Shown here one piece after another: positions 1-64,000 of a DNA stretch of 64,000 bases. Each line of letters begins with the position of its first letter. The first letter of the stretch is position 1. Position numbers and translations under genes: made by a program. A model generated the notes under the pieces. That model was not told the origin of the DNA. It searched no databases and saw nothing but the letters and a program-made list of their open reading frames with translations. The stretch comes from Pelosinus fermentans DSM 17108 (GTDB taxonomy: Bacteria; Bacillota; Negativicutes; DSM-13327): contig NZ_AKVN02000001.1 of assembly GCF_000271485.2 (NCBI RefSeq), positions 2,815,501 through 2,879,500 on the forward strand, in the 5' to 3' direction.

Positions 1-1841
1 GCTGGACGCTAATCGGCAAGATCAACGAAGACGAGGTTCTATCCCCTATTTATAAACAACTGGCAATGATGGCTAGTGCTACAGTCATGTTAATATTACT
101 AATTCTCCCCCTGGCTAAGAAGATAACCAATCAGATTAAATTACCCATTGACTGGTTGATTCAGCAATCGAATCAAGTAGCAACTGAGAACTATCAACTA
201 GTTGCTCAATATAACGCCTCAAAAAATATGCCCTATGAATTAGACATCTTATGCGAAACATTCTTCAATATGAGTCACAAAATAAAAAACACCGTGAGGC
301 TGCTGAAAAAAAATGAAGCGAAACTAGGAAATCATATGCTGGAAATACAAGAAATTAATGCTACCCTGGAAGAAGAAATGATGGAACGGCAAGCAGCCCA
401 AGCTGCACTCGTTAATCTAAACACTGACCTGGAAAACAAAATTAATGAGCGAACACAAGATTTACAAGATATGAATGCAGCTCTCGAAGAAGAAATCATG
501 GAGCGTCAAGCAGCCCAAGAAGCTTTGAATGAAAAAAACCAAGTCATCAAGAACATTGCTTATTCTGATAGTCTCACCGGCTTACCCAACCGCGCACTTT
601 TAAACAAGCGTCTAAAGAAAGAAATGGAAAGAACTCGCTGTGGTGAATCAGTTGGCGCTGTCTTGTTCATTGATTTAGACGATTTAAAAATGGTAAACGA
701 TACTTTTGGCCATACATATGGTGATGCCCTAATCACCATGGCCGGAAAACGGATCGTGGAAACCGTTAGTGATCATGGTTTTGTTGGCCGCATTGGCGGA
801 GATGAATTCATGGTTATTTTATCTGGTGAACATGATCGTAAAAATATCATTCATAGCGCTGACATGATTGTTGAAGCTTTCAATCAGGATATGGAAGCCC
901 TTGGAATTCGCTTTCATACATCTGCCAGCGTTGGCATTGCTGTATATCCTGCTGATGGAGACACAACAGAGGAAATTTTCAAAAATGCAGACAACGCGAT
1001 GTATGCAGCCAAAAAAGCAGGGAAAAACTGTTGGCGCTTCTACGAAACAACAATGCAAATAGAAGCCTATGACAAAATCCTGCTCATCAATAGTTTGCGT
1101 CATGCAATCGAGAATCAAGAGCTATCATTGCATTATCAGCCACAGGTAGACATGAACGGCTGCACGGTAGGATTTGAAGCACTACTTCGGTGGAATAGCC
1201 CAGAACATGGTGCAATATCACCAGCCCGCTTTATTCCCCTAGCTGAGCAAAACGGTCTCATACAAAAAATCGGAAATTGGGTTCTCAAAGAAGCAAGTCA
1301 TTTCGCACGTAGATTAGTCGATAAAGGATGGGGGCATATTCATGTTGCCGTTAATGTATCTCCCTACCAATTATGTGCCGATGACTTTATCGATGTAGTA
1401 AGAGAAGCACTCGTTAACGCAGGGATTGAACCTAACCAGCTGGAAATTGAAATAACTGAAAATGCATTAATCGAATCATTAGAAGATAGTACTCATATTC
1501 TTGAAAAAATTCAAGCAATGGGAATACGTTTGTCCCTGGATGATTTCGGTACCGGCTACTCTTCCCTAACCTATCTTCAGCGCTTACCAGTAAAGACCTT
1601 AAAAATTGATAAAGCTTTCATCGATATGATATTAACGAATAAAGCACAAAAAGCCATTATTCGAACGATCATAGACATGGCTCACATTATGAAGATGAAC
1701 GTGATTGCTGAAGGTGTAGAAACCCAAATACAAATTGCATATTTAGCAAAATGTCATTGCGATCTTTTGCAAGGATATATAATCAGCCCTCCAGTACCAG
1801 AAGTTGAAGCGATCGATTTTCTGTCTTACTGTAAACAATAA
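1..1841 (+). CDS. Membrane sensor with GGDEF and EAL domains (c-di-GMP turnover), 5' end outside window
   Basis: The reading frame is open from base 3 of the window, so the N-terminus is missing. The visible protein starts with residues that look like the end of an extracellular Cache-type sensor domain (WTLIGKINEDEV). A membrane helix (MLILLILPL) and a HAMP-like linker follow. Next comes a coiled coil in which the segment LEEEMMERQAAQ is repeated almost unchanged about 45 residues later (LEEEIMERQAAQ). The GGDEF domain carries an intact GGDEF motif (GRIGGDEFMVIL), so diguanylate cyclase activity is possible. The C-terminal EAL domain has EALLRW and DDFGTGYSSL, as in active c-di-GMP phosphodiesterases. 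The net direction of activity cannot be told from sequence. A terminator follows directly. Confidence 0.93.
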   Translation, partial: WTLIGKINEDEVLSPIYKQLAMMASATVMLILLILPLAKKITNQIKLPIDWLIQQSNQVATENYQLVAQYNASKNMPYELDILCETFFNMSHKIKNTVRLLKKNEAKLGNHMLEIQEINATLEEEMMERQAAQAALVNLNTDLENKINERTQDLQDMNAALEEEIMERQAAQEALNEKNQVIKNIAYSDSLTGLPNRALLNKRLKKEMERTRCGESVGAVLFIDLDDLKMVNDTFGHTYGDALITMAGKRIVETVSDHGFVGRIGGDEFMVILSGEHDRKNIIHSADMIVEAFNQDMEALGIRFHTSASVGIAVYPADGDTTEEIFKNADNAMYAAKKAGKNCWRFYETTMQIEAYDKILLINSLRHAIENQELSLHYQPQVDMNGCTVGFEALLRWNSPEHGAISPARFIPLAEQNGLIQKIGNWVLKEASHFARRLVDKGWGHIHVAVNVSPYQLCADDFIDVVREALVNAGIEPNQLEIEITENALIESLEDSTHILEKIQAMGIRLSLDDFGTGYSSLTYLQRLPVKTLKIDKAFIDMILTNKAQKAIIRTIIDMAHIMKMNVIAEGVETQIQIAYLAKCHCDLLQGYIISPPVPEVEAIDFLSYCKQ

Positions 1842-1845
1842 AAAA

Positions 1846-1898
1846 AGCTGCCCTCTTGTGATTACTTCAATTATGAAATAAACAAGGGGCAGTTTTTT
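1846..1898 (+). terminator. Rho-independent terminator after the GGDEF/EAL gene
   Basis: Arms CTGCCCTCTTGT and ACAAGGGGCAG are followed by a run of six T. It lies directly after the stop codon. Confidence 0.8.
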
Positions 1899-1974
1899 AC
1901 TATACAATAGTAGAGATATTTAATCAATTTGCGCAATGAGGAAACGTTTCGGCAGTTATAAGAGATAATTTTAA

Positions 1975-2003
1975 TTGTTCAATTTAATAGACTTTAGTAT
2001 AAT
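1975..2003 (+). promoter_or_regulatory. Sigma-A type promoter for the LysR gene
   Basis: TTGTTC (1975-1980) and TATAAT (1998-2003) are separated by 17 bases. They lie about 35 bases upstream of the LysR start. Confidence 0.55.
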
Positions 2004-2036
2004 CATTGATATAAACAATGATTGGGCGTGAGGATA

Positions 2037-2921
2037 ATGGAGCTTCGGCATTTAGAATATTTTATGGCCATGTATCAAGAACTTCATTTTACAAAAGCAG
2101 CTGAAAAATTAAATATTTCTCAACCTACTTTAAGTCAGCAAATTCGTATTTTAGAAAGTGAAGTAGGCTCTCCCCTCTTCGATCGAATTGGCAAAAAGGT
2201 TTTCGTTACCAAAGCGGGTGATATTCTCTATCATCATTGCCTGCAAATTTTTGGAGAATTAAAACAAGCACACACTGCGATTGAAGAATTAGAAGGATTA
2301 AAGCGAGGTCATCTTGTTGTTGGCTGTTCTGGAAGTCATGTGCTAATCTCTTCTGTTGTAAAATTTCATACCCGCTACCCTGGTGTCAAAATATCCATTG
2401 TGCAACTATCAACAGAAGAAATAAAAGATCAATTACTAACAAATGAATTGGATATTGGCATTGCCTTTCTTCCCTTAGATGATCTTCTACTACAAAACCT
2501 TCATCTCTATACCGAAGAATTGTGTATTGCAGTGCACAAAGACAATCCACTTGCCAAGAACTCAAACATAGCTTTGGAAGTACTAAAATCCATCCCCATT
2601 GTTTTACTCCCTCCAAAATATATCATCAGACAATTTATTGATCAAGCTACAGAAAAACTCGGTTTTCTATTCAATCCTATGATAGAAATAATGCCTTTTG
2701 AGCATTTATTAGAAATTGTAGGCCGTGATATTGCAGTAACAATTCTTCCTCGTTCTTATATTAATAGTTTTGGAAATGACAATATAATCTCCATTCCCAT
2801 TGATGACCCTCACATGAAAAAATCCATGGGCGTTATCTATCGAAAAGACATCATTATTCCTGCAGCCACGGATAGATTTATAGAAGAATTAATACTTGGA
2901 TTCAGGAATTTCCATTTCTAA
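2037..2921 (+). CDS. LysR-family transcriptional regulator
   Basis: A protein of about 294 residues with the LysR layout. The N-terminal winged helix-turn-helix reads MELRHLEYFMAMYQELHFT followed by a helix with AAEKLNISQPTLSQQIR. A type 2 periplasmic-binding-like effector domain follows (VVGCSGSHVLIS onward). I place the start at the ATG at 2037, because MELRHLEYF is the standard family start and GTGAGG lies just upstream. An in-frame TTG at 2022 would add five residues. It precedes an EamA permease and iorAB on the same strand, so regulation of either is possible, but no operator was identified. The inducer is unknown. Confidence 0.92.
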   Translation: MELRHLEYFMAMYQELHFTKAAEKLNISQPTLSQQIRILESEVGSPLFDRIGKKVFVTKAGDILYHHCLQIFGELKQAHTAIEELEGLKRGHLVVGCSGSHVLISSVVKFHTRYPGVKISIVQLSTEEIKDQLLTNELDIGIAFLPLDDLLLQNLHLYTEELCIAVHKDNPLAKNSNIALEVLKSIPIVLLPPKYIIRQFIDQATEKLGFLFNPMIEIMPFEHLLEIVGRDIAVTILPRSYINSFGNDNIISIPIDDPHMKKSMGVIYRKDIIIPAATDRFIEELILGFRNFHF

Positions 2922-3003
2922 CAAATTCCAAAATGCCTCTTCCCCTTTCAGCAAAGCTATGATAAGATAAACAAATATTTATTTTTTGCAGAGGATGACG
3001 ATA

Positions 3004-3930
3004 TTGAAAAACATAACAAACAACCGCCGCATATACCTGCTACTGATCCTAGTTGTGATTCTCTGGGGGGTTAATGTGGTATCTATCAAGTATCTCACTC
3101 ACTTTTTTCCACCATTAGCATTAGCTCCAATACGCTTATTTCTGGCAAGCGCCCTACTACTGCCCCTTGCGTGGCGACAACATGGCTATAAGAAACTATC
3201 GAGCAGAGAATGGATTCCTATTGTTGGTGTTTCAATGTTCTGTATTTTTCTTCATCAAATAGCGCTCACCACAGGATTGACCGCTACCAGCGGAATACAC
3301 GGGGTTCTTATCCTGGGACTCAATCCTTTATTCACAACTATGTTTGCTAGCTTGCTGTTAAAAGAAAAATTTACCTGGGCAAAGGGAATTGCAATACTAT
3401 TCGGATTCAGCGGTTTACTATTAGTTGTTTCCGGCAGCTCACAAGGCGATTCTACCCTGCTTGGCGACGGAATTATGTTTATTGCAACCATCACCTTTGT
3501 CATAGGATCTTTATTGGTGAAAAAAGCTACTTTGTTTGTCCCTCCCTTAATCGTTACCGCCTATAGTCACAGCTTAGCCGCCATTGGTTTACTGTTCTTG
3601 GGTCTCTTTGTAAATCCGATATGGAACTATCCTAGTGCTTACGACTTCTGGCCGATTGCAGTTTTACTATTTTCCAGTTTCTTTAGTACGGCATTAGGAG
3701 CATTATGGTGGAATACAGCAATACAGCAAGTAGGTGCTTCTACATCCTCCCTCTTCCAAAATGGCTCCCCTATAATAGGAGTACTTGCATCAGCTATTTT
3801 CCTGGGAGAACAGCTATATTGGTATCACTTTGTGGCTCTTTTACTTGTAATCTTAGGAGTCAGCTTAGGCACAGGAGCCATTCGTATTCCAGCCCGTTTA
3901 CTACTGTTAGGCAGCAAACTTCGCCATTAA
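3004..3930 (+). CDS. EamA/DMT-superfamily permease
   Basis: About 308 residues with ten predicted hydrophobic segments and the internal two-fold EamA repeat. The first half begins at LLLILVVILWGVNVVSIKYL and the second near FIATITFVIGSLLVKKA. Members export amino acids, metabolites or drugs across the cytoplasmic membrane; the substrate cannot be assigned. The start is uncertain. AGAGG at 2990-2994 sits nine bases before the TTG at 3004 but touches the ATG at 2995, so I prefer 3004. It lies 80 bp after the LysR gene and has its own terminator, so it may be the LysR target. Confidence 0.88.
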   Translation: MKNITNNRRIYLLLILVVILWGVNVVSIKYLTHFFPPLALAPIRLFLASALLLPLAWRQHGYKKLSSREWIPIVGVSMFCIFLHQIALTTGLTATSGIHGVLILGLNPLFTTMFASLLLKEKFTWAKGIAILFGFSGLLLVVSGSSQGDSTLLGDGIMFIATITFVIGSLLVKKATLFVPPLIVTAYSHSLAAIGLLFLGLFVNPIWNYPSAYDFWPIAVLLFSSFFSTALGALWWNTAIQQVGASTSSLFQNGSPIIGVLASAIFLGEQLYWYHFVALLLVILGVSLGTGAIRIPARLLLLGSKLRH

Positions 3931-3947
3931 GAAAATATGTCACTAGA

Positions 3948-3986
3948 AAGAAGAGCTTACGCTATCGCGGTTAGCCCTTCTTTTTT
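3948..3986 (+). terminator. Terminator after the EamA permease
   Basis: AAGAAGAGCT pairs with AGCCCTTCTT (one mismatch) and is followed by a T run. It separates the permease from iorA. Confidence 0.7.
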
Positions 3987-4059
3987 ATTTATTATTGCCC
4001 GAGTTAATTTTCTAGCATGCTGCAGTCATTAATTTTATAATATACATAGAGGTGATGGA

Positions 4060-5949
4060 ATGAAAAAACTAGGTGATTTTCTTATTTCGCCAGATGGAAG
4101 TACCGAGATTGTCATGGGTAATACGGCTATCGTCCGTGGAATGATTGAATCAGGTGTTAGAGTTGTCACATCCTATCCTGGATCCCCCACACCAGAAATT
4201 GCTGCAGCCATAACAGCAATTCCCAAAGACAAAAACCCTCTTTATTTTGAGTTTTCCACCAATGAAAAGGTCGCTACAGAAGTTGCCTTTGGTGCTTCTA
4301 TCAATGGGCATCTATCAACCGTCTTTTTCAAAAGTGTAGGACTAAACGTCGCTGCGGACACCTTTGTTCAGTTAGGACATATGGAGATAATCGGCGGCAT
4401 GGTGATTATACTAGGTGACGACCCAGGAGCTAATTCATCGCAAAACGAACAAGATAATCGTCATTACGCCCGCCTTGCCTATGTTCCTATGTTAGAACCA
4501 TCAACCCCCACTGAATCCTATACTATGTTTAAAAAAGCCGCTCAACTATCCATAGAGCGTTGTATGCCAGTGATTCTAAGAATGACTACCCATGTCTGTC
4601 ACGCAAAAGAAAAAGTTACCTTTTCCTCGTGGACGCCCTTGCCCCTTGATCATTCATCCCGCTTTAATGTAGACAATGGTCCCTACATACCATTAACTAC
4701 AAAGCTGGTCCTGCCTTTAAAACGGCGAGCCTTAGAAAAATTAGCTCAATTTGCTGCCGATGCAGACACCTCCTCTCTAAACACTGTTATTAACAATAAT
4801 AACCCTCTTTATGGAATCATAACTATGGGAGCACCCTTTCAATCCTTACAAGATGTATTAGAGGAAGCAGCGCTAAAGCCCGATATCCTAAAACTAGGTA
4901 TCATTCATCCTCTGCCGAAGCAGCTAGTTGCCGATTTTCTTCGCCAGCACAAGGAAGTCAAAATCGTAGAAGAATTGGATGACTTTATCGAACAGCAAGT
5001 GAAGGCACTCGCCTATGATATGGATATCTCTACGAAAATAATCGGGAAACAGGACTATGAAGAATGGCTGAATGAATATACTCCTGAAAAAGTATATACA
5101 ATTCTTCAAAAAGTATGGCCTCACTTACTCCCGAATAAAAAGCCGCCTACCCCTCTTTTGCACTGGTCCCCCAGGCCAGCACAGCTATGCCCAGGGTGCG
5201 GGCATCGTTCCGCATTTCATGCTATCAAGCAGGCTCTTGATCCAAATGATATTACGGTTGCTGATATCGGCTGCCACACCCTTGGTATTATGGAACCTTA
5301 TAATATGGGGCAAGTACTATTGTGCATGGGGCATAGCAGTGGTACTGCTGCCGGTCTTTCCCTCTTTAATAACAGCCGTAAGGTAGTTGCATTCCTGGGA
5401 GATTCCACCTTCTTTCACGCTGGTTTACCGGGAATTATTAATGCAGTTTTTAATCATCATAACTTCACTCTGATTCTCTTGGACAACGGAACTACCGCTA
5501 TGACTGGTCACCAGAGTCATCCTGGTGTCGGTTACAATGTTAATGGTTCAACAGAAAAAATCCCAATACGACGTGTATTAGACGGTATTGGGATTACGAA
5601 TATTCGTGAAATCGATGCCTATGCACAAGGGCAGTTAACAGAAGCAGTCAAAGCAGCCCTTACTGAAAAAGGATTTAAAGTAATCATAGCCAAACACCCC
5701 TGCATGCTAAAAGCAATGAGAGAGCGTAGTGCCGCAGGGAAACCACTGCCTCCCTCTGTAGAAATTACAACCGACTGCAATCAAAACTATACCTGTGTGA
5801 GTACTTTCGCATGTCCGACTTTTCAGCGTAACGAAGACGGAAGTATCATTGTCCATAAGGATCTCTGTATTGGTGACGGTTCCTGCAAACAAACCTGTCC
5901 CACAAAGGCCATCCTTCATAAACGTCCAAAAAAGGAGGACAATAGCTGA
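4060..5949 (+). CDS. iorA: Indolepyruvate:ferredoxin oxidoreductase alpha subunit (variant iron-sulfur domain)
   Basis: IorA oxidatively decarboxylates aryl pyruvates such as indolepyruvate to acyl-CoA, with thiamine diphosphate and ferredoxin. The 629 residues match family length. The N-terminal pyrimidine-binding domain begins GNTAIVRGMIESGVRVVTSY, and the diphosphate-binding domain contains CPGCGHRSAFHA and LGDSTFFHAGLPG. The C-terminal 2[4Fe-4S] domain is atypical. The first motif is CNQNYTCVSTFACP and the second CIGDGSCKQTCP, so the second cysteine of each normal CxxCxxC motif is Asn or Asp. The start has AGAGGTG upstream. The stop overlaps the start of iorB by one base (TGATG), so the two are translationally coupled. 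Confidence 0.93.
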   Translation: MKKLGDFLISPDGSTEIVMGNTAIVRGMIESGVRVVTSYPGSPTPEIAAAITAIPKDKNPLYFEFSTNEKVATEVAFGASINGHLSTVFFKSVGLNVAADTFVQLGHMEIIGGMVIILGDDPGANSSQNEQDNRHYARLAYVPMLEPSTPTESYTMFKKAAQLSIERCMPVILRMTTHVCHAKEKVTFSSWTPLPLDHSSRFNVDNGPYIPLTTKLVLPLKRRALEKLAQFAADADTSSLNTVINNNNPLYGIITMGAPFQSLQDVLEEAALKPDILKLGIIHPLPKQLVADFLRQHKEVKIVEELDDFIEQQVKALAYDMDISTKIIGKQDYEEWLNEYTPEKVYTILQKVWPHLLPNKKPPTPLLHWSPRPAQLCPGCGHRSAFHAIKQALDPNDITVADIGCHTLGIMEPYNMGQVLLCMGHSSGTAAGLSLFNNSRKVVAFLGDSTFFHAGLPGIINAVFNHHNFTLILLDNGTTAMTGHQSHPGVGYNVNGSTEKIPIRRVLDGIGITNIREIDAYAQGQLTEAVKAALTEKGFKVIIAKHPCMLKAMRERSAAGKPLPPSVEITTDCNQNYTCVSTFACPTFQRNEDGSIIVHKDLCIGDGSCKQTCPTKAILHKRPKKEDNS

Positions 5950-6536
5950 TGCCTGACATAAAGATGGATATATATATTATTGGAGTCGGCGGACAAGGCA
6001 TTGGCCTATTGAGTGAAGTAATAATCAGAGCCGCTGACTATGCCGGATTTCCGGTGCGCGGAACCGATACCCATGGTCTTGCCCAACGCGGCGGTACCGT
6101 ATCATCCTGTGTTCGTATCGGCTCACATGCTCATTCTTCTCTTATTCAGACAGGATGTGCTGATATGGTTATTGCATTGGAAAAAACTGAAGCCTTACGC
6201 GGTCTTTACTCCCATCTAAGAGATGGTGGAACACTGATATATTACGATACCCAGTGGCAGCCTCTGCTGGTCAGACTGAAAAAAGAATGTCTTTTAAAAT
6301 CAGAAGATATCAGCGCTGTATGTCAATGCCGCAACATACTGGAATACCAGATAGCACCTACAAAATTAAGTAACCCTAAAATGCAAAACATTGCCCTTCT
6401 TGCTAGTATTGCAAAACACAGTAAAATTCCTGGTATAACCCCACTCCACTATGAATTAGCCCTCAATGATCTTCTGGAAGGAAATAAACTAGAGAACAAT
6501 CTCTCCCTTTTCCGCTCCCTAATAGCAGCATTATGA
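5949..6536 (+). CDS. iorB: Indolepyruvate:ferredoxin oxidoreductase beta subunit
   Basis: 195 residues, normal for the gamma/beta domain of 2-oxoacid:ferredoxin oxidoreductases. The N-terminus reads DIYIIGVGGQGIGLLSEVI, the conserved GVGGQG motif, and is followed by RGTDTHGLAQRGGTVSSCVR, also typical. It forms the heteromeric enzyme with IorA. It is the last gene of the two-gene unit and is followed by a hairpin. Confidence 0.95.
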   Translation: MPDIKMDIYIIGVGGQGIGLLSEVIIRAADYAGFPVRGTDTHGLAQRGGTVSSCVRIGSHAHSSLIQTGCADMVIALEKTEALRGLYSHLRDGGTLIYYDTQWQPLLVRLKKECLLKSEDISAVCQCRNILEYQIAPTKLSNPKMQNIALLASIAKHSKIPGITPLHYELALNDLLEGNKLENNLSLFRSLIAAL

Positions 6537-6540
6537 AAAA

Positions 6541-6579
6541 ATCGGCTTGCAGTACCCCAAAAGGGTGCTGCAAGCCGAT
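6541..6579 (+). terminator. Hairpin after iorB
   Basis: A perfect 12-base stem, ATCGGCTTGCAG with CTGCAAGCCGAT, lies just behind the iorB stop. There is no clear T run, so termination is likely but not certain. Confidence 0.6.
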
Positions 6580-6609
6580 TACATGCAGTTATTCTTCTCT
6601 TGATTTGTA

Positions 6610-7513
6610 TTAAGCACTGGCTCCTACTGTGGTAGTATAAATTTTCTCTAACAAGGTAAGAGCACCTCGATATCCCACATAAGATCTTGAAAGCACTACT
6701 TCATAGGATGCAGGAAATCCAACTTCTATAATCGCTCCCTTTAATTCTTTTGCTAAATCTCGTTCCCACGTTGTACCAAATATTTTTCCTCTAAATGTTT
6801 CGCTGTCTGAAGACCTAGCCAAGGTGAGAGTACTAGATTGAATTGGGCTTTGGGAATGTCCTTCCATTCTGTCACGCCCTTGGATTCCTGTCCAAAAAGT
6901 ATATTGACGTTAAGACCAATCCCCTCTAATATCCGCTTAATCTCAGTGAGGTCACCACGCCAAAATGTATTGTGGTAAGGAAGCAGGGACCAAACGTTTA
7001 CAGAACCTTGCTTCTTTGGACCATCATAATCCCCTACATATTGATCAATGATGGCTCTCGTCACCAGCTCATGCCCCGTAAAATTGTTTCCTTTAAATCC
7101 CCCTGTTTCCGCATAAACAATCGAAATACCTTGATCCTGAAATTCTCGAACGATAGAACCCACATCATCGCCAACTAAATCAGAAATACAACCAGTTAGT
7201 ACAACAAATAAATCTGCATCGAGAATTTTGATCGAGGCTTTGATGAGTTCACGCAACCGATTTCCCCCTCAAAACACCACATCTAATTCTCTAGAATTTG
7301 TGCTGGGTACGACTGCACCGCCTCCATATCCGCCCCCTGAAAACCATTATAGAAAGCAAGATTCATAAACTGTTTGTCTGCACATCCAGGACCACAATGA
7401 GCAATCGGAATCACTCCTGGAATAGCAGAAGCACTATGCATGGCTGCTATAGCGCAAACATAGCGAATTTGTTGAATCGAATTCGTTTTATGTGAAACTT
7501 CAAGATTAGACAT
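6610..7513 (-). pseudogene. Decayed nitrogenase component 1-like gene (NifD/NifK/AnfK family)
   Basis: Three consecutive frames together read as a nitrogenase component 1-type protein. Piece 1 (start ATG at 7513, RBS AAGGAGG) contains IAHCGPGCADKQ with the P-cluster type cysteines. Piece 2 (7256-6753) contains VVLTGCISDLVGDD and SPWLGLQTAKHLEEK. Piece 3 (to 6610) contains WERDLAKEL and the usual C-terminus SYVGYRGALTLLEKIYTT. Between pieces 1 and 2 the frame changes near 7280 and a TGA stands where DVVFGGxNRL is expected. Between pieces 2 and 3 the frame changes near 6780 and roughly 130-160 residues of the normal middle region are absent. The gene cannot make a full protein. Its promoter and RBS remain. 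Confidence 0.85.
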
Positions 7514-7527
7514 ATGAATGTTCCTCC

Positions 7528-7587
7528 TTATTGCCTGGTTTGCTTTCCTTTGCCAAAACAAAAGGATCTTTCTGATCCAGCCACCAT
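7528..7587 (-). CDS. 19-residue ORF ahead of the nitrogenase-like remnant
   Basis: ATG at 7587 has a strong RBS (AGGAGG, seven bases upstream). The ORF reads MVAGSERSFCFGKGKQTRQ and then TAA. Its stop touches the AAGGAGG of the next start, so the two would be coupled. It could be a leader peptide or the remains of a larger upstream gene. I do not recognise it. Confidence 0.3.
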   Translation of the reverse strand: MVAGSERSFCFGKGKQTRQ

Positions 7588-7737
7588 ATGACTTCCTCCT
7601 ATTTATTTGCTCTTTTAGCAAGTTGACCGATACAGTTTTTATAATTACCATCATGATTCCTATAGTAACAAAAAGAGGCGAAACTTCTTTTGGTCAGTTC
7701 CACTAGAAAATCAATATGCATTTAAATTATTATACTT

Positions 7738-7766
7738 AATATAATCTTACCGTAAAAAAATGTCAA
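7738..7766 (-). promoter_or_regulatory. Promoter upstream of the nitrogenase-like remnant
   Basis: On the minus strand, TTGACA (7766-7761) and TATATT (7743-7738) are separated by 17 bases. It is a near-consensus sigma-A promoter pointing at the decayed gene. Confidence 0.6.
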
Positions 7767-7823
7767 TAGTTTATTTTAACCTTTGCTGCAAAAGCTACTT
7801 GATGGTTTGTAATTGATCTATTA

Positions 7824-9008
7824 TTATTTTAAATCTTGTAAAAAACTAGTACCGTATTCCGGCATTTTCACCTGAAAATTCTCTGCAATGGTTGCACCAA
7901 CATCTGCAAAAGATGTTCGTAGAGGCAGTTCCTTGCCCTTAGCAAAACGAGGAGAATACGCAAGCAAGGGCACGTACTCCCGCGTGTGATCAGTGCCATG
8001 ATAGGTCGGATCATTCCCATGATCGGCGGTAATAATCAACAAATCTGCATTTGTCATCTTCGCAAAAACTTCTGGTAAACGAGCGTCATACTCTTCTAAT
8101 GCTTTGCCATATCCTTTAGGATCACGGCGATGTCCGAAAGAAGCATCAAAATCCACTAAATTTAAAAAACTAATTCCAGTAAACTCTTTGCCCAAAATCT
8201 CAATCCACTTATCCATACCATCCATATTAGATACGGTATGAATCGATTCTGTAACTCCCTCACCATTATAAATGTCAGATATCTTTCCCAGGGCAATCAC
8301 ATCAAAGTCTGCATCCTTCAACTCATTCATCACAGTCCGGCCAAAAGGCTTTAATGCATAATCATGACGATTAGCAGTACGAGTAAAATTACCTGGCTCT
8401 CCCACAAATGGACGAGCAATGATACGCCCTAACTTATAAGGTTCTTCTAGAGTAATTTCTCTGCAAAATGCACAAATCTCATACAATTCCTTCACTGGAA
8501 TAATATCTTCATGTGCGGCAATTTGCAGCACGGAATCAGCAGACGTATAAACAATAAGCGCCCCTGTTTTCACATGCTCCTCACCTAGCTCCTGAATGAT
8601 TTGAGTTCCGCTTGCAGGCTTATTGGCAATGACTTTCCGTCCTGTTTTTTCTTCAATTTGGCGAATCAATTCATCAGGGAAGCCATTGGGAAATACACGA
8701 AAGGGTTTGGCGGTATAAAGTCCCATGAGTTCCCAATGTCCCGCCATGGTATCCTTTCCTTTTGATAATTCCTGCATTTTTGTATAATAAGCAAGTGAAT
8801 GATCTACAGGTTCAATGCCTTGAATGTTCCTAATATTAGAAAGACCGAGTTTACCCATATTTGGCATATCAAGACCTTCGCATGCTTTAGCAATATGCCC
8901 TAAAGTATCTACATTAACATCACCAAAATCTGCTGCATCAGGCGCTTCTCCAATACCAACAGAGTCCATCACAACTAAATGAATTCGTTTAAAACTTGTT
9001 GTAAGCAT
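7824..9008 (-). CDS. deoB: Phosphopentomutase
   Basis: DeoB interconverts ribose-1-phosphate and ribose-5-phosphate (and the deoxy forms) in nucleoside salvage. Its 394 residues are standard length. It belongs to the alkaline phosphatase/phosphoglycerate mutase fold with two Mn ions. Visible motifs are [17 protein letters not shown] near the N-terminus, [11 protein letters not shown] around residue 85, and [19 protein letters not shown] near the C-terminus, which supplies Asp and His metal ligands. The start has AGGAGG upstream. The next gene upstream is an amino acid permease in the same orientation, 160 bp away, with no obvious functional link. Confidence 0.97.
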
Positions 9009-9171
9009 ATTTTCCTCCTGATCATATATTCTCTAAGATCATTCATATCATGATGAAAGTAAAACATATAATAGTACTATTCATATATTTATCAGAATAT
9101 AAAACCTTCAACATATTATCTAAAAATTCCTCCTTTTTTTGACAAGGCAGCAACCATCGACTGCACGTAAA

Positions 9172-10620
9172 CTATGAAATATCATTTTTATCCTTTCCCT
9201 CTTTTGCTTTTTGCAGCTCTTCCTGTTCAATCCCCAGCTCTCTTGCCGCTTCAAACTGCAAACGATTAACGAAAGGTCTTTTTTCTGCTAACCTTTTCTG
9301 GTACATACTTTGACCTGCATAAATTCCAGAGAATAAAACAACTAATAGTACTCCTGCTAACAGGCCAGCCCCTTGTCCAGGAACTAAGGGCATACTAGAG
9401 ATAACCAGAAGAATGCTGATGAATGCCAGCCAAGAAGTAATCGGATATCCTGGGAGCTGACATTTTCCTTCAGGTGGGCAATCATTGCCTCTTCGCAATT
9501 TATGATGAGTGGCAACAATTACTGCATAGGAAAAGAGCAATGCGAAACCACCGGAACTGACTAAAAAAAGATATACTTGCTGAGGCAGCATAAAGCCAAG
9601 CCCAAGCCCTGCAAGCATCGCAACCCCAGAGAAGAGGATTCCACGATATGGTACATTGCCCTCATCCTTGATCCATGAGGGAGCATGGCCTTCATCGGCT
9701 AATGAACGAATCATCCGACCTAGCCCAAACATAGCAGCTAACATAGTAGAAAGTATGGCTGTCACCAATACAATTCCAATTGCATTTCCTGCCCAGCCCA
9801 AGTTCCATCTGAGTAAAGCTAAAGCCATAGGGCTTTCCTCAGCCGTCAAAACATTCGTTGGCACTAAGGGGAGTAATACAAGAATGGCAACGACATACAA
9901 TCCCACTAATCCGAAGACCGTATATGTGATGGCTCGCGGCACAACCCTAACGGGATCAGTCGTTTCTGATGCCGCCAAGCCAATAATCTCGAAACCAGCA
10001 TATGTAAACATCACAATGAGCATACTTCCAGCAATGCCCCATATACCCGTCGGAAACAACGGTTCATTTGCTATTGCTCCCAACCCTATAGGTTCAATTC
10101 CTGGCATAAAGCCGCCAATCAAAGCCACTCCCAATGTAATAAAACCAATGATAGCAAATAGTTTGACTGCTGCTAACCCACTCTCCAGCTTACTAAGCTG
10201 ATTGGCTCCTAATAAGTTGAGCAGTGATACCCCGATAATGATGACAGCCCCTAATAACGGCAGAGAAATATTAGGAAGCCATCTACGCAAGATGATCGAT
10301 ACAGCAGTAGCTTCGCTGGACATAGCTAAGACCAAACCGCTCCAATATACCCAGCCAACAACAAACCCTGCTCCAGGACCAAATGCTTTTTGCGCAAAAG
10401 TTCGAAAAGAGCCAGGTGCCGGATCAGCTACTGTCATTTCAGATAAAGCAAACAGTATAACATAAACAATGGCACCTCCCAATAGATAAGAGATAATAAT
10501 TCCTGGTCCCGCTGTACGAATTGCTACTGCAGATCCTAAGAAAAATGATCCCCCAATCACAGTTCCAAGTGCCATCATGGCTAATTGCCAAGCTGATAAT
10601 CCATTTTCTCTTTTTTCCAA
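9172..10620 (-). CDS. APC-superfamily amino acid permease
   Basis: 482 residues with about twelve membrane segments. The N-terminal signature GTVIGGSFFLGSAVAIRTAGP is the APC substrate-binding helix 1. MFTYAGFEIIGLAASETTDP is the conserved helix 6 and loop region. It probably takes up or exchanges an amino acid by proton symport; the substrate is not assigned. The start codon is TTG at 10620, with GGAGGT six bases upstream. The C-terminal tail (about 40 residues) is charged and cytoplasmic. It diverges from a YbaK-domain gene across a 220 bp AT-rich region. Confidence 0.92.
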   Translation of the reverse strand: MEKRENGLSAWQLAMMALGTVIGGSFFLGSAVAIRTAGPGIIISYLLGGAIVYVILFALSEMTVADPAPGSFRTFAQKAFGPGAGFVVGWVYWSGLVLAMSSEATAVSIILRRWLPNISLPLLGAVIIIGVSLLNLLGANQLSKLESGLAAVKLFAIIGFITLGVALIGGFMPGIEPIGLGAIANEPLFPTGIWGIAGSMLIVMFTYAGFEIIGLAASETTDPVRVVPRAITYTVFGLVGLYVVAILVLLPLVPTNVLTAEESPMALALLRWNLGWAGNAIGIVLVTAILSTMLAAMFGLGRMIRSLADEGHAPSWIKDEGNVPYRGILFSGVAMLAGLGLGFMLPQQVYLFLVSSGGFALLFSYAVIVATHHKLRRGNDCPPEGKCQLPGYPITSWLAFISILLVISSMPLVPGQGAGLLAGVLLVVLFSGIYAGQSMYQKRLAEKRPFVNRLQFEAARELGIEQEELQKAKEGKDKNDIS

Positions 10621-10842
10621 ATTCAGACCTCCTAATTCGTAAAGAACATATCACATTATCAGTATCTCCCTCACCCATTTAAGTTATGAACTTTATATGA
10701 AAAATTTCATAATCAAAATAACTCTTATGGTGGCGAGCAATATATTCATACTAAAATGAAATAGTATGATAAATTTTTCAACTTCTTGTGATTCTTATGA
10801 GTCATAATCAATATAATAATAGAAAAACATAGGAGGTGCTTT

Positions 10843-11298
10843 ATGGATATTGTCAAAAACATATTAGAAGCCAGTCACTTTGCTCATGAATTCATTTATC
10901 ACAATCAACCTCTGCTTACTGCTCAGGAAGGTGCTGATTACTTTAAAATTGACACTGGTCAAACTGCACCTACCCTAATTATTAAAACGGATAATAATTT
11001 TTTTGCCCTTATTATTTCAGGTAGTTCCAGACGTATTAAATTAGAAGAACTCTCTTTTCTTTTAGGCTGTAAAAAAACTAGGATGGCAAACCGGGAAGAA
11101 GTTAAAGAACAAACAGGTTTCGATGCAGGGAATCTTCCGCTGATCGGCATACCACTCCCCCACATTTTAGATAAACAGCTGTTTTCCTATCCTTGCGTCT
11201 ATGGCGGTTCGGGCCAATTAAATCGAACCCTGAAAATTACACCTCTTGCCTTAACAAAACTGAATACGGTGATTGCAATTACAACCGTGTTCAGATAA
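10843..11298 (+). CDS. YbaK/aminoacyl-tRNA editing domain protein
   Basis: 151 residues of the YbaK/ProX-type deacylase fold, which hydrolyses mischarged aminoacyl-tRNAs in trans. Family features visible are RRIKLEELSFLLGCKKTRMA (binding strand and helix), the Gly-rich FDAGNLPLIGIPLP loop, and VYGGSGQLNRTLKI near the C-terminus. The start at 10843 has AGGAGG upstream. The tRNA substrate cannot be read from sequence. It is a single-gene unit: two hairpins follow, and ileS converges on it from the other strand. Confidence 0.85.
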   Translation: MDIVKNILEASHFAHEFIYHNQPLLTAQEGADYFKIDTGQTAPTLIIKTDNNFFALIISGSSRRIKLEELSFLLGCKKTRMANREEVKEQTGFDAGNLPLIGIPLPHILDKQLFSYPCVYGGSGQLNRTLKITPLALTKLNTVIAITTVFR

Positions 11299-11300
11299 AT

Positions 11301-11370
11301 AATCACCTCTGTGGTGATTCCATCGAAACAAAAAACTACTCACATTTTTTTAACATGAGTAGTTTTTGTC
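11301..11370. terminator. Two hairpins between the converging YbaK and ileS genes
   Basis: A short stem at 11301-11319 (AATCACC with GGTGATT) is followed by a longer one at 11328-11370 (AAAAACTACTCA with TGAGTAGTTTTT). The second carries T runs on both strands, so it can terminate both genes. Confidence 0.75.
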
Positions 11371-11373
11371 ATC

Positions 11374-14300
11374 TTACTGCTTCACAAGAGCCAGCTTCAG
11401 CGATTCGCCATTAATATTTACATCCGTATACTCCCTTGCTTCATCAAATATAATTTCCACAGCCAGGGTTTCACTTATAATGTAGTCTTTATACTGCTTT
11501 ACAACGTCTTCCAGAAGAGCATTTCCCGTCATATAGATCTTAATTTTATCCATGACTTCAAACGAACTGTCCTTTCTCATATTCTGGAGCTTACTAATTA
11601 TTTCTCTGGCATATCCTTCAATTCGTAACGTTTCAGAGATATGGGTGTCGAGAACAACACCAACGTCACCTTCCCCTGCGAAGGCAAAGCCTTCCAAACC
11701 ACTCATGGTAACCAATAAATTTTCAGCATTCAATTCAATAGGCGTACCATCAATTTCGATTACAATAGACTGGCCACTTGCGATTTTCAATGCTAGCTCC
11801 ATTTGATCCATATCTGAAATTGCTTTTCTGATCCCAGGTATAAATCTACCGTGGGTTTTGCCTAGTACAGGTGAATTTGGTTTTACATTATAACTTACAT
11901 AGTCGGACATATTAGCATTGACTTCTACGTCTTTAAGATTCAATTCTTCCTTAATGATAGCAATGTAATAGTCAGGCAATTCCTTGGTGCTCAGCAGCAT
12001 TTTGGAAAGAGGCTGCCTATTTTTTATATTCGCCAGATTTCTCGCGCTCCGCCCAAGACCGCAAATCTTGTAAGTCAATTCCATCTCTTTTTCCAGCTGC
12101 TTATCAACAAGCTTTTCATCGTATTCAGGCCACCTGCACAAATGAACACTCTCTGGCGCCTTTTCATCAAGCTGTACTACAAGGTTTTGATAAATTTCTT
12201 CTGTTATAAAAGGGACAAAAGGTGCTGCAACAATTACCAGATTTTTGAGCACGGTGTGTAGCGTTAGATAGGCATGGATCTTATCATCAATCATATCCAT
12301 CGCCCAGTAACGAGCTCGATTTCTTCTTACATACCAGTTTGACAGTTCATCGGTAAACTCTTGGATAAGCTCTGCGGCTTTCGTTATATCATAGGCTTCC
12401 AAATTTTCGTCCACTTTATGGATCATGGTATTTAACTTGGATATAATCCACTTATCCATGACATGACTGCTTGTTTTTTCTTGGTACTTGGCAGGGTCAA
12501 ACTGGTCAATCTGTGCATATAGCACGTAGAAAGAATATACATTCCACAAAGTATTCAAAAATTTGCGCTGCACTTCAATTACTGCATCTTCATAAAACCG
12601 TGAAGGAAGCCAAGGAGCACTGGCAGTATAAAAATACCATCGCAATGCATCAGCACCTTGATTTTCTAAGACTGTAAACGGACTTAGAACATTCCCTTTA
12701 TGCTTTGACATCTTAATGCCGTTCTTATCCAGTACATGCCCAAGAACAATACAATTTTCAAAGGAACTCTTATCAAATATGGCCGTAGATATGGCAATCA
12801 GGGTATAAAACCAACCTCTCGTCTGGTCCACAGCCTCTGATATAAATTGTGCAGGGAAGTTTTGCTCAAACAATTCTTTATTTTCAAAAGGATAATGATG
12901 CTGCGCAAAAGGCATAGAACCGGAATCATACCAGCAATCAATTACCTCACTCACTCTTTTCATTTCTTTACCACAAACGCTGCATTGCAGCAGCACATGA
13001 TCGATATAGGGCTTGTGAAGCTCAATATCGTCAGATACCTGGATTGCTTTTTCCTTTAATTCGGCAATACTGCCAATACAATCCCGATGCCCGCAATCGC
13101 ATTCCCAGATGGGTAAAGGAGTACCCCAGTAGCGTTCCCGGCTTAGCCCCCAATCGATAACATTCTCCAGAAAATTACCAAAGCGGCCTTTTTTCACATT
13201 GTCAGGATACCAATGAATCGTATCATTATTCTCTAGAAGTTTATCTCTTTGAGAAGACATCCTTACAAACCATGAATCCCGTGGATAATATAACAGCGGT
13301 GTATCACAGCGCCAGCAAAATGGGTAGGAATGAAGATACTTTTCTGCTTTGTAGAGAATACCTCTCTCCTTCATGGTCTCAATAATTTTTTCATCGGCTT
13401 TTTTAACAAACATTCCCTGCCATGGAGTAACTTCTTCTACAAAATTTCCCTGAACATCCACCAAATTAACCAAGGGAAGATCATATTTCTGCCCTGCCCG
13501 GTTATCATCTTCACCGTAAGCAGGTGCAATATGAACCACCCCTGTACCATCGCTGAGTGTTACAAAATCTCCATGAATAACATAATAAGCTTTTTTCTCT
13601 GGAGTAACAAACGAGAACATAGGCTCGTATTTCTGATCAAGAAGCTCTTCACCTTTAAACTCCCTAACGATCTCATACTCACCTTCAATCCTGCTAAGCA
13701 AATCCTTGGCAAGAATCAAATGCTCTTCTTGATTGATAATTTCTACATAGTCATATTTCCGGTTAACAGCAAGAGCTACGTTACTTGGCAATGTCCAAGG
13801 AGTTGTCGTCCACACCAGAATAGAAGCATTTCCGTTCTTCAGTCTGAATTTAACATAAGCAGAACTGTCTTTCACATCTTTGTAGCCTTGGGCAACTTCA
13901 TGAGAAGACAAAGAAGTGCCGCATCTTGGACAATAAGGGACAATCTTATGTCCTTTGTATAACAATTCTTTATCCCAAAGCTGTTTCAAAGACCACCATA
14001 CCGATTCAATATACTCATTTTGATACGTAACGTAAGGATTATCCATATCAATCCAGTATGCTACCCGCTCAGACATATCCTTCCACTGACTGGCATACGT
14101 GAATACGCTATCCTTACACTTCTTTATAAAGTTTTCCACACCATATTTTTCAATTTCTGGCTTGCCGGATATACCCAAGGTTTTCTCAACCTCCAATTCC
14201 ACGGGAAGACCATGGGTATCCCACCCTGCCTTACGTAGAACCTTATACCCTTTCATGACCTTGTAACGAGGAATCAAATCCTTAATGACCCGGGTTACGA

Positions 14301-14475
14301 CATGACCAATGTGAGGAGCACCATTAGCCGTTGGCGGTCCATCATAAAAGGTGAAATATTCATTGCCCTCATTCATTTGGAAATTTTTTCGGATAACATC
14401 TTTTTCATTCCAAAGAGTAAGAATGGATTTTTCCATTGCTACAAAATCATTTTTAGGATCAACCTTTTTATACAT
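11374..14475 (-). CDS. ileS: Isoleucyl-tRNA synthetase, long (type 2-like) form
   Basis: 1033 residues from the ATG at 14475, which has AGGAG eight bases upstream. Class Ia motifs are [13 protein letters not shown] (HIGH) near residue 50 and [11 protein letters not shown] (KMSKS type, with H for the last S). The editing insert contains [17 protein letters not shown], and the anticodon-binding region contains [12 protein letters not shown]. Length above 1000 and no C-terminal CxxC zinc finger point to the eukaryote-like IleRS2 group, whose members are often mupirocin resistant. That last point is family knowledge, not shown here. It is preceded by a T-box leader and a strong promoter, so it is expected to respond to uncharged tRNA-Ile. 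Confidence 0.96.
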
Positions 14476-14499
14476 AGTAAAAACTCCTTTTGTCAATAT

Positions 14500-14760
14500 A
14501 CTATAAAAAAACTCCGCCCTGTTCAGGACGAAGTTTCATCTTCGTTATACCACCTTTTAACAATCCATTCAGGTACTGCCATACCCTATCCTTTAACGCA
14601 GGATTACGAATTGACTTACTAAGAAGGTTCAGTCATCAGCTCTCAGGTGATTTTCTTCTGATTATCCTGGCAGGTTCTCAGCACTCCCTACTCTCTGTAC
14701 ATTCAACATCATGAATACTCTTCCTGATCATAGCTTTTTAAGTATCTATTAAAATCTTAC
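14500..14760 (-). promoter_or_regulatory. T-box leader of ileS
   Basis: The leader RNA on the minus strand has a T-box core, AAAAGGTGGTATAACG (14558-14543). Directly after it comes a terminator with arms AACTTCGTCCTG and CAGGGCGGAGTT plus a T run (14535-14504). Antiterminator and terminator are mutually exclusive through the shared region. The upstream part (to about 14740) can form Stem I. A candidate isoleucine specifier ATC lies at 14651-14649 but was not confirmed by folding. Confidence 0.85.
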
Positions 14761-14764
14761 TAAG

Positions 14765-14793
14765 AGTATACGTCCTGATTTTTATAATGTCAA
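14765..14793 (-). promoter_or_regulatory. Promoter of the T-box-ileS transcript
   Basis: TTGACA (14793-14788) and TATACT (14770-14765) are separated by exactly 17 bases on the minus strand. It lies just upstream of the T-box leader. Confidence 0.8.
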
Positions 14794-14950
14794 TAGTCAT
14801 ATAATCAACCGTACACCGCCTAATTCAGCAGAACTATATTTGAACTCCTCTGCACTAGCTTTTACACTAATCATATTCTTAGTCCCTATTATAGCACTTA
14901 TCACACCGTAGTATCCACGGCACCATTTCCAGAACCGTTTCACTATTCTT

Positions 14951-14978
14951 TTGTATTTCTAAAAAAAATGGTTATAAT
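14951..14978 (+). promoter_or_regulatory. Promoter for the 49-residue protein gene
   Basis: TTGTAT (14951-14956) and TATAAT (14973-14978) have 16-base spacing. They lie about 85 bases before the start codon at 15062. Confidence 0.55.
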
Positions 14979-15061
14979 ACGGAATATAATGAAACGCTAT
15001 AAATGAACAATTATAAATAGGTTACTAAAAATAATCCAAATGACACTTAAGGAGGTACAGC

Positions 15062-15211
15062 ATGATGGAAGAACCTAAAAACCCCTCAACAACTGAGCAG
15101 GAAAAAGAACAAAGCAGCGAGCCTTCTGTTGAATCCAGCGATACAAAAACAAAACAAACCGTTCCTACTCTTTATCCTGACATAGAGTTCATCAACAGAA
15201 CGTTACCATGA
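15062..15211 (+). CDS. Small hydrophilic protein of unknown function, 49 residues
   Basis: ATG at 15062 follows a consensus RBS (AAGGAGG at 15049-15055), a promoter lies upstream and a strong terminator downstream, so the unit looks genuine. The sequence starts MMEEPKNPSTTEQEKEQ and is rich in Glu, Ser, Thr and Lys, so it is probably disordered. It ends with a more hydrophobic tail, LYPDIEFINRTLP. No signal peptide or membrane segment is visible. I recognise no family. Confidence 0.6.
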   Translation: MMEEPKNPSTTEQEKEQSSEPSVESSDTKTKQTVPTLYPDIEFINRTLP

Positions 15212-15230
15212 CAGAATACTCTATGTGATC

Positions 15231-15286
15231 AAAAAAAAATAAGTGGAGAAAGCCTAAAAAGGCTTTCTCCACTTATTTTTTTTGAT
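15231..15286. terminator. Bidirectional terminator
   Basis: A near-perfect stem (AAGTGGAGAAAGCC with GGCTTTCTCCACTT, extended by A/T pairs) has T runs on both strands. It serves the 49-residue gene and the converging Spo0E-like gene. Confidence 0.85.
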
Positions 15287-15287
15287 T

Positions 15288-15452
15288 TTACTTTTCTCTT
15301 TGGCTTAATAGTCTCTGGTAGATAATAATCAAATCATCTAATTGCTGGCTTATTCGAATGACTTCTGCGTCTACCAGGCATTGTTTTCCTCCCATCTCAT
15401 TTAATTGCCGGCGTGTTCGTTCAATTTTTTCAACTATTTCACCAATTCTCAT
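15288..15452 (-). CDS. Spo0E-family aspartyl-phosphate phosphatase
   Basis: A 54-residue protein (start ATG at 15452 after a GGGGGG RBS) made of two helices. It carries the Spo0E signature SQQLDDLIIIYQRLL. Members dephosphorylate Spo0A~P and so delay sporulation. Length and the SxxLD core match the family. An upstream in-frame start at 15485 lacks an RBS. This supports a spore-forming host. Confidence 0.85.
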   Translation of the reverse strand: MRIGEIVEKIERTRRQLNEMGGKQCLVDAEVIRISQQLDDLIIIYQRLLSQREK

Positions 15453-15646
15453 CTTTATCCCCCCTTTCCTTGTTAAATTTATCAAGAAAATGAGGGGATT
15501 TGTTTATTTTTCGACATAAAAATTACTTATTTTTTACATTTCTCTATCTTTCGATAGAGGCAATTGAGGAAAAAGCACATTATGATATAATTATTGCAAT
15601 AAATAGGTTAAAAATGTAAAATTAGAAAAAGATTGGAGTAATGTAT

Positions 15647-15889
15647 ATGGCAATATGGAAAATAAAAATGGACTCTAGAGATTTCGAACAGTATCGTAAA
15701 AAACTAGTGAACCGAGGCTTTATTCCTACCAATTACTTCTCTGCTAATGGCTTTAACATAAAAAAGATGAGAGAACTTGCTTTAGCCGGAAAGATGGACG
15801 CTATGCAATGTGTTGTCGGAAACTCCATCAGGTGGTATTATTGCGAAGATCAAGCTGAGTTAGCTCGCCTCAGAGGAGAACTCTCATAA
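15647..15889 (+). CDS. Hypothetical protein, 80 residues
   Basis: Starts MAIWKIKMDSRDFEQYRKKL. I choose ATG 15647, because GGAG (15634-15637) is nine bases upstream; the ATG at 15641 is too close to it. The protein is basic, without signal peptide or membrane helix, and has two cysteines (MQCVVG and YYCED). It is followed by a clear terminator. No family recognised. Confidence 0.65.
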   Translation: MAIWKIKMDSRDFEQYRKKLVNRGFIPTNYFSANGFNIKKMRELALAGKMDAMQCVVGNSIRWYYCEDQAELARLRGELS

Positions 15890-15910
15890 GAGCAACATCT
15901 TTTTCCCCTA

Positions 15911-15953
15911 GATATTGAAAAGGCTGCCTGATTAAGACAGCCTTTTCAATATC
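15911..15953. terminator. Bidirectional terminator
   Basis: A 16-base stem, GATATTGAAAAGGCTG with CAGCCTTTTCAATATC, lies between the 80-residue gene and the converging SOD-like gene. Confidence 0.75.
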
Positions 15954-15965
15954 GTCTTATGCATA

Positions 15966-16640
15966 TTACTCCGAATCACAATCTCCTATCACTAAAGGGA
16001 GTTCCCCTTCCATTGCCAATCTAAGACGATTCTCAACCTCATACCAATTAATTAATTTCAACCATTCTTTCACGTATTCCTCGCGGTTATATTGATAATC
16101 AAGATAATACGCATGCTCCCACACATCAATTACCAAAATAGGAATTGATCCCCATTGAGTAAGATTCTGATGCTTTTCTGCAGTAAGCATCTCCAAGTGG
16201 CTCCATGCCGGATTCCACACGAGTATTCCCCAACCGGATGCTTCTACTTTAATAGCTGCATTGACAAACTGATCGAGAAAAGCATCAAAGCTGCCAAAGT
16301 ATTTAACAATTTCTTTGACCGTACATCGTCCTGGCTCACTTTCAAACCCTGGCGGTGCCATAATCGTCCAGTAAACACTATGCAAGATATGTCCAGAACC
16401 GTTAAATGCCAGCTCATTTTCCCAATATTTTATAAATGTAAAATTTTCTTTTTTTCTTGCATCTACTAAAGCTAATTCAGCCCTATTAAGACCATCTACA
16501 TAGGACTTGTGATGATGATCATGATGATACCGAAGTGTTGTGGAGCTAATAATTGGCTCTAAGGCATCATATGGGTAGGGCAATGGGGGCAACTTATGTT
16601 TCCCCGCCGGAGTATACGCACGCAAATCTGTGTCAGACAC
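15966..16640 (-). CDS. Fe/Mn superoxide dismutase family protein
   Basis: 224 residues from GTG 16640 (RBS GGGAGG nine bases upstream; an upstream ATG has none). The four expected metal ligands are visible: His in LRYHHDHHHKSYVDGL, His in GSGHILHSVYW, and Asp and His in VIDVWEHAYYLDY. A proline-rich N-terminus (KLPPLPYPYDALEP) aligns with the SOD start. The order is right for Fe/Mn-SOD, which converts superoxide to oxygen and peroxide. Metal choice is not decided. It sits 75 bp behind the DUF3231 gene on the same strand, so the two are probably cotranscribed. That pairing suggests a spore or stress role. Confidence 0.9.
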   Translation of the reverse strand: MSDTDLRAYTPAGKHKLPPLPYPYDALEPIISSTTLRYHHDHHHKSYVDGLNRAELALVDARKKENFTFIKYWENELAFNGSGHILHSVYWTIMAPPGFESEPGRCTVKEIVKYFGSFDAFLDQFVNAAIKVEASGWGILVWNPAWSHLEMLTAEKHQNLTQWGSIPILVIDVWEHAYYLDYQYNREEYVKEWLKLINWYEVENRLRLAMEGELPLVIGDCDSE

Positions 16641-16715
16641 GATTTTCAACCTCCCATTCAATCTCTTACCGCTGTGTCGTATTATATTTCTACAACGAGA
16701 GGTGGGTGACAAAAA

Positions 16716-17741
16716 TCAGTTGAAAATCTCCATATTTTTATTTTCGACCAGCATTTGACGATCAACCGCTTGCGGCGGTTCCTCAAACCATCCATATTTA
16801 ATCATCAGGTTTGCTCCATCCTCTGCGAAAAGAGCTACTTCTGCCATTAATCTAGCATAGTCAATTGCCAAATCATAACATTGGCTTGTCGAAATCGCTA
16901 AGCCATAATTACCTATGCCCATCTGTATTAAGGCTGAAACATGAAATAACATTAATTTTTCTGAAAAGGGCGACTGCGTTACTGTCGTAATTAAAGGTTC
17001 CATCGATGATCCTCCAGCCAAATCATCCGCACCTAGTCTTTTTGTAAATAATTCGATATGTTTTTGCGCAATTTCTTTACCTCTTAAAAAATGAGACCGA
17101 ATATCAGGCGAAGAGGCTATTTGCCAAAAACCTGTTATCACTGCTTTTCCCATAATATTAGTTTGAATGTTCATAAAGACATGCATAATCTCTACAGCTG
17201 TCAAAGGGCGGCTTACTTTAAATACATTCCCTAAAAAAGCTTGCTGCTTTGCAAATTCCACATGCTTACTGGCTGGAATATATGGAGATCTAGCATAAAT
17301 CCCCTTTTCTAACATCAGTTTAACAACTCTTTCGTTAAGCTCGATCGACTCATGCAATGTCTGCGTGTAAAATTCTCTGATGTCCTGACGAGAAGCTGTG
17401 CTTAATGCCAATCCATAAGCAGCCAGTCCCACTCGGGACATATTATTGAGATAATGCAATGTAAAAATGTCAGCAAACAGTCTTTCCGCATTGGTATCTA
17501 CATCTTCATTCGTAAATCCTACAGGACTAGCAAACTGTTCATTTTGGTACGTGCTGCGGATCCATGCGACATGATTTTGCGATAAAGATAAAGCAAACTC
17601 CAACAATGGACGAATTTTTTCATCCTCAACCTTTGCTAAAAAATATTTCAATACACACTTTGCTAAACTGTCACTTTGATACTGAGTCCACATAATTGCA
17701 ATTTCTGCAGAGGTTAAACGGATATGGCTGATGTTAGACAT
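16716..17741 (-). CDS. DUF3231 protein with two tandem repeats
   Basis: 341 residues. The N-terminal half (LTSAEIAIMWTQYQSDSLAK and following) and the C-terminal half (LTAVEIMHVFMNIQTNIMGK and following) are recognisable repeats, each an all-helical ferritin-like unit. DUF3231 proteins occur mostly in spore-forming Firmicutes and their biochemical role is not known. GGGGTG precedes the ATG. No Cys-rich or membrane segment is visible. It is upstream of the SOD gene in the same direction. Confidence 0.88.
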   Translation of the reverse strand: MSNISHIRLTSAEIAIMWTQYQSDSLAKCVLKYFLAKVEDEKIRPLLEFALSLSQNHVAWIRSTYQNEQFASPVGFTNEDVDTNAERLFADIFTLHYLNNMSRVGLAAYGLALSTASRQDIREFYTQTLHESIELNERVVKLMLEKGIYARSPYIPASKHVEFAKQQAFLGNVFKVSRPLTAVEIMHVFMNIQTNIMGKAVITGFWQIASSPDIRSHFLRGKEIAQKHIELFTKRLGADDLAGGSSMEPLITTVTQSPFSEKLMLFHVSALIQMGIGNYGLAISTSQCYDLAIDYARLMAEVALFAEDGANLMIKYGWFEEPPQAVDRQMLVENKNMEIFN

Positions 17742-17874
17742 ATATACACCCCATTTTTTTACTTATTATAACCCTCGCTCTTTATTATTAATTATTTATT
17801 TTAAAAAAATAATTAAAGGGGTTACACATCTTCTATATGATGAGGTGAAGGTAGACTGCATGTCCTAATAGAGA

Positions 17875-18765
17875 TTAACAAACAACCTGTGGTACTTTTT
17901 TAAAAAGACTTACAAATAGATCGACAACCAATGGATGATAATCAAGTCCTTTGCCGCTTCGTATTCGGTCAATTGCCTCCGTCGGAGTAAGAGAATTCCT
18001 TTGATAAATACCACTTGTTACTCGATCAAATACATTTGCTACGCTGACAATACATGCATTAATATTGATTGTATCCTCTTTGATTCCATAAGGATACCCA
18101 CCACCTGAATATTTTTCATGATGTTGCTGAACCGTTAAATAAATACCCAAAGGTAATTTATCCGCTGCCAATAAATCAGCTCCAATGCGGGGGTGCTGCT
18201 GATAAAGCATCTCCTGCCCATCATCCATTCTTGAAACCTCTCTTAAAACATCTGGTGGTAATAACATTTTTCCTATATCATGAAGTAATGCGCCTATAGA
18301 AACCTCCTGTAATGACGCTTGGGGAAGCTGCATTTTTTCTGCAATCGCAACCGATAGAATGGCAACATTTATAGAATGGGAATATGTCGCACTCTGTCCT
18401 TGGGATAATGCTTTAAGATTGTTTCCTAAAAAAGAGTCATTTCGCATCTCCTTTAACAGAATATTCAAGTACTTAGATGCATTCATTACACTTTCTAAAT
18501 TGAAGTTTTCAAATTTTTTATCGATCTTCTCAGGAACCTTAAACGGACTATTACTATCATTAACAGGTAAATGCTGCAATGTGTCCACAGTTTTACCCGC
18601 ATTTTCTTCAGATAGGCGAAACGAAATTCTTCTATTTTTAAGTTTCTGGATCATATTATCAGTCATAGGCGCACCTTCTACTAATAACAATCGACCAAAT
18701 TTATCGGTAACATTATGAGCAAGATAACCTACAATATATATCTTAGGTTCTGTATTATCATACAT
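17875..18765 (-). CDS. HD-GYP domain protein (putative c-di-GMP phosphodiesterase)
   Basis: 296 residues from ATG 18765 (GGGGG eight bases upstream; the ATG at 18780 is too close to its RBS). The N-terminal 100 residues are a small domain without a recognised family. The HD-GYP domain has HDIGKMLLPPDVL (HD pair), QQHPRIGADLL, and QHHEKYSGGGYPYGI, a slightly variant HHExxxGxGYP motif. Enzymes of this type linearise c-di-GMP. No membrane segment is seen, so it is cytoplasmic. It is a single gene, and about 300 bp of AT-rich non-coding DNA lie upstream. Confidence 0.9.
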   Translation of the reverse strand: MYDNTEPKIYIVGYLAHNVTDKFGRLLLVEGAPMTDNMIQKLKNRRISFRLSEENAGKTVDTLQHLPVNDSNSPFKVPEKIDKKFENFNLESVMNASKYLNILLKEMRNDSFLGNNLKALSQGQSATYSHSINVAILSVAIAEKMQLPQASLQEVSIGALLHDIGKMLLPPDVLREVSRMDDGQEMLYQQHPRIGADLLAADKLPLGIYLTVQQHHEKYSGGGYPYGIKEDTININACIVSVANVFDRVTSGIYQRNSLTPTEAIDRIRSGKGLDYHPLVVDLFVSLFKKVPQVVC

Positions 18766-19078
18766 AACGATTTCCCCCATTATCCCCTTATATTGGAACT
18801 TTACAAAATTCCTTGAATAATTTATAATCCATAATTCATATTTAACTCAATTGTAAACATTTAACCGATTTGCAGGATGCAATAATGATACAAAAAGGAG
18901 TGATTTTAAAGAATAACTTTATCCTCATGAAAATTCCATAATTAGAAAATCTTTCTAACGCTTACTATCATAGTTATTATATAAGTTAATTTTGGCACCG
19001 TCAATGCCTTTAATAAACTTTTGAGTTATTTTTAACACTTTTCCATAGAATATACAGTATAAAAGGAGTTGAAAAACG

Positions 19079-19399
19079 ATGCCTAATTTCAAAGACCAAA
19101 TTAATCAATTATGGGAAGAAGCAAAAGACCGCGACTACCAAACGACTCAAGAGGACTTCGCAAATCTATTAGGAGCAACCAAAAATCAACTAAAAGGCTG
19201 GTTACGCGGGTCCGGCGAACCTAACACTGAGTTGATTAAAAAGATTGCACAAGTTTGCAACGTTTCAGTAGATTGGTTAGTAGGAAATTATGAAACCAAT
19301 GTCACAGTCTCGCACTCTTATGATGAAAAAATTAAGAACCTTCCGCCTGAAATGAAACGCATAATCGATTTTATCATTACCTCTCACGTGAAATCATAA
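19079..19399 (+). CDS. XRE-family helix-turn-helix regulator
   Basis: 106 residues. The HTH occupies residues about 20-70: TQEDFANLLGATKNQLKGWL, then PNTELIKKIAQVCNVSVDWL, then VGNYE. The C-terminal 35 residues are helical and charged. AAGGAG lies nine bases before the ATG. It resembles phage-type or SinR-like repressors in architecture, but no phage genes are nearby. The target is unknown. Confidence 0.88.
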   Translation: MPNFKDQINQLWEEAKDRDYQTTQEDFANLLGATKNQLKGWLRGSGEPNTELIKKIAQVCNVSVDWLVGNYETNVTVSHSYDEKIKNLPPEMKRIIDFIITSHVKS

Positions 19400-19537
19400 G
19401 CCTATTTACATTTCCTCAGCTTGAAACTTTTACAATATCAGATGATTGGGCAACTATATCATTGCGCTGATCATCTACAGATATTGGCTTATTTTATGTT
19501 AAAATTATATCTCTTTATCACCCGACAATGAGAAGGT

Positions 19538-19578
19538 ATACCCTAATAGGCATCCTCTCAATTGTTAGGGTATTTTTT
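19538..19578 (+). terminator. Terminator downstream of the XRE gene
   Basis: ATACCCTAA pairs with TTAGGGTAT and is followed by seven T. It lies 140 bp after the stop; the intervening DNA shows no ORF. Confidence 0.65.
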
Positions 19579-19609
19579 TAGTCAAGCCATTTTGCATTGC
19601 CTGGTTTAT

Positions 19610-20638
19610 TTATATCGGACGGTTATGTACCGTATTCGCTGGATCATCATACCATTCAAAATAACGTTCTGCACATTCGCGTCCAGATTGAATGAGAGCC
19701 TTTTTCTTTTCATCACTTAAATGGAACTCAGTCGTTTTCACATGCAGTGTATTGATATAAATCGTTCTATGCCAATCATCGCTGTGCAGGTGCTGATTTT
19801 GTTGACTCTCCATATAAATATCAACAAGACTCTTTGTAAACTCAATCAAATCTTTTATTTCTTTTCTGGCAGGATCAACCAGCTCGCGAAACATAGCAAT
19901 TTCACGGCCAGAGTCCAAACGAAATCCAAGAGTCTCTTTATTAAATACATACAGACCTGCAGCTTCATCATATTCTTTTAATTGTTCATTAAATTGCTTA
20001 TAATATTCCGGTTCGTTAGAATGCTCATAGACATATTTTTCTCGATCGAATAATTTAATAGGATAATTATCAAGAACTCCACCATCTACATATATATCAT
20101 TGTACTCACCTCTTTTTGCTGCAAAGAGCAATGGGATCGACATCGATATACGGACAGCATCTGCTACACAAAGATCAGGAGTATGTTCCACGGAGAAAAC
20201 TTGCGATCGCTTGGTGGAAAGGTTTGTGCCAATAAAAAACATCTCTCTGAATTCCAATTCCTTTCCTGCTTCAAAAATCTCTTTAAAAGTGGCATCAGGA
20301 TTCCCAGTTTTGATTTGAATCAGATTGCCTATCCAATTTCGAAAATAATCTCCTTTATACCAGCCGAATTCTTTAAATAATCTCGTCGTATCAAATGCTA
20401 CCCCTAAAGAATCATCTAGGAATCTTGTAAAATCTAAGCTTAGTAGAATATCTTCAATTTCTTTGAAACTAAAATTCAAACCAATCAAAAGGCCCATAAT
20501 AGCGCCTGCTGATGCACCACCGACTCGTTCAATTTTCGGCAGAATTTCTCTCTCCTGCAATACGCTAAGAGCTCCAATATACGCGATTCCTTTCACGCCT
20601 CCCCCTTCAAAAATAAAATTACGGAACGGATAATCCAA
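19610..20638 (-). CDS. Patatin-like phospholipase
   Basis: 342 residues. The oxyanion hole motif FEGGGVKGIAYIGAL is at residue 10, the nucleophile elbow GGASAGAIMG (GxSxG) near residue 42, and the catalytic Asp motif YVDGGVLDNYPI near residue 175. These give the complete Ser-Asp dyad of patatin acyl hydrolases. The start is TTG at 20638 with GGAGGTG upstream. No signal peptide is seen, so it acts in the cytoplasm or at the membrane face, or is exported by another route. It is an isolated gene bounded by terminators. Confidence 0.92.
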   Translation of the reverse strand: MDYPFRNFIFEGGGVKGIAYIGALSVLQEREILPKIERVGGASAGAIMGLLIGLNFSFKEIEDILLSLDFTRFLDDSLGVAFDTTRLFKEFGWYKGDYFRNWIGNLIQIKTGNPDATFKEIFEAGKELEFREMFFIGTNLSTKRSQVFSVEHTPDLCVADAVRISMSIPLLFAAKRGEYNDIYVDGGVLDNYPIKLFDREKYVYEHSNEPEYYKQFNEQLKEYDEAAGLYVFNKETLGFRLDSGREIAMFRELVDPARKEIKDLIEFTKSLVDIYMESQQNQHLHSDDWHRTIYINTLHVKTTEFHLSDEKKKALIQSGRECAERYFEWYDDPANTVHNRPI

Positions 20639-20724
20639 AACAACACCTCCTTCAATATATCTAGCATATTAAATGGATAGAGTATATATGCTTACAAATT
20701 TCAGCCAATTCTATAGCAGAAAAA

Positions 20725-20756
20725 AGAGAGCGAATTCAAGTAAGAATTCGCTCTCT
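20725..20756. terminator. Terminator between the patatin and HAD genes
   Basis: A 13-base stem, AGAGAGCGAATTC with GAATTCGCTCTCT, lies between two co-oriented genes and probably ends the upstream HAD transcript. Confidence 0.65.
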
Positions 20757-20791
20757 TCTCTCTAACAAGTACTGATATAGAAGAATAATTG

Positions 20792-21481
20792 TTATCGTGC
20801 TGCTAAAAAACTTTTTTTAGCAAAGTCAGTAAATTCACCAATGACCATATCCACACCCTCCAGCTGCCGTAGACGACTATGAGCTTCCTGAGGGCCAATA
20901 GCTATAATTTGACCAATATTAGCTCGCCTGGCGGCTTCAATGCCTGCATCTGCATCTTCAAAAACAATGCATTGCTCTGGAGACAATCTTAGGTTTTGAG
21001 CCGATTTTAAATAAATTTCAGGAAACGGTTTTCCTGGAAGCAAACCATCATCATATACCACTTTATCAAAATCAAACCACTTCTCTAGATGAAATACCTC
21101 AAAGTAGAAATTAACATTATTAATTTCTGACCCGGTAGCAATCGTGCAGGCAATACGATTTTCAACCAAATAATCAAGTAAATCAATGGCGCCCGGTGCC
21201 AATTTAACATTCTCAGCATCTTTACGGCATAAGTCACGATATATCACTTCTTTTTCCTGACTTAGCGCCTCTCCTTCTTCATCCGAAAGCTGCTTACCAG
21301 CTAAATACGACATGGTAACTTTGTTAGGTCTGCCTAAAACAAAAGTAGCCATTTCATGATCGCTGACTGGGTATCCTCTCAATTTTTCAGCCATAGCAAT
21401 CCAGGCACTGGTTTGCTTATCAGTATCCCAAAACAACGTTCCATTAAAATCAAAAATTACTCCCGAGTACTTTTTAGACAT
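20792..21481 (-). CDS. HAD-superfamily hydrolase, beta-phosphoglucomutase-like
   Basis: 229 residues of HAD subfamily IA. Motif I reads VIFDFNGTLFWDTD: the nucleophile Asp is present, but the second Asp of DxD is Asn. Motif II is ATGSEI, motif III Lys is in LLPGKPFPEIYLKSA, and motif IV is VFEDADAGIEAARRA. The alpha-helical cap lies between motifs I and II. The substrate is probably a small phosphosugar, but the D-to-N change leaves the activity open. GGGGGAAAG precedes the ATG. It is a single gene. Confidence 0.88.
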   Translation of the reverse strand: MSKKYSGVIFDFNGTLFWDTDKQTSAWIAMAEKLRGYPVSDHEMATFVLGRPNKVTMSYLAGKQLSDEEGEALSQEKEVIYRDLCRKDAENVKLAPGAIDLLDYLVENRIACTIATGSEINNVNFYFEVFHLEKWFDFDKVVYDDGLLPGKPFPEIYLKSAQNLRLSPEQCIVFEDADAGIEAARRANIGQIIAIGPQEAHSRLRQLEGVDMVIGEFTDFAKKSFLAAR

Positions 21482-21661
21482 TAACTTTCCCCCATTTTCC
21501 TAGTATAATCTCCGATAAATCAGCCACACAATCCAGCCAAAAGTCTTCATTATCGTAATCCTATTCTACTTTATTTAACATTATAGAACAAAACTCCTGC
21601 AAACTCTCTCACCAGAGTTAACATAAGCACACACTTATAACAGCTAAGCTATAATAAGAAG

Positions 21662-21695
21662 GGACTGTGCTGAAACAAACGTTTCGTCACAGTCC
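21662..21695 (-). terminator. Hairpin after the methyltransferase gene
   Basis: GGACTGTG pairs with CACAGTCC, and GAAAC with GTTTC inside the stem. It lies 25 bases after the methyltransferase stop. Confidence 0.6.
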
Positions 21696-21720
21696 ACATG
21701 TCATTTTCGCCTTAAAAGCA

Positions 21721-22659
21721 TTAAAGACTAGCAGCGGTAATAATTTGCCTGCCGTCAATATCGTGCAGCTCAACTTGACAGAATCCTGCTGTATTCAGCC
21801 AAATCGTGTATTGCTTCATAGTCCAAGTGCCGCCTGTTTTTGTATTTGCCAGCATATTCACAGCAAAAAGCTCCGCCATGGGACTAATGCCTCTAACAAA
21901 ATCCAGAATGGCGATACGCCCCCCTTTGCGCAAGGCAGCATGCACTCGCTGAAATAAGAGGAGGTTTTCTTCCTCTCCATAAATATGAGAGATATTTCCT
22001 AGAAAAACCAAATCAAAATGACCTGAGAAAACCTCTTTGGTAAAATCACCTGACACAAAATTAATCTTTTCCCCCGGAAGCAGCATTGACTCCATCAAGG
22101 CGCATACTTCGGGTATATCTTGAACCGTAACATCGGCACCCGCGAATGCAAATGGCCGGGCATAGTTCAAAGGGCCTCCGCCCAAATCAAGAACTTTCGC
22201 TTCTTCCGGCAGCCCCGCTAAACAAATCCTCACCAACGGCTCAGCCATTCGTTTGGCACCTTTCTTCATGGCACTCATGAAACCTTTTATATCCTGCTGG
22301 TCACGTTCTTTGTCGGGCGGCTGCCCAGTCTTTAGGATTTCAGGAAGATGAGTCCATGCCTTAATCACATTAAAAGTATGGATGAGTGAATAACCAAGAT
22401 AATGCTCCGCATCTTCATTGAAAAATAAGTCATTAGCCTCTGGGGTTAAGGTTAATGTTTTACCAGTTTGCACTACATATCCCAAGGAAATAAGCGCTTC
22501 CATTATCGTCCAAAGAGCGCGGCGATCCATGGATAACCCTTGGACCAACTCATCCAGACTGGCAGGTTTCTCCCGTAACGCATCGAAGACTCCTGCCTTC
22601 AAGGCCGCACCTGCCACCAGTAATTCCTGAGGAGCCATCGGGTTTTTCAAATTAGGCAT
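21721..22659 (-). CDS. SAM-dependent methyltransferase of the O-methyltransferase type
   Basis: 312 residues. The N-terminal 90 residues form a winged-helix dimerisation domain (VFDALREKPASLDELVQGL) as in plant-type and antibiotic O-methyltransferases. The SAM-binding glycine motif is VLDLGGGPLNYARPFA, followed by an acidic loop, DVTVQDIPEV. RGGRIAILDFVRGIS is the post-motif strand. GGAGG precedes the ATG. The acceptor molecule is unknown and there are no biosynthetic neighbours. Confidence 0.88.
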   Translation of the reverse strand: MPNLKNPMAPQELLVAGAALKAGVFDALREKPASLDELVQGLSMDRRALWTIMEALISLGYVVQTGKTLTLTPEANDLFFNEDAEHYLGYSLIHTFNVIKAWTHLPEILKTGQPPDKERDQQDIKGFMSAMKKGAKRMAEPLVRICLAGLPEEAKVLDLGGGPLNYARPFAFAGADVTVQDIPEVCALMESMLLPGEKINFVSGDFTKEVFSGHFDLVFLGNISHIYGEEENLLLFQRVHAALRKGGRIAILDFVRGISPMAELFAVNMLANTKTGGTWTMKQYTIWLNTAGFCQVELHDIDGRQIITAASL

Positions 22660-22803
22660 ACTCGTTCCTCCTTACCTGTATCGTAATTTTTCATCTTCAT
22701 ATTCTTTACTCATTTCCCATGAAAAAACCTCTTTTACCGCGATTAGCATTTTAAAATTCGGGAAAACTATTGTCAATCGTTGAATAAAAGGGAGGTGTAT
22801 CAT

Positions 22804-22980
22804 TTGCCTATTGAAAAAGTATATCAACAATGGAATGGAAAAAGCACCAATGGCAAGGTTGAATCCAGTAATAATTTCCTTTCCAAGGAAGCAACGAAAA
22901 ATTCGACAGCAGAAATGGAATGTACAGTAGGAATTGATACGTTTTCCGCCGCTGATTTACAAAATGACTTGGAAGATTAG
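22804..22980 (+). CDS. Small protein of unknown function, 58 residues
   Basis: I choose the TTG at 22804, because GGGAGG (22790-22795) is eight bases upstream. The protein starts MPIEKVYQQWNGKSTNGK and is hydrophilic, rich in Ser, Asn and Glu. It has one Cys and an acidic C-terminus (LQNDLED). A perfect hairpin follows. No family recognised; it could be a spore coat or regulatory peptide, but nothing shows this. Confidence 0.5.
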   Translation: MPIEKVYQQWNGKSTNGKVESSNNFLSKEATKNSTAEMECTVGIDTFSAADLQNDLED

Positions 22981-23028
22981 CAGCCAGTATGAAATCTACA
23001 GCAGTTAATAGACTCACAATACAATGAT

Positions 23029-23082
23029 ATGCTCTCCTAACGGTAGAATGGTTCAAAAAACTTACTACCGTTAGGAGAGCAT
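23029..23082. terminator. Long perfect hairpin between converging genes
   Basis: Arms of 18 bases (ATGCTCTCCTAACGGTAG and its exact reverse complement) with an 18-base loop. It lies between the 58-residue gene and the converging CBO0543-family gene. Confidence 0.7.
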
Positions 23083-23094
23083 TCCATTTCAAAT

Positions 23095-23688
23095 TTAGTA
23101 TGGCATGTTTTTTCCTAAATATAAACCTGCTAAAAAAATAGTGAATAGTGCTACGATGTGAATGACGAACCAAAACCAATTTCCAAAGCGAAAAGCCTGA
23201 ATAGGCAATGGCTTGCGCAAATGGGCCGGTATCATTTTCCCGCCAATCCATTCCATAAGAATAAAAAATGCCCACCAAGACGTATAAGAGTCCCAAAAAT
23301 CCCATTCATAATCATAGCTTATTAAATTGGTTTTATTCATTAATACAGTCTCATAGAATACTCCTGTATTAATAATTACCCCATAAAAAGAGATCTTGTG
23401 AACCCACTCGATCGGACTATACCGTACACCTAGTAATACAAGAAAGGAAAAGGCTGTTAAAATCGAAAATATGGGAACCTTCAAAATGGGCAGAAAGATA
23501 TAAGGAAATGTATAGAACTTAACCTCTACAAAGAGTAAGCAAATCAGATTACCCAGTAATCCGGCAATCAGATATAAAAGACCATACCGCTTCCAATCCA
23601 GCCGCAGAATAAGATAACTGCCGATTATTGCAATAACACTGCTTGCTATCGATATATACATCTCCTTGCTATTATCTAAAAATTCCAT
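23095..23688 (-). CDS. CBO0543-family membrane protein
   Basis: 197 residues from ATG 23688 (AAGGAG eight bases upstream) with six or so membrane helices. The layout and phrases such as DWKRYGLLYLIAGLLGN and WDSYTSWWAFFILMEWIGG match the CBO0543 family of spore-forming Firmicutes. No enzymatic residues are apparent and the function is unknown. A related protein is at 51531-52031. Confidence 0.72.
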   Translation of the reverse strand: MEFLDNSKEMYISIASSVIAIIGSYLILRLDWKRYGLLYLIAGLLGNLICLLFVEVKFYTFPYIFLPILKVPIFSILTAFSFLVLLGVRYSPIEWVHKISFYGVIINTGVFYETVLMNKTNLISYDYEWDFWDSYTSWWAFFILMEWIGGKMIPAHLRKPLPIQAFRFGNWFWFVIHIVALFTIFLAGLYLGKNMPY

Positions 23689-23821
23689 TACCAAATCTCC
23701 TTATGCAAAAGTACACTATAATGACTATTATGTACAGCAAAGGAAAATTTAGTCAGAACAAATACATTGGTTATGCAGTGAACACGTGACTCACAAAATC
23801 GATGCCCTGGTAAACTAACTG

Positions 23822-24586
23822 TTATTTTCTCCGCAGGGCATTATAAATCTTCGCTGATTCACTGGCAATAAAATTGCTGGAGTAGGTATGATCGGCTGTA
23901 GTTGTAAAAAAGCTGATCAGGATTGGATCATTACCATCCTGAATTACTCCCACATCGCAGAGTACTTCATCCAGTTCACCAACTTTATGAAATACTGGAG
24001 TCTGCATGTAGCGCGGGATTTCATCATTATAAATCGTATTAGCCAGCTCATACTTCAACTGCCCATTTTTGCTTTTATTCAGAAACTTGCCCGTATAGAT
24101 CTTTTCGAAAACTTTTCCCATTTCGTAGGGCGTTGTTACACTATGATATTGGTATTTCTGAAAAGCATCTTTATTATGAATTTGGGTCTTGCGCAGTTTA
24201 AGATCCTTGACTGTCTTAGTAAGAACATCCTGGTTATTTGTATCCATCTCATTTAATAATTCCTGAAATGCGTTATTGTCACTCACCGTCATCATCAGCT
24301 CTATCTGCTGATCATACTGGCTGGCCTTGGCTGATCCGGCCTGAGGATACAAATATTTGTAGGTAGCTAAGGCAACTACCAATTTACTGGTTGAAGCTGT
24401 TGGAAATATTTCGTCCTGGTTAAATTCGATAGTACGACCAGTATTTAAATTTTTGGCAAAGACTCCGACTCGTCCATCAAACTGTTTTAAGTCGTTTTTT
24501 ATTTCCCGTTCCAGTGAGGAAGCTGCCAGTACATGAGCAGTAAAAACCGTCAGCAAAGCAAGCAGCATAGTAACTTTTTTTATCAC
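23822..24586 (-). CDS. Exported serine hydrolase of the class A beta-lactamase fold
   Basis: 254 residues. GTG 24586 (RBS GAGG) starts a signal peptide, MIKKVTMLLALLTVFTAHVLA, with cleavage after ALA-like residues. The catalytic SxxK is in TASTSKLVVALA, the SDN motif in TVSDNNAFQELL, and a KxG in FHKVGELDEVL near the C-terminus (KVG for KTG). The Glu of the omega loop (ExxLN) is not evident where expected, so beta-lactam hydrolysis is doubtful; it may act on peptidoglycan peptides. It is a single gene. Confidence 0.82.
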   Translation of the reverse strand: MIKKVTMLLALLTVFTAHVLAASSLEREIKNDLKQFDGRVGVFAKNLNTGRTIEFNQDEIFPTASTSKLVVALATYKYLYPQAGSAKASQYDQQIELMMTVSDNNAFQELLNEMDTNNQDVLTKTVKDLKLRKTQIHNKDAFQKYQYHSVTTPYEMGKVFEKIYTGKFLNKSKNGQLKYELANTIYNDEIPRYMQTPVFHKVGELDEVLCDVGVIQDGNDPILISFFTTTADHTYSSNFIASESAKIYNALRRK

Positions 24587-24701
24587 ATAACCACCTCGTC
24601 AAAATAATTTGGTCTTTTAGGAACATTCATATACTCTTTCCTATGTATTCTATTTTCTATCTACATTAGTATAGAACAAAACTATGACCAAATTATGACA
24701 T

Positions 24702-25604
24702 TCAACTGGCAGTTTTTAAAAACAATTTGGTGTTAGCTAACGAAAACACCAATAGGGCTGTCCAGATTAAGGCAAATGATACAGCATGAACGGTGGTAAA
24801 TGGCTCATGGTACAAGAAAATTCCTAATAGCAGTGAAATGGTAGGCGCTACATATTGAACAAAGCCAAGCATCGTTAATGATAGCCGGTTCGCACTATTC
24901 GCAAATAACAATAATGGGATCGGCGTCACTATGCCGCCTCCGATTAAAAATAAAGAAGTAAGGGACAAACTTTCAAAACTTCCAAGTCCATAATAATGTA
25001 AAGATAACAGATATAAAAAGGCAAAGGGGGCTATGATCAATGTCTCCAACGTAATGCTTGTAATCGGCGATAGAACAGCCCTTTTTTTGCATAAGCCGTA
25101 CAAGCCAAATGAAAGTGCTAAACCGATTGCAACCCAGGGGACACTTCCAAAGTGCATTGTCATGTAAAAAACACCGCTGGCTGCTAATATAACAGCAATT
25201 CCCTGCCCCAAAGACAGCCTTTCTCTAAAAAATAAAATACCAAGCAGAATACTAACCAATGGGCTAATGTAATAACCTAAACTGGTCTCAATTACTCGGT
25301 TATCATTGACTGCCCACACAAAAATAGACCAATTGAGAGTAATCAAGATCGTTCCCATTCCCAATGCAAACAATTGAGCAGGAGCAGCAAGCAACTGATT
25401 GATTTCTTCATATAACTGTTTCTTTCGATTCATAAGAATCACCACCGTCAGCATGAACAGAAGAGACCAAAGAATGCGATGGGCTATAACCTCTTGCGCC
25501 GACACGTTAGAAACCAATTTCCAATAGATCGGCAATATCCCCCAGAGAAAGTATGCACCAATCGCCGAGGTGAGTCCGCTTTTTAGATTTTCATTTTGTT
25601 CCAT
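24702..25604 (-). CDS. rarD: RarD-type EamA permease
   Basis: 300 residues from ATG 25604 (GGGG upstream). The family start GLTSAIGAYFLWGILPIYWK and AHRILWSLLFM identify RarD. Ten membrane segments are present. The substrate is not established for the family. Upstream of it, two palindromes overlap its promoter region and lie between it and the divergent TetR gene, so TetR control is likely. Confidence 0.92.
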   Translation of the reverse strand: MEQNENLKSGLTSAIGAYFLWGILPIYWKLVSNVSAQEVIAHRILWSLLFMLTVVILMNRKKQLYEEINQLLAAPAQLFALGMGTILITLNWSIFVWAVNDNRVIETSLGYYISPLVSILLGILFFRERLSLGQGIAVILAASGVFYMTMHFGSVPWVAIGLALSFGLYGLCKKRAVLSPITSITLETLIIAPFAFLYLLSLHYYGLGSFESLSLTSLFLIGGGIVTPIPLLLFANSANRLSLTMLGFVQYVAPTISLLLGIFLYHEPFTTVHAVSFALIWTALLVFSLANTKLFLKTAS

Positions 25605-25682
25605 ATTCATTACCCCAATTCTTTCGTAAAAACTTCCCACAGTAAAAAATTGATTTTACAAACGAAATTATGATATAATTCA

Positions 25683-25729
25683 ATCGGACAAATTGTCCTT
25701 AGTGAATTATATCGGACAAACTGTCCGAT
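25683..25729. promoter_or_regulatory. Double palindromic operator between rarD and tetR
   Basis: Site 1 (25683-25701) is ATCGGACA-AAT-TGTCCTTA and site 2 (25711-25729) is the perfect ATCGGACA-AAC-TGTCCGAT. The centres are 28 bp apart. This is the usual spacing and symmetry of TetR-family operators and sits in the only intergenic space of the divergent pair. Confidence 0.8.
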
Positions 25730-25775
25730 TGTCAATAAGAATATACATCGATTTCATTTCAAGGAGAATGCTAAA

Positions 25776-26375
25776 ATGAATAAAACACTTGGCGCTCCCC
25801 AGCTCTCTAAAGATGAGATCATTCGGCGGCGAATTTTAGAATCAGCACGAATGCTCTTTATCGAACAAGGTGTTGAGAGCGTAAACATGCATCAGATTGC
25901 AAAAATGGCTGAAGTTGGTCAAGCAAGCTTATACCGTCGTTACACGGAAAAGGGCGATATTTGTATGGATATCGTCCTAGAAGAGTGCCAGCCTTTATTT
26001 GATGAAGTCAAAGAGTATCTTGATCAATCTGCCCAAATTCCCATTTTGGATCGACTCTATCAAGTAATCATAAAGTTTGTGACTTTTACGGAAGCGAAGG
26101 TTCCCTGGTTATGCAGCGTCAGCCGAGCTACACCAGGCTATCGCCCCCTGCAATCGCCTCTCTATCAATCCATGCGAAATACTTGCAGGGAATTGCTGAA
26201 TGAGGCCGTAGAGCGAGGAGAAGTTGCAGAGGTAGATGTTTTCTATACCGTAGAGGTATTACTGGCAGCACTCCACAACATTGATTTTCATATCCGGGAT
26301 CAAGGATTCTCGACTAAGCAAATTCTGCTAGGATTGCATCGAATCTTTATTGAAGGGTTGAAAAAACAGAATTGA
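25776..26375 (+). CDS. TetR/AcrR-family regulator
   Basis: 199 residues. The N-terminal HTH reads RILESARMLFIEQGVESVNM then HQIAKMAEVGQASLYRRYTE, the standard TetR DNA-binding unit. The C-terminal part is the helical ligand-binding and dimer domain. AAGGAG lies before the ATG. It is divergent from rarD with two palindromes between them, so it probably represses rarD and itself until an unknown ligand binds. Confidence 0.93.
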   Translation: MNKTLGAPQLSKDEIIRRRILESARMLFIEQGVESVNMHQIAKMAEVGQASLYRRYTEKGDICMDIVLEECQPLFDEVKEYLDQSAQIPILDRLYQVIIKFVTFTEAKVPWLCSVSRATPGYRPLQSPLYQSMRNTCRELLNEAVERGEVAEVDVFYTVEVLLAALHNIDFHIRDQGFSTKQILLGLHRIFIEGLKKQN

Positions 26376-26408
26376 TAAATCCTGCTGATAACGAGTGCCT
26401 TATCGATT

Positions 26409-26451
26409 CAGAAAAGGGAACGAATTCATTTAAGAATTCGTTCCCTTTCTG
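26409..26451. terminator. Bidirectional terminator between tetR and the citF remnant
   Basis: AGGGAACGAATTC pairs with GAATTCGTTCCCT, with further A/T pairing. It is placed between converging genes. Confidence 0.75.
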
Positions 26452-26477
26452 CTAGGCCTTACCTATATAAAGATTCC

Positions 26478-27647
26478 TTATTGATTCACCTGACGTACGA
26501 CGTCAATGACACTGCCATCCCGATATTCTACCACTGCGACAATGCGGTCGCTTGTTGTTAGTTTTTGCGGCACTCCAGCGATCTTCTCAGCCATCGCTTT
26601 TAAGTCTTGAATCTCTTTTACCGGTAAACCCGCTGCCAATAATTGCTGCAGCAACTCTGGACGCTGGGGATTGACGGCCACACCTCGTTCCGTTACTAAT
26701 ACATCAATGGTTTCCCCAGGAGTAGTGGCCGTGAGCACCTGCTCCACAATAATAGGCAGGCGGCCTCGCAGCAGATTGGCAACGACAATCGTTACCTTGG
26801 CTCCAGCGGCGGCATCAGCATGACCGCCAGACCCACCCATGATCACACCATCGGAACCCGTGACTACATTCACATGAAAATCAACAGCGATTTCCGTAGC
26901 TCCCAGCACTACCACATCCAGCTTATTGACAGCACATCCCGCATTAAAAGGACTGGCATAAAAATTTGCGCTTACTTCCAGATGATTGGGATTCGTTTTA
27001 ATGGAGCGGATGGCTTCTAAATCAAAACCCTGTACATCAATGAGCTTTTTAAAAAATCCTTTTTCCAGCATATCCACCATATAACCCGTAATACCACCCA
27101 AAGCAAAACTGCCTACGATGTGCTCCTGCTCCATCCTCTGTCGGACGAAATGAGCAACCGCTAAGGATACGCCGCCAGCCCCTGTCTGGAAAGAGAAGCC
27201 GTTTTTCAGTAATCCCGCAGCCTCAATGACTTTTGCTGCCATAGCAGCAATCTTAAGACCTACAGGGTCCTTAGTGATTTTCGTGGTGCCGGAAACAATG
27301 CCTTGGGGATCACCTGCACAATCCACCTTCACCACATAATCGACTAGGCATTGGGGTATGGAGATGGGCGCTAACGGATACTCTGCGATGTAGTCTGTAA
27401 CGGCTACCACATGATCTGCATATTCCGCATCGGGAAAAGCATACCCTAAAGAACCGCAAGCTGCAGGTCCCTGCACGCCATTGAGGTTTCCATACTCATC
27501 AGCAGCGGGAGCAGCGATAAATGCTACATCAATCAGCAGCTGACCACATTCGATGGCTCGTGCTCTGCCCCCATGGGTTCTAAGTACAACAGCTCGAAAA
27601 TCCCTTTTCTGCATGTCTCCTTTTGCGGGACAATGTTCCTGCCCCAA
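26478..27647 (-). pseudogene. citF: Citrate lyase alpha subunit (citrate CoA-transferase), 5'-truncated
   Basis: The protein reads well as CitF from VVLRTHGGRARAIECGQL to the normal C-terminus (VVEYRDGSVIDVVRQV). The first 130 or so residues of the usual 510 are missing. The coding frame begins only 14 bases after the stop of the upstream gmhB-like gene, which indicates a deletion. Conserved stretches include NGVQGPAACGSLGYAFPDAE and SGGHADAAAGAK. A possible restart ATG (27614) has AAGGAG three bases upstream. None of the partner genes citC, citD, citE, citX or citG is in the window, so a working citrate lyase is unlikely. Confidence 0.82.
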
Positions 27648-27660
27648 TCACTTCTTACAC

Positions 27661-28170
27661 CTATTTATCTTTCAAAATCTCCTGAACAAAATCATGTAAG
27701 TTTCCTTCTACAAACAGATATCCGGGTATTTCGGCCCCCTTTGCTGCATCAATATCTCGCTGCATGTCGCCGACCAAGAACGATCCCTTAAGATCAACCG
27801 GCCATTCCAGACATGCTTGCTCAATGAGCCCCGGTAAAGGCTTACGACAATTGCAAATGGAGGAGTACTTCTCCATCGTCCCTTCTGGATGATGGGGGCA
27901 GACATAAAAAGAGTGAATAATCGCTCCCTGCCTTTCTGCCTCTTGTGCCATAAACTCATGAAAATCATATACTGCTTCTTCTGTAAAAAAGCCTCGGGCA
28001 ATACCGCTTTGGTTGGTAACCACAAATACCAAATACCCCGCTTGGTTCAGCATCCGAATTGCCTCAATCGCCCCGGGCATCCAGGTCATTTCTCTTGGTT
28101 TACAAATATATCCTCGATCCACATTTAATACACCATCGCGATCAAAAAATACCGCTGGTTTTTTATTCAC
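27661..28170 (-). CDS. gmhB: D,D-heptose 1,7-bisphosphate phosphatase-like HAD protein
   Basis: 169 residues from GTG 28170 (GGGAG upstream). HAD motif I is VFFDRDGVLNVDRGY, followed by VVTNQSGIARG (motif II). A Cys/His zinc site reads CPHHPEGT and then CNCRKPLPG, and motif IV is VGDMQRDIDAAK. These fit GmhB, which removes the C7 phosphate in ADP-heptose synthesis for lipopolysaccharide. It fits a diderm host. No other heptose genes are in the window, and it sits downstream of the PTS-gatZ operon, so a different sugar bisphosphate is possible. Confidence 0.85.
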   Translation of the reverse strand: MNKKPAVFFDRDGVLNVDRGYICKPREMTWMPGAIEAIRMLNQAGYLVFVVTNQSGIARGFFTEEAVYDFHEFMAQEAERQGAIIHSFYVCPHHPEGTMEKYSSICNCRKPLPGLIEQACLEWPVDLKGSFLVGDMQRDIDAAKGAEIPGYLFVEGNLHDFVQEILKDK

Positions 28171-28241
28171 GCCTTCACTCTCCCATCTTAAAAAATCCCA
28201 ACTACTACTGACTAGCATCTAAGAAAACTCCCTCCCATCAT

Positions 28242-28283
28242 CAATTCCCCTCTTGAGAGGGGTGCCCAAAGGGCGGGGTGTGT
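28242..28283. repeat. REP-like palindromic repeat, copy 1
   Basis: It starts with CAATTCCCCTCTTGAGAGG and contains the self-complementary core CCCCTC-TTGA-GAGGGG. A GCCC-AAA-GGGC stem and GGGGTGTGT follow. It occupies the gap between the gatZ-like gene and gmhB. A second copy is at 31029-31069. Confidence 0.7.
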
Positions 28284-28288
28284 TAGAT

Positions 28289-29551
28289 TTAGTTGAGCAG
28301 CTTACTAGTTAACCCTTGCAAATTAAAGCATTGCACATATCGATCAATGGAATTTTTGATCTTATCCAGTATATAGCGATTCCCATCGATTCCTAATGTC
28401 TTCATGTTTGCAAACAGTGTTGTGATTTCTCTCTTCACTTCTTCATTCTCATAGGTATAATGACCGCAAATTTCACATATGGTTTCGGTCAATTCTTCCT
28501 CTGCTAAAATTGCTTCCACAGACAAATGTACGTCATCACCAATCACCCATTTCTTCCATCGACCGCTGTTCACAGCTTCTTCCGACATCACCCGCTTTAA
28601 ATTTGACGGATGCTCCAATCTGCCATTTTCAACTTCCTTCTCTTCTAAGCGAACCAGTTCCAAGTACGCTTTTGTTTCGATATAACCAAACTCCGGAGCT
28701 ACATTCATAGCGGTAATGTGCAAAGAAGGATGGTCGAGGATAATATAGTCCTCCAGATAGTCCCCGTTATGCTCTTTCAAACCGACTTCATATTTTTTAG
28801 CAGTATCCGCTAAGAGCTTTGAGCTATTATAGCTAAACTCTCCCACATTTTTCGTCAATCGGGTCAATGTACCTGTCTGTCCCACGATAAATACAGGACT
28901 GGGAAGTCCTCTCTTAGACAGCTTGGTAGTCAGCTGTCGGATGAATAACTCATAATTCTCCTGACTCGTCAGCCCTCCATTCGTCTCCTCGGTGCCCACT
29001 TCATAACCGATTTCCGGCAACTGCCGAAGCTTTCTTTCATTCTCCACATATGCAATGAGCTCTATGGTTCTGTTGATTACAACATCCATCGCAATGGATT
29101 TTCCCATCACATAAGGATCTTTGGTAGGATCAATATGCAGCAGATCAAAATTGTGAATTAAATCTTCCAGATAAGACCTTTTTGCCAATTCCATCGCAGC
29201 GGCTTCGGACAGATGACTGTTGCGCTCATTATCGCGCTGCCAAGGTCCACCATGGTCCCTGCACAAATAGTAGAGACCTGTAAAATCCACCTCTTTAGCA
29301 ATCTCTTCAATAGCCTCTTTAAATCCTTGCTGATCCCAATTGCAGACATAACCTCCACCCAATTCTTTGGCATCCACTTGGTTGCGACTGGCGATAAACA
29401 GGATGGGAAAATCCTTTTCCTTTGCTAATTCCAGGGATGCGACTATCAAATTTCTGGACATAGGCCCGATGCCTAACAAGGTAGTCCGAAAGCCTGTCTC
29501 TTCCAAGGTAAAAATCTTATCAATCACTTCTCGTATATTCATTTTATTCAT
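28289..29551 (-). CDS. Tagatose-bisphosphate aldolase non-catalytic subunit-like protein (GatZ/KbaZ family)
   Basis: 420 residues from ATG 29551 (GGAGG upstream). Family features are ASRNQVDAKELGGGYVCNW (cf. ATSNQVNQFGGYTG) and LCRDHGGPWQRDNE, a DHxGP loop. In the GatYZ/KbaYZ systems the Z subunit stabilises the catalytic Y aldolase subunit. Here no Y subunit is seen. The gene follows a fructose-type PTS in one operon, so it probably handles the imported sugar phosphate, alone or with a partner encoded elsewhere. It has diverged clearly from classic GatZ. Confidence 0.78.
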   Translation of the reverse strand: MNKMNIREVIDKIFTLEETGFRTTLLGIGPMSRNLIVASLELAKEKDFPILFIASRNQVDAKELGGGYVCNWDQQGFKEAIEEIAKEVDFTGLYYLCRDHGGPWQRDNERNSHLSEAAAMELAKRSYLEDLIHNFDLLHIDPTKDPYVMGKSIAMDVVINRTIELIAYVENERKLRQLPEIGYEVGTEETNGGLTSQENYELFIRQLTTKLSKRGLPSPVFIVGQTGTLTRLTKNVGEFSYNSSKLLADTAKKYEVGLKEHNGDYLEDYIILDHPSLHITAMNVAPEFGYIETKAYLELVRLEEKEVENGRLEHPSNLKRVMSEEAVNSGRWKKWVIGDDVHLSVEAILAEEELTETICEICGHYTYENEEVKREITTLFANMKTLGIDGNRYILDKIKNSIDRYVQCFNLQGLTSKLLN

Positions 29552-29619
29552 TGTAATAATCTCCTCCATTACACCATTTATAACGCACTTGTAGTCATTG
29601 CGAGTACGAAGCAATCCCC

Positions 29620-30681
29620 TCATGCCTGCCTAGCGTATTCTTTGCTGACATCTACTTTTAAGGAATTCACCAGCAATGCCGTAACCACAGTCCCGACAAC
29701 AATCCCCAATATATAAAACAGTGGATTATCAACCACAGGCAATACAATCGGACCACCATGGGGCGCATGATCTGCTACCTTACCTAATGCTCCAATAACG
29801 GCCCCCACTGCCGATCCGGTCATAATAGAAGGCAACACTCGCAAGGGATCTGCGGCAGCAAAGGGAATGGCTCCTTCGGTAATGCCAATCATCCCCATAG
29901 CCAAGGCTGCTTTTCCAGCTTCTAACTCTTCCTCGCTATATTTCCTTCTCGCTAGTAAAGTGGCAAGCCCCATCCCTAAGGGAGGCGTACATATGGCAAT
30001 ACCAATCGGTCCCATGACGGTATACACCCCTTCTGCCATTAGTCCAAAAGCAAACATGCAGGCAGTTTTGTTGACAGGACCACCCATATCAAAAGCAATC
30101 ATAAGACCAGTAATAATAGCAATCACTACAGCCCCTTGCTGGCTGATACTTTTCAATCCATCGGTAATTCCGCCCATAACGGAAGCAATGGGTTGTCCCA
30201 GTAAATAAATATAAGTAAGACCGACGAGTAAGGAACTCAAAATGGGAATCACAAAAATCGGCATAACAGGACGCAAGTAACTAGGAACCTTCCATCCCTT
30301 GATCCATTTCACGATATAGCCGGCAAATAGCCCCATGACAATCGCTCCCAGAAAACCTGCTTTATACGGACTGTCTGCTATCGGCTGGTTTGCCAGATAG
30401 CCGCCGATCATTCCGGGGACAACTCCCGGCTTCCCCGCAAGGCTATAGGCAATATAGCCCGCCAAAATCGGAATCATCAAGGTAAAGCCTGCCACACCGA
30501 TGTTCAATATGTGATTTGCTAAGACACTCGTGACCTCCATACCTTTGGCTCCCGGTGTCCCCGTTGCTAACGCTCCGGCAATACAAATACCACCCACCAC
30601 AACGGATGGAATCATATAGGAAACCCCTGTCATCAGATGGTTTTTCACTTTCTTTAGTTCATCCATTACCAATTCGCTCAT
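29620..30681 (-). CDS. PTS fructose-family IIC permease
   Basis: 353 residues with about ten membrane segments. Family phrases are GVSYMIPSVVVGGICIAGAL, IAFDMGGPVNKTACMFA and ITEGAIPFAAADPLRVLPS, which carry the GGPVNK and GITEGAIPF substrate-translocation signatures. The ATG overlaps the IIB stop by four bases (ATGA), so they are coupled. It forms the membrane channel and works with IIA and IIB from the same operon. The sugar is unknown. Confidence 0.93.
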   Translation of the reverse strand: MSELVMDELKKVKNHLMTGVSYMIPSVVVGGICIAGALATGTPGAKGMEVTSVLANHILNIGVAGFTLMIPILAGYIAYSLAGKPGVVPGMIGGYLANQPIADSPYKAGFLGAIVMGLFAGYIVKWIKGWKVPSYLRPVMPIFVIPILSSLLVGLTYIYLLGQPIASVMGGITDGLKSISQQGAVVIAIITGLMIAFDMGGPVNKTACMFAFGLMAEGVYTVMGPIGIAICTPPLGMGLATLLARRKYSEEELEAGKAALAMGMIGITEGAIPFAAADPLRVLPSIMTGSAVGAVIGALGKVADHAPHGGPIVLPVVDNPLFYILGIVVGTVVTALLVNSLKVDVSKEYARQA

Positions 30682-30992
30682 ACCTCTTCCCCCTTCTTTT
30701 CTGCTTTCTCGATCACAGCAACCGGATTCTCAATCGCCTTGCCAACTTCCACCATGATGCTTGGCTTACCATGAAACCGTTCTTCCCCTTCTACGTTCAC
30801 ACCCACGGCAAAAATAACAACATTAGCTTCTGCCACATCCTGCATTGACAGCTCATTCTCAATTCCCATCGCTCCTTGGGTTTCAATCTTGATATCATGC
30901 CCCCTAGTCATTGCAGCTTTCTCCAAGGCAGCCTGAGCCATATACGTATGGGCAATCCCCGTTGGACATGCACATACACTAATCATTTTCAA
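30678..30992 (-). CDS. PTS fructose-family IIB protein
   Basis: 104 residues from TTG 30992, giving MKMISVCACPTGIAHTYMAQ. The GGGGG RBS is seven bases upstream; an ATG two codons later is the alternative. The phosphorylated cysteine is in CACPTGIAHT. It passes the phosphoryl group from IIA to the sugar bound by IIC. It is coupled to the IIC gene. Confidence 0.92.
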   Translation of the reverse strand: MKMISVCACPTGIAHTYMAQAALEKAAMTRGHDIKIETQGAMGIENELSMQDVAEANVVIFAVGVNVEGEERFHGKPSIMVEVGKAIENPVAVIEKAEKKGEEV

Positions 30993-31028
30993 AGCACTTC
31001 CCCCTTTCACTTCTAGATTCGAACCATC

Positions 31029-31069
31029 CAATTCCCCTCTTGAGAGGGATGCCTTCAGGCGGGGTGTGT
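31029..31069. repeat. REP-like palindromic repeat, copy 2
   Basis: Identical to copy 1 for the first 20 bases, then with a compensated change in the second stem (GCCTTCAGGC). It ends with the same GGGGTGTGT. It lies between the IIA and IIB genes. Confidence 0.7.
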
Positions 31070-31082
31070 CACGTCCCCCTCC

Positions 31083-31529
31083 CTATAACCCCATCTCTCC
31101 GAATATTGTGACTATTCCTGCTGCACTTGTAGCCTGTACTAACCTTTCCCTATAAGAATCATTCATCAGACCCCTACTGATATTCGCTAAGATTTTCAAA
31201 TGCAAATCATTCGCTCTCTCCTCTGGTACGCCAATGAGGAAAATAAGTCTGACTTCCTGATCGGTCCTGCTATCCCAGCTAAAGGCTTCTTGGCTTTTGG
31301 CAAAAGCGATAAAGGGCTCCTTCACATAGCTGCTTTTGCCATGAGGAATCGCGATACCATAGCCGATGGCAGTAGAAAATAACTCTTCCCGCGCAAGAAC
31401 TGCCTGCATATAGCCTGCAACATCACTGACACGACCAAGTTCCCCTGCTTTTCGGGCTAAAGTTTTAATGATTTCGTCTTTGTTCTTCGACGTTACATTT
31501 AATTCGATAAGTGATTCATGGATGATCAT
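31083..31529 (-). CDS. PTS fructose/mannitol-family IIA protein (canonical)
   Basis: 148 residues from ATG 31529 (GGGGG RBS). The phosphorylated histidine is present in GYGIAIPHGKSSYVKEP. The protein begins MIIHESLIELNVTSKNK and ends FGEMGL. It receives the phosphoryl group from HPr. It is 43 bp downstream of a close paralogue. Confidence 0.93.
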   Translation of the reverse strand: MIIHESLIELNVTSKNKDEIIKTLARKAGELGRVSDVAGYMQAVLAREELFSTAIGYGIAIPHGKSSYVKEPFIAFAKSQEAFSWDSRTDQEVRLIFLIGVPEERANDLHLKILANISRGLMNDSYRERLVQATSAAGIVTIFGEMGL

Positions 31530-31571
31530 TTTTCGCCCCCATTCCATTTTTTAATACAACTATGATCAGAC

Positions 31572-32018
31572 CTACAGTCCCATTTCTTTAAATAGTTCCA
31601 CCACTTCCGCTGCATCGGAAGTCTGCAGGAACCGCCTCCTAAAGGACTCATTCGTGAGACCGCCACTCATATGGGTTAACATTTGAAAATCGAAATCATC
31701 ATCCTGCTCTTCTGGTATGCCAATAAGAAAAATGAGTCTCGCTTCATGATCGACTCGATGATCCCAAGTAAATGCTTCCTCACTTCTGGCAAAAGCGATG
31801 AAAGGAGTCAGGACATAGCGACCTTTGCCGTAGGGAATGGCAATGCCATAGCCGAAGGCAATAGGCAAAGATTCATCCAGAGCAAAGACATCTTTCAGAT
31901 AGCCTTCTACTTCACTGATACAACTAAGCTCCTTCGCCTTATGGGCTAGGGTTTCGATAATTTCCATTTTGCTTTTAGACTTCATATGGAGTTCGATAAG
32001 TGATTCGTGAATGATCAT
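31572..32018 (-). CDS. PTS IIA paralogue with the active-site His replaced by Tyr
   Basis: 148 residues, aligned end to end with the next gene (MIIHESLIEL at the start, EMGL at the end). The catalytic loop reads GYGIAIPYGKGRYVLTP: Tyr (codon 31832-31830, TAC) stands where His is phosphorylated. It is the first gene of the operon and has a good RBS (GGAGG), so it is expressed as an intact protein. It cannot accept phosphate from HPr by the usual chemistry, so a regulatory or structural role is likely. Confidence 0.9.
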   Translation of the reverse strand: MIIHESLIELHMKSKSKMEIIETLAHKAKELSCISEVEGYLKDVFALDESLPIAFGYGIAIPYGKGRYVLTPFIAFARSEEAFTWDHRVDHEARLIFLIGIPEEQDDDFDFQMLTHMSGGLTNESFRRRFLQTSDAAEVVELFKEMGL

Positions 32019-32392
32019 TTGCTTTCAATCCTCCAGCGATAGTTAATATTCTAAAAAAAACATTTTAAAGATTTTCCAGAAAAATAGATTTAGTATTTTC
32101 TTTTCGCTATACTATAGATAACTGCAACAGGAATTTTTTTACTTCTAGTCTCCTTTCACTTGCAAAATTGCTCATGCAATATCATTGGCTCGTACTTTCA
32201 AAACTCGCAGACTTTATGTATTGAGTTGAAAAGATTGTCCCATTATAAAAGAACCTTCTCAGTCTCTAAGCCGTCACTTTTTAGTCACCTCGTTTTTTAT
32301 TATACATTGCCGTCACCTAGCCGTCAATAAACCATAACAAATTATTTTGCTATATATTAAAGTTGTCACTATGACTATATGGAGGGATTGAA
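32019..32392. other. Intergenic region between the PTS operon and the RHH gene, with GTCA repeats
   Basis: 374 bp, AT-rich, no gene. It holds GTCAC at 32273, 32284, 32312 and 32365, and GTCAA at 32323. They form two pairs with 11-bp spacing (32273/32284 and 32312/32323). This would suit a ribbon-helix-helix protein, and such a protein is encoded next to it. Confidence 0.55.
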
Positions 32393-32569
32393 GTGCCGTC
32401 AAAGATGCCTAAGTTTACACTTCGTATCAATCAAGAAAGTCTAGAAAAACTTCGATATATTGCAGATAATAATTTTCGAACCGTTAACAAAGAATTAGAG
32501 ATGCTCATCAAGAACCATATTTCTACATATGAAAAAGAGCATGGCACCATTAAAGTTGAAGTACCTTAA
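32393..32569 (+). CDS. Arc/MetJ-type ribbon-helix-helix DNA-binding protein, 58 residues
   Basis: GTG 32393 with GGAGGG seven bases upstream. The protein reads MPSKMPKFTLRINQESLEKL and continues with a helix, RYIADNNFRTVNKELEMLIK. That is the Arc pattern: a short beta strand (FTLRI), helix A, then a turn with N and helix B. It probably binds DNA as a dimer of dimers. It is divergent from the PTS operon and next to paired GTCA repeats, so it may control that operon and itself. Confidence 0.8.
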   Translation: MPSKMPKFTLRINQESLEKLRYIADNNFRTVNKELEMLIKNHISTYEKEHGTIKVEVP

Positions 32570-32628
32570 TATGTCTTGCTCTTAATTTTCCACAAAAAAA
32601 ATTTTATGATTACACTAAAATAAACATA

Positions 32629-32669
32629 AAAATGCTCTTAATCCTGAACAAAAGGATTAAGAGCATTTT
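32629..32669. terminator. Bidirectional terminator
   Basis: AAAATGCTCTTAATCCT pairs with AGGATTAAGAGCATTTT (17 bases) between the RHH gene and the converging MtnX-like gene. Confidence 0.8.
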
Positions 32670-32754
32670 ACGTCTATGGGTCTTACTTATATAATAATTT
32701 GTGCAAGTCCGAGGAAAATATATTTTTTTTGGAATCTGAAGGCAACAATACATC

Positions 32755-33408
32755 CTACGCAAACCACCCTCTATCCTCCAGATACTTCTCAATTTCTTTG
32801 AAATTTTCAAAAGGGACAAATTCTTGTTGTTCCTTACTAAGTAATTCCTTTAAATCCTTTTTGGCAAAAGCAATGTCAGCTTCTTTGGCTGCTCCTAAAT
32901 CTGGCTCGCTGTCTCCGGCAAAAAATACCGTTTCAAACTCTTTTTTCAATTCTTCTATAACTTTGGCTTTATTAATACCAAAAATCTCAGAAAAATAAGG
33001 ACTCGTTTCATCGGGAGTCACTACAATGCCCCCATCTTTATATGCTCCGTTCATGGAAATAACCGTCACACCTTCAATCTGTCGATGAGCGAGCAATCGA
33101 TTAATATAATACGTTGTACCAGCGCTTAAGATATAAAATTCCCCGCCTGCCTCTTGTACTCTACGAATAAAATCTACCGCATATTCATCCAAAGGTATAC
33201 GATGAATTTCAGTCAGAATCTCTTCCTCATTTCTTCCTATTGATCCCAATATTTTATTTAGAAACTCTACATTAATCTTCTTCGTTTTTTTCCAATCTTC
33301 ATAAAACGGTCTTCCCCAATCCTGTAAATAGGTATCTATAATGATATGGTAAAAATCCTTTTCTGTTAATGTTCCGTCAAAATCTGATACAAACGCAAAT
33401 GTTTTCAA
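32755..33408 (-). CDS. HAD-IB phosphatase similar to MtnX
   Basis: 217 residues from TTG 33408 (GGAGG eight bases upstream). Motif I is VSDFDGTLTEKDFYH, motif II ILSAGTTYYINRLL, and motif IV FAGDSEPDLGAAKEAD. The layout matches MtnX-like phosphatases, which in methionine salvage dephosphorylate a ketopentenyl phosphate. No other mtn genes are nearby, so the substrate is a guess. Confidence 0.85.
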   Translation of the reverse strand: MKTFAFVSDFDGTLTEKDFYHIIIDTYLQDWGRPFYEDWKKTKKINVEFLNKILGSIGRNEEEILTEIHRIPLDEYAVDFIRRVQEAGGEFYILSAGTTYYINRLLAHRQIEGVTVISMNGAYKDGGIVVTPDETSPYFSEIFGINKAKVIEELKKEFETVFFAGDSEPDLGAAKEADIAFAKKDLKELLSKEQQEFVPFENFKEIEKYLEDRGWFA

Positions 33409-33796
33409 GATTGATTCCTCCGTAGTAGCTTGGGCTATTGCTATATTTTTGCTGCTTTTTCACGTTAGTGATTGAAGTATACCATATAAAACGTAACAGC
33501 AGTATCTCATATTTCGACACTTATTTCAATTTTTTCTTTATGGTGGATGTCATCAATTACTCATTCTATGCTTTTAATTAGCTCAATCATTTTGTTGACG
33601 TCAACAAAATGATCCACACGCTATAACTTACTAATGATTATATATAGCAAAAGACACAGCACCATTCCACTGATGGATATAAGCTGTGCCTTCCTTATCA
33701 TCGCTAAATCGGCTTCTGATTATATTTTGATGCGGATAATTCATTAATCATAGTTGCTGCAGCCATTCCTTCATTGTAAAGTTCTATTACTTGGTT
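33409..33796. other. Intergenic region with a 28-bp perfect palindrome and a coding-like tail
   Basis: No start-to-stop gene. It contains a 28-bp perfect palindrome (33586-33613) and a weak hairpin (33651-33692). Directly behind the hsdS stop and in the same frame, about 30 codons look protein-like (VIELYNEGMAAATMINELS). Confidence 0.6.
33586..33613. repeat. 28-bp perfect palindrome
   Basis: The half site ATCATTTTGTTGAC is followed immediately by its exact reverse complement, with no spacer. It has no T run, so it looks like an operator rather than a terminator. It lies between the MtnX-like gene and the restriction-modification operon. Confidence 0.8.
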
Positions 33797-35011
33797 TTAT
33801 TTTTCCAGCGGAACCTTACTCAAATCCAATTCTCCCTTGAATGCCCGTTGACTGAGGGAGCTGTAGAGGTTTTCCAATTCGGTGAGGTTTTGGGTGTATT
33901 TTGCTTTGAGTACTTCGGCTTTTTCAACGATCGCGGCGAATTGATGTTGGAGTGGGAGCGAAGGAATCATAATTTTCATCTTTTTAATATCGTCAAAATT
34001 AAAGTTATCTGCTGTTGTTGCTCTTACCTTCTTGAGCATTATTTTTTCATTGCTAATAAAGAAATATAACAAATATGAAGCTATAACAACTTTAGAAGTA
34101 AATGCTTTGATATCTTGATTAATGGTTACATCAACAGTATTAATTGCAACTGGAAGTTTATTTTTTAAAATCCCACTCCTGACAACCATCAAAACAGAGC
34201 CCTTTGGTATAAGACTAGTAGAACTATTTATTATTGCTTCTTGAGTAATCTTATCGATAGAACTGCACACATAAAGTGATTTCATATCTTTTGGCGATAC
34301 CCATGGAATATTTCCTGTAAAATATTCTGGTTTTGCTTTACTAGGAGTACCTCCACCCTTAAATTTACATATTTCTTCGATTGTCTTTACTACATTTGTA
34401 GATTTGTTTTTTTGGAGGTCACCAAACATCTCCAGAAAAGTACTTTTCAATAGCTCATCCAACACCTTGATGCTCTCTTTGCGTTTGACAATCAGCTTTT
34501 CCGCTTGGATAAGAACGGCAGCAATGCGAATTTGATCCTCATATACTGGCAAATTAAAGTGTATTTTATCCAAATTACTTCTAGAAATTCTCTTACGCGT
34601 AGTACCTGTCGTATAGGAGATTATTTTATTTCGAAAATCAGAACTATTAACAAGGTATTTTAGATACTCGTTTGAAATTTCTTTTGAATTAGGTCTCAAT
34701 ATACCAATATCGACAACCGTAACACACTCCCTTTCATCTCCAGGGAAAATACATGTTCTTCCAAGAGGGGCTGGCATTCGTGCAATTAATAGATCTCCTT
34801 TTTGCAAAAATGTACACTTAAGTTCGAGTGCCTTTTTCTTTGTTAAAAATCGATGTGATTTATTTAAAAATATCCCATCCCCAATATCTGCCAATTGAAT
34901 GAGACGAACTTCTCCGTTTGGGTCTTGGTCTTTACTTTCAATCCAATCACCATCAATGAACAAACCCGCTTCATCAGTAACATTACTTAATGTTATATTT
35001 TTCATCATCAT
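33797..35011 (-). CDS. hsdS: Type I restriction-modification specificity subunit
   Basis: 404 residues with two target recognition domains. TRD1 spans about residues 1-175 and ends RKRISRSNLDKIHFNLPV. TRD2 spans about 210-370, starts FKGGGTPSKAKPEYFTGNIP and ends DDIKKMKIMIPSLPLQHQFA. Two helical spacers separate and follow the TRDs. The GGGTPS and IPWVSPKDM motifs are standard HsdS. The ATG overlaps the hsdM stop by four bases. It selects the DNA site for both methylation and cleavage; the target sequence is unknown. Confidence 0.93.
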   Translation of the reverse strand: MMMKNITLSNVTDEAGLFIDGDWIESKDQDPNGEVRLIQLADIGDGIFLNKSHRFLTKKKALELKCTFLQKGDLLIARMPAPLGRTCIFPGDERECVTVVDIGILRPNSKEISNEYLKYLVNSSDFRNKIISYTTGTTRKRISRSNLDKIHFNLPVYEDQIRIAAVLIQAEKLIVKRKESIKVLDELLKSTFLEMFGDLQKNKSTNVVKTIEEICKFKGGGTPSKAKPEYFTGNIPWVSPKDMKSLYVCSSIDKITQEAIINSSTSLIPKGSVLMVVRSGILKNKLPVAINTVDVTINQDIKAFTSKVVIASYLLYFFISNEKIMLKKVRATTADNFNFDDIKKMKIMIPSLPLQHQFAAIVEKAEVLKAKYTQNLTELENLYSSLSQRAFKGELDLSKVPLEK

Positions 35012-36573
35012 TCTAGCATACCTTCAAGCTCAGCCAACTCCTGATTAATCTCACCCTCCATCGTCTTAAGCTTGGCAAGAATCACATCTGGTTTCTCATA
35101 TACAACCTCTTCAAATACATCCTCTTTATACTTACTCATCGAGAGATCATAGTTTTCTGTAACAATCTCACCTTTAAGCACAAAGAAAAACTTCTCTTTG
35201 CGATCACTTTCTTTCCTCTGATCCCGCTTTTTAAACTGCGCTACAATATCCTGTAGATCGCCATACCCTTCCTGTTTTGTCCGTTTGTCGTCAAGGCTAT
35301 AACCGTCGCTTTGCATATCGTAAAACCAGACCTTCTCCGTTTCGCCACCTTTAGTAAAGATTAAAATAGCAGTACTGACTCCGGCGTACGGTTTAAATAC
35401 TCCACTAGGCATAGCAATAACAGCCTTAAGTTCACATTTCTCAACAAGTATTTTTCTTGCTTCGACAAAAGCTTTACCGCTGCCGAATAAAACGCCCTGG
35501 GGCACAATCACACCTGCAGTGCCACCCATTTTAAGCAAATTATAAATATTTTCTACAAACAAAAGTTCAGTTTTGGTGGTTCCGAGTTTGAAAGCTTCAT
35601 TGATATCCCCTTTGTCGATACTGCCAGTAAAGGGTGGATTCGCCATAATAATTTGATATTTATTGGACTCGGTAAAGCCTTTACTCAAAGTATCTTTGTA
35701 ATCAATATGGGGAGTGTCCACGCCGTGCATCATCAAGTTCATCAGACCCAATCGCACCATGGTCACATCGATATCATAGCCATACAAGCTGTCATTAAGA
35801 ATATCACTCACCTTTTTATTCAAGAGACCGCTCACCGAATTGCGAATAAAACCATCTTCGTCGGGCTGAATATTCTTCTTGTTTTTATCAAGCTGGGTCA
35901 CCATATACTGATAAGCACCCAATAAAAAGCCGCCCGTTCCGCAGGCGGGATCAGCGATCAGGTTGCCCAATTTCGGCTCTACCAGTTCTGCAATAAGCTT
36001 GATGATATGCCTAGGTGTTCTAAACTGTCCATTTTTGCCTGCTGAGGCAATTTCGGAGAGAAGCATTTCATAGACATCCCCTTGAAGGTCCTGAAATGCC
36101 TGTCCGCCTTCGTTGGCATCTTTTTCAATCTCCGCAAATATCTCTTCGATGGTAGATATGGCTTCTACCAACAAGGCAGGCTTAGGGATAATAAAAACCG
36201 CATTCTGCATATGATGAGTAAAGGGCGATTCATCTCCATTAAGCATTTTCAGGAAGGGGAATACTTTCATCTGCACATGAGAAAGCATTTCTTCGGCTGG
36301 CATTTGTTTAAAATGACTCCAACGAAGAGTCTGTTTATCTACTTTTTGTTCGGTACCGGAAAGCTTAATCTTTCCATCAAACTTAGAGGTGTACTTTTCA
36401 CCTGTGAAGTCAGCATCCGCTATTCGTTTCAGATCAAGATCATCCAGTTGCTTCATAAATAGGAGATAGGTAATTTGTTCAATGGCGGTGAGAGGATTGG
36501 AAATACCACCGCTCCAAAATTTATCCCATAGTTGATTAATTTTACTTTTAAGTGCTGCGTTATTTTGTAACAA
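35008..36573 (-). CDS. hsdM: Type I restriction-modification methyltransferase subunit
   Basis: 521 residues. The N-terminal helical domain begins LQNNAALKSKINQLWDKFWS. The SAM-binding motif is ADPACGTGGFLLGAY and the catalytic motif IMANPPFTG (NPPF), typical of N6-adenine methylation. The start is TTG at 36573, one base after the hsdR stop (RBS AAGGTGG within the hsdR end). It forms M2S1 with HsdS and the full restriction enzyme with HsdR. Confidence 0.95.
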   Translation of the reverse strand: MLQNNAALKSKINQLWDKFWSGGISNPLTAIEQITYLLFMKQLDDLDLKRIADADFTGEKYTSKFDGKIKLSGTEQKVDKQTLRWSHFKQMPAEEMLSHVQMKVFPFLKMLNGDESPFTHHMQNAVFIIPKPALLVEAISTIEEIFAEIEKDANEGGQAFQDLQGDVYEMLLSEIASAGKNGQFRTPRHIIKLIAELVEPKLGNLIADPACGTGGFLLGAYQYMVTQLDKNKKNIQPDEDGFIRNSVSGLLNKKVSDILNDSLYGYDIDVTMVRLGLMNLMMHGVDTPHIDYKDTLSKGFTESNKYQIIMANPPFTGSIDKGDINEAFKLGTTKTELLFVENIYNLLKMGGTAGVIVPQGVLFGSGKAFVEARKILVEKCELKAVIAMPSGVFKPYAGVSTAILIFTKGGETEKVWFYDMQSDGYSLDDKRTKQEGYGDLQDIVAQFKKRDQRKESDRKEKFFFVLKGEIVTENYDLSMSKYKEDVFEEVVYEKPDVILAKLKTMEGEINQELAELEGMLE

Positions 36574-36574
36574 G

Positions 36575-39373
36575 TTATGCTGCCACCTTTTTTGTTAATT
36601 CTAAGATTTCGTTAATTTCTGCAGGGGTAAACAAGCCACGGATTCCTTGTGGGTGCAATACTGTAAAAGGTGATTCTATCAAATCGCGCTTTTGCACAGT
36701 CTCTTTTTCCATTATAAATTCTTTCAATAGATTCAAAAAATCCAATTGCCGGGAACTTAGATTGGTATGGCTAAGAATAAATTGTTCAAATGCTCTAGTG
36801 ACTGTTTCCGGGAAGCTTTCCAATACTTCTAGGCCCAAGATATGCCTAATGAACTGAATGAACTTTGCTTTTCGATTTTTATACACATTTTTAAGTAAAT
36901 CCTCCGTAATATGAGGATGCTCGTCGTGTAACATGGCGGCAAGTTCCTGTGCCTCATCTTCGGTAATCTCTTTGCCCTCTTTGATCTTCTGCAAAATCGG
37001 GTTTCGTTCTGTAAGTTCCGTAATGAGCTTTTCTACCATTTCACGGTACTTAGAAACACTCACCGCTGAATGTTCCGGCCCAAACTCTACCATTTCTTTT
37101 GTTTTCAGTAAATCGGTAAAGTCAAACTTAGCAGGTCCTAAAGATTGAATATCACCATCACGATATTTCATTAATGTAGATAACTTTTCGGCAAGTTCAT
37201 CAAACGTTTCATCCGTTGCCCTTGCCCAATAGTGATTGGTTTGAGCAAGCTTAATAATCGACTCTTCTCTTGCAACAATATTGACTGAAAGGGGAAGTTC
37301 ACCAATCAGCTCGACAATATTATCCTTTAAGGTTTCAAATTTTTCTTTTTTATCTGCCAACTTCGCCAAGGACGCTTCAAGCAAATCTTTCTGAAATCGC
37401 ATGGCCTTAAAATCGGTTTGGGAAACCGTTCTAAAAAGCGGTTTTATGGTAACACGTAAAAATTCAATCTTATCATGAGTCAATCTTGTCCAGAAATTAT
37501 CATCTTCAAGTTTTTGCAATTCTGTGGCTGACTCTTGAATCACCACCGAGTTTTGCGGGAGTTCCTGAATCTGTTTTCTAAGCTTACTAATCTCTTTTTC
37601 GGCAATGGCGTGATTATGCGTGTCAATTGCCTTTTCTATTTTATCAAGCCGTATGCCGATAAAGCGCACTGGGAGCGGAATTTGAACTGTTGCTTCCTTG
37701 CCTTTAGGATTGAGCTTAAAATATGCAAAGTTATCCCAACAATCCAAAATAAGGAACTTATCTTTAACCGTGCACCATGGTTTTATTTTATGTGGTTCTA
37801 AAAGCCTCGTACCACGGCCAATCATTTGCCAGAACTTGGTATAAGAATAGACAGGCTTCGCGAAAACAAGATTCACTAGTTCTCTAATATCAATACCTGT
37901 ATCCAACATATCAACACTAAGGGCAATACGCGGCATATCGTTGTTTTTAAACTGATCTAGAAGTCCGCCCTTGCCATAGACCCTTGAATCCTCTGAGATA
38001 AGCACCTTAGCCAGTTCACCGTTGTATTCAGGGTACAAAGAATCAAATATTTGTTCAATCCGCCGGGCATGAGACTTAGAAAAACAAAAGAATATCGTCT
38101 TCCCAGGTAATACACCATTTGTATCTTTAATCGACTCTTCCATGAACTCTTTGACAATGAGCGCATTTGTCCCCTTATTGATAACAGTTCTTTCCAGTTC
38201 GGAGCCTTCAAAATTAATCTCTTCTATCTCTTTTCCTTCAAGAATTAATCTTTTTTGATCTTCCAGAGAGATTGTTCGCTTGCTAATGCCCTCATCCTGA
38301 AACTTGGTATGTATTTTCATTACCTGAAAATTGCACAAGTAAGGCGGTATATTATTCACCGCTTCTTCATATGTGTAAGCAAACGTTGGAAGACCATTTT
38401 CGCAATTAAAAAGCTTGAAAGTATTGTGATCTATGATATCTGTCGGCGTTGCGGTTAGTCCGAGGCTAATCGCTTTGAAATAGTCAAGTACTTCTCCATA
38501 GGTATTATATATGGAGCGGTGGCTTTCATCAATTACAATTAGATCAAAGAAGTGAGGTGAAAGAGTGTTTTCCTCTTCCCTGATAATATTGAGCATCGTG
38601 GGGTAAGTTGAAATATAGATACGACGATCTTTTGCAATGAGCTTTTCGCCGTCTTTTGGCCATCGGGGTTCATTTGGTAAGTGTTCGTTGAAAGCTTCTA
38701 GCCCCTGCTGCCGTAAAGCAATCCTGTCCACTAGAAATAACACCCTTTGTGCATGGCCTGCACGCATGAGTGCATCCACAAGGGCAATACATGTTCTTGT
38801 TTTACCAGTCCCTGTGGCCATCACTAGAAGAAAGTTTCGTTGTTTCCTTTCAATTCCCTCCATAATCGAACGGATTGCTCGTATCTGATAGTCCCTACCC
38901 GCAATTTCTGTATTTATTAATTCATCAGCCAGAGGTTTTCTATGTTCTCGAATATATTGAAACCGTTCTAAATCATCTCGTGTTGGATAACCTAGTATCT
39001 TTCGAGGGGGATAATTCTCTAAGTCCCAGAAGTAAATTTCGAGACCGTTCGTATAAAAGCAGAAAGGAAGTTTGCCACCACGTTGTTTTTGAATATTATA
39101 GCAATACTGTTTTGCCTGTTCCCGGCCAATTCCAGGATCTTTAGAAGTCTTTTTCGCCTCGACAACTGCAAGAGGCTTTGCATCTCTACCCAATAAAACA
39201 TAATCACTATATTGATGACCTTCATAAGGAGTTCGCGCCTCTGCCACACCCTCTGGGAGGGGCACAGAAATATCAAATTCTTTAGAAACCTGAGTAAAAT
39301 TATTGACATCCCAACCTGCTGTATATAGTTTTGCATCAATTAGTTCTTTTCGTGTTTCTGCTTCCGTTTTCAT
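36575..39373 (-). CDS. hsdR: Type I restriction endonuclease subunit
   Basis: 932 residues from ATG 39373 (AGGAG upstream; an earlier TTG/ATG at 39400 has none). The N-terminal nuclease motif is VVEAKKTSKD (ExK). The helicase core has MATGTGKTRTCIALV (Walker A), VIDESHRSIYN (DEAH-like), SLGLTATPTD and MIGRGTRLLEP. The C-terminal region is helical. It is the first gene of the hsdRMS operon; all three frames are intact, so the system may be functional. Confidence 0.95.
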   Translation of the reverse strand: MKTEAETRKELIDAKLYTAGWDVNNFTQVSKEFDISVPLPEGVAEARTPYEGHQYSDYVLLGRDAKPLAVVEAKKTSKDPGIGREQAKQYCYNIQKQRGGKLPFCFYTNGLEIYFWDLENYPPRKILGYPTRDDLERFQYIREHRKPLADELINTEIAGRDYQIRAIRSIMEGIERKQRNFLLVMATGTGKTRTCIALVDALMRAGHAQRVLFLVDRIALRQQGLEAFNEHLPNEPRWPKDGEKLIAKDRRIYISTYPTMLNIIREEENTLSPHFFDLIVIDESHRSIYNTYGEVLDYFKAISLGLTATPTDIIDHNTFKLFNCENGLPTFAYTYEEAVNNIPPYLCNFQVMKIHTKFQDEGISKRTISLEDQKRLILEGKEIEEINFEGSELERTVINKGTNALIVKEFMEESIKDTNGVLPGKTIFFCFSKSHARRIEQIFDSLYPEYNGELAKVLISEDSRVYGKGGLLDQFKNNDMPRIALSVDMLDTGIDIRELVNLVFAKPVYSYTKFWQMIGRGTRLLEPHKIKPWCTVKDKFLILDCWDNFAYFKLNPKGKEATVQIPLPVRFIGIRLDKIEKAIDTHNHAIAEKEISKLRKQIQELPQNSVVIQESATELQKLEDDNFWTRLTHDKIEFLRVTIKPLFRTVSQTDFKAMRFQKDLLEASLAKLADKKEKFETLKDNIVELIGELPLSVNIVAREESIIKLAQTNHYWARATDETFDELAEKLSTLMKYRDGDIQSLGPAKFDFTDLLKTKEMVEFGPEHSAVSVSKYREMVEKLITELTERNPILQKIKEGKEITEDEAQELAAMLHDEHPHITEDLLKNVYKNRKAKFIQFIRHILGLEVLESFPETVTRAFEQFILSHTNLSSRQLDFLNLLKEFIMEKETVQKRDLIESPFTVLHPQGIRGLFTPAEINEILELTKKVAA

Positions 39374-39570
39374 CGTTTCTCCTATCTTAGAGTAACACAC
39401 AAAGACAAGTACATGTGTTATCCCAACTCATTTATGATAGTATATTATTTATGACACGATAAACCCAAGGGATAGGCGTCCTATGTAACAGTAACACTTT
39501 CCCTTACGGGACAATTATCCAGAATATTTTATAATTCACCTTCGTCCATTGAATTTCCTTGTTTTCTTAC

Positions 39571-39607
39571 AAAAAAATACAACGCCTTTCTCTAAGCGTT
39601 GTATTTT
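39571..39607. terminator. Hairpin downstream of the small fragment
   Basis: AAATACAACGC pairs with GCGTTGTATTT. It lies 27 bp behind the 103-residue fragment and about 200 bp upstream of hsdR. Confidence 0.65.
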
Positions 39608-39633
39608 TGTATCTTTAAAAGCATATATGTCCT

Positions 39634-39945
39634 TCAGCTGCCCCATATTTCAAAATGAGCAGCACTTCCAGAACTTCTAATATAATGATTTGATGCTCCT
39701 AAAACTTCTTGAATTTTCTCCGGCATCGGGATTGTCTTACTAATAGAAGGTTGAACGATAATAATTCTACCCACCAGAGGTTTATTCTGTTTTAGTGAAT
39801 CCAAAAAGCCTTTATGATCTCCACTAAGAAACTTGCACTTGTTAGACTTTCTTCGCTGAGCAATTTTATTAATTAGAGTTCCTTTATTCTTCAACCATAT
39901 CAAGCATTTAACAGCTTGTCCAGCTACCTCATAGACATCTGACAC
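39634..39945 (-). pseudogene. C-terminal fragment of an unrecognised larger protein
   Basis: 103 codons with a protein-like sequence (VGRIIIVQPSISKTIPMPEK, then QEVLGASNHYIRSSGSA, ending FEIWGS). No RBS is present in front of the first Met, and the frame ends upstream exactly where the RAYT element's end begins (39948). This looks like the 3' part of a gene cut off by the element or by a later deletion. The rest is not on the other side of the element. I do not know the family. Confidence 0.5.
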
Positions 39946-39947
39946 GC

Positions 39948-40035
39948 TGGAGACACCAAGGGACGTTCCTTTTTTGTCAACTTCTTGCTATTGGAGACAC
40001 CAAGGGACGTTCCTTTTTTGTCAACTTCTTGCTAT
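39948..40035. repeat. Tandem 44-bp duplication at one end of the RAYT element
   Basis: The 44 bp at 39948-39991 (starting TGGAGACACCAAGGGACG) are repeated exactly at 39992-40035. Each copy contains the element end GGGACGTTCCTTTTTTGTCA (39960-39979 and 40004-40023). Confidence 0.9.
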
Positions 40036-40817
40036 CACACCACGAGATATTCCGGTGGCTCGCTCAATTTGACGAATAGATAATCCTTCTTTTTCTTTTA
40101 ATTGCCTAAGTAAAGTATCACGCTCTGCTTTAGACCAAGCTGCGATTTCATGGGGTTCGCTTCCTTCTGTACATCGTAATATTTTGCGACGAATTTCTTC
40201 TTCAGATGGATTGATCTTTCCTGACACATCAAAATGGTCATTTGCGCTAACTTGGTGTAATCGCAGCCATTCATCTTTGCCTAACAGTCCCAAAGAAAAA
40301 TCTGTATCTGTCAATGTCCCACCATGCACATAGTCCCGATAACTGCTAAATCTATATTCCTCCAACGTTCCGACTATTCCTGCCTTGATAGGGTTTTGGT
40401 GTATATAACGTATTAATGGAATAAAGTATTCGTCGACTTCAACTGGTTGGCTTTTATATCGACTGGCAATTAATGCACCATTTCTTTCATATTTTCGATT
40501 AAAATACATTGCATATTTTGTTAAGAGCCGTTTCATGACTAGAGAAATATCACCCATTTTACTTTCCTTGATCAATAAATGAACATGATTGCTCATTAAA
40601 CAATATGCATGTAACTCAAATGCCGTCTCCGTCTTTAATCGTCGCAAACTTTCGAGAAAATATAAAAAATCGATTTCGTCCTCAAATAAATGCTGCCGAT
40701 TTATGCCACGAAAGACTATATGATAAAAACCTGTAGCGCTTAGTCCCCTCGCTTGTCTGGCCATTTTTACCACCTCATTTCCATTCTATCATGTTTATGA
40801 CAAAAAAGGAACGTCCC
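39960..40817. mobile_element. RAYT (REP-associated tyrosine transposase) element
   Basis: The transposase gene at 40021-40764 is bounded by perfect inverted 20-bp ends: GGGACGTTCCTTTTTTGTCA at 40004-40023 (and 39960-39979), and its reverse complement at 40798-40817. The ends are palindromic themselves (GGGACGTTCC is close to self-complementary), as expected for REP-like ends recognised by Y1/HUH transposases. Confidence 0.8.
40021..40764 (-). CDS. Y1/HUH transposase of the RAYT type
   Basis: 247 residues from ATG 40764 (GAGGTGG upstream). The N-terminus, MARQARGLSATGFYHIVFRG, is typical of TnpA-REP proteins. The HUH-type motif is SNHVHLLIKES and the catalytic Tyr is probably in LLTKYAMYFNRKYE. 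RYIHQNPIKAGIV is a further family hallmark. The last 60 residues add a helix-turn-helix (LSIRQIERATGISRGVIARS). It nicks single-stranded REP-like DNA. The gene is intact. Confidence 0.9.
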   Translation of the reverse strand: MARQARGLSATGFYHIVFRGINRQHLFEDEIDFLYFLESLRRLKTETAFELHAYCLMSNHVHLLIKESKMGDISLVMKRLLTKYAMYFNRKYERNGALIASRYKSQPVEVDEYFIPLIRYIHQNPIKAGIVGTLEEYRFSSYRDYVHGGTLTDTDFSLGLLGKDEWLRLHQVSANDHFDVSGKINPSEEEIRRKILRCTEGSEPHEIAAWSKAERDTLLRQLKEKEGLSIRQIERATGISRGVIARS

Positions 40818-40951
40818 TAACCGTTCCATTTACATCGCAATGTTTGCAGCAAATTTCTTCTCCCGATCGATTGATCCTTCGCAATTTAAGTTCCTGTTCT
40901 TTATCATCGATATAACGTTATAATGTAAATATTCAGGGAGGTCATTCTATT

Positions 40952-42181
40952 ATGAGTATCAGTGTGATTAATTCGTATGGTAACCCGATCACCATTACGA
41001 ATGATAATTCTCAAAATACGAGTTCTAATACAAAGGCAGCTGTTGATCTCATTGGCCCAAGCTATCGATTAGATCAGTCGACCATAGATAATTTAGAGAA
41101 AAAAATGATGGAAGCAAAAGAAAATGCAGATGCGGATCGTAGTGCCAATCAAGTTAGAAACGAACTCTTCTATATGACAGCTAAAAATAACCTGCCACAA
41201 GGACCAAATATGGCAACCATAAACTCTGACTATATTAACTCCATTGACCAGCGTGGACTTACTATCCAAAACATAGATGATATGATCCTTAATGCTACAG
41301 CCCTGCATGACAAAATTGATCAAACCTATACAGATGCTGCTGAAAAACAAGCAGATTTCACACGGCTGGATAAGAGCTTACAACAAGCAAAAAACAATTA
41401 TTCGAATATTGCTGATGAGTTGAAAAATGTATTTAATTACTATCAGATTGATTTTGATGCCGAGACCTATAGAAACAAATTAATGGATTTATTTAATAAC
41501 GAAACCTCCAAAATAGAAGCCGTGAAGGCAACCTATCAGGAAGAATGGAGTAAATTTACTTCCACAGATATTAGTAGTGAGGATAAACAGCAACTGCAGC
41601 AATTCTTTAGAGAGCAGCTGCAAAGTTCTGAGTCAACAATACCGACAGATGCAGCAAATATTGAAGATTTATCATTACAGGAAATGAGCCTTATGCTAAA
41701 AACAGTTTCAAACGCCTATGACATGATACATAAAGGCATAACCAGTACTGTTACAGATCGGACTGCGGTGGCCACCTGGGGACTGGCCAAGGCAGAAGTA
41801 AGCGTCTTCGCAAATTCCTTCTTTAGCGACAGCATCAAGGATAAAATGCTAACGAGTGTTGATTATGCAATTACAGAAGAATCTGCTCAGTGGGATACAC
41901 GGATGAAGCAATTAGGAGAGAGCATGAAACAGTATCGATCCGATCCCACTATTACTAATTCTATTGATGATGCAGGTCATAATGCAATCTACGAAAAATT
42001 TTATAATATTAGCAGTAATAGTACTGCAAATAGCTTTAGCGATAAAATAGCAAATGCAGTAGCCAGTATGAATTTTTACAACGAGAATAATGATACGTTT
42101 TTAGAAGCGGCTCGTGCCAATTGGAATACATTGATTGATTCATTACCGCTACAAGAACAATCCAATTACCAATGGATATAA
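40952..42181 (+). CDS. Protein of unknown function, 409 residues
   Basis: It starts MSISVINSYGNPITITNDN, with GGGAGG upstream. It is hydrophilic and largely helical, with long heptad-like stretches (residues about 110-220), and has no signal peptide, membrane helix or cysteine. The N-terminus resembles the leaderless, disordered starts of flagellar-type secreted proteins, but that is only an impression. It stands alone between the RAYT element and a small exported protein, with its own terminator. I recognise no domain. Confidence 0.8.
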   Translation: MSISVINSYGNPITITNDNSQNTSSNTKAAVDLIGPSYRLDQSTIDNLEKKMMEAKENADADRSANQVRNELFYMTAKNNLPQGPNMATINSDYINSIDQRGLTIQNIDDMILNATALHDKIDQTYTDAAEKQADFTRLDKSLQQAKNNYSNIADELKNVFNYYQIDFDAETYRNKLMDLFNNETSKIEAVKATYQEEWSKFTSTDISSEDKQQLQQFFREQLQSSESTIPTDAANIEDLSLQEMSLMLKTVSNAYDMIHKGITSTVTDRTAVATWGLAKAEVSVFANSFFSDSIKDKMLTSVDYAITEESAQWDTRMKQLGESMKQYRSDPTITNSIDDAGHNAIYEKFYNISSNSTANSFSDKIANAVASMNFYNENNDTFLEAARANWNTLIDSLPLQEQSNYQWI

Positions 42182-42323
42182 TCATTGAATAGCTTTTAAG
42201 GTACAGGAAATCCCCCCTAGCTGCTCACCATGTTATTGTGAGCAATGCCCCTAAAATGATATAGAAGAAGCATGGGACAGGTTGTTGATCCCTATTTCAC
42301 TACTATGCCAAATCCACAGAAAA

Positions 42324-42371
42324 GTCGCTCATAATCTATAAATAAGATAGATTATGAGCGGCTTTTCTCTT
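42324..42371 (+). terminator. Terminator after the 409-residue gene
   Basis: CGCTCATAATCTA pairs with TAGATTATGAGCG, followed by CTTTTCT. It lies 140 bp after the stop. Confidence 0.65.
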
Positions 42372-42441
42372 TCCCTTGTCATATTTTTGTCAAAGTTTTG
42401 TAATATAGTAATATCAGACTGAGATTGAGGAGATGTTACAT

Positions 42442-42894
42442 ATGAAAAAAGTATCTTGCTTAGCACTACTCACCTGCTTCCTTGTCACCTTATCAGGAAC
42501 CGCTTTTGCTTGGAGTGACCGTTCCGAGGGCCGCCCAGCACAAAATCCCTCCAGCCTGTCCGTATGGCATGATCGAAATGACGAGTTTCATGTGAAAACA
42601 ACTAACTTTCGTAAGCAGCATGTATTTTCTGGCGTTATTCGTACAGACGGACGCTTTTACGGCATTGATGAGAGAAATCTGGAAAATGGTGATTATGTTA
42701 AAGTAGACCGTGACCGTAACACGATTCGCTTCCGTTTCACAGGACGCGGGATTGATGGATTAGATTTCAAAATAAGAGGAGGAGATACCTTAACTTTTGA
42801 TATCAATAAAGACGGTCGTGACATGGCGACCAATCAAATATTCATCGGCAAAAATGGCTGGCATCCTAAAGACAATAAGTTTACCTTACGATAA
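42442..42894 (+). CDS. Exported protein of unknown function, 150 residues
   Basis: The start at ATG 42442 has GAGGAG nine bases upstream. The signal peptide is MKKVSCLALLTCFLVTLSGT, followed by AFAWS with cleavage after AFA. The mature part is rich in Asp, Arg and Gly, with beta-type segments (FHVKTTNFRKQHVFSGVIR and FYGIDERNLENGDYVKVD). No enzyme motif is seen. It may be a secreted or periplasmic binding or structural protein. A strong terminator follows. Confidence 0.78.
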   Translation: MKKVSCLALLTCFLVTLSGTAFAWSDRSEGRPAQNPSSLSVWHDRNDEFHVKTTNFRKQHVFSGVIRTDGRFYGIDERNLENGDYVKVDRDRNTIRFRFTGRGIDGLDFKIRGGDTLTFDINKDGRDMATNQIFIGKNGWHPKDNKFTLR

Positions 42895-42910
42895 TAACGA
42901 ATTCATTCCT

Positions 42911-42939
42911 AGCGGGCGTTGCATGCGCTCGCTTTTTTT
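42911..42939 (+). terminator. Terminator after the exported protein gene
   Basis: AGCGGGCG and CGCTCGCT form the stem (one G-T pair), followed by seven T. Confidence 0.75.
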
Positions 42940-42984
42940 GCTGTGCTTTTGTATATTATAACACCAGCTTTTTTGATATATTAG

Positions 42985-43360
42985 TTAACACCACTTTTTT
43001 TGCCCGCAATGATGTCTCTAGCTTCATCTCCAACATAAATCACTTCGGACTCTTTCAGTTTGTGAGTTTTTAGAAATCTTTTAATATCCTCATTCTTGCC
43101 AAACATATTGTTTGAACAAATATCTGATTATGTTGAAGACATTCTCTTATATTCTGCTCCGAGTTGGTTGAGACAATTGCGAGCTGAAAGCCGCAGCTGC
43201 TCAATTCCTCCAACAATTCCTTAATACCATCAAACAAACTAAGGTTCTTTCTGGAGTGCTTATATCGTTTATAAATATCCAATGCTAGAAGTGGAAATTT
43301 ATATAATTAAAATCTAGAAATTTAGACCTTTCCATAATCGATAATCCTTGACTTACTAAA
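42985..43360 (-). pseudogene. Broken duplicate of the HAD phosphatase gene at 49078-49707
   Basis: The region matches 49190-49570 base by base over several hundred positions. For example, it encodes FDGIKELLEELSSCGFQLAI, then VSTNSEQNIREC, against FDGIKALLEELNACGFQLAI in the intact copy. It has lost about 19 bp near 43105, which shifts the frame, and lacks the region with catalytic motif I. No intact start is present. Confidence 0.85.
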
Positions 43361-43426
43361 GGTTCCGAAGTAACCAATTGAAGAATTATTTTCCACACCC
43401 CTTTGTTCTGCTGATTCTATCTATCC

Positions 43427-43655
43427 TTTTTCTCTCCGATTTTAGCCAATATTAATCTTTCCAGAGCTGCTAAAGGAGGTGATAACCACTTGTCACGATG
43501 AAAAAGCACCTGAGCTTGAATTGGAATGTCCTGCCCCTTCCAAGCAAGGCTAATGATTTCACCACGTTTTATTTCTTCTTCTACAACAATTTTAGGTAGA
43601 AGGGATACGCCTAGGCCGTTTTTTATACACTGCTTAATAGATTCAAGACTACATG
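43427..43655 (-). pseudogene. C-terminal fragment of a LysR-family regulator
   Basis: On the minus strand the frame reads CSLESIKQCIKNGLGVSLLP and continues VLFHRDKWLSPPLAALERL to a stop at 43427-43429. This is the end of a LysR effector domain, with the typical (S)xEAIKxCVxxGLGxxLLP pattern. The first 210 or so residues, including the HTH, are absent. The fragment ends at the junction with the permease fragment on the other strand. Confidence 0.8.
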
Positions 43656-44633
43656 TTAACGGCTATGCCATTTGGTATGCCAGTGACAGCATTGGTAGGC
43701 GCACATTACCTTGGTAGTATTTTTGCTTGGACGTCATCTGGTATACATTTGGCAGCTGCGGGGCTTCTACTGATTGCCATTACACTTAATTATAGGGGTA
43801 TTGATCTTTCTGGTCATACACAAGTTTTTGTAGTTTCTGCCATTCTTTTCATTCTCACATTTGCTGTTTGGTCTGCTGTTCCCCACGTACAGATATCAGC
43901 GTTTACACCTTTTCTACCACATGGTTGGTTTCCTGTAGGTGAAGCAATGACTCTTTTGTTCTTTGCTTTCATGGGTTGGGAAATGATTGGAAATTTGGCT
44001 GAAGAGTTCAAGAACCCAGTACGGGATATCCCTCTGAGTTTGGGAGTAGCCGTATTATTGACTAATCTATTATACTTCGCTGTTGCCCTCGTCACTATAG
44101 GAACAGATGTCTACCATTCTGGAAATCCTGTTACAGCAATGGTAACATTGGTAGCATATCGCTGGGGTGATATGGCAGGTACACTGGTAGCACTATTGGG
44201 GTTTGTTGTGTGTTATTGTCCTGTTCATACTTTTATCGCTGGTTTTTCCCGCCTTGTATATGCACAAACGCGAGATGGCCATTTCCCCCAATATTGGGGC
44301 CAACTACATCCACGCTTCCAAACTCCCCACATCGCATTACTTGCCTTCGTGCCAATTTACTTCGTCATTCTTTTATTTAGTTATGAACTTTCTTGGAATC
44401 TAGAATCATTAATTAGTATTCCTTGCGTCAACTTTCTTGTTGTATATATGCTTGGAATGGTAGCTGTGGCTCGTACCCTTCCCAATAAGCTTGGCAAGAT
44501 CTCAGCCTGGATCAGCGCAATTCTATCAGGAAGTATATATTTATTTGCAGGTTGGTTTGCATTTTTTCCTATAGTTGTATCACTATTGACCATCTGCCAA
44601 CAGCGCTGGAGTAAAACGAAACGTGCATTTTGA
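43653..44633 (+). pseudogene. APC-family amino acid permease lacking its N-terminus
   Basis: The 326 codons encode about nine membrane segments of an APC permease. The frame starts abruptly at MPFGMPVTALVGAHYLGS, where 80-100 N-terminal residues with the first helices and the substrate-binding GxG motif should precede. GWEMIGNLAEEFKNPVRDIP is the conserved helix 6 and loop. No RBS precedes the first Met. The frame is otherwise clean to the stop. Its 5' end was removed together with that of the divergent LysR gene. Confidence 0.82.
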
Positions 44634-44639
44634 TGCAAA

Positions 44640-44795
44640 TGATCACTGCTGCTACCACTGCCAATTGTAGTCCGGCCGAAACCTCAGCCAACTCTTGACT
44701 TGAAGAAGCAATTTCCTGCATCGATGCCGACTGCTCTTCGGTCGCAGCCAAAACACTTTGCACTTTCACAGCATTTTCCTTGCTGCGTTCCTTTT
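44640..44795 (-). pseudogene. Fragment of a methyl-accepting chemotaxis protein
   Basis: The minus strand encodes VLAATEEQSASMQEIASSSQ followed by ELAEVSAGLQ, the C-terminal end of an MCP signalling domain. Both ends are missing: it abuts the permease fragment on one side and a RAYT end on the other. Confidence 0.8.
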
Positions 44796-44855
44796 ATGGT
44801 ACTAAAGAAACGTCCCTAACTTTCCAAATTCATACCATACAAATCAGGACATACA

Positions 44856-45091
44856 GGGACGTTCTTTTTTTGTCAACTTCTTGCTATCACACCACGAGAT
44901 ATTCCGGTGGCTCGCTCAATTTGGCGAATGAATAGTCCTTCTTTTTCTTTCAATTGCCTAAGTAAAGCATCACGCTCTGTTTTGGGCCAAGCTGCGATTT
45001 CATGAGGTTCGCTTCCTTTTGTACATCACAATATTTTGCGGCGAATTTCTTCTTCAGATAGATTGATCCTTCCTGACACGTCAAAATGGTT
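44856..45091 (-). mobile_element. Truncated second RAYT element
   Basis: From GGGACGTTCTTTTTTTGTCA (44856-44874) through CAACTTCTTGCTATCACACC to about 45091, the DNA is a near copy of 40004-40230, the 3' part of the RAYT gene, with scattered substitutions and a small change near 44926. The match stops at TCAAAATGGTTATTTAA. A fragment of the opposite element end (AAACGTCCCTAAC) lies at 44808-44820. Confidence 0.85.
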
Positions 45092-45149
45092 ATTTAATTA
45101 ACGATAAAAATATGTTACGCGATCTGCAAAAAGAACTTAATTCTATAAG

Positions 45150-45192
45150 ACGGGACTGGAGAATAAAGCATACAATTATTCTCCAGTCCTGT
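45150..45192. terminator. Strong hairpin in the 270-bp gap before the second LysR gene
   Basis: A 17-base stem with one mismatch, ACGGGACTGGAGAATAA with TTATTCTCCAGTCCTGT. No intact gene ends here, so it may be left from a lost one. Nothing else is seen in 45092-45368. Confidence 0.55.
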
Positions 45193-45368
45193 TTACTGCA
45201 TATCTAATTAAAAAAGCCTATTGATGCAATAGATATATTCAATTTCTCTTTTGAGTAAGAGAAGGGTATCATTAAGAAAGAGAAAAGGCCAGACAGGTGA
45301 TCAATTGTCAGGAAGCAACTATTATACTACAATAAGTACAAAGTGAAAATCGGGGATGTGGCAATTGG

Positions 45369-46262
45369 ATGGATATACGGTTATTACAAACTTTTCTCTT
45401 AGTTGCAAAAATAGGCAATGTAACACAAGCGGCAGAACAGCTCAATTTTAGTCAGCCAACGGTAACAGCTCAAATACGAGCACTGGAAGAACATTTCGAG
45501 GTACTCTTGTTTGAAAGGGTCGGTAAAAAACTATATATAACAGAAGCAGGTTTACGTCTTATTGCTTATGCAGAGAAGCTATTGTTATTGTATGGAGAAG
45601 CGCGAGCAACAGTACAGGAATTTTCCCATGACAGAACGATTAAGGTAGGTCTTGGTACTGCTGTGGCAGCGCATACACTATCACCCATCTTGCGAGAGTT
45701 CCAAGAGCGGGTTCCCAATGTATCAGTTAGTATTGAACATTGTTTCAATATACCGATTACCGTTAAAGGTATCTTAGATAATAGCTTTGATTTAGCTCTG
45801 GTTCATGACAAGATCTCGAACAGCAGAATTCTGCAGTTTAATGTTGTAGCCGAGAAATTGTTATGGGTTACTCATGCGAGTCTTCTAGATACATATGGCG
45901 ATACTCTGCGGCAGCAACCTTTTATTGCCTTAAAACAAGGCAGTGTCTATCGGGAAAAATATAATCCATACTTACGGCAAAATGCAGTCATACCTATTTT
46001 AGAATATAGCGATTCTGAGGCAGTCAGACAGGCTGTTTTGAATGGGCTAGGTATTGGTGTACTGCCAGAAGTGCTGGTTCGATCTCATATAGAAGATGGG
46101 ACCCTTCATGAATTTTGTGATGCACCAAAGTTAGAGATTGATTTTTCGGTAATATTTCATAAAGATAAGACCTTTACGTTGGCAATGCGTACGTTATTAA
46201 TGGCAATTGCCGAGCATGCCAATATTAATGGTGGTTTATCAGAGTATGTATCATCTATGTAG
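45369..46262 (+). CDS. LysR-family transcriptional regulator
   Basis: 297 residues. The HTH reads MDIRLLQTFLLVAKIGNVTQ followed by AAEQLNFSQPTVTAQIRALE. The effector domain ends with SEAVRQAVLNGLGIGVLPEV, the usual LysR signature. Start ATG 45369 is preceded by GGGGATG, a weak RBS. It is followed after 31 bp by an MFS exporter gene on the same strand, so the two probably form a unit in which the regulator controls the exporter. Confidence 0.92.
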   Translation: MDIRLLQTFLLVAKIGNVTQAAEQLNFSQPTVTAQIRALEEHFEVLLFERVGKKLYITEAGLRLIAYAEKLLLLYGEARATVQEFSHDRTIKVGLGTAVAAHTLSPILREFQERVPNVSVSIEHCFNIPITVKGILDNSFDLALVHDKISNSRILQFNVVAEKLLWVTHASLLDTYGDTLRQQPFIALKQGSVYREKYNPYLRQNAVIPILEYSDSEAVRQAVLNGLGIGVLPEVLVRSHIEDGTLHEFCDAPKLEIDFSVIFHKDKTFTLAMRTLLMAIAEHANINGGLSEYVSSM

Positions 46263-46293
46263 CATGGGTGCATAGAGGAAAGGTAAAAAACGA

Positions 46294-47487
46294 ATGAATA
46301 AAAGTTGTGACAGTAAAGTAATGACAAAGGGTAAGAATATCTTATTTGCAGGATGTCTCGCTCATCTGGTACATGATGGATTAAGCGACATGCTATACAT
46401 TTTTTTCCCAATCTGGCAAGTTCAGTTCTCCTTAACTTTTGCTGAAATTGGTCTTCTAAAAACATTGTTTTCTGGCTCCTTGGCAGGATTTCAAGTACCA
46501 GCAGGTTTTCTCGCTTCCCGTATGGGCGAAGTTAAATTGCTGCTCCTTGGAACGCTTCTCACCAGTGCTGCCATTTTCCTGCTCGGCTGGGCAGCAGCAC
46601 CAATGGTTGTTGGTTGTTTATTAGTAATTGGCGGTTTAGGCTCAAGCACTCAGCATCCCTTATCGTCTTCCTTAATATCGAGTGCATATCCTGATAAAAC
46701 TGAACGCAGAACCGCTCTTAGTACGTTTAACGTGGCTGGAGACTTTGGTAAATTACTATTACCGGCCATGACCGCCCTGCTAATTGCCCAATATAACTGG
46801 ATGACTGCAAGCCGCTTCTTAGGCATGCTTGGTATGATGAGTGTAGTTGTCATTTTTCTAATGACTAAAAACATGGGGCAGCCCTCTTCAACGAATGAGG
46901 AAAAACCAGAGACAGCAGCACTTGGCTGTTTTGCTTGGAAGGGAAATCAGTCCTTTTGGTCTTTGTCGATGATCGGAGTGATTGATAGTGCAACTCGGAT
47001 GGGATTTCTTACTTTCTTTCCATTTTTATTGCAAGAAAAAGGTGCACAGGTTAGTTTGGTTGGTTTCGCATTGTCTCTTGTGTTTGCAGGAGGTGCAGCT
47101 GGTAAATATATATGTGGAAAATTGGCTACGAAATTTGGTATATTGCGAACGGTAGTGACCACGGAGATGATTACAACCTTGTGTATTTTAGGTATACTGT
47201 TTCTTCCCTTAGAGCCTGTCCTTCTGCTTTCACCTCTTCTGGGCGTTGCATTAAATGGTACTTCATCGGTATTGTACGGCAGTGTTCCGGAATTGGTTTC
47301 TGATGAACAATGCAAGCAGGCATTTGCTATTTTTTATACAGCAACCATTGGTTCAGGAGCGATATCTCCTTTTCTTTACGGATTAGCAAGTGATATCGTT
47401 GGGATAAAGATCGCTGTGATACTGATTGCTTTCGTTGTTCTTCTGACTCTTCCATTAACATTACGCCTTAGAGGAAAATTTGCTTAA
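46294..47487 (+). CDS. MFS transporter similar to fosmidomycin-resistance (Fsr) exporters
   Basis: 397 residues with twelve membrane segments. The start LFAGCLAHLVHDGLSDMLYI, with His-Asp in helix 1, and the first loop (FAEIGLLKTLFSGSLAGFQ) resemble the Fsr subgroup. Start ATG 46294 has GAGGAAAGG upstream. It probably exports a drug or metabolite; the substrate is unknown. Its stop overlaps the end of a converging truncated phosphoesterase gene. Confidence 0.88.
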   Translation: MNKSCDSKVMTKGKNILFAGCLAHLVHDGLSDMLYIFFPIWQVQFSLTFAEIGLLKTLFSGSLAGFQVPAGFLASRMGEVKLLLLGTLLTSAAIFLLGWAAAPMVVGCLLVIGGLGSSTQHPLSSSLISSAYPDKTERRTALSTFNVAGDFGKLLLPAMTALLIAQYNWMTASRFLGMLGMMSVVVIFLMTKNMGQPSSTNEEKPETAALGCFAWKGNQSFWSLSMIGVIDSATRMGFLTFFPFLLQEKGAQVSLVGFALSLVFAGGAAGKYICGKLATKFGILRTVVTTEMITTLCILGILFLPLEPVLLLSPLLGVALNGTSSVLYGSVPELVSDEQCKQAFAIFYTATIGSGAISPFLYGLASDIVGIKIAVILIAFVVLLTLPLTLRLRGKFA

Positions 47488-47849
47488 AGACAAGATGAAT
47501 AAGACATCCTCTTGATTTCCTCATACATTTCTCTGCCGCCATTATGATGTATCCAATAATATAAATCGTTGGATGGACGTTCTCGCCAAGTGTCAGTGGT
47601 CAGCATTTCGATGAGACTTTTTTCTAAAAACTGCTCATGATTGCCTTTGAGTACTATTGCCCCCTTCTTCTGCAAAGCTTCACAAGTTGCAAGACAATCT
47701 AAATTTTCATTTCCCCGGTCAATTAGGTCCCCACACACAATAAGTAGATCTTGCTCCGAATTGTATTTTGTTTTTCCTAATAAATCTAAGAATCTCTTGT
47801 TTTGCCCATGTAAGTCTGACGTGGCTAAGATGCGATCAACAGTTTTCAT
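47484..47849 (-). pseudogene. Metallophosphoesterase (PrpA/PrpE-like), 3'-truncated
   Basis: 121 codons. The N-terminal metal motifs are intact: ATSDLHGQNKRF (DxH), CGDLIDRGNENLD (GDxxDRG) and VLKGNHEQFLEK (GNHE). The C-terminal motifs with the remaining His ligands, usually another 100 residues, are absent. The stop falls inside the last codons of the converging MFS gene. The gene was probably shortened by a deletion when the LysR-MFS unit arrived or when neighbouring DNA was lost. Confidence 0.72.
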
Positions 47850-47866
47850 TACTACACCTCACATCG

Positions 47867-48292
47867 CTATATTATACCTACATTCAGTTTTTCTACTATG
47901 AATTGCGCAGAAAAAGCAACAGCCTGTTTAGTGATATTTTCGCAAAGGTGTGGAGGGTTATCTGGGCTGAACCCTTGGGTTCGTAGTTCATTACATAATA
48001 GACTGCCGAATCGCGCTTGAAACTTACGACAAAATTCATGACATATGGCTGAGATGTTTTCTTTATTTATATTTCTATAGCTCCCGTAGCTTCCGATAAA
48101 CAGTAATGCTCCCTCAACTAAACCGCACTGAGAGCCGAATCTGCCAGCATTCAATCCAAATGCGGCTTCTATGACCTGCGGATGTAGAGTAGGATAAAAC
48201 AATTCAGATAAAATTTTTAATGTTGTCACTGCACAACTAAGATCTTCGTCCCAATAATAGTCATGCACTCTTACATTTATTAATTCCTGCAA
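47867..48292 (-). CDS. C_GCAxxG_C_C family protein, putative redox protein
   Basis: 141 residues from TTG 48292 (GGAGGT upstream). The family pattern is visible: DLSCAVTTLKILSELF, then NAGRFGSQCGLVEGALLFIG (CG within the Gly-rich turn), then two C-terminal cysteines in ICHEFCRKFQARFGSLLCNE. Members are small cytoplasmic proteins in anaerobes with conserved cysteines that may bind a metal or undergo redox change. The reaction is not known. Confidence 0.78.
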   Translation of the reverse strand: MQELINVRVHDYYWDEDLSCAVTTLKILSELFYPTLHPQVIEAAFGLNAGRFGSQCGLVEGALLFIGSYGSYRNINKENISAICHEFCRKFQARFGSLLCNELRTQGFSPDNPPHLCENITKQAVAFSAQFIVEKLNVGII

Positions 48293-48442
48293 CTAAAATT
48301 CACCTCCAGCTTTCCAGTTCTGGACTTAAATAATCTAAATCGTTTTTCCGTTTTTATACAAACCCATATATCTTACATTTCAACTTCTTTCATTGATTTT
48401 CCTTGTTTTTAGGAGTGTTATGTTTTTCATCAAAATAAAAAA

Positions 48443-48466
48443 ACTGCCTACCATAAGGTAGACAGT
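48443..48466. terminator. Terminator after the zinc-ribbon gene
   Basis: ACTGCCTACC pairs with GGTAGACAGT, with A-rich and T-rich flanks. Confidence 0.6.
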
Positions 48467-48500
48467 TCAATCAGATTACATATAATCGTCGATTATTTTG

Positions 48501-48797
48501 TTATCTATGGTTGATTTTGCTAAAACAGTCTCTGCAGTACACTGGACGATCTCCGCTTGGGCGAAAAGGTACTTGAGTGGTGATACCACACTCTGCACAA
48601 ACAGCCTCATGCATTTCACGCTGTTGATAGTTATTGCCGCGGCCTCCGTTATTGGCTTGTTTACGGGCAGTTCTGCATTCAGGACATCTTCCTGGTTCGT
48701 TAGTGAATCCTTTTTCGGCATAAAAATCTTGTTCTGATGCTGAAAAAATAAATTCAACGCCACAATCCTTGCATGTTAATGTTTTGTCTTGATTCAT
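48501..48797 (-). CDS. Zinc-ribbon protein
   Basis: 98 residues. Two zinc-ribbon pairs are seen: LTCKDCGVEF with RCPECRTARK, and AVCAECGITTQ with YCRDCFSKI. This is the common layout of the 'probable zinc-ribbon' proteins of Clostridia and Negativicutes. AGGAGG lies before the ATG. A consensus promoter is upstream. Function unknown; nucleic-acid binding is plausible. Confidence 0.88.
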   Translation of the reverse strand: MNQDKTLTCKDCGVEFIFSASEQDFYAEKGFTNEPGRCPECRTARKQANNGGRGNNYQQREMHEAVCAECGITTQVPFRPSGDRPVYCRDCFSKINHR

Positions 48798-48951
48798 ATG
48801 ATAGCCTCCTCGAATAGATAAGAAAACAACAAGCTACTATGTAATAAGGACCATAATGATTGATGATATAAAGATTATAATCAAAATCCAATTACTCATT
48901 GCCTTCCCTTGTAAATAACAATACTTATAGATAATAATGTTATTATTTATA

Positions 48952-48980
48952 AGTGTAGTACTAATTTTTTTTAATGTCAA
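48952..48980 (-). promoter_or_regulatory. Promoter for the zinc-ribbon gene
   Basis: TTGACA (48980-48975) and TACACT (48957-48952) are 17 bases apart on the minus strand. Apart from this the 280-bp gap shows no gene. Confidence 0.65.
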
Positions 48981-49077
48981 GCCTGGGGGTTAAAATTCAA
49001 CTCTTTTATTACAACTCTTCCATTTCTCAACAATTGGAATGTCTGCCGGGGCAATTTATCATATTTCTTTTAAGCTC

Positions 49078-49707
49078 CTAGATCGACTGCGAAATACTTA
49101 AAATTTCATGGGAGTTATGAACGATATAGTTTGGCTGTTCCTTTTTCGCATTATCAATCTGATCGTATCCCCAACTTACCCAAATTATCTTAACACCACT
49201 TTTTTTGCCCGCAATAATGTCTCTAACCTCGTCCCCAACATAAATCACTTCAGAATCTTTCAGTTTGTGTTTTTTTATAAATCTTTTAATATCTTCATTC
49301 TTGCCAAACATATTGTTAGAAGAAATAATTTCATTAATAAAGTCAATCTGATTATGCTCAAGGCATTCTCTTATATTCTGCTCCGAATTTGTTGAAACAA
49401 TTGCTAGCTGAAAGCCACAGGCATTTAATTCTTCCAATAATGCCTTAATTCCATCAAACAAGAAAAGATCCTTTATGGAGTGTTTATATAGTTTGTAAAT
49501 ATCCAACGCTAAAAGTGGAAATTTGTATATTTTAAAATCAAGAAATTTAGCTTTTTCCGTAATAGATAACCCTTTTATATGTGCAATATCCTTATGCTCT
49601 ATCTTCTTTGCTTCATACTTGCCTGCAAGCTGATTATACACTTCGATAACGATATTCAGTGAATCTACCAAAGTACCATCAAAGTCAAATAGTACGTACT
49701 TTACCAT
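49078..49707 (-). CDS. HAD-superfamily phosphatase (intact copy)
   Basis: 209 residues, AAGGAGG upstream of ATG. Motif I is VLFDFDGTLVDSLNIV, motif II IVSTNSEQNIREC, Lys in FGKNEDIKRFIKK, and motif IV IYVGDEVRDIIAGKKSG. All catalytic residues are present. It resembles phosphoglycolate-phosphatase-like HAD-IA proteins; the substrate is unknown. A frameshifted duplicate is at 42985-43360 in the same orientation. Confidence 0.9.
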   Translation of the reverse strand: MVKYVLFDFDGTLVDSLNIVIEVYNQLAGKYEAKKIEHKDIAHIKGLSITEKAKFLDFKIYKFPLLALDIYKLYKHSIKDLFLFDGIKALLEELNACGFQLAIVSTNSEQNIRECLEHNQIDFINEIISSNNMFGKNEDIKRFIKKHKLKDSEVIYVGDEVRDIIAGKKSGVKIIWVSWGYDQIDNAKKEQPNYIVHNSHEILSISQSI

Positions 49708-49789
49708 ATGTCGCCTCCTTTTTAAATTGGTTAATTCATATTCACTACTATGTCAAAGTAAAAGAGAAGATACTCAAAAAAATCATTCA

Positions 49790-50035
49790 TTAGCTGCCAC
49801 ATACCATTTGCAGCAGCACTTTTGGCTTTTCTAACTCATATACCTGGGGTTCAAGCCGTTTCAATTCTTCTGGTACCCATCCCTGTTCTTTAGCAAGTTC
49901 GGCCAATGCCTCATCTATGGTTGCTGCCACTACAACCGCAATTGCATCCGTATAGAAGTCTTGATGCACATTAGGTTCGTTGATCATACTCCAACTATGA
50001 AATTTTCGATTATGCCGCCATACAAATACTTTCAT
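49790..50035 (-). CDS. Hypothetical protein, 81 residues
   Basis: It starts MKVFVWRHNRKFHSWSMINE with GGAGGGG in front. A central helix, TIDEALAELAKEQGW, follows a hydrophobic beta strand (DAIAVVVAA). This alpha/beta pattern suggests a small soluble domain. No motif recognised. Next upstream is a non-coding stretch with a hairpin. Confidence 0.65.
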   Translation of the reverse strand: MKVFVWRHNRKFHSWSMINEPNVHQDFYTDAIAVVVAATIDEALAELAKEQGWVPEELKRLEPQVYELEKPKVLLQMVCGS

Positions 50036-50163
50036 GCCGCCCCTCCGATGCCAGTTTTATTTTCTAGTTCACCTTTGCTCACTGTTTTTCCTTGTTTTCT
50101 ATTCTTTAGCCAAAAACTACAATGCCTTATAGTAGTGACAGCGTTATCGGCACCCATAAAAAG

Positions 50164-50212
50164 GAGAGAACGCCCTTGTCAAAATGACCAGGAACGCTCT
50201 CTCTTTTTTTGC
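50164..50212. terminator. Terminator hairpin
   Basis: GAGAGAACG pairs with CGCTCTCTC (one wobble), followed by seven T on the plus strand. It ends no recognised plus-strand gene; on the minus strand it lies behind the 56-residue gene. Confidence 0.5.
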
Positions 50213-50300
50213 GGTGAACTGGCGCAGTATGCTAGAAAGTCAACGCTGCAATTGCGGTGAAAAACAGTCATCCTGCAAACAGAGCTCCGGCGGTAAAAGG

Positions 50301-50471
50301 TCAGCTACTAGTTGTATGGTTGTCCATTTCCTCATTTGCAGCTCCATTTTGAAGATTGATTTCCTGCTGCTCAGCTGGCGCATCCTCGGCCCCTGACTCA
50401 GCAGCCAGTAACATCATCAATTCAGCTTCGGACACAGTGGAAAACATGCCAGAAATCAATTTTTCTCTCAT
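50301..50471 (-). CDS. Small acidic protein of unknown function, 56 residues
   Basis: ATG 50471 with GGGAGG eight bases upstream. The first 25 residues (MREKLISGMFSTVSEAELMM and on) are a likely amphipathic helix. The rest is acidic and Gln/Asn-rich (GAEDAPAEQQEINLQNG) and ends NHTTSS. No signal peptide or cysteine. It resembles in shape a helical leader with a disordered tail, but I cannot assign a family. Confidence 0.55.
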   Translation of the reverse strand: MREKLISGMFSTVSEAELMMLLAAESGAEDAPAEQQEINLQNGAANEEMDNHTTSS

Positions 50472-50593
50472 GCTTCAAACCTCCCTTGCTGTGCTATGCT
50501 GCCAGTTACCGCATGATTAGTTATTGACCTAGGGCGAACTTCTTATGCACTGCATTTTCAGGAAATCGCATATCTACTTTTATAATTTCTTCA

Positions 50594-51163
50594 TTATAAC
50601 CCATCCCATTTGGATAGGTCTTTTACGCCATAACGTTTTTCCGCTTTGTCAAATCGTGAAAGGATGTCAATAAAATAATTCATATCACTACCTTCTCCTT
50701 TGATCTGTCTCCATTCACTTATAACCCATGTTTCTCCTTCCCGTTCTAATCCAATATTAGATTGATAAGGAGCAATGTTCCTTCCTATCGTCCCAGGCTT
50801 TATCAATTCTGCCGAATACAATACTACCGCTCTGAGTTTTTCATCATCATAAGACACATTTTCCAATCCTTGCAGCGTGTAGCTTTTCACGGAGACAAAA
50901 TTGGCCAGTAATTGCTCATCAGACAAATGCCGCAAACCTGGGTTGAGTTCTTTAATCGCCTTAACATCTTTATTGGTTATAGCAGTAAAGAAAGGTACCA
51001 ATGCTCGAATCATTTCTCTTTCTTCTGCTCCTATAATCGCCCCATCTTTAGCAATGAGCGGCTGGGAAGTAATTTGATATGGGGCCTGCTGACTTGATAC
51101 GCAGTTTATTGAAAAAAAGGTGACAAGTAAAAAAGTAATACCTAATAAATATTTTTTTATCAT
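50594..51163 (-). CDS. Exported protein of unknown function, 189 residues
   Basis: From ATG 51163 (AGGAG nine bases upstream). The signal peptide MIKKYLLGITFLLVTFFSIN is followed by CVSSQQA. The Cys at this place could be a lipoprotein cysteine, although Asn just before it is unusual for a lipobox. The mature part has an SnoaL/NTF2-like pattern (EEREMIRALVPFFTAITNKD then GLRHLSDEQLLANFVSVKSY). It probably sits in the cell envelope. Confidence 0.72.
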   Translation of the reverse strand: MIKKYLLGITFLLVTFFSINCVSSQQAPYQITSQPLIAKDGAIIGAEEREMIRALVPFFTAITNKDVKAIKELNPGLRHLSDEQLLANFVSVKSYTLQGLENVSYDDEKLRAVVLYSAELIKPGTIGRNIAPYQSNIGLEREGETWVISEWRQIKGEGSDMNYFIDILSRFDKAEKRYGVKDLSKWDGL

Positions 51164-51530
51164 GATGACCATCTCCTAATATCGTAATTTTAAAAATTTT
51201 CGAGGGTCGGGACTTAACAGTATCTACCCCTTTCTTGCACGCAAAAAAAGAAACTGAGGTTTCTGAGTGAGGTGATTTTTTATTTACTTCATTTGTCAAT
51301 TTTGCGCCTCCCAACCTATGCTGGTATGTAAGCCAGTTATCATCTAGTATAACCTAATTTTGTCCATATATTGAATTCGCGAGTATTTTAGCAAACCCCT
51401 GCCAAATTATGCCTAGCAATATAAAAATGTGCTATGGAGTAAAACAATCGCGCGTGAGCTACTATTTCCTGAATAAGGAATTCCCACTGAAGAGATACTA
51501 GGTGTATGTGGATGATGGGAGGGCTAGTTT

Positions 51531-52031
51531 TTGAGCAATCAAGTGATAGTATGGTCTATGTTAATTCTGCCTTGGTTAACTCTTTTCTTCATGCCCAGAG
51601 AGGACATTAAAAGGTGGATGCCGGCAGCCTTGTTTGTAATGGTAACAAATACGATCATCGTTGACGTAGGCGTTACCTGGAAGATATGGGAAACCCGTGA
51701 AAACATTTATCCCCTTAACGAAATAATAAGTTTTGTGTATGGTGCATTACCAATTGGCTCGATGTGGATTCTCAAATATACCTATGGACGGTTTTGGTTA
51801 TATGCAGTTGCTCAGATTATCGGCAGCTTAGTACTGATCCTTTTCGTACAGCCTTTGCTGCACCGCCGAGGAATATTCGTGTGGATTGACGAAAATGCTC
51901 TTGCTGGAATCGGAGCATTTACAACGACACTGGTACAATTAATTCTCGTTTATATCTATCAAATGTGGCAGGAGAGTGTATTCGCAGCAGCTAAACCGCT
52001 GGATCCGAATGAACCTGATAACGATCCGTAG
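51531..52031 (+). CDS. CBO0543-like membrane protein
   Basis: 166 residues from TTG 51531 (GGGAGGG seven bases upstream). About five membrane helices; it begins SNQVIVWSMLILPWLTLFFM. DIKRWMPAALFVMVTNTII fits the family better than the 23095 protein in its first half. The C-terminal tail is charged (KPLDPNEPDNDP) and cytoplasmic. Function unknown. Confidence 0.68.
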   Translation: MSNQVIVWSMLILPWLTLFFMPREDIKRWMPAALFVMVTNTIIVDVGVTWKIWETRENIYPLNEIISFVYGALPIGSMWILKYTYGRFWLYAVAQIIGSLVLILFVQPLLHRRGIFVWIDENALAGIGAFTTTLVQLILVYIYQMWQESVFAAAKPLDPNEPDNDP

Positions 52032-52161
52032 TCTCTGAATGCATAGGAAGACCGCTTGCCCCATCTCCAATGATTGCCAATCGTCATTATTTTGTCACAT
52101 TTATATACTATTCTAAAGATAGTATTTCAAGTAAATTCCAAAAGAAAGGAGTTTATCATAA

Positions 52162-52437
52162 ATGCAGCCCATCATTAAAATATCTCCCATACGAAGAATA
52201 GATGCTGCCGATCTTCAAATCTCTCGCCAAAATCAAATGACTGATATGCAAAAAAACAGCAGCTATAGCAAACGTAATTTCGGCTCAAAAACTGCACAAC
52301 AAAAAACAGATGTTGTTGAAATTAGTGATCAAGGTTTACGCGCATTACAGCAGCAGGAGTACTTAGCCCCTCCTGGGCAAAGCAGTACCTATCCCTTGTC
52401 ATATGCTAGCCGTTTAATTGCAAACTACGAAAAATAA
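52162..52437 (+). CDS. Hypothetical protein, 91 residues
   Basis: It starts MQPIIKISPIRRIDAADLQI, with AAGGAG before the ATG. It is hydrophilic, rich in Gln and Ser, and has a short conserved-looking stretch, TDVVEISDQGLRALQQQ. No signal peptide. The style resembles small flagellar or regulatory proteins of Firmicutes, but I cannot assign it. A perfect terminator follows. Confidence 0.62.
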   Translation: MQPIIKISPIRRIDAADLQISRQNQMTDMQKNSSYSKRNFGSKTAQQKTDVVEISDQGLRALQQQEYLAPPGQSSTYPLSYASRLIANYEK

Positions 52438-52457
52438 TATATTTCTATCAGGAATGC

Positions 52458-52515
52458 CAAAAACCGAACGTCCTGCAAGTTCTCTGTTGAGTTCTTGCAG
52501 GACGTTCGGTTTTTG
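52458..52515. terminator. Bidirectional terminator with long arms
   Basis: CCGAACGTCCTGCAAG and CTTGCAGGACGTTCGG, extended by A5/T5, form a perfect stem of over 20 bp between converging genes. Confidence 0.85.
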
Positions 52516-52534
52516 ATTGCAAATGGTACCTTCT

Positions 52535-52951
52535 TTAAAAGCTGCTATACCAATCATCTAAGCTTCCATCATCCTCAACGGTAACTTTATCATTACCCGA
52601 AGGATATTTAAAAAACAATAATTTAAGCCCCGCTTTTGACTTTTGTGCATAGGTAATTCCTTGATGAATTAAATAAAAGTCTCCTTGTTTAACGAAGGTT
52701 TCTTCTTGCGTCTTTACGTTGATATACTTGCTTTCCCCTGCTAATACGTAGATATACTCGGTTGTTGTTGTATGATAGTGCGGTTTTTCAATGGTATATT
52801 CTGTATATTCTGTAATGCCGGCTTCCACATGCGGATCTCGTAAATATTCCAGTTCTTGAGGCAAGGCTAATTCACCTACCAGGTATTGGCGCTTTGAACT
52901 GCCTAGTGCTGATTGGATATTTTCGCCGCTTATTACTTCGATTTTTTTCAT
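52535..52951 (-). CDS. Cupin-domain protein
   Basis: 138 residues. A single cupin barrel with metal-binding positions in EKPHYHTTTTEYIYVLAG (HxHxxxxE) and QGDFYLIHQGITYA (second His). AAGGTGAG precedes the ATG. It is the last gene of the leftward polyol region, 27 bp behind pfkA. It could be a sugar-phosphate isomerase or a binding protein; the substrate is unknown. Confidence 0.85.
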   Translation of the reverse strand: MKKIEVISGENIQSALGSSKRQYLVGELALPQELEYLRDPHVEAGITEYTEYTIEKPHYHTTTTEYIYVLAGESKYINVKTQEETFVKQGDFYLIHQGITYAQKSKAGLKLLFFKYPSGNDKVTVEDDGSLDDWYSSF

Positions 52952-52977
52952 CTTCTCACCTTATCCTTACTGTCCTG

Positions 52978-53937
52978 TTAAATTGACAATATTTGAGATA
53001 AATTGTACATTTCCTGATCAAATATTTTTCTTTTCATAAGCGCTTCCATAATATCTATATTGATCAAGTGATTGTCTTTTATACCAATGGCACGATTGGA
53101 TTTCCCCTCAATCAATAGATTAACAGCCATAGCTCCCATTCGGCTTGCTAGTATTCGATCAACAGCGGTGGGCACTCCGCCTCGCTGAAGATAACCGAGT
53201 ACCGTAACTCTTGATTCAATACCAGTAGTATTCAATATTTCTTTTTGTAACTCTGCCGCAGATCCTCTGCCTTCAGCCAACATAATAATATTATGAGCTT
53301 TCCCGCGCTTCCTGCCTTGCAGCATTTTCTCACAAATTTTCTTCACTTCATATTGTTCTTCTGGAACTAAGATACTTTCCGCCCCTCCGGCAAGACCTGC
53401 GTAAAGAGCGATATCCCCGCAGTGCCTTCCCATCACTTCAATAATGGTTACTTTCTCATGAGACATGGATGTATCTCTAATTTTGCTGATGGAATCGAGC
53501 ACTGTATTAACTGCTGTATCGAAACCAATTGTATAATCGGTGTATGCTAAATCGTTATCAATGGTACCGGGAATTCCCATTACCTTGATATTGCCACGAC
53601 CAAGTTGATTGACTCCCTGAAAAGAACCATCTCCACCGATTACGATGAGACCATCAATTTCATTTTTCTCTAATATCCCGATTGCTTTATTGATACCAGC
53701 TTCTGTTTTCATTTCTTCACATCTGGAAGTTTTAAGAATCGTTCCGCCTCGGTGAATGATATCACCAACCGATGCTATATGCATTTCTTTTATTTCACCA
53801 TGTAAAAGGCCTGTATAACCTCTTTGGATTCCAAAGACTTTGAGATCATGATAAATTCCGGTTCTTACTATGGCTCGAATGGCTGCATTCATACCTGGGG
53901 CATCTCCGCCGCTGGTCAGCACTCCTATCTTTTTCAT
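52978..53937 (-). CDS. pfkA: ATP-dependent 6-phosphofructokinase
   Basis: 319 residues from ATG 53937 (AAGGAG nine bases upstream). Motifs: [32 protein letters not shown] (GGDGS, indicating ATP rather than pyrophosphate), [18 protein letters not shown], and [17 protein letters not shown]. It phosphorylates fructose 6-phosphate. It lies 45 bp behind tkt and in the same direction, in a sugar-utilisation region. It could be a second PFK paralogue or also act on sedoheptulose 7-phosphate. Confidence 0.96.
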
Positions 53938-53982
53938 GATTCCGATCTCCTTTTTTAACACTACAGTTTCATTTTTTTTACG

Positions 53983-55980
53983 CTAGTTGCTTTTCAATAC
54001 CTTCTTGGTTACTGCAACAACATTTTCTGTAGTGAAACCAAATTTATTAAATAATGTTTTCGCTGGCGCTGATGCCCCAAAACCTTTCATGGTTACATAG
54101 GCACCATCAAGTCCAACATACTTGCCCCAACCAAAATCGCTGGCTGCTTCTACTGCAACTCTCCCTCTCACGGCTTTGGGCAGCACGCTTTCTTTATATT
54201 CGTCTGACTGCTCCTCAAAAACATCTACAGATGGCATACTTACGACTCTTACATCAATATTTTCTTTCGCTAATTCTACTTTGGCATTCACTGCCAATTC
54301 CACTTCTGATCCGCTTGCTATAATAATTCCATCTGGCACTGCTTTATTGGAATCGGCCAGGACATATCCACCTTTTAAAGCTTCTTTGCTTGCCCCTTTT
54401 AGCTGTGGCAGATTTTGCCTTGATAACACCAAAGCAGTCGGCGTTTTTGCCGATGTAATGGCATAGTACCATGCAGCACATGTTTCGGTTGCATCTGCTG
54501 GTCTGAACACGGTGAAATTCGGCATTGCTCTCAGCATGGCTAATTGTTCGATTGGTTCATGGGTGGGACCATCTTCACCAACACCGATGCTGTCATGCGT
54601 CAAAACATATGTAACAGGCAGTTCCATCAGTGATGCCAATCTTGCCATTGGTTTTACATAGTCACTAAATACAAAGAAAGTCCCAACAAACGTTTTCAGT
54701 CCTCCATGCAATGCAAGACCATTACCAATTGCTGCCATTCCGAGTTCTCTTACACCATAGTGAATATTTCTGCCGCTGTAGTTCGTTTTTGAAAAATCTC
54801 CGGCATCTTTCATATGTGTTTTATTGGAAGGCGCAAGATCGGCACTGCCGCCAATAAAGTTTGGCAATATATCTTTAATGCGGTTGATCATAACTCCAGA
54901 CAGGTTTCGCGTTGCGTCTGGCTTGTCAGCATAAGCCCAGAACTCTTCTTTATTAAGAAGATCTGTTAATGCATTGGTATCGAAATATTGCTGCCAAAGA
55001 GTTTTCATCTCAGGGTATTTTTCACTATAGGCCAAAAACAGCTTATTCCAAGTTGTTTCATCCTCTGCTTTTTTTTCTGCAATCTTTTTGTAATGATGGT
55101 AAACTGCATCAGGGACATAAAACGCATCTTGTTTTTCCCATCCGAGATTTTCTTTTAAAGCTGCAACATTTTCTATACCTAAGGGTTCGCCATGTGCACT
55201 TGCTTTGCATTGTTTTGCCGGGCAGCCATAGCCAATCTGTGTTTTTACTATGATAAATGATGGTTTATTGGTTTCGGCTTTTGCCTCTTGAATTGCCTTT
55301 CCAATTGCCTCAAGATCATTTCCATCCTCTACTATGATAGTCTGGAAACCAAATGCCTGCATTCTTTTTTCTACATCTTCTGTGAAAGCAATATCCGTGC
55401 TTCCTTCTATGGTAATGTTGTTGCTATCGTAAAATACAATCAGCTTACTTAGACTCAAGGTTCCTGCCAATGATAGCACTTCTGAGGTGATTCCTTCCAT
55501 CATGCATCCATCACCGCCTAGTACATAGGTATAATGATCTACGATAGGAAATCCCTCTTTATTAAATATGGAAGAAAGATGGGCTTCTGCCATTGCCATA
55601 CCTACGGACATACCCATACCAGCGCCAAGTGGCCCGGTTGTAGCTTCCACTCCTACGGTATGACCATATTCCGGATGACCTGGAGTCAGCGAATCCTCTT
55701 GCCGAAATTGCGCTAGATCTTCAATTGACAAATTACCATAGCCAAATAAATGTAATAGCGAATAGAGTAATGCAGATCCATGACCGGCTGATAAAACAAA
55801 GCGGTCTCGATTTACCCATTTCGGATTTTTAGGATTGTGTTTCATGTGATTTGCCCATAATTCATAAGCCATGGCTGCGCAGCCAAGGGGCAGTCCAGGA
55901 TGACCGGAATTCGCTTTTTGTACAGAATCTGCCGCTAGAATTCGAATTGCATTTACTGACATTTCTTCTATTTTACCCAT
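53983..55980 (-). CDS. tkt: Transketolase
   Basis: 665 residues. Thiamine diphosphate domain: HPGLPLGCAAMAYELWANH, and LGGDGCMMEGITSEVLSLAG (GDG...N motif). The second domain has FFVFSDYVKPMARLASLMEL, and the third starts near LKGGYVLADSNKAVPDG. It transfers two-carbon units between ketose and aldose phosphates. AGGAG precedes the ATG. Its position between the polyol PTS operon and pfkA suggests that the imported substrate becomes a ketose phosphate. Confidence 0.97.
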   Translation of the reverse strand: MGKIEEMSVNAIRILAADSVQKANSGHPGLPLGCAAMAYELWANHMKHNPKNPKWVNRDRFVLSAGHGSALLYSLLHLFGYGNLSIEDLAQFRQEDSLTPGHPEYGHTVGVEATTGPLGAGMGMSVGMAMAEAHLSSIFNKEGFPIVDHYTYVLGGDGCMMEGITSEVLSLAGTLSLSKLIVFYDSNNITIEGSTDIAFTEDVEKRMQAFGFQTIIVEDGNDLEAIGKAIQEAKAETNKPSFIIVKTQIGYGCPAKQCKASAHGEPLGIENVAALKENLGWEKQDAFYVPDAVYHHYKKIAEKKAEDETTWNKLFLAYSEKYPEMKTLWQQYFDTNALTDLLNKEEFWAYADKPDATRNLSGVMINRIKDILPNFIGGSADLAPSNKTHMKDAGDFSKTNYSGRNIHYGVRELGMAAIGNGLALHGGLKTFVGTFFVFSDYVKPMARLASLMELPVTYVLTHDSIGVGEDGPTHEPIEQLAMLRAMPNFTVFRPADATETCAAWYYAITSAKTPTALVLSRQNLPQLKGASKEALKGGYVLADSNKAVPDGIIIASGSEVELAVNAKVELAKENIDVRVVSMPSVDVFEEQSDEYKESVLPKAVRGRVAVEAASDFGWGKYVGLDGAYVTMKGFGASAPAKTLFNKFGFTTENVVAVTKKVLKSN

Positions 55981-56024
55981 TTGTTTCTCTCCTTTTACAT
56001 ACTGTTTTTTTGTAATTAGTAGTT

Positions 56025-56070
56025 TTACAATAAAAGCTGATATGAAAAATCATATCAGCTTTTATTGTAA
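56025..56070 (-). terminator. Perfect 21-bp-arm hairpin between the oxidoreductase and tkt genes
   Basis: TTACAATAAAAGCTGATATGA and its exact reverse complement have a four-base loop. It lies in the 110-bp gap between two leftward genes. There is no good T run beyond the stem, so partial read-through into tkt is possible. Confidence 0.75.
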
Positions 56071-56089
56071 CTCTTAATCGATAAATATT

Positions 56090-57385
56090 CTACTTGTTAT
56101 ATATCGCATCTTGTTCTTTACGAAGTTTGTAGATCAGTGTTGTTTGATCTAATTCCACCATATCCAACGTTAAAAGCTGACCTTTTTTCGCATCTTTTAA
56201 CATGCGAGTCTTGTTCGATACCAAACCGTAAGGAACATAACCTTTAGCATCAGATTCTGCAGCACTGGCAATCGAGCCATAGGTTGTGTAACAACCAATA
56301 CCATCAATGTATTGACCCGCTTTCAAATCTGTTTTTGCAACAGTAATGCATTCACTCACAAGACCATCGATAGGCACGATCGTAGATTCACCATCAATTA
56401 CAGCTTTCGCAACGGTTAATGGAGTTTCTAAGTTACACAAATGATATGGACGATACAAAATCCATAATGGACCATTACCCATACTGTGATAGCGCATTTG
56501 ATAGGCGATTTCTTCATTTTCAGTAGAAACAGCAACAAATACTCCTGGGGCAATGCCATTTACATATTCAACAACACCATGTTTATTTAAGATACCGCCA
56601 TCTTGTTTGAGTCTATATAAGTCCGGCAATTCTTTCACAGTCGCTGCAACACCATGTCCGCCGATTACATCTGGAATCAACCCGGTAGCATTTGACATAG
56701 CCGTCATTTCTACCATCGTTTTTGTACCATCTTTGAAAGAGCAGAGCATTTTAGGACTCATCTTACGTCGAGTTGCTTCTTCCAGTACACTATCCGGATT
56801 GCAGGCATAGTCAAGTTTATTGTTTTTGCCTTTTCCCATAACTTTAACATCCATACCCATTGCTTTGGCAAAACAATATAATTCCATAACAGCGCCAGGC
56901 TCATCACCAGCCGAACCAGTATAAATAACGCCTTGTTGTGCCGCTAACCGTTTCAGATAGGGTCCAATAACAACGTCTGTTTCCACATTCAGCATGACCA
57001 CATGTTTACCATTTCTCATGGCATCCGTTGCCACTTTCGCACCTACATCGGGAACGCCCGTAGCATCAATTGCACATTCTACCAAATTAGCTTGAGAAAT
57101 GAGGTCTGCATTGACAGTCGCAACATATTTTCCAGCTTCTATCCATTTATTTGCATCTGCAAGAGTATCAACAATAGCAATTTGATCGTCTTTTATGCCG
57201 GCATAATGAAAGGCATGTACAGCATTTTCAACATTAATATCGGATACGATGGACGGCATGATGCCTTGCATCAATACCATTTGCGTCACCATACCTCTTC
57301 CCATTTGTCCTGCTCCTACAATACCTGTACGAATGATTTTTCCTTCTTGTTGGCGTTTAATTAGTTTCTGATTCATATTTAACAT
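56090..57385 (-). CDS. SAF-domain homoserine dehydrogenase-like oxidoreductase (COG4091 type)
   Basis: 431 residues. The N-terminal Rossmann fold reads IIRTGIVGAGQMGRGMVTQM (GxGxxG) and the central part has VECAIDATGVPDVGAKVATD. A SAF domain lies at the C-terminus (AKTDLKAGQYIDGIGCYTTY). In COG4091 proteins this is an NAD(P)-dependent dehydrogenase of uncertain substrate. Here it directly follows a glucitol-family PTS operon that has no SrlD/GutD dehydrogenase. By inference it oxidises the imported polyol phosphate. AAGGAG lies before the ATG. It lies about 80 bp behind the IIA gene. Confidence 0.82.
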   Translation of the reverse strand: MLNMNQKLIKRQQEGKIIRTGIVGAGQMGRGMVTQMVLMQGIMPSIVSDINVENAVHAFHYAGIKDDQIAIVDTLADANKWIEAGKYVATVNADLISQANLVECAIDATGVPDVGAKVATDAMRNGKHVVMLNVETDVVIGPYLKRLAAQQGVIYTGSAGDEPGAVMELYCFAKAMGMDVKVMGKGKNNKLDYACNPDSVLEEATRRKMSPKMLCSFKDGTKTMVEMTAMSNATGLIPDVIGGHGVAATVKELPDLYRLKQDGGILNKHGVVEYVNGIAPGVFVAVSTENEEIAYQMRYHSMGNGPLWILYRPYHLCNLETPLTVAKAVIDGESTIVPIDGLVSECITVAKTDLKAGQYIDGIGCYTTYGSIASAAESDAKGYVPYGLVSNKTRMLKDAKKGQLLTLDMVELDQTTLIYKLRKEQDAIYNK

Positions 57386-57462
57386 AGTAGAGCTCCTTTT
57401 AGTATTATTATTTTAAAATTCACAACAAGTTAAATAGTTCAGCTTCCTGTAAAATTTAATCG

Positions 57463-57831
57463 TTAAAAAATTTCAATGATACCACCTAGGGTAATATCTT
57501 CTGGGATTAATTCTTCCCCTTCCAGCATAATGCAGCCGGGACGTTCGGGTTCTGTACCACCTTTAAAGCTAAAGGTACAATGACCAAGTTCTTTTAAGGT
57601 ATGGGGCGCTTCAGAACCAATTGCCGTTATCGTAAATGCCTTATCACAAATAATTACGGTATCGCCTACCGCCAACTCTGTAAGGAGTGGGGCAGGTTTG
57701 TGTAAAACCGCAATTTCTTGCAATTCCAGTGGTGCTCCTTCATTAAAAATGATAATAAAATTCAAGTCTTTATCACTAAGAAACTCAAAAGCACCTGTTC
57801 CCCAGCCAGTAATCGCAGAATGATATTTCAT
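57463..57831 (-). CDS. srlB: PTS glucitol/sorbitol-family IIA protein
   Basis: 122 residues of the small all-beta IIA(Gut) fold. Family features: FNEGAPLELQEIAVLHKP with a His, the phosphorylated one being probably in this region, and AIGSEAPHTLKELGHCTFSF. GGGGGAA precedes the ATG. It accepts phosphate from HPr and passes it to the IIB domain of the next protein. It is in the same operon as srlE and srlA. Confidence 0.88.
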   Translation of the reverse strand: MKYHSAITGWGTGAFEFLSDKDLNFIIIFNEGAPLELQEIAVLHKPAPLLTELAVGDTVIICDKAFTITAIGSEAPHTLKELGHCTFSFKGGTEPERPGCIMLEGEELIPEDITLGGIIEIF

Positions 57832-57854
57832 TTGTTTTCCCCCTTCTGATTTGC

Positions 57855-58865
57855 TTAATACATACCAAAGCTGAATAAATACGCAATAATAACTGATAAA
57901 GGTCCGGTGATGATGCGTGAATATAACACTGCAGGAACACCAAGTTCAATGGTTTCAGGCTCAGCTTCCCCGAGGCTTAATCCTACGGGAACAAAGTCTC
58001 CACCTACCTGTGCATTAATTGCGAATAAAGCAGGTAATGCATATTGCACCGGAATATGGCCTAAACCAATTTCAACCCCCAGCAAGGTTCCCACAACTTG
58101 TGCAATAACTGCACCTGGACCAATAACTGGTGATATAAAAGGCAGGGAGCACACAACGGAAATGACCAGCATCCCTGGCAGTGTACTTGCCAATGGCGAA
58201 ATAGTAGTCGCAATCAGGGTTCCAATACCAGATACTTTAATAATCCCAATGATCATACTTACAAATGCCATAAATGGTAAAATACTCTTTATGACCATAT
58301 CAATGGTATCTCGGCCTGCCTGATAGAATTTATTTACGACTCCGCCAACACCAATCCCAAGACGGGTAATAATATTCTTCTTTTTCCCAGCATTCATTGC
58401 TGCCAGTTCGGCTCTTGCCTGGGCTTTTGTTTTTGGCTCAGCATTAGCTGTTTTTTGCTCAACAGCAGTTCCTTCTTTGCTTGTTAAGACAGCGCCTTCA
58501 GCAGCATATGCCAGTGTTTTTTCGGTGACTGCTGATACATATAAATTTTCGGTAATAAACTGAGCCAGTGGTCCTACTTTCCCAACGGGCGTTAAATTTA
58601 CCGTAAAGACTTTCTTTTTTGGGTAAACGCCACAACGCGCTGTCCCCCCGCAATCCACAACGGCAACCAACATTTCATGATCCGGGACCGATGTCACAAA
58701 TCCGTCAATCGCTTCACAACCTGTCATTTCCGCTATTTTAGCTGCCACTGGATGAATACCGCCACCAGTAACGCTCACAATTTTATTGCAGGTATCGGTT
58801 GGCATGATCGTTAAAGGACCACCCCAGCCGCCGTTTCCTTTTGAAATGGTAATGGATTTATACAT
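57855..58865 (-). CDS. srlE: PTS glucitol/sorbitol-family IIBC protein
   Basis: 336 residues. The N-terminal IIB part has VVDCGGTARCGVYPKKK, with the phosphorylated cysteine in the VVDCGG loop. The C-terminal IIC part has several membrane helices (LPFMAFVSMIIGIIKVSGIG, LPGMLVISVVCSLPFISPVI). A short Ala/Glu/Lys-rich linker (AEPKTKAQARAELAAM) joins them. AGAGGA is upstream. It is part of the leftward PTS operon. Confidence 0.93.
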   Translation of the reverse strand: MYKSITISKGNGGWGGPLTIMPTDTCNKIVSVTGGGIHPVAAKIAEMTGCEAIDGFVTSVPDHEMLVAVVDCGGTARCGVYPKKKVFTVNLTPVGKVGPLAQFITENLYVSAVTEKTLAYAAEGAVLTSKEGTAVEQKTANAEPKTKAQARAELAAMNAGKKKNIITRLGIGVGGVVNKFYQAGRDTIDMVIKSILPFMAFVSMIIGIIKVSGIGTLIATTISPLASTLPGMLVISVVCSLPFISPVIGPGAVIAQVVGTLLGVEIGLGHIPVQYALPALFAINAQVGGDFVPVGLSLGEAEPETIELGVPAVLYSRIITGPLSVIIAYLFSFGMY

Positions 58866-58911
58866 AAAATCATTCCTCTCTACAATTTATAATCAAACAG
58901 TGCAGTAATCT

Positions 58912-59430
58912 TTATTGCTCTCTTGCTTTCATTGCAGCATAAATCTTTTCTGTCACAAAACCACGTATTAAGATAACAATGATTCCAACCAGAAAATATC
59001 TGACAGCTAAAGAACCTAACGGATAACCAAGAGCTGTAACCCCTGCAGCTATCCCCATATAAACAAATAATTCACCGCCATTAGCATGAGGGAATAATCC
59101 CGTTACCGGATGCAGAAAACTTACTGTTGCATCATAAAAAGCAGGTTTATGCTTTTCTTCTACAAAACGTCCAAAACTATAGCACATGGGATTTCCTAAA
59201 AATAAAACAGATAATATCGGCAGTATCGTATAACGGGTAATAATATTGGTTGTCGCTTTTTGTGCCAACCTCTGAACACGTTCTTCACCGATTAATTTGA
59301 TAACAGCACTCACTGCCGTCATCAGAACAACGATTAGCGGAATAATCCCAATTACCCATCCTGCAAAGGTATCTGCTCCCGCTTTAAAAAGCTCCATAAA
59401 ACCATTGGCCAATTCAGCTATTAATTCCAT
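58912..59430 (-). CDS. srlA: PTS glucitol/sorbitol-family IIC2 protein
   Basis: 172 residues from ATG 59430 (GGAGG eight bases upstream; the upstream ATG 59445 is overlapped by this RBS). Four membrane segments. LSVLFLGNPMCYSFGRFVEE and VSFLHPVTGLFPHANGGELF are characteristic of SrlA/GutA. It forms the channel with the IIC part of SrlE. Confidence 0.93.
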   Translation of the reverse strand: MELIAELANGFMELFKAGADTFAGWVIGIIPLIVVLMTAVSAVIKLIGEERVQRLAQKATTNIITRYTILPILSVLFLGNPMCYSFGRFVEEKHKPAFYDATVSFLHPVTGLFPHANGGELFVYMGIAAGVTALGYPLGSLAVRYFLVGIIVILIRGFVTEKIYAAMKAREQ

Positions 59431-59504
59431 ATTCTGCTCCTCCATTTTGTATTTTTTTATTTTTTAAATCTTTTACATATAGGGTTAATCTTAATAAGGC
59501 TATT

Positions 59505-59894
59505 TTATATTTCTATAGGATTCAATCTGAAATTCAAAGCATCCAATGCCTGAATATGTGCTTTATATGCTTTCTGTTTCTTCTCTGGCAGCTCTTCATA
59601 TTCTGCTCGCAGTTGGTAAATGCTTTTACCAATTATCCCGCGAACTTCTTTAAATCCATTAAAAACAGTATATCCCTCCATTATTTCACCCGCTGTAATG
59701 ATTCCCTTACTATTACAAGCAATAACAACGATATTTCCAGGTCTAAATCTGCCTTTTTTGCTGCCAATACCAACATTGCCCATTTTGTGCAATCTTCGAA
59801 CTGCTTTTTTATATTGCTGAACTTGTATATAAGTGCCAATTGCTTGAACAACCATAAGAATGATCAAGCCCAAAAATAAGTTGCTCGAATCCAT
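59505..59894 (-). CDS. gutM: GutM-like glucitol operon activator
   Basis: 129 residues with an N-terminal membrane anchor (LFLGLIILMVVQAIGTYIQV). GIGSKKGRFRPGNIVVIACN and YTVFNGFKEVRGIIGKSIYQ match the GutM family, which activates glucitol operon expression in enterobacteria; the mechanism is poorly known. It sits between the SorC regulator and srlA, which is the usual place. Confidence 0.9.
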   Translation of the reverse strand: MDSSNLFLGLIILMVVQAIGTYIQVQQYKKAVRRLHKMGNVGIGSKKGRFRPGNIVVIACNSKGIITAGEIMEGYTVFNGFKEVRGIIGKSIYQLRAEYEELPEKKQKAYKAHIQALDALNFRLNPIEI

Positions 59895-59921
59895 TGCAAA
59901 TTACCTCCTATTCTCTATCAA

Positions 59922-60896
59922 TCACATCTCAATTAAAGCATTTGCACAATCAAGATCAGTAATCAATATATTTAAGAACCCGCCTTTAATCGCACCCATT
60001 ACGGCTTGTGCTTTCTGGCTGCCGCCCGCAATACCAATCCTCTTTTGTACTTTTTTCAATTGTTCAATTGGCATGCCGGCTACTCTGTCGTTAAACTCTT
60101 TGAAGTTTTCTGTACTGCCGGATTGATCAAAAAATTGTAGTGAAATATCACCAACTGCACCCGCTGCAACAAAGCTATCCAATACTTCTCCATCAATATA
60201 ACCAGTAGTCATCAGTGTTGAACCGCCTCGTTCCGGTATGCCGATTCCCATAATGACAGTACCAACATTCCGATACAGATTAAAAATGCTTCTCACCGAC
60301 TTTTCTTGAAGGAATCCTTCTAATACGGTTACATTTGAAAAAATTGCGGGAGAGAAAAATTGTACACAATCGCCGCCAAATAATTTTGCAAATTCACCAG
60401 CAATGTAGTTGGAGTGAATATCCAATCTACTTTCACCAATACCACCAACAATAGGTACAAAGGTACACCGGATGGCTTCTTCAATATTGCGTTTTGCTCT
60501 AATTACATTTTGCAGCGTCATTCCCATAGAAACCCCTACAATGTCACCATCTTCTAAGGTTCTGGACAGAAAGTTTATTGTTTCTTCTCCTAAGCTGCTG
60601 CTAATTCTTTCTGTACCCGTTTCAATCGGACTTGATTCCACTACAATAACTTCCTTAAGACCAAATTTCTTCTCTAATTCTCGTTCTAGTTTTCCAAATG
60701 TTAAATTGTAGGGATTATTGACCTCAATCTTTACAATGCCTAGCTCTCGGCCTAATTTAATCATCCTTGAAACGGACGGCCTGGAAATATTCAGTTGCTC
60801 ACAAATTTCCTGCTGGCTTATATTATCATCATAGTAAAGGCTGCAGCACTTAAAAATGAGCCTTGTGTCATCAATAATTTTTTTGATAGAAACCAC
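59922..60896 (-). CDS. SorC/DeoR-family sugar-binding transcriptional regulator
   Basis: 324 residues. The HTH reads YYDDNISQQEICEQLNISRP followed by SVSRMIKLGRELGIVKIE. The rest is the SorC sugar-phosphate-binding domain (VIVVESSPIETGTER, VGVSMGMTLQNVI, GGIGESRLDIHSN). The start is probably GTG 60896, preceded by GGGG. It is the first gene of the polyol operon and has a good promoter, so it most likely regulates that operon in response to the polyol phosphate. Confidence 0.9.
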   Translation of the reverse strand: MVSIKKIIDDTRLIFKCCSLYYDDNISQQEICEQLNISRPSVSRMIKLGRELGIVKIEVNNPYNLTFGKLERELEKKFGLKEVIVVESSPIETGTERISSSLGEETINFLSRTLEDGDIVGVSMGMTLQNVIRAKRNIEEAIRCTFVPIVGGIGESRLDIHSNYIAGEFAKLFGGDCVQFFSPAIFSNVTVLEGFLQEKSVRSIFNLYRNVGTVIMGIGIPERGGSTLMTTGYIDGEVLDSFVAAGAVGDISLQFFDQSGSTENFKEFNDRVAGMPIEQLKKVQKRIGIAGGSQKAQAVMGAIKGGFLNILITDLDCANALIEM

Positions 60897-60955
60897 CCCC
60901 GCTTTGCCTCTAATGGCCTTTTCTATGGGTTTACTATTTGTCTTTACAGTTCATT

Positions 60956-60984
60956 ATTATACATTAGGAGCACCATTTTATCAA
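60956..60984 (-). promoter_or_regulatory. Promoter of the polyol operon
   Basis: TTGATA (60984-60979) and TATAAT (60961-60956) are 17 bases apart on the minus strand, about 60 bases before the regulator start. A palindromic ACGTACGT (61000-61007) just upstream of the -35 box is a candidate operator. Confidence 0.7.
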
Positions 60985-61050
60985 TATCTCACAAATAGAA
61001 CGTACGTAAAAGTGTTGCAGTTCAAAATCATATTTTTACATCTGTTCAAT

Positions 61051-61090
61051 AAAAACAGGACCACCCGTCTTAAGGGTGATCCTGTTTTTT
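61051..61090 (-). terminator. Terminator after the ABC exporter gene
   Basis: AACAGGACCACCC pairs with GGGTGATCCTGTT (one mismatch), with A and T runs on both sides. It ends the leftward hlyB-like transcript, directly after its stop at 61092. Confidence 0.75.
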
Positions 61091-61091
61091 T

Positions 61092-63269
61092 TCAACTTAC
61101 ATTTTTGCTCTCAATTTCCTGCAGCCTATACAATTCGTAATAACTGCCTTTTTGGGCCAGCAATTCAAGGTGCGATCCTTGTTCAATGATCTTTCCCTGT
61201 TCCATTACAATAATGGTATCACAGTCACGTATTGTCGTTAGTCGATGAGCGATCATGATTAATGTTCGTCCTGCTGCCATTTGTCCAAGATTCGCTTTTA
61301 TACTATTTTCTGATTCATTGTCTAATGCACTGGTAGCCTCATCAAAAATAAGAATTCTAGGATCTGTAAGCAATGCCCGGGCAATGGCGATGCGTTGTTT
61401 TTGCCCTCCTGATAAGGTAGCACCTCGTTCCCCTACAATCGTGTTATACCCATTGGGCATCTCATTGGCAAATTCATCTACTCCTGCAATCTGTGCCACC
61501 TTCTGTATTTCTTCCATACTCGCATCCATTTTAGCTAATGCAATGTTATCTTTAATACTCCCATTGAACAGATAGGTTTCTTGCAGCACTACCCCTACCT
61601 GTCTTCTCAGCCAAGCAGGTTCTACTTGAGCCATATCCACACCATCAATTAGTATTCTGCCTGTTTCCGGCACATACAGCCTTTGAATGATTTTCGTCAA
61701 GGTACTTTTACCTGATCCCGACCGACCAACAATACCAATACTGGCACCAGCCTCTATTTTCAGATTGATTTGGCTAAGTATCTCATTTGTATCTTCCCGG
61801 TACCGGAAAGTGACTCGATCTAATATAATTTCTCCACGAATCGTTGATAGTGTGGTTCGATTTGGATCAAAAATAGGTTCTGATTTTTCACTCATAATAT
61901 CATCAAGCTGATTGATCGATACTCTTGTCTGTTGGAAGTTCTGCCAAAGATCAACTAATCGCAGTACCGGAGAAACTACAAAACTGGAATACATTTGAAA
62001 AGCAATCAATTCTCCAACCGTTAGCCGATTCTCCATGACTTGATTGATGCCAACCCACAGTATGCTAATCATGCAAAGCTGCTGAATTAACGCTGCAGCA
62101 TTATGACCAATATTGTTTATATTCGCAGTGACAAAAACTGATTTAATATATCTCGATAACATTTCATCCCACTTTTGAATGAAATATTTTTCTACGGCCA
62201 AGGATTTTACAGTTTGGATTCCCGTAATGGCTTCTATCATAAAGGTTTGGTTTGCAGTCTCAAGTTTAAATTTCTCTTTTAATTTCCTTCGAAACAAAGG
62301 GGTCAAGATTAAATTAAGGATGATATAAAGCCCTAAAGCTGCTAATGTTATTCCGGTAAGAGAACCGCTATACGTAAACATGATGGCAAGATAAATTACT
62401 GAAAATACACTGTCGAGAACCGCAGTAAAAGCAGATCCGACAATAAACCCCCGTATCGTATCCAACTCTCGAATGCGAGATACAATCTCACCAACTTTAT
62501 ATTTTTCGAAAAACCGTATTGGCAATGCCATAACATGATGAAAGATTCTTGCACTGAGCGTAACATCAATTTTACTTACGTGGTGGTTCAGCATACAACT
62601 TCTTAACCCATTAATCCATGCTTCAAATATGCAAAGGATTAACATGCCTACAATGAATATATTGAGGGTACTCAGACCGTGATGCACTAAAACCTTATTG
62701 ATAATTACTTGGGTAAATAAAGGGCTCACAAGTCCAAATAGCTGTAACACTAATGAAAGCAGCAGTACTTTACCAAAAGCTTTTTTGTACTGCATAATGA
62801 TCGGGAGAAACCAGGCTAATCCAAATTTGGGCTCTTCTTTTTCGATATAGCTAGGCTGCTTCGCAATCAGAATGATTTTGCCACTCCATTGTTCTAAGAA
62901 AACACTTTCTGCAATGCTTACTGGATGGTTTTTGTAAGGGTCAAAGACAATTGTGTTTTCACGATCTCGATTCAGTATGATTATGTAACAGCCATTTTTT
63001 AAGATCCCAATTGCAGGCAAAGGGAATGATGCTTTACCTTTTTTATTACTGTAATCTGTAAAATGAGCTTTTAGTCCCATTTCTTTCGCTGTTCGGATAA
63101 GAGTTGTTAAATCCATCCCTTCATTGCCTATGATGTGAGCACGACGTATTTGTTTTTCATCGGCTGCAATGCCAATCATTTGGGCTATCATTAGTAAGCA
63201 TTTTAATGCTGAATCAACAAAAATATTATCTTGTAGTTTCACTTCTTCTTGCATATTTTGTTTAGCCAT
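61092..63269 (-). CDS. Type I secretion ABC exporter of the HlyB family
   Basis: 725 residues. The N-terminal 130 residues are a C39-peptidase-like domain without its catalytic residues: at the usual Cys position the sequence reads DSALKCLLMIAQ, and GCYIIIL replaces the usual His. This makes it a CLD of the HlyB type, which binds an unfolded cargo rather than cleaving it. Six membrane helices follow. The nucleotide-binding domain has GRSGSGKST (Walker A), LSGGQKQR (signature), ILIFDEATSALD (Walker B) and AHRLTT (H-loop). It exports proteins with C-terminal signals, probably with the adjacent HlyD. Confidence 0.94.
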   Translation of the reverse strand: MAKQNMQEEVKLQDNIFVDSALKCLLMIAQMIGIAADEKQIRRAHIIGNEGMDLTTLIRTAKEMGLKAHFTDYSNKKGKASFPLPAIGILKNGCYIIILNRDRENTIVFDPYKNHPVSIAESVFLEQWSGKIILIAKQPSYIEKEEPKFGLAWFLPIIMQYKKAFGKVLLLSLVLQLFGLVSPLFTQVIINKVLVHHGLSTLNIFIVGMLILCIFEAWINGLRSCMLNHHVSKIDVTLSARIFHHVMALPIRFFEKYKVGEIVSRIRELDTIRGFIVGSAFTAVLDSVFSVIYLAIMFTYSGSLTGITLAALGLYIILNLILTPLFRRKLKEKFKLETANQTFMIEAITGIQTVKSLAVEKYFIQKWDEMLSRYIKSVFVTANINNIGHNAAALIQQLCMISILWVGINQVMENRLTVGELIAFQMYSSFVVSPVLRLVDLWQNFQQTRVSINQLDDIMSEKSEPIFDPNRTTLSTIRGEIILDRVTFRYREDTNEILSQINLKIEAGASIGIVGRSGSGKSTLTKIIQRLYVPETGRILIDGVDMAQVEPAWLRRQVGVVLQETYLFNGSIKDNIALAKMDASMEEIQKVAQIAGVDEFANEMPNGYNTIVGERGATLSGGQKQRIAIARALLTDPRILIFDEATSALDNESENSIKANLGQMAAGRTLIMIAHRLTTIRDCDTIIVMEQGKIIEQGSHLELLAQKGSYYELYRLQEIESKNVS

Positions 63270-63272
63270 ATC

Positions 63273-64000
63273 CTATCTCTCTCTCAAAGATTCGCTTTTG
63301 TATTTTTTAAATGGCTCTAAGAAAAATTCATAGATTTGCTTTTGCCGCGTTTTAATTTCAGCATTGACCACCATACCACTATTGAAACGCGTTTCTTGGT
63401 TGTTCACAACCACATGGTCTCTATCCATTTGCAAAATGACTCGATATACATTGCCCTTTTCCCGATCTTCTACTGCATTTGGGCTAATCGTAACGACAAC
63501 AGCAGGAATCGTACCATATTTTTGAAAATTAAAGGATTCTATCTTCACCTCAGCAGATTGTCCCTTCTGTATAAATCCAATATCTTTATTTGCCACCCAG
63601 GCCTCAACTTCTAAGCTGACTTTATCAGGCACTACCTCCAGCAATACCTGGGCAGGCGTCACAATGCCTCCAATTGTATGCACTGCTAAATTGCTTATAT
63701 ACCCGTCATCTGGTGCCACAATGGTTGCTAAACGATTCTTTTCTTCTGCTTTTTTCAATGCTTCATTGCAATAGAAACGTTTTTGTCTTGCCTCAACCAG
63801 CTTTGTGTCAACCTCCACATTTTTTTCTGCTACAACCCGTGCTAAAGAGGCCTGGCTTTTTGATAATAAGGATTCTTGTGCCTTGATTATCGATTCTTGT
63901 TCTGCTAAATTCTGCTCAACTTCTTCTCGTTTACTTTGCTGGTCTATCAAGGTAAATTTTGATATTGCATTTTCATTTACTAGCTGTTCTAGTTTACTTT
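63273..64000 (-). CDS. HlyD-type membrane fusion protein, 5' end outside window
   Basis: The frame is open to the window edge (SKLEQLVNENAISKFTLIDQ at its start), so the N-terminal membrane anchor is missing. The visible part has a long coiled coil (EQNLAEQESIIKAQESLLSK and following). A lipoyl-like and beta-barrel region follows with TIVAPDDGYISNLAVHTIGG and VSLEVEAWVANKDIGFIQKG, as in HlyD. It ends three bases before the exporter start, so both are one unit. It bridges the inner-membrane exporter and an outer-membrane TolC. Confidence 0.9.
   Translation of the reverse strand, partial: SKLEQLVNENAISKFTLIDQQSKREEVEQNLAEQESIIKAQESLLSKSQASLARVVAEKNVEVDTKLVEARQKRFYCNEALKKAEEKNRLATIVAPDDGYISNLAVHTIGGIVTPAQVLLEVVPDKVSLEVEAWVANKDIGFIQKGQSAEVKIESFNFQKYGTIPAVVVTISPNAVEDREKGNVYRVILQMDRDHVVVNNQETRFNSGMVVNAEIKTRQKQIYEFFLEPFKKYKSESLRER

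Follow-up and report, generated by a model that had tools for sequence, protein, structure and literature searches.

The closest described relatives of the protein discussed here are the IIA proteins of the PTS_EIIA_2 family (PF00359), which includes the fructose/mannitol IIA proteins and PtsN (IIANtr). An Arg at position 47 supports the phosphotransfer chemistry in IIA proteins, and we take Arg47, His63, and His110 of the family studied here to be the phosphorylated His and the Arg/His supports of IIAMtl and IIANtr. PDB alignments place Arg, His, and His at the active site of PtsN proteins as well. PtsN is an IIA without dedicated IIB or IIC that regulates its partners by binding; in its unphosphorylated form it acts on KdpD (PMC3665714), and it inhibits GlmS in a phosphorylation-dependent manner (PMC5024086). 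Replacement of the active His is known from Crh, the catabolite-control paralogue of HPr in Bacillus and its relatives, in which His15 is exchanged (for Gln in the Crh of P. thermoglucosidasius); Crh exerts its effect by binding to other proteins (PMC9631020). In the PRD/EIIB-like regulators (PCVRs, e.g., AtxA and Mga), the PTS phosphosites either lack spatial conservation or are perhaps vestigial (PMC8560693). We found no report of a His-less EIIA in the open-access literature, which does not prove absence.

The present analysis concerns a stretch of 64,000 nucleotides from Pelosinus fermentans DSM 17108, hereafter the window, in which a fructose-type operon carries two IIA genes in tandem (Table 1). 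The gene order is IIA-Tyr, IIA-His, IIB, IIC, a gene for a GatZ/KbaZ-like protein, and one for an HAD phosphatase, GmhB-like by its motifs. The first-pass annotation had described the two IIA proteins as aligning over 148 residues, with IPYGK in IIA-Tyr and IPHGK in IIA-His, and BLASTP bears this out, giving an ungapped full-length alignment with 85/148 identical residues (57%) and with Tyr63 facing His63. The open frame of IIA-His reaches position 31547, and an RBS-like GGGGG in the intergenic sequence precedes the ATG at 31529. A terminator-like site was looked for in the gap between the two genes, and none was found. Downstream of the operon, the CitF of the window is without roughly the first 97-120 profile positions. 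In relatives, a citrate-type sensor kinase, a response regulator, a transporter, citD, and citE lie between the phosphatase and CitF, and a deletion therefore seems to have joined these two genes in the window genome.

Table 1. Features of the tandem IIA locus and of related loci; positions without a locus label are those of the window.
Feature	Position	Strand	Remarks
Conserved element TATAGTATAGCGAAAAGAAAA upstream of first IIA gene	32096-32116	minus	~80 bp before gene
GGAGG, ribosome-binding-like site of IIA-Tyr	32030-32034	minus	11 nt 5' of ATG
IIA-Tyr, PTS_EIIA_2 family	31572-32018	minus	148 aa, ATG start; R47L, H63Y, H110D
IIA-His, intact paralogue	31083-31529	minus	148 aa from ATG in register; R47, H63, H110
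Cognate IIB (PTS_IIB)	30678-31031	minus	Pfam domain
Cognate IIC (PTS_EIIC)	29620-30681	minus	Pfam domain
GatZ/KbaZ-like protein	28289-29623	minus	same operon as IIA pair
HAD phosphatase of IIA operon	27661-28218	minus	GmhB-like by motifs
CitF (citrate lyase alpha) open frame	26478-27647	minus	directly 3' of HAD phosphatase gene
GmhB-like HAD phosphatase beside lone Tyr-IIA	L046 4882-5391	minus	
GmhB-like HAD phosphatase beside lone Tyr-IIA	L048 3636-4094	plus	
Divergent XRE regulator (HTH_3/HTH_26)	L041 7384-7725; L042 6972-7313; L046 6603-6944; L043 6911-7252		113 aa, adjoining IIA gene

The Tyr form of IIA is found at one chromosomal locus in 5/8 Pelosinus genomes, where it falls into two lineages: Y1, comprising the window genome, P. 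fermentans JBW45 (G003), and G004, and Y2, comprising contig 105 of G001 and G007. Among named relatives, JBW45 is nearest to the window genome, with 92% identity of the Tyr protein. Pattern scans of 380 genomes of the class returned 22 matches, and the five Pelosinus loci are the only IIA genes among them; no Tyr motif was thus found in an IIA gene of these genomes outside Pelosinus by patterns that fix the motif and would overlook a Tyr copy whose loop differs. A narrower pattern applied to 299 genomes of the phylum matched the window itself and nothing else, and a scan of genome contigs for related loci gave only JBW45 and one distant spirochaete. The distribution of Tyr-IIA is narrow, with a single locus in five genomes of one genus. 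Four further operons of this IIA family, located elsewhere in G001, JBW45, G005, and G006, each have a single IIA-His.

Relative to IIA-His, the exchange of His63 for Tyr in IIA-Tyr is accompanied by R47L and H110D. Since Arg47 and His110 are replaced besides His63, the entire phosphotransfer site is lost. Positions 47, 63, and 110 are occupied by L, Y, and D in the Tyr proteins of the window and of JBW45 and by L, Y, and E in that of G004; the phosphorylatable His of a working IIA is thus missing in 3/3 Y1 orthologues, as are the supporting Arg and second His (R47L and H110D/E). The three residues are invariant in 6/6 His copies of this IIA family, and the phosphosite column holds a His in all 42 other IIA_2 domains sampled from the window genome and its relatives. 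Judging from these residues, IIA-Tyr is almost certainly catalytically dead as a phosphocarrier. Phosphorylation could instead take place elsewhere, namely at Tyr63 itself or at His116. The latter arises from N116H, is fixed in 3/3 Y1 proteins, and lies on the predicted helix (residues 107-122 of the model) that formerly carried His110, which would suit such a role. However, Arg47 is lost as well, Y2 has no His116, and phosphorylation of Tyr by HPr is not known; a phosphorylated IIA-Tyr is accordingly very improbable in our judgment.

Apart from the replacement of the phosphorylated His and of the accompanying Arg and second His, IIA-Tyr resembles the PTS_EIIA_2 proteins in its sequence, its predicted fold, and its operon with IIB and IIC. 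The match to the Pfam profile (4.9e-24, compared to 7.1e-39 for IIA-His) scores 85.4 bits against a cut-off of 27 and extends over profile positions 2-143 of 144, i.e., over the full domain. The AlphaFold2 model, built with 14 sequences, has a pLDDT of 90 and a pTM of 0.87, and Foldseek places it on the IIANtr/IIAMtl structures 2a0j, 1a6j, and 1a3a with TM values of 0.80-0.85, as expected for the IIA fold. The active-site loop GYGIA-P-G is retained. In addition, the N-terminal MIIHESLI (residues 1-8) and the C-terminal EMGL are invariant in 11/11 members of the family, Tyr or His, and are not conserved in three more distant IIAs of the window genome, which makes these termini candidate binding surfaces.

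The selection acting on the Tyr copy was evaluated by a branch codon model (GY type, F3x4, 11 sequences). The ω values obtained are 0.21 for the Y1 Tyr branches, 0.22 for the His branches, 0.23 for the Y2 tips, and 0.34 for the Y2 stem, where a value below 1 reports past constraint and not current function. The tests reject an ω of 1 for Y1 (p = 1.7e-13), for the Y2 tips (p = 4e-6), and for the Y2 stem (p = 0.005), and the Y1 value does not differ from that of the His branches (p = 0.8). When the branches are split further, each tested Tyr class still lies significantly below 1. The model assumes a single tree, and recombination at the locus is likely, because G003 and G004 share upstream DNA that is 94% identical and yet have far less similar IIA-Tyr proteins, the G004 protein being 72% identical to that of the window with a dS of ~1. 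The tree-based numbers are thereby weakened, while the pairwise comparison of the window genome with JBW45 is unaffected. This tree-free comparison is the cleanest control and shows the two copies to be equally diverged and equally constrained (dN 0.037, dS 0.168, ω 0.22 for IIA-Tyr; dN 0.038, dS 0.162, ω 0.24 for IIA-His). In the same comparison, IIC has 1 amino-acid difference in 353 residues and an ω of 0.009, and is far more constrained than the IIA or IIB of the operon.

These values agree with the first-pass annotation, which had called the Tyr copy maintained on the grounds of its first place in the operon, its strong ribosome-binding site, and its intact frame; a GGAGG precedes the ATG, and the copy is as constrained as its His neighbor. 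It had also named poor conservation of the Tyr copy among relatives as the mark of a pseudogene, and the Tyr is instead present in 3/3 orthologues. A pseudogene was rejected on the ω tests and on the equal divergence of both copies from JBW45. A related possibility is that of a relic in slow decay, for which the low ω would stem from ancient constraint, from conversion by the His copy, or from a lag after inactivation. It would fit with the loss of genes from the locus by deletion in several strains, with the single C-to-T change that suffices to turn His into Tyr, and with the truncated phosphatase adjacent to the G007 gene, which has lost its nucleophile. Moreover, H63Y in Y2 is one of 7 changes among 91 positions invariant in the His copies and is thus unsurprising by itself. 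However, the Tyr and the working copy have evolved with equal ω during the same period, and the Y2 tips remain constrained although they probably lie wholly after the loss of the transporter. Frame and start are intact in 5/5 Tyr-IIA genes, the upstream element is retained, and conversion has not homogenized the paralogues, which are only 57% identical. We therefore consider a decaying relic unlikely.

The surroundings of the Tyr genes bear on what the protein is needed for. At three loci (G004, G001 contig 105, and G007), the Tyr-IIA stands without an adjacent cognate IIB, IIC, or GatZ-like aldolase, and the Tyr protein there is therefore not needed by an adjacent cognate IIB/IIC. No close homologues of IIB, IIC, or the GatZ-like protein were found in G004, and no close IIB in G007, both being draft genomes of 83-85% completeness; G001 retains a complete His operon elsewhere in its genome. 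At the G004 locus, genes for an argH-like lyase and an anaerobic C4-dicarboxylate transporter of the DcuA/B family come shortly after the lone Tyr-IIA and in its orientation (L042 3004-5886, minus). Only a GmhB-like phosphatase follows the Tyr-IIA in G001 contig 105 and G007, and this phosphatase has itself lost catalytic residues: the Lys of motif III is changed to Met (CRKP to CRMP), and the Asp of motif IV is lost (GDMQRD to SGTQRG or GGTQRD). The G007 enzyme is also without the nucleophile Asp and the C-terminus, and the two phosphatases differ by a dN of 0.051 and a dS of 0.364. All five Tyr loci adjoin an HAD phosphatase that by resemblance is of the PSPase/MtnX type, and a citrate-type sensor kinase lies beside four of them and is missing in the window genome. 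No likely partner gene common to all five loci was found among the neighbors; the XRE regulator described below is absent from the window genome, the operon HAD phosphatase from G004, and IIB/IIC from three loci.

The persistence of Tyr-IIA without cognate IIB and IIC argues against the idea, put forward in the first-pass annotation, of a dead IIA that competes for IIB. More generally, IIA-Tyr could be a decoy or brake inside the PTS, docking to HPr~P or IIB without phosphate transfer and thereby slowing or reporting the phosphotransfer of its own operon. The position of IIA-Tyr as the first gene, with no terminator-like site before IIA-His, and the preserved active-site loop are consistent with such a role, and docking to HPr may survive in Y2, where His110 (in G001 also Arg47) is kept. 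On the other hand, the Y1-specific changes at positions invariant in the His copies are concentrated in the segments of the catalytic residues (14/35 vs 4/56 elsewhere, Fisher p = 2e-4, indicative only, as the segments were defined along the sequence, not by distance, and were picked after the alignment had been seen). With most of these changes on the catalytic segments, binding of a target elsewhere is more likely than an HPr decoy. The suggestion that the protein competes for HPr or senses the PTS state is thus weakened for the window copy and may hold for Y2, and we assign a low probability to a decoy within the PTS.

The tandem, co-oriented arrangement, the shared family-specific termini, and the equal evolutionary rates of the two copies would also be expected if IIA-Tyr were a partner subunit, forming a heteromer with IIA-His (or stabilizing IIB) and modulating it allosterically. 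Such an arrangement is difficult to reconcile with G004 and G007, which have no close His paralogue (the next matches have E values of at least 2e-14 and 2e-10, respectively), and with the single IIA in most operons of the family. We consider this explanation quite improbable.

Concerning the origin of the Tyr forms, Y2 clusters with the IIA-His of the window and not with Y1 (support 91 for protein, 94 for DNA), and the best tree has two origins of Tyr. A single origin of all Tyr copies is disfavored but not rejected (AU p = 0.067 for DNA and 0.071 for protein). Gene conversion over a short tract at codon 63 is possible, the CCC-TAT being common to Y2 and the Y1 gene of JBW45. The leader of the G001 Y2 gene still matches the intergenic sequence between the Y1 and His genes of the window, as though a tandem there had lost its Y1 copy by deletion.

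Upstream of the first IIA gene, an element, TATAGTATADCGAAAARAAAA, is common to all operons of this IIA family and to the lone Tyr-IIA loci. In the five genomes with a match, it occurs once or twice in each, always in front of an IIA gene of the family; in G006 and G007, its presence is seen from the alignment. The element, TATAGTATADCGAAAAGAAAA, is likely a promoter and/or an operator. The first-pass annotation had suggested looking for binding to an RHH regulator, and no such gene was found beside the IIA genes. The relatives have instead a divergent XRE/HTH_3 gene upstream of IIA (in G003, G004, G001, and G006; 91-100% identical in three and 64% in G006), which has been lost from the window genome without a trace, and G007 carries a different HTH gene at this position. 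Control solely via the adjacent XRE was consequently rejected.

On balance, we lean, with slightly more confidence than an even chance would give, toward IIA-Tyr as a pseudoenzyme under selection, probably a permanent dephospho-IIA signal that binds a target outside the phosphorelay. The protein probably acts by binding and not by passing phosphate, because it has been preserved as strictly as the His copy and because the Tyr form outlives the matching transporter. Against this reading speak the narrow distribution of Tyr-IIA and the finding that none of the neighboring genes suited to be a partner is shared by all five loci. In the proposed scheme, the IIA gene of a Pelosinus operon of the type IIA-IIB-IIC-GatZ-like-HAD phosphatase would have been duplicated; the first copy would have shed His63, Arg47, and His110 and retained a binding role, the second would have retained the transport role, and a later deletion of the transport genes would have left behind a Tyr form of IIA. 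Unable to take phosphate from HPr~P by known chemistry, and with its IIA fold and family-specific surfaces preserved, IIA-Tyr would be locked as a dephospho-IIA signal, uncoupled from the phosphorelay and binding its target protein. A broader version, which we offer only tentatively, is that this IIA lineage has given up phosphotransfer chemistry more than once at a single locus, its members being kept as pure binding regulators that outlive their transporter, as the IIA counterpart of Crh; in G001 and G007, beside a phosphatase with lost catalytic residues, this would amount to a two-protein pseudoenzyme cassette.

Like Crh, IIA-Tyr is a conserved phosphocarrier paralogue under selection in which the active His has been replaced. 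Crh, however, adopts the HPr fold and responds to phosphorylation of Ser46 as its switch, whereas IIA-Tyr has the IIA fold and no known switch; since it lacks the HPr fold with Ser46, IIA-Tyr is analogous to Crh and not a Crh. With PtsN it shares the fold; a Tyr-IIA without dedicated IIB/IIC is seen at the three lone loci and not in the window, where both are present. PtsN keeps its His and is phospho-switched, whereas IIA-Tyr would be locked. The PCVRs are similar in that PTS-derived domains have been retained for regulation, and they differ in that these are domains of transcription factors, while IIA-Tyr is free-standing. The first-pass annotation had called such control a type unfamiliar to it from the fructose family; no published IIA of this sort was found in the open-access literature, but Crh provides something of a precedent (PMC9631020).

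A practical consequence is that the Pfam annotation, which labels IIA-Tyr as a working PTS IIA, is almost certainly wrong. If the proposed explanation is true, the jobs of IIA as phosphate carrier and as regulatory binder would be naturally split within one operon, between paralogues that are 57% identical, and an IIA case would be added beside Crh. The surfaces and targets of IIA regulation would then become directly testable in a diderm Firmicute lineage.
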